Part shown: positions 1 to 8,245 of the stretch, one piece after another | How the letters are laid out: every line of letters begins with the position of its first letter | How positions within the stretch are numbered: the stretch's first letter is position 1 | Assembly (NCBI GenBank): GCA_016209155.1 | Contig: JACQWU010000336.1 | Coordinates: 1 to 8,245 of the forward strand | Direction of reading: 5' to 3' | Length of the DNA: 8,245 nucleotides | Origin: Candidatus Desantisiibacteriota bacterium | Lineage (GTDB): Bacteria > JACRDZ01 | Made by a program: the position numbers and the translations under genes | Notes under the pieces: model-generated | The model's input: the letters and a program-made list of their open reading frames with translations, nothing else | The model's database searches: none | What the model was told of the DNA's origin: nothing

Positions 1-662
1 CAAAACAATTTAAAGATACTTTAAGCTCTCAGGAAGAGATTTCACCTGACGCTGAATATGAAAATTTTATCCGCAATTTGCGTGCTGAAAATTCTGAACT
101 TATTAACGAAGCAATGAATTTGCCTAAAAGATGCCGTATTAAAAGAACCGCAATTAAGCAAAAGAAAGGTGTTATTGTATTTGGGAAAAAAGGTGAAGAA
201 TTCGCGTTTAAATTTGCCGATGAACACAATATTCCTCATGCCTTGACATTGATTGAAGCGCTTAAAATTTTCGAAGCTGACATAAACGAATCTGCTCTTA
301 AACCCTCAAAGCACTTTAATGAAATTTATAAAAATATATGCGCTTCTTTATTCTCGCAAAAAAAAGAAGTTGCTCTGGATAAAGGTAAGAAGGATACAAT
401 TTTAAAAATTGAAGTTCTAAAACAAAAACTAATTGATGAAAAAGATTATCTTGAGGACCTGTATTATGTATTAACGAAATTAGATGCTCTGCCTGGACGT
501 TATGCCAAACTCATCCGCGCAATAAGCATTGAAAATCTAAAAGAAGATTTTGAGGAACTTAAAAAAGAAGTTCCACATTCTTATTTGTTAAATATAATTG
601 AAAGAGAAAATTTAATTGAAGAAGGTAAGGAGTCACTTATTTTATCGGAGGAATTGGATTAA
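1..662 (+). CDS. C-terminal part of a probable SNF2/DEAD-type helicase (5' end outside window)
   Basis: The reading frame is open from base 3 to the TAA at 660-662, giving 219 residues with no start that has a ribosome site; the TTG at 78 is internal. No helicase motif lies in the visible part, so the call rests on tail similarity I recognise by eye. A small beta segment (KGVIVFGKKGEEFAFKF, about residues 59-75) is followed by a sentence like 'EALKIFEAD...FNEIYKNICASLF' and then a charged helical end with 'LDALPGRYAKLIRAI'. This layout is common in the tails of SNF2-family translocases that sit next to Eco57I-class methyltransferases. Such proteins act as ATP-driven DNA translocases, sometimes with a phospholipase-D-type nuclease domain at the N-terminus, which would be upstream and unseen. 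The AlbA_2 gene begins 63 bases downstream. Alternative: the tail of an unrelated large DNA-binding protein. Confidence 0.65.
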   Translation, partial: KQFKDTLSSQEEISPDAEYENFIRNLRAENSELINEAMNLPKRCRIKRTAIKQKKGVIVFGKKGEEFAFKFADEHNIPHALTLIEALKIFEADINESALKPSKHFNEIYKNICASLFSQKKEVALDKGKKDTILKIEVLKQKLIDEKDYLEDLYYVLTKLDALPGRYAKLIRAISIENLKEDFEELKKEVPHSYLLNIIERENLIEEGKESLILSEELD

Positions 663-669
663 ATTTAAC

Positions 670-698
670 TTGTTTTATAATTGTACCGATATTATTAT
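670..698 (+). promoter_or_regulatory. Possible sigma70-like promoter before the AlbA_2 gene
   Basis: The gap between the helicase stop and the AlbA_2 start is AT-rich. It holds TTGTTT (670-675), a 17-base spacer and TATTAT (693-698), about 28 bases before the ATG at 726. The -10 matches five of six consensus bases but the -35 only three of six. Such matches arise easily in this composition, so the genes may equally be read from an upstream promoter. Confidence 0.2.
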
Positions 699-707
699 AC
701 AAATATA

Positions 708-714
708 AAAGGGA
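708..714 (+). promoter_or_regulatory. Ribosome binding site that decides the AlbA_2 start
   Basis: AAAGGGA lies 11 bases before the ATG at 726. The frame is open further upstream to a TTG at 681, but that would add 15 residues with no ribosome site and no family similarity. The ATG at 726 is therefore preferred. Confidence 0.6.
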
Positions 715-725
715 ATTTATACATT

Positions 726-1886
726 ATGGAAACTAAAGAATTATTAAAATTTATAAATAAAGGTGAAGACAGCAAAACGCAATTTAAAAGCAATATTAAT
801 AATTCAGAACAGCTCGCTCAGGAGATGACAGCTTTTTCAAATGCAAAAGGCGGGATTATCATTGTTGGAGTTAATGATGATTCAAATATAGTTGGGCTTT
901 CAAGCGAAGATATCAGAAGATTGAATCAATTGATTTCAAATACAGCAAACGAAAAAGTAAAACCGCCAATAACACCTTGTACTGAAATAATTAGTATTGA
1001 AAATAAAAAAATATTAACTATTAATATAAATGAAGGAATTAATAAACCTTATTGTACTAACGAAGGTATTTATTTTACTAAAGTCGGAGCGGACAAAAGA
1101 AAAATATCACAAGAAGAATTGCTAAGATTATTTCAAGAGTCAAATAAATTATATGCTGACGAAAAAATAATTTCAAGTTCAACTCTTAATGATATTGATG
1201 ATAAATTATTCGAGTCATTTTATAAAAAGCAATATGAAGAGGATTTAAAAGAAACCGAATTATCTTTAAAGAAAATATTAGAAAATTTGGGGCTTGCCGA
1301 AGGTGAAAAATTAAATTTAGCAGGTTTAATGTTATTTGGTAAAAATCCACAAAAATTATTACCTGCTTTTATTATTAAAGCTGTAAGTTTTGTTGGAAAT
1401 GATCCTGCAGGAACAACATTTAGAGACAGCGAAGATATACATGGAAATTTATCAGAATTATACAAAAATGGGATAGCTTTTTTATTGAGAAATCTTAAAA
1501 AAATTCAAATTTCCAATAATTTCAATGAACCGGGGGAATTAGAAATACCAAAAATTGTTTTAGAAGAAATTTTAGTAAATGCTTTAATACATAGAGACTA
1601 TTTTATTAATGCGCCTGTAAAAATATTTATTTTTGATAACAAAATTGAAATCGAAAATCCGGGCAAACTTCCGAATAACTTAACAATTGAAAATATAAAA
1701 AACGGTGTATCAAATATACGGAATCCGGTTTTAACATCTTTTGCATCGAAAATTTTACCATACAGAGGTGTAGGCACTGGAATTATAAGAGCAATAAAAA
1801 ATTATAAACAAATTGAATTCATTAATAATGTGGAAGTTGAACGTTTTAAAGTCATAATTAATAGAAGACAAAATGGACCCAATTGA
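726..1886 (+). CDS. AlbA_2 (Schlafen-type) ATP-binding protein with GHKL-like C-terminal half
   Basis: The protein has 386 residues. Residues 10-125 form an AlbA_2 domain: the entry motif GEDSKTQFK (13-21) followed by AFSNAKGGIIIVGV (36-49), the usual glycine-rich strand of this fold. The C-terminal half matches the HATPase_c_4 family: N-box EEILVNALIHRDY (280-292), ENPGKLP (310-316) and a glycine loop YRGVGTGI (346-353), as in GHKL ATPases. COG2865-type proteins like this are usually 380-480 residues and often end in a winged helix; this one stops soon after the ATPase part, so that domain is absent or very short. Known members are described as putative transcriptional regulators or nucleic-acid-binding ATPases, and several occur in defence loci. 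Its last 14 bases overlap the methyltransferase start, which implies coupled translation. By eye it is more AT-rich than the genes either side, so it may be a later insertion into a helicase-methyltransferase operon. The family call is firm; the job here is unknown. Confidence 0.93.
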   Translation: METKELLKFINKGEDSKTQFKSNINNSEQLAQEMTAFSNAKGGIIIVGVNDDSNIVGLSSEDIRRLNQLISNTANEKVKPPITPCTEIISIENKKILTININEGINKPYCTNEGIYFTKVGADKRKISQEELLRLFQESNKLYADEKIISSSTLNDIDDKLFESFYKKQYEEDLKETELSLKKILENLGLAEGEKLNLAGLMLFGKNPQKLLPAFIIKAVSFVGNDPAGTTFRDSEDIHGNLSELYKNGIAFLLRNLKKIQISNNFNEPGELEIPKIVLEEILVNALIHRDYFINAPVKIFIFDNKIEIENPGKLPNNLTIENIKNGVSNIRNPVLTSFASKILPYRGVGTGIIRAIKNYKQIEFINNVEVERFKVIINRRQNGPN

Positions 1887-4572
1887 TTTCCAATCTCCAT
1901 ATAAAAGATCAGAATATTTAAAGTTTTTAAACACCTCATTTCTTCCCGAAGATTTTGAAGAAGCAGATGAAGATTTAAATTATAGCACCGAACACATTCA
2001 AAGCGCTTATAAAATAGGTAATGTCTCTTCACTGGATTTAATAGTCTACGAACTGCATCATAAATCAGAAAATGATCCGCGTGTTTCAATATCGCGTGAT
2101 TCATTCCGGCTGCTTTCACAATATGGCAAATCAAGAGCGCTTATTTTTTTTACTTCCAAAAAACAGGATAATTTCCGTTTTTCTCTGGTAACAGTTGATC
2201 TTAAATGGGAAGAAGGAAAACGCGTAACAAAGGAATATTCCAATCCTAAAAGATATTCATTTTATCTTGGACCTGACACCAAAATTCACACACCTCTTGA
2301 ATATCTTATAAAAAAAGGCCGAGTAAAAGATTTTGAAGATTTAAAGAACAGGTTCTCAATAGAAGTTGTTAATAAAGAATTTTACACAAAGATTGCAGTA
2401 CTTTTCACCAAACTTGCTGGAGGTAAGCGCATAATTGGTAGAGAAAAAATTGATGATAACCCAGCTCTTATTCTGCCATCAACAAATGATGAAAATATTA
2501 GAAAAGAATTTACTGTTCGCCTTATCGGAAGGCTTGTATTTTGCTGGTTCTTAAAAAAGAAACATTCGGACGCCGGAATTTCTCTTTTGCCTGATGAGCT
2601 TGTTTCATCAGCTTCCGTGCAAAATAATAAAAATTATTATCACAACATTCTTGAGCCGCTATTTTTTCAGGCTTTAAATACTCCAGTTACAGAACGTAAA
2701 AAGCAATTTAAAAATAATCTCTGGGAAAATATTCCATTTCTAAACGGCGGTTTGTTTTCGCCGCATAATCATGATTTTTATGAACCGGGTGCTATGGAAA
2801 TATCAAAACATATTAATACACTTATTATTCCGGATGAGTGGATTTTAAAGTTATTTCAGGAATTTGAAACATACAATTTTACAATAGATGAAAATACATC
2901 AATTGATGTAGAACTTTCAATTGATCCGGAAATGCTCGGCAGAATATTTGAAAACCTTCTGGCAGAAATAAACCCCGCAACCGGAGAAACTGCCCGTAAA
3001 GCAACCGGCAGTTATTATACCCCGCGTCCTATTGTTGAATATATGGTTGATCAGAGTTTAAAAGAATATCTGCTTACAAAAACAAAAGTTGAAGAAAAAA
3101 AGATTATAGACCTTCTTGCTTATGAAAAAGAATATGTTGATTTAAAAGATAATGAAAAGAGTGAAATTATAAACGCTCTTGATACAATAAAAATTATTGA
3201 CCCTGCATGCGGAAGCGGTGCATTCCCAATGGGGATATTACAAAAGATGCTTCTTGTTCTTCAAAAAATTGATCCTGATTCAAAAGAATGGTTAAGTAAG
3301 CAAATATCAAAAATTGAAAATATTGATATGAGAAAAAAGACAAAAGAAAAGTTTAAGGGTGAAAACGTAAATTACATACATAAAATTGGAATTATACAAA
3401 ATGCGATATATGGGGTTGATATTCAGCCCATAGCAATTGAAATATCAAAACTCAGATTTTTCCTTTCGTTAATTGTTGATGAAAAAGTTGATGATGCAAA
3501 GGAAAATAGAGGAGTCGAACCTCTGCCGAATCTTGAATTTAAATTTGTATGCGCGAACAGTTTGATTGGATTGCCTAAAAATAATGAACAGATGAAAAAG
3601 GACGAACAGACAACATTGTTTGAAGCGGATAATGATATAACTTTGCTTAAAAATTTAAGGGATGAATATTTAAGAAGCTGGGGCAGTGAGAAAAAGAGAA
3701 TCGAAAAAAAATTTCAGGAAACACAAAGCCGTATGTTTCAGCATGGTATAAGCTGGGGTGGTAAAGATTCCCAGACCATGAAACTTTCACAATGGAATCC
3801 ATTTTCAGATGAAGCATGTGCATGGTTTGATATGGAATGGATGTTTGGAATAACTTCTCTTTCTCCTGCGGGAGATGGTGGATTTAATGTGGTGATAGGA
3901 AATCCTCCGTATCAGGGTTTTCATAAAATAAATAAATCACAAAAAAAACTTCTAATAGATTTATATGAATCTGCAAAAGGCAAATATGATTTTTATATTC
4001 TTTTTATAGAGAAAGGTTTTTATCTTTTAAACCAAAATGGATTTTTTATATTTATTTGTCCAACCACTTTTACAAAAAGAGAATATGGAAATAATATAAG
4101 GAAATTTTTACTTGTAAATACACAGTTATTTGAATTAATTGATTTTGAACATACTCAAATTTTTAATGAAGCAACAAATTATACAGGAATTTTTTCATTT
4201 AAAAGAGGAATATCACAAAATAACAAATTAAAATATAGAACAAATTTTTCTAATAAACCCATAGAAATACCTCAAAAACAATTGTCTGAAAACTCATGGA
4301 TATTCAGAGATTCCAAAGCAAGTCAAGTTATTAACAAAATTAGTAATAATATAAAATTAAAAGAAATTTCAATAATATCTGAAGGCATAGTTACCGGATC
4401 AAACGAATTATATTTAAGATCAGGGGAAGATTTATCTTTAAATAAATTTGAATTAACATATTTTCTTCCATGTTTTAGAGGAAGAGAAATAGATAAGTAT
4501 TATCACCGCAAGATGAAGATCATCTCCATCAAAAGTGTCCGAAATTTATGTCTTATTTATATAAAAATTTAG
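1873..4572 (+). CDS. Eco57I-class N6-adenine DNA methyltransferase, main part (ends early by frameshift)
   Basis: 899 residues are read before a TAG in a shifted frame. Residues 1-180 are an N-terminal domain of unclear function: DLIVYELHHKS (55-65), SRALIFFTS, then a NPKRYSFYLGP segment. A helical region follows with LNGGLF (291-295) and MLGRIFENLL (354-363). The methylation core has motif X, GSYYTPRPIV (379-388); SAM-binding motif I, DPACGSG (443-449); and catalytic motif IV, NPPY (677-680), which is the N6-adenine type. From about 780 the first half of a TaqI-like recognition domain is seen, up to CFRGREIDKYY. After that the residues (HRKMKIISIKSVRN...) no longer resemble the family, and the expected sequence continues in the -1 frame. 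The intact protein would be about 1079 residues. The start ATG overlaps the AlbA_2 gene by 14 bases with only a weak AGAAGA site. No clear PD-(D/E)XK or HNH nuclease motif is seen, so cleavage, if any, would come from the helicase partner. Confidence 0.93.
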   Translation: MDPIDFQSPYKRSEYLKFLNTSFLPEDFEEADEDLNYSTEHIQSAYKIGNVSSLDLIVYELHHKSENDPRVSISRDSFRLLSQYGKSRALIFFTSKKQDNFRFSLVTVDLKWEEGKRVTKEYSNPKRYSFYLGPDTKIHTPLEYLIKKGRVKDFEDLKNRFSIEVVNKEFYTKIAVLFTKLAGGKRIIGREKIDDNPALILPSTNDENIRKEFTVRLIGRLVFCWFLKKKHSDAGISLLPDELVSSASVQNNKNYYHNILEPLFFQALNTPVTERKKQFKNNLWENIPFLNGGLFSPHNHDFYEPGAMEISKHINTLIIPDEWILKLFQEFETYNFTIDENTSIDVELSIDPEMLGRIFENLLAEINPATGETARKATGSYYTPRPIVEYMVDQSLKEYLLTKTKVEEKKIIDLLAYEKEYVDLKDNEKSEIINALDTIKIIDPACGSGAFPMGILQKMLLVLQKIDPDSKEWLSKQISKIENIDMRKKTKEKFKGENVNYIHKIGIIQNAIYGVDIQPIAIEISKLRFFLSLIVDEKVDDAKENRGVEPLPNLEFKFVCANSLIGLPKNNEQMKKDEQTTLFEADNDITLLKNLRDEYLRSWGSEKKRIEKKFQETQSRMFQHGISWGGKDSQTMKLSQWNPFSDEACAWFDMEWMFGITSLSPAGDGGFNVVIGNPPYQGFHKINKSQKKLLIDLYESAKGKYDFYILFIEKGFYLLNQNGFFIFICPTTFTKREYGNNIRKFLLVNTQLFELIDFEHTQIFNEATNYTGIFSFKRGISQNNKLKYRTNFSNKPIEIPQKQLSENSWIFRDSKASQVINKISNNIKLKEISIISEGIVTGSNELYLRSGEDLSLNKFELTYFLPCFRGREIDKYYHRKMKIISIKSVRNLCLIYIKI
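4497..4547 (+). other. Frameshift zone in the methyltransferase gene (-1 relative to the upstream frame)
   Basis: The family-like sequence runs in the 1873 frame through CFRGREIDKYY (to about 4503) and resumes in the -1 frame from about KCPKFMSYL (4530 on). The -1 frame is open only from 4497, after a TAA at 4494-4496. Adding one base after the AAG at 4510-4512 would give YYHRKDEDHLHQKCPK, a plausible continuous protein. There is no homopolymer run and no X-XXY-YYZ slippery heptamer, which argues for a deletion or sequencing error rather than programmed slippage. A 6-bp hairpin, AGATGA-AGA-TCATCT (4511-4525), sits at the spot. Confidence 0.8.
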
Positions 4573-5111
4573 AGCTAATTAATGCAAGGAAATATTTTAT
4601 AAATTCAAACAAAAAATGGTATGAGTTATGGAATCAGAGAAATATTCTAAATTTTACTGTTTCTAAAATCATTACACCTGAATTATCTGACAGGAATAGA
4701 TTTTCAATAGCACCAGAAAATACTTATTATGGAGATACCGTTTGCGGTATTCAAATAAAAGATGAATATCAGAATGCAATACACTTGAGATATCTATTAG
4801 CGCTTTTAAATTCTAAATTAATTGAATGGTTTTATAAAAAAACCACAGTTCCAAAAGCTGGTGGATTTTTTATATATAAAGTTATGTATTTGAAAAATAT
4901 TCCGATACAAGAAATATCTGTATCGGAACAACAAACATTTATTAATCTTGTAGACAAAATTCTTTCCATCACCAAAGATGCCGATTATCCTGATAATTCT
5001 ATCAAACAAACCAAAGTCCACGACTACGAATGCCAGATTGATCAGATGATATATGAATTATATGGTTTGACGGAGGAAGAAATAAAGATTGTAGAAAATC
5101 TTAATAAATAG
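4548..5111 (+). CDS. Detached C-terminal target-recognition part of the Eco57I-class methyltransferase
   Basis: 187 residues count from the first ATG in this frame; the frame itself opens at 4497. It holds the second half of a TaqI-like specificity domain: KKWYELWNQRN, IITPELSDRNRFSIAP, then LLALLNSKLIEWFYK and LKNIPIQEIS, which are usual in these domains. It ends with a conserved helical tail (LVDKILSITKD ... IYELYGLTEEEIKIVE). In the family this domain reads the DNA target and is fused to the catalytic core; a free copy is not expected. No ribosome site precedes the ATG at 4548 (AAAAGTGTCCGAAATTT), so I read it as the severed end of the 1873 gene, not a separate gene. The sequence is otherwise undamaged, which points to a very recent mutation or an assembly error. 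TcmP starts 14 bases after its stop. Confidence 0.88.
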   Translation: MSYLYKNLELINARKYFINSNKKWYELWNQRNILNFTVSKIITPELSDRNRFSIAPENTYYGDTVCGIQIKDEYQNAIHLRYLLALLNSKLIEWFYKKTTVPKAGGFFIYKVMYLKNIPIQEISVSEQQTFINLVDKILSITKDADYPDNSIKQTKVHDYECQIDQMIYELYGLTEEEIKIVENLNK

Positions 5112-5125
5112 TGAGGCAAATATAA

Positions 5126-6022
5126 ATGAGAAATTGTAAAAGTGATAATTGCAAAGACAAAAATTCTAATTGTTCAATATTAGGTTCTGATTCTCTCCCA
5201 GTTCAATGTGTTGGTTCATGGGCGGAAGATAAATATTTCTATTTAGAAAAGTATTTAAATGCTTCACGTGAAGCAAGAAGAAAATTTTCAGACAGAGGGA
5301 ATGCTGTATTCATTGATTTATTTGCAGGCCCGGGAAAATGTGTTATTAGATATGAAGATAAAGAAATTGATGGCGGTGGAATTAAAGCTTTAAATAGAGA
5401 TGAAGCCCCATTTAATGAATATTATTATTTTGATATTAATGAAACCAATGTAAAAGCACTTGAAAAGAGAACAAGCAAATCATCAAATTGTCACATAAAA
5501 TGTGGCGACTCAAATGTTTTAATTAATGATTTAGTGAAAAAATTACTTGGGTATAGATTTAATAGATACCATTTTGCATATATTGATCCATTTGGCCCAG
5601 ATGCTTTAAAATTTAATACCATTCGAGAATTAGCAAAATTACAGAGAATGGATATGTTAATTCATTTCCCTATTGGTGCAATAAAAAGAAATATCCCTAA
5701 TTGGATTGATAAACCGAATAATATTCTAAATGAGTTTTTGGGTACAAATAAGTGGCGTGATAAAAGCAATATAAAAATGATTTACGATAAAACTTATCGG
5801 ATTTTAGTTGATATTTACAAGGAACAACTTTTGTCTGTTGGTTACCCTGAAGGTGGATTGAAATTTTCTGAGGAAGATATTTTGCCAGTAGTATCTGTAA
5901 AAAATACCAAAGATCGTGATTTATATGCCTTGATTCTTGTATCAAAGGATATTAAACTTGCTCAAAAAATATGGAACAGCATAATTAAATCAAATCTAGA
6001 CGGACAAGGGAGTCTTTTTTAA
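5126..6022 (+). CDS. tcmP: Three-Cys-motif partner protein TcmP (SAM-binding, methyltransferase-like)
   Basis: The protein has 298 residues. The N-terminus has four cysteines (C4, C9, C16, C28), then VGSWAEDKYFYLEKYL, the usual TcmP opening. FIDLFAGPG (62-70) is the glycine-rich SAM-binding loop of a Rossmann-fold methyltransferase, and YIDPFGP (152-158) sits where the catalytic motif IV strand lies. FPIGAIKRN follows in the region after this strand. Family knowledge: TcmP proteins are recurrent partners of radical-SAM-like proteins encoded next door, and the substrate is not known to me. The DPFGP motif is not the DPPY/NPPY of N6-adenine methyltransferases, so I would not assume DNA methylation. 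GTGAGG (5111-5116) lies nine bases before the ATG and overlaps the last base of the methyltransferase stop. The gene ends one base before the radical-SAM gene. The name is firm; the activity is inferred from fold motifs only. Confidence 0.92.
   Translation: MRNCKSDNCKDKNSNCSILGSDSLPVQCVGSWAEDKYFYLEKYLNASREARRKFSDRGNAVFIDLFAGPGKCVIRYEDKEIDGGGIKALNRDEAPFNEYYYFDINETNVKALEKRTSKSSNCHIKCGDSNVLINDLVKKLLGYRFNRYHFAYIDPFGPDALKFNTIRELAKLQRMDMLIHFPIGAIKRNIPNWIDKPNNILNEFLGTNKWRDKSNIKMIYDKTYRILVDIYKEQLLSVGYPEGGLKFSEEDILPVVSVKNTKDRDLYALILVSKDIKLAQKIWNSIIKSNLDGQGSLF
6006..6012 (+). promoter_or_regulatory. Ribosome binding site of the radical-SAM-like gene inside tcmP
   Basis: AAGGGAG lies within the last codons of tcmP, 11 bases before the ATG at 6024. 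The tcmP stop and this ATG are separated by a single base, so the two proteins are probably made by coupled translation in similar amounts. Confidence 0.55.
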
Positions 6023-6023
6023 A

Positions 6024-6803
6024 ATGCAAACTATTATTAGAAAATCACTTTTATATAAAAGCGAAGTAGAATACGCTGATTTTTGTTTAAATCATGTAGA
6101 GGGTTGTTCCCATGGTTGCAAGTATCCTTGTTATGCTTTCATGATGAAAAAACGGTGTGGAATTGTTAAAACTTATGAAGAATGGTGTCAACCAAAGATT
6201 GTTTCCAATGCATTAGATCTTTTAGATAAAGAAATACCAAAATATAAAAATAAAATAAATTATGTGCATTTATGTTTTTCTACTGATCCTTTTATGTATG
6301 AACAAGATCATGTAAGCGATTTAAGCTTGAAAATTATTGATAAACTTAATAGAAATAAAATTCGTTGCACAGTATTAACTAAGGGAATTTTTCCGGAAGA
6401 GTTAGGGAAAAGAAATGGGTTTAGCATTAATAATGAATATGGTATTACTTTAGTTTCTCTGGATGAAGATTTTAGAAAAGAATACGAACCCAATACCTCA
6501 AATTTTAAAGATAGGATTAGTTCACTTAAATATTTACATAAAAAAGGATTTAAAACATGGGTGAGCATGGAACCATATCCTACTCCAAATTTTATAAAAC
6601 AAAATTTTATTGAAATATTAAAATCAATATCTTTTGTTGATAAAATTATTTTTGGCAAATTAAATTATAATGCCAAAGCTTCTGAATTTAAACATGCAAA
6701 AGAATTTTATAATGAGCTTTCTTCTGTTGTTATTAAATTTTGCATGAAAAATAAAATTAATTATCACATTAAACAAGGAACGCAAATTAATGTGGAAAGT
6801 TAA
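6024..6803 (+). CDS. SPL-like radical-SAM-type protein, partner of TcmP (C-x3-C-x3-C motif)
   Basis: The protein has 259 residues. GCSHGCKYPCYA (27-38) is the iron-sulfur motif region, resembling the GCxHxCxYCY of spore photoproduct lyase relatives but with an extra proline, giving C28-x3-C32-x3-C36. Further landmarks follow the SPL-like barrel order: CFSTDPF (84-90), TVLTKG (116-121), ITLVSLDEDFRKEYEP (141-156), then RISSLKYLHKKG and WVSMEPYPTPN (179-189). The end, FGKLNYNAK ... INYHIKQGT, matches family members that I recognise as conserved. These proteins are expected to bind a 4Fe-4S cluster and SAM; known TcmP neighbours include radical-SAM/DUF5131 (phage Gp37/Gp68) types. The substrate is unknown; SPL relatives act on nucleic acids, which is suggestive only. 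The gene stops at a TAA, but the same frame stays open for 20 more codons. The fold call is good; the altered spacing leaves catalytic competence uncertain. Confidence 0.86.
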   Translation: MQTIIRKSLLYKSEVEYADFCLNHVEGCSHGCKYPCYAFMMKKRCGIVKTYEEWCQPKIVSNALDLLDKEIPKYKNKINYVHLCFSTDPFMYEQDHVSDLSLKIIDKLNRNKIRCTVLTKGIFPEELGKRNGFSINNEYGITLVSLDEDFRKEYEPNTSNFKDRISSLKYLHKKGFKTWVSMEPYPTPNFIKQNFIEILKSISFVDKIIFGKLNYNAKASEFKHAKEFYNELSSVVIKFCMKNKINYHIKQGTQINVES

Positions 6804-6866
6804 TATGAATTAGTTGAATCCTATTATAAAGCAGGGCAAGTATTAGATGCTATTATATTAAAATAA
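6804..6866 (+). other. In-frame protein-like stretch after the radical-SAM stop codon
   Basis: Directly after the TAA at 6801-6803 the same frame reads 20 further codons, YELVESYYKAGQVLDAIILK, before a second TAA at 6864-6866. The residues look like a normal amphipathic coding end rather than translated AT-rich spacer. It may be the original C-terminus lost to a stop mutation, a remnant of another gene, or chance. There is no start or ribosome site for separate translation. Confidence 0.3.
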
Positions 6867-6880
6867 TTGATGATAAAATT

Positions 6881-6887
6881 AAGGAGG
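6881..6887 (+). promoter_or_regulatory. Strong ribosome binding site that decides the DUF262 start
   Basis: AAGGAGG lies nine bases before the ATG at 6897. Earlier in-frame starts (TTG 6867, ATG 6870) would place this perfect site inside the gene and lack one of their own, so 6897 is the start. This is the best ribosome site in the window and suggests the DUF262 unit is translated independently of the genes before it. Confidence 0.8.
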
Positions 6888-6896
6888 ATAAAACTC

Positions 6897-8027
6897 ATGT
6901 ATGATGAAAAAGAAAATGGGAAAGAAGATATTCAAGAAGAACCCGTCCAGAGTGAAATTGATGATTCAGAAAGCACTCCAGTTGAATTTGAAATAACGAC
7001 ATATCCGGCAGATTATACTCTTCAAGTTTATTATGAAAAATGGAAATCAGATGAAATTATTATTCCCACATTTCAAAGAAAATTTGTTTGGAAGCCATCA
7101 CAAGCATCTCGATTAATAGAATCATTTATGTTAGGCTTACCTATCCCGCAAATATTTATTTATACAGATAAAGAACAAAAATTATTAATTATTGATGGGC
7201 AACAAAGGCTTAAGAGTATATTCTATTTTTTTGAAGGTCTATTTGGCGAAGCGGATAAATCAGGTAAAAGAAAAGTATTTAATTTAGATTCGATAAATGA
7301 AAAAAGCAAATGGTTTAATAAAACATTTAATGATTTCACCGATGCTGATAAAAGAAAACTCAATAATTCTGTTTTAAGAGCTATAATTATAAAACAACTT
7401 GATCCTAATGATGATACAAGTGTATATCATATATTTGAACGCCTTAATACAGGTGGAACATTACTAAAAAATCAAGAGGTAAGAAATTGTGTTTATTCAG
7501 GTAAATTAAACGGATTACTGTTAAAATTAAATACATATCCAGCATGGAGAAAGATTTTAGGTAAACCTAAAGAAGATAGTAGTCAAAAAGATGTTGAACT
7601 TATATTAAGATATATCTCATTATTTCATCAAAAAGAAAAGGAAAAAGAAAATTATAAAAAGCCTATGAAGGATTTTTTATCATCTTTTATGAAAAAAAAT
7701 CGTAACCCTTCTGATAAATTTATTGAAGATGAAGAAAACCGTTTTAAAAAAACATGCGACTTAATAATTGCTCAACTAGGAGAAAAACCATTTAATCCAA
7801 GAGGAACATTAAATGTTTCATTTTTTGATTCTGTTTTTGTAGCTTTTGCAAAACATTTTGATAAATATCCCGATGATATTAAAGCTCGTTATGATAATCT
7901 TAAGTCTAATGCAGATTTTAACAAATACACAACCAGTTCAACTACTGATGTTGAAGTTGTAAAAAACAGATTAAAAATAGCTGCAGCAACACTTTTTGGG
8001 GAAAAAGATGAAACTGCAAAAAATTGA
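6897..8027 (+). CDS. DUF262 (GmrSD N-terminal/ParB-like) protein without HNH domain
   Basis: The protein has 376 residues. An acidic, probably disordered start (residues 1-32, rich in E and D) precedes a DUF262 domain: IPTFQRKFVWKPSQASRLI (56-74), FMLGLPIPQIFIY (77-89) and the signature IDGQQR (99-104), then IFERLNTGGTLL (179-190) with NQEVRN after it. In characterised relatives (GmrS, BrxU, SspE) this ParB/Srx-like domain binds and hydrolyses nucleotides through the DGQQR residues and gates an HNH nuclease (DUF1524) in the same or a partner protein. Here the remaining 190 residues are charged and helical, with no HNH/DUF1524 motif seen, so cleavage is not encoded in this protein in the usual way. 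The C-terminus overlaps the next gene by 20 bases, making that product the natural partner. The role as sensor or regulator in a defence unit is inference; the family call is firm. Confidence 0.95.
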   Translation: MYDEKENGKEDIQEEPVQSEIDDSESTPVEFEITTYPADYTLQVYYEKWKSDEIIIPTFQRKFVWKPSQASRLIESFMLGLPIPQIFIYTDKEQKLLIIDGQQRLKSIFYFFEGLFGEADKSGKRKVFNLDSINEKSKWFNKTFNDFTDADKRKLNNSVLRAIIIKQLDPNDDTSVYHIFERLNTGGTLLKNQEVRNCVYSGKLNGLLLKLNTYPAWRKILGKPKEDSSQKDVELILRYISLFHQKEKEKENYKKPMKDFLSSFMKKNRNPSDKFIEDEENRFKKTCDLIIAQLGEKPFNPRGTLNVSFFDSVFVAFAKHFDKYPDDIKARYDNLKSNADFNKYTTSSTTDVEVVKNRLKIAAATLFGEKDETAKN

Positions 8028-8245
8028 TTCAATGATTGAATTATGTAAAAATCATTTAGATAATACTAAAACAAAAGGAACCGAAATCGAATCAATCTTA
8101 ACCAAGTATCTTTTGGTATATATTTGTGGAGTGTTTGAAACTAAAATTAAAGAAATATTTATACAACGAGCATCTCAAACAGGAGATAAGCAAATAGAGT
8201 CATTTGTGAAAAATATAATTGAACAAAAAAATAGTTTTAAAATAG
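8008..8245 (+). CDS. Probable RiboL-PSP-HEPN (MAE_28990-type) protein, N-terminal part cut by window end
   Basis: The frame opens at ATG 8008, inside the last codons of the DUF262 gene, with GGGG at 7998-8001 six bases before it, and stays open to the window end (79 residues). A later ATG at 8032 has no ribosome site. The visible part is helical: a short charged first helix, then ESILTKYLLVYICGVFETK and IKEIFIQRA. This pattern (a hydrophobic helix with a conserved glutamate followed by an arginine) is what I know from the HEPN proteins that commonly follow DUF262 genes. HEPN proteins of this kind are metal-independent RNases with an R-x4-6-H motif, which would lie beyond the window, so activity cannot be judged. 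The 20-base overlap implies coupled synthesis with DUF262. Alternative: another helical partner of DUF262. Confidence 0.65.
   Translation, partial: MKLQKIDSMIELCKNHLDNTKTKGTEIESILTKYLLVYICGVFETKIKEIFIQRASQTGDKQIESFVKNIIEQKNSFKI

Follow-up and report, generated by a model that had tools for sequence, protein, structure and literature searches.

The closest described system is PDC-M41 of PADLOC, which has the same TcmP family (NCBIfam TIGR04474) and the same two-gene layout as the locus analysed here, and which is listed there solely because of its gene neighbourhood. The letters PDC denote a phage-defence candidate, and NCBIfam named TcmP after its three-Cys neighbour (family names; PMC10855318). 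The usual neighbour in PDC-M41 is a DUF5131/Gp37-Gp68 protein. In the open-access literature searched, no reaction, substrate or phage phenotype was found for any member, and no paper described a reaction of TcmP or DUF5131.

The window, meaning the whole stretch of DNA that was analysed, is 8,245 bases long and starts at base 1 of a contig in a draft genome whose phylum has been sampled sparsely. The following features were annotated:

1873..4572, + strand: type IIG-like restriction-methyltransferase, N-terminal part (Eco57I PF07669, 2e-37; PADLOC REase_MTase_IIG, 4e-75)
4548..5111, + strand: type IIG/Eco57I-like methyltransferase, C-terminal fragment with TaqI_C specificity domain (PF12950, 8e-15)
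5126..6022, + strand: tcmP, three-Cys-motif partner protein, class-I SAM-methyltransferase fold, 298 aa
5135..5209, + strand: TcmP N-terminal Cys4 stretch (C4, C9, C16, C28; C-x4-C-x6-C-x11-C)
6024..6803, + strand: radical-SAM partner, 259 aa, spore-photoproduct-lyase-like partial TIM barrel
6105..6131, + strand: cluster motif C28-S-H-G-C32-K-Y-P35-C36 of the partner (C-x3-C-x3-C with inserted proline)
6867..8027, + strand: DUF262/GmrSD_N protein (PF03235, 7e-30; PADLOC NsnA, 5e-66, and PD-T4-2_A, 4e-52)

The spacings reported in an earlier note on this DNA were confirmed, with 14 bases between the end of the methyltransferase fragment ORF (5111) and the start of TcmP (5126), and 1 base between the end of TcmP (6022) and the start of the partner (6024). 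The family's description as a TcmP beside a three-Cys-motif protein therefore applied to the window, the partner lying one base downstream. The PADLOC models for PDC-M41 matched both genes, TcmP at 6e-21 (PDC-M41A) and the partner weakly and partially at 3e-5 over 109 residues (PDC-M41B), PADLOC's own thresholds not being applied to either value. The pair itself is thus not new, since NCBIfam's name for TcmP already refers to such a partner and PADLOC already lists a two-gene candidate, PDC-M41A/B; the suggestion of the earlier note that it might be an undescribed system found no support in that form. The window differs from PDC-M41 in its partner, which belongs to a C-x3-C-x3-C radical-SAM family instead of the usual DUF5131/Gp37-Gp68 protein.

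The pieces of the type IIG-like methyltransferase are neighbours outside the TcmP/radical-SAM pair. The two ORFs (1873-4572 and 4548-5111) lie in different frames, so the upstream gene is broken by a frameshift; what had been described as a DNA methyltransferase behind which the pair is placed is of the type IIG/Eco57I-like kind, but it is not an intact gene. The DUF262/GmrSD_N gene is a neighbouring defence-type gene and, with the start of a second gene, matched PADLOC PD-T4-2 A and B. An AlbA_2/HATPase gene was also among the ORFs of the window.

Motifs and folds of the two enzymes

The partner scored 43.6 bits against PF04055 (cut-off 29.5), its AlphaFold2 model (mean pLDDT 93.4) showed the barrel fold, and its fold matches were all radical-SAM enzymes, which placed it in the radical-SAM superfamily. 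Its cluster motif, GCSHGCKYPCY, was as previously described, C28-x3-C32-x3-C36 with P35 inserted, and departed from the canonical C-x3-C-x2-C; non-canonical spacings are known in this superfamily, so that the motif counts against canonical membership only. A literature search for radical-SAM enzymes with the CX3CX3C spacing led to a review (PMC9692996) that gives NifB as CX3CX3C in one sentence and as CX3CX2C in another, probably by a slip.

The C-x3-C-x3-C spacing was present in 92 of the 92 readable non-duplicate close relatives, from bacteria and archaea (one further relative begins after the motif and was left out), and residues C28, H30, G31, C32, P35, C36 and Y37 were invariant in an alignment of 87 relatives. 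The count is no search artefact, because 27 of the 92 could be found only with the pattern EY[GA]D[YF][TC][ML]N, which is sited before the motif and lacks it. The alignment check called for in the earlier note thus returned a family trait, and the proline as a quirk of the window sequence or a product of a frameshift was ruled out. A sister family (L101-L119, 23-31% identity), selected with a pattern that contained part of its own motif, read GCSHGCKY-CYA and had the canonical spacing in 15 of 15 members and C-x3-C-x3-C in 0 of 15. The proline was a one-residue insertion against spore photoproduct lyase (SPL) too, as seen when the family profile was compared by hhalign with that of ten clostridial SPLs (E 4.9e-8).

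Structure comparison placed SPL structures at the top of the fold list of the partner (Z 19.4-19.6; 4fhc at Z 19.6, 236 residues, 3.0 A), the next family reaching 15.3. The SPL resemblance put forward previously therefore held for the fold (Z 19.6) but failed at the hydrogen donor, which we take to be Cys140 in the solved SPL. This position, taken from the C140A construct of the 4fhc/4fhg series, was occupied by an invariant Phe85 in the partner family and by Phe85 in the sister family as well. Cys140 was also missing from several clostridial SPLs, and Cys84, just before Phe85, was kept in 55 of 56 family members. The replacement of Cys140 ruled out the partner as a member of SPL, and SPL's own reaction is not to be assumed for it. 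Membership of DUF5131 was likewise ruled out (19.4 bits against a PF07505 cut-off of 28.9, with a different motif).

TcmP scored 122 bits against TIGR04474 (cut-off 53) in a profile search that covered profile positions 2-260 of 263, and all 70 TcmPs scanned from the family loci matched TIGR04474. Every landmark named for this protein in the earlier note was present, namely motif I IDLFAGPG (residues 63-70), motif IV DPFG (154-157, within YIDPFGP) and the N-terminal cysteines 4, 9, 16 and 28. Since Asp64 and Gly70 of motif I and Asp154 of motif IV were invariant among these TcmPs, an active methyltransferase site appears to be retained. The AlphaFold2 model (mean pLDDT 89.4) had Trm1 (3axs, Z 15.3) and RlmJ (Z 15.0-15.2) as its nearest folds, with RsmD also among the matches, and RlmJ was weakly listed at E about 0.01 in a profile search of PDB sequences. 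Generic class-I methyltransferases reached Z about 13, only about 2 below Trm1 and RlmJ (15), so the comparison lends weak support to a nucleic-acid substrate class for TcmP. A single-protein search by sequence with TcmP gave nothing useful in viral contigs, a phage collection or the PDB.

The accessory modules of TcmP are of nucleic-acid-binding type and differ between TcmPs, which ranged in length from 266 to 421 aa. The Cys4 N-terminus, a possible zinc knuckle, was conserved in the subfamily of the window TcmP (L008, L010, L013, L016, L018, L023, L026, L030 and L035), and a C-terminal wHTH (PF22560) was present in 15 of 68 TcmPs, outside that subfamily. The expectation of two SAM-using folds was borne out, one SPL-like and the other base-methyltransferase-like; on the evidence of the models, both halves would have folds of enzymes that can act on nucleic-acid bases, although neither match is proof of such a substrate.

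Linkage, distribution and exchange of partners

A scan of one genome per species found 331 radical-SAM relatives, of which the best 80 (57-84% identity by the scan) were kept. The hosts of these best 80 of 331 included Omnitrophota, Nitrospirota, Nitrospinota, Myxococcota, Bacillota, Actinomycetota, Patescibacteria, Nanoarchaeota, Woesearchaeota and others, and family members were also found in viral contigs. A TcmP lay within 1.5 kb of 84 of 96 relatives (78 of 90 without duplicates). It was upstream on the same strand in 75 of the 78, with a median gap of -1 base, and 74 of these 75 were within 60 bases. The remaining 12 of the 90 were partly at contig ends and partly genuinely lone, and one host genome of a lone relative had no TcmP anywhere. 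In the viral loci of the sister family, no TcmP was found at E up to 1.

The reverse test took TcmP as the starting point in evenly drawn genomes of four group samples. TcmP was carried by 14 of 391, 16 of 285, 37 of 396 and 48 of 297 genomes, a patchy presence in 4-16% of the sampled genomes across four large groups, and for a family this widespread no assigned reaction was found in the literature searched, either for TcmP or for its three-Cys partner. About 80 of the 87 sampled TcmP loci had a three-Cys partner within 1.5 kb, so that the co-occurrence check proposed earlier gave linkage from both sides. By partner, the 87 loci comprised 53 with DUF5131 (C-x6-C-x2-C), 20 with C-x3-C-x3-C, 6 with the canonical C-x3-C-x2-C, 1 with a fragment and 7 with no partner in that range, several of which sit at contig ends. 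As DUF5131 proteins and some canonical partners pair with TcmP too, the extra residue is unnecessary for pairing, and the idea that it is what allows pairing was ruled out.

The two halves of the pair varied to very different degrees. Among 68 loci with both proteins, the radical-SAM halves had a median pairwise identity of 61% and the TcmPs one of 20%, and in 143 of the 215 locus pairs whose radical halves were more than 72% identical, the TcmPs were less than 30% identical. The window and L009 had radical halves 81% identical and TcmPs 28% identical, and the window and L008 had 80% and 62%, respectively. The reverse was seen in L025 and L166, whose TcmPs were 64% identical and whose partners (one C-x3-C-x3-C, the other DUF5131) were 23.5% identical. 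On the TcmP tree the 10 DUF5131-paired rows were scattered and required 8 changes, of which well-supported branches force at least 6. Two TcmPs with one three-Cys enzyme were found in L096 and L150/L164, where the two TcmPs differ from each other, and in Sinorhizobium meliloti pSymA and a Burkholderia glumae plasmid. TcmP and its radical or three-Cys partners have thus been exchanged. On the simplest reading, the three partner kinds share one job and TcmP supplies the case-specific part, which is probably the target.

Genomic setting and possible roles

In 32 of 90 loci, restriction-type genes (type IIG, HsdM, Mod, Res, GmrSD/DUF262 and AlbA_2) lay no more than five genes away from the pair. 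Of 649 neighbour genes about 52 were of this type, against 1 among the 287 genes of a control made of 19 host-genome stretches (334 kb). This contrast is inflated because the profiles were built from the neighbours themselves; independent Pfam and PADLOC scans named the same restriction families among the neighbours. About two thirds of the loci had no restriction gene nearby, and immediate neighbours were otherwise diverse. The defence-island setting suggested in the earlier note was therefore found in part, with restriction genes in about a third of the loci but several loci among housekeeping genes. No nuclease or effector recurred as a conserved neighbour, so that any role of the restriction kind would depend on partners encoded elsewhere.

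The pair or its DUF5131-type relatives also occurred on conjugative plasmids and in prophage-like regions. The TcmP SMa2243 of S. meliloti is listed in a transcription table with the phage-defence gene hna (SMa2245) (PMC12445080), and a TcmP on the S. meliloti plasmid directly followed a long ORF that occupies the position expected for hna. On a Leisingera plasmid, a DUF5131-TcmP pair adjoined two abortive-infection genes.

The reading we prefer, tentatively and with a probability of roughly 0.4, is that of a mobile two-enzyme system acting on a nucleic-acid base in a conflict role. We infer that both enzymes use SAM and that TcmP, with its fold related to Trm1 and RlmJ, would recognise the target and methylate an exocyclic or ring nitrogen, after which the SPL-like partner would direct a 5'-deoxyadenosyl radical at the same base or at the new methyl group. 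The order of methyl first and radical second would have a precedent in Trm5 followed by TYW1 in wyosine synthesis. Specificity would come from TcmP, as the interchangeable half, and the chemistry from the radical enzyme, as the constant half. The pair would be an accessory system carried in defence islands, plasmids and prophages, whose most likely role would be conflict with phages or other mobile elements, with SOS-type control in some lineages. A bolder form of this reading, in which a widespread conflict system combines a constant radical-SAM enzyme having rewired cluster loops with interchangeable, hypervariable methyltransferase subunits that aim it, yielding a new two-step hypermodified base in DNA or RNA, is doubtful.

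SOS-linked nucleic-acid repair or damage tolerance is a serious alternative, of which the earlier note had mentioned only the word repair, although on balance we consider it unlikely. The SPL-like enzyme would reverse a lesion or adduct by radical chemistry, TcmP would find or prepare the lesion, and nearness to defence genes would reflect shared carriage on mobile elements. The closest solved fold of the partner is indeed that of a DNA repair lyase, but the donor position of that lyase is the invariant Phe85 here. In M. tuberculosis treated with mitomycin C, Rv2734-Rv2735c cluster with recX-recA by expression (PMC5057432), and BCG_2748c, which carries a TcmP domain (PMC7387457), would be Rv2735c by locus-tag arithmetic. 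On the B. glumae plasmid the two TcmPs and a Gp37/Gp68 gene adjoined ImuA-ImuB-DnaE2, and LexA-like genes lay directly upstream in L024, L029 and L057, with another adjacent to the pair in L240. Such LexA-like neighbours were nevertheless few (3 of about 84 operons), the window contained no SOS gene, and no RecA neighbour of TcmP was found by motif in 20 actinobacterial regions. SOS control would be compatible with defence as well as repair. Conflict suits the pair better than housekeeping repair, because the TcmPs are hypervariable and exchanged and their presence is patchy.

A substrate other than nucleic acid, with the pair modifying a protein or making a small molecule, is improbable. Class-I methyltransferases and radical-SAM enzymes of such sizes also act on peptides and metabolites, enzymes of this kind were among the fold matches, and fold similarity does not fix the substrate; against this, no recurrent precursor peptide or metabolite genes were found beside the pair, and both the accessory modules (wHTH, Cys4) and the closest folds of the two proteins favour nucleic acids. 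Protective self-marking, in which the pair would hypermodify the DNA of its carrier element against host or rival nucleases, is slightly more improbable still. Occurrence in viral contigs, prophage-like regions and conjugative plasmids, often beside restriction genes, and the stand-alone pair itself are as expected of an anti-restriction cassette, but most members are chromosomal genes of ordinary bacteria and archaea, phage DNA-modification genes were not seen in association with the pair, and the nearest TcmP folds are RNA methyltransferases. Least probable is a toxin-antitoxin-like or abortive module, with one half toxic (for example by radical damage to tRNA) and the other restraining or directing it, as the gene overlap, the mobility, the Abi genes on the Leisingera plasmid and the LexA-like regulators beside some pairs might suggest, but lone radical-SAM genes and loci with two TcmPs exist, neither protein looks like any known toxin or antitoxin, and both active sites are conserved as enzymes.

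Comparison with known systems

Trm1 (tRNA m2,2G26) and RlmJ (23S rRNA m6A2030), the nearest folds of TcmP, are only 10-12% identical to it, and TcmP differs from them in nearly always having an adjacent partner enzyme. A motif IV of the DPxG or DPPY kind is presumably common to all three. Trm5 with TYW1/Taw1 is a mechanistic precedent only and not a homologous pair, in that a methyltransferase and then a radical-SAM enzyme act on one base; in the wyosine pathway, Taw1/TYW1 follows Trm5 and abstracts a hydrogen from m1G (PMC7761594).

On the radical side, SplB was the best solved fold by a clear margin and its cluster region aligned with that of the partner, which differs from it by one extra residue in the cluster motif, by Phe85 in place of Cys140 and by its length (259 against about 340 residues). 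The Rv2578c and PA0069 families and the canonical sister family have the barrel and conserved positions in common with the partner, which fell far below the NCBIfam cut-offs of the first two (41 against 430 bits and 37.7 against 360 bits). The proline is the only difference between the motif of the sister and that of the partner, and no TcmP was found in sister loci. The C-x3-C-x3-C family is thus a natural one-residue change in the best-known radical-SAM motif, with the canonical sister as a control.

DUF5131/Gp37-Gp68 proteins (PF07505) are distant relatives that take the same place beside TcmP and are apparently interchangeable with the partner family. Of 87 members of the partner family, 86 matched PF07505 with E values no higher than 0.01, the best being 1.5e-8. 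DUF5131 differs in its C-x6-C-x2-C motif and in being only about 23% identical. Set against PDC-M41, three things are new: the C-x3-C-x3-C family with its invariant motif and its range, the swapping of partners with different cluster spacings on similar TcmPs, and the split into a constant and a variable half; exchange and split together turn the question of function into a direct test of targeting by TcmP.

Genes flanking the pair in the window

The window contained the following genes upstream and downstream of tcmP and its radical-SAM partner.

3-662: charged ORF of 219 aa, open at the window start
726-1886: AlbA_2 (Schlafen-type) and HATPase_c_4 protein, upstream
1873-5111: type IIG/Eco57I-like methyltransferase in two ORFs, in different frames and overlapping at 4548-4572
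6867-8245: DUF262/GmrSD_N gene and the start of a HEPN-like gene, cut off by the window end

The family search with the 219-aa ORF produced no convincing match, and two related loci, L017 and L050, also had genes like the AlbA_2/HATPase_c_4 gene in the neighbourhood of the pair. The methyltransferase carries a TaqI_C specificity domain in its C-terminal piece, and its split reflects either a genuine frameshift or a mistake in the assembly. On PADLOC, the downstream region matched PD-T4-2 A (4e-52), NsnA (5e-66), and PD-T4-2 B (4e-4).

Gene arrangements and neighbours at related loci

Tandem, very different TcmP genes followed by one radical-SAM gene were seen in L096 (6947-9765) and L150/L164. 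L061 (661-2652) contained two mutually facing copies of the radical-SAM gene, one with PCSA in place of PCYA; TcmP, in two pieces, accompanied one of the copies, and an Eco57I-like methyltransferase adjoined them, as in the window. On the Haloarcula taiwanensis plasmid (L200, 4890-8489), a canonical C-x3-C-x2-C radical-SAM gene faces a TcmP, with a second radical-SAM gene adjoining; the TcmP and C-x3-C-x2-C genes are an archaeal canonical version of the pair.

LexA-like HTH/S24-peptidase genes directly adjoined TcmP operons of unrelated TcmP subfamilies, at the following positions.

L024: 177-854
L029: 176-865
L057: 517-1176
L240: 8614-9291

The Burkholderia glumae plasmid (L203, 2050-12460) contained two TcmP genes together with a Gp37/Gp68 gene and a further gene of radical-SAM type, adjoined by ImuA-ImuB-DnaE2 and a dTMP kinase gene. 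On S. meliloti pSymA (L199, 3328-9148), TcmP lies behind a long ORF occupying the place of the Hna helicase, and a DUF5131 gene and a second TcmP face them. Two TcmP-less radical-SAM genes, in L047 and L072, each had within a few kb a gene presumed to be ThyX-like (flavin thymidylate synthase; 7711-8346 and 11547-12134, respectively), a nearness that may be chance.

Further cysteines of the radical-SAM family

The radical-SAM partner has three further conserved cysteines.

6273-6275: C84
6366-6368: C115
6741-6743: C240

All three were nearly invariant in the C-x3-C-x3-C family (C84 in 55, C115 in 53, and C240 in 55 of 56 proteins), whereas the canonical sister family lacks C115.
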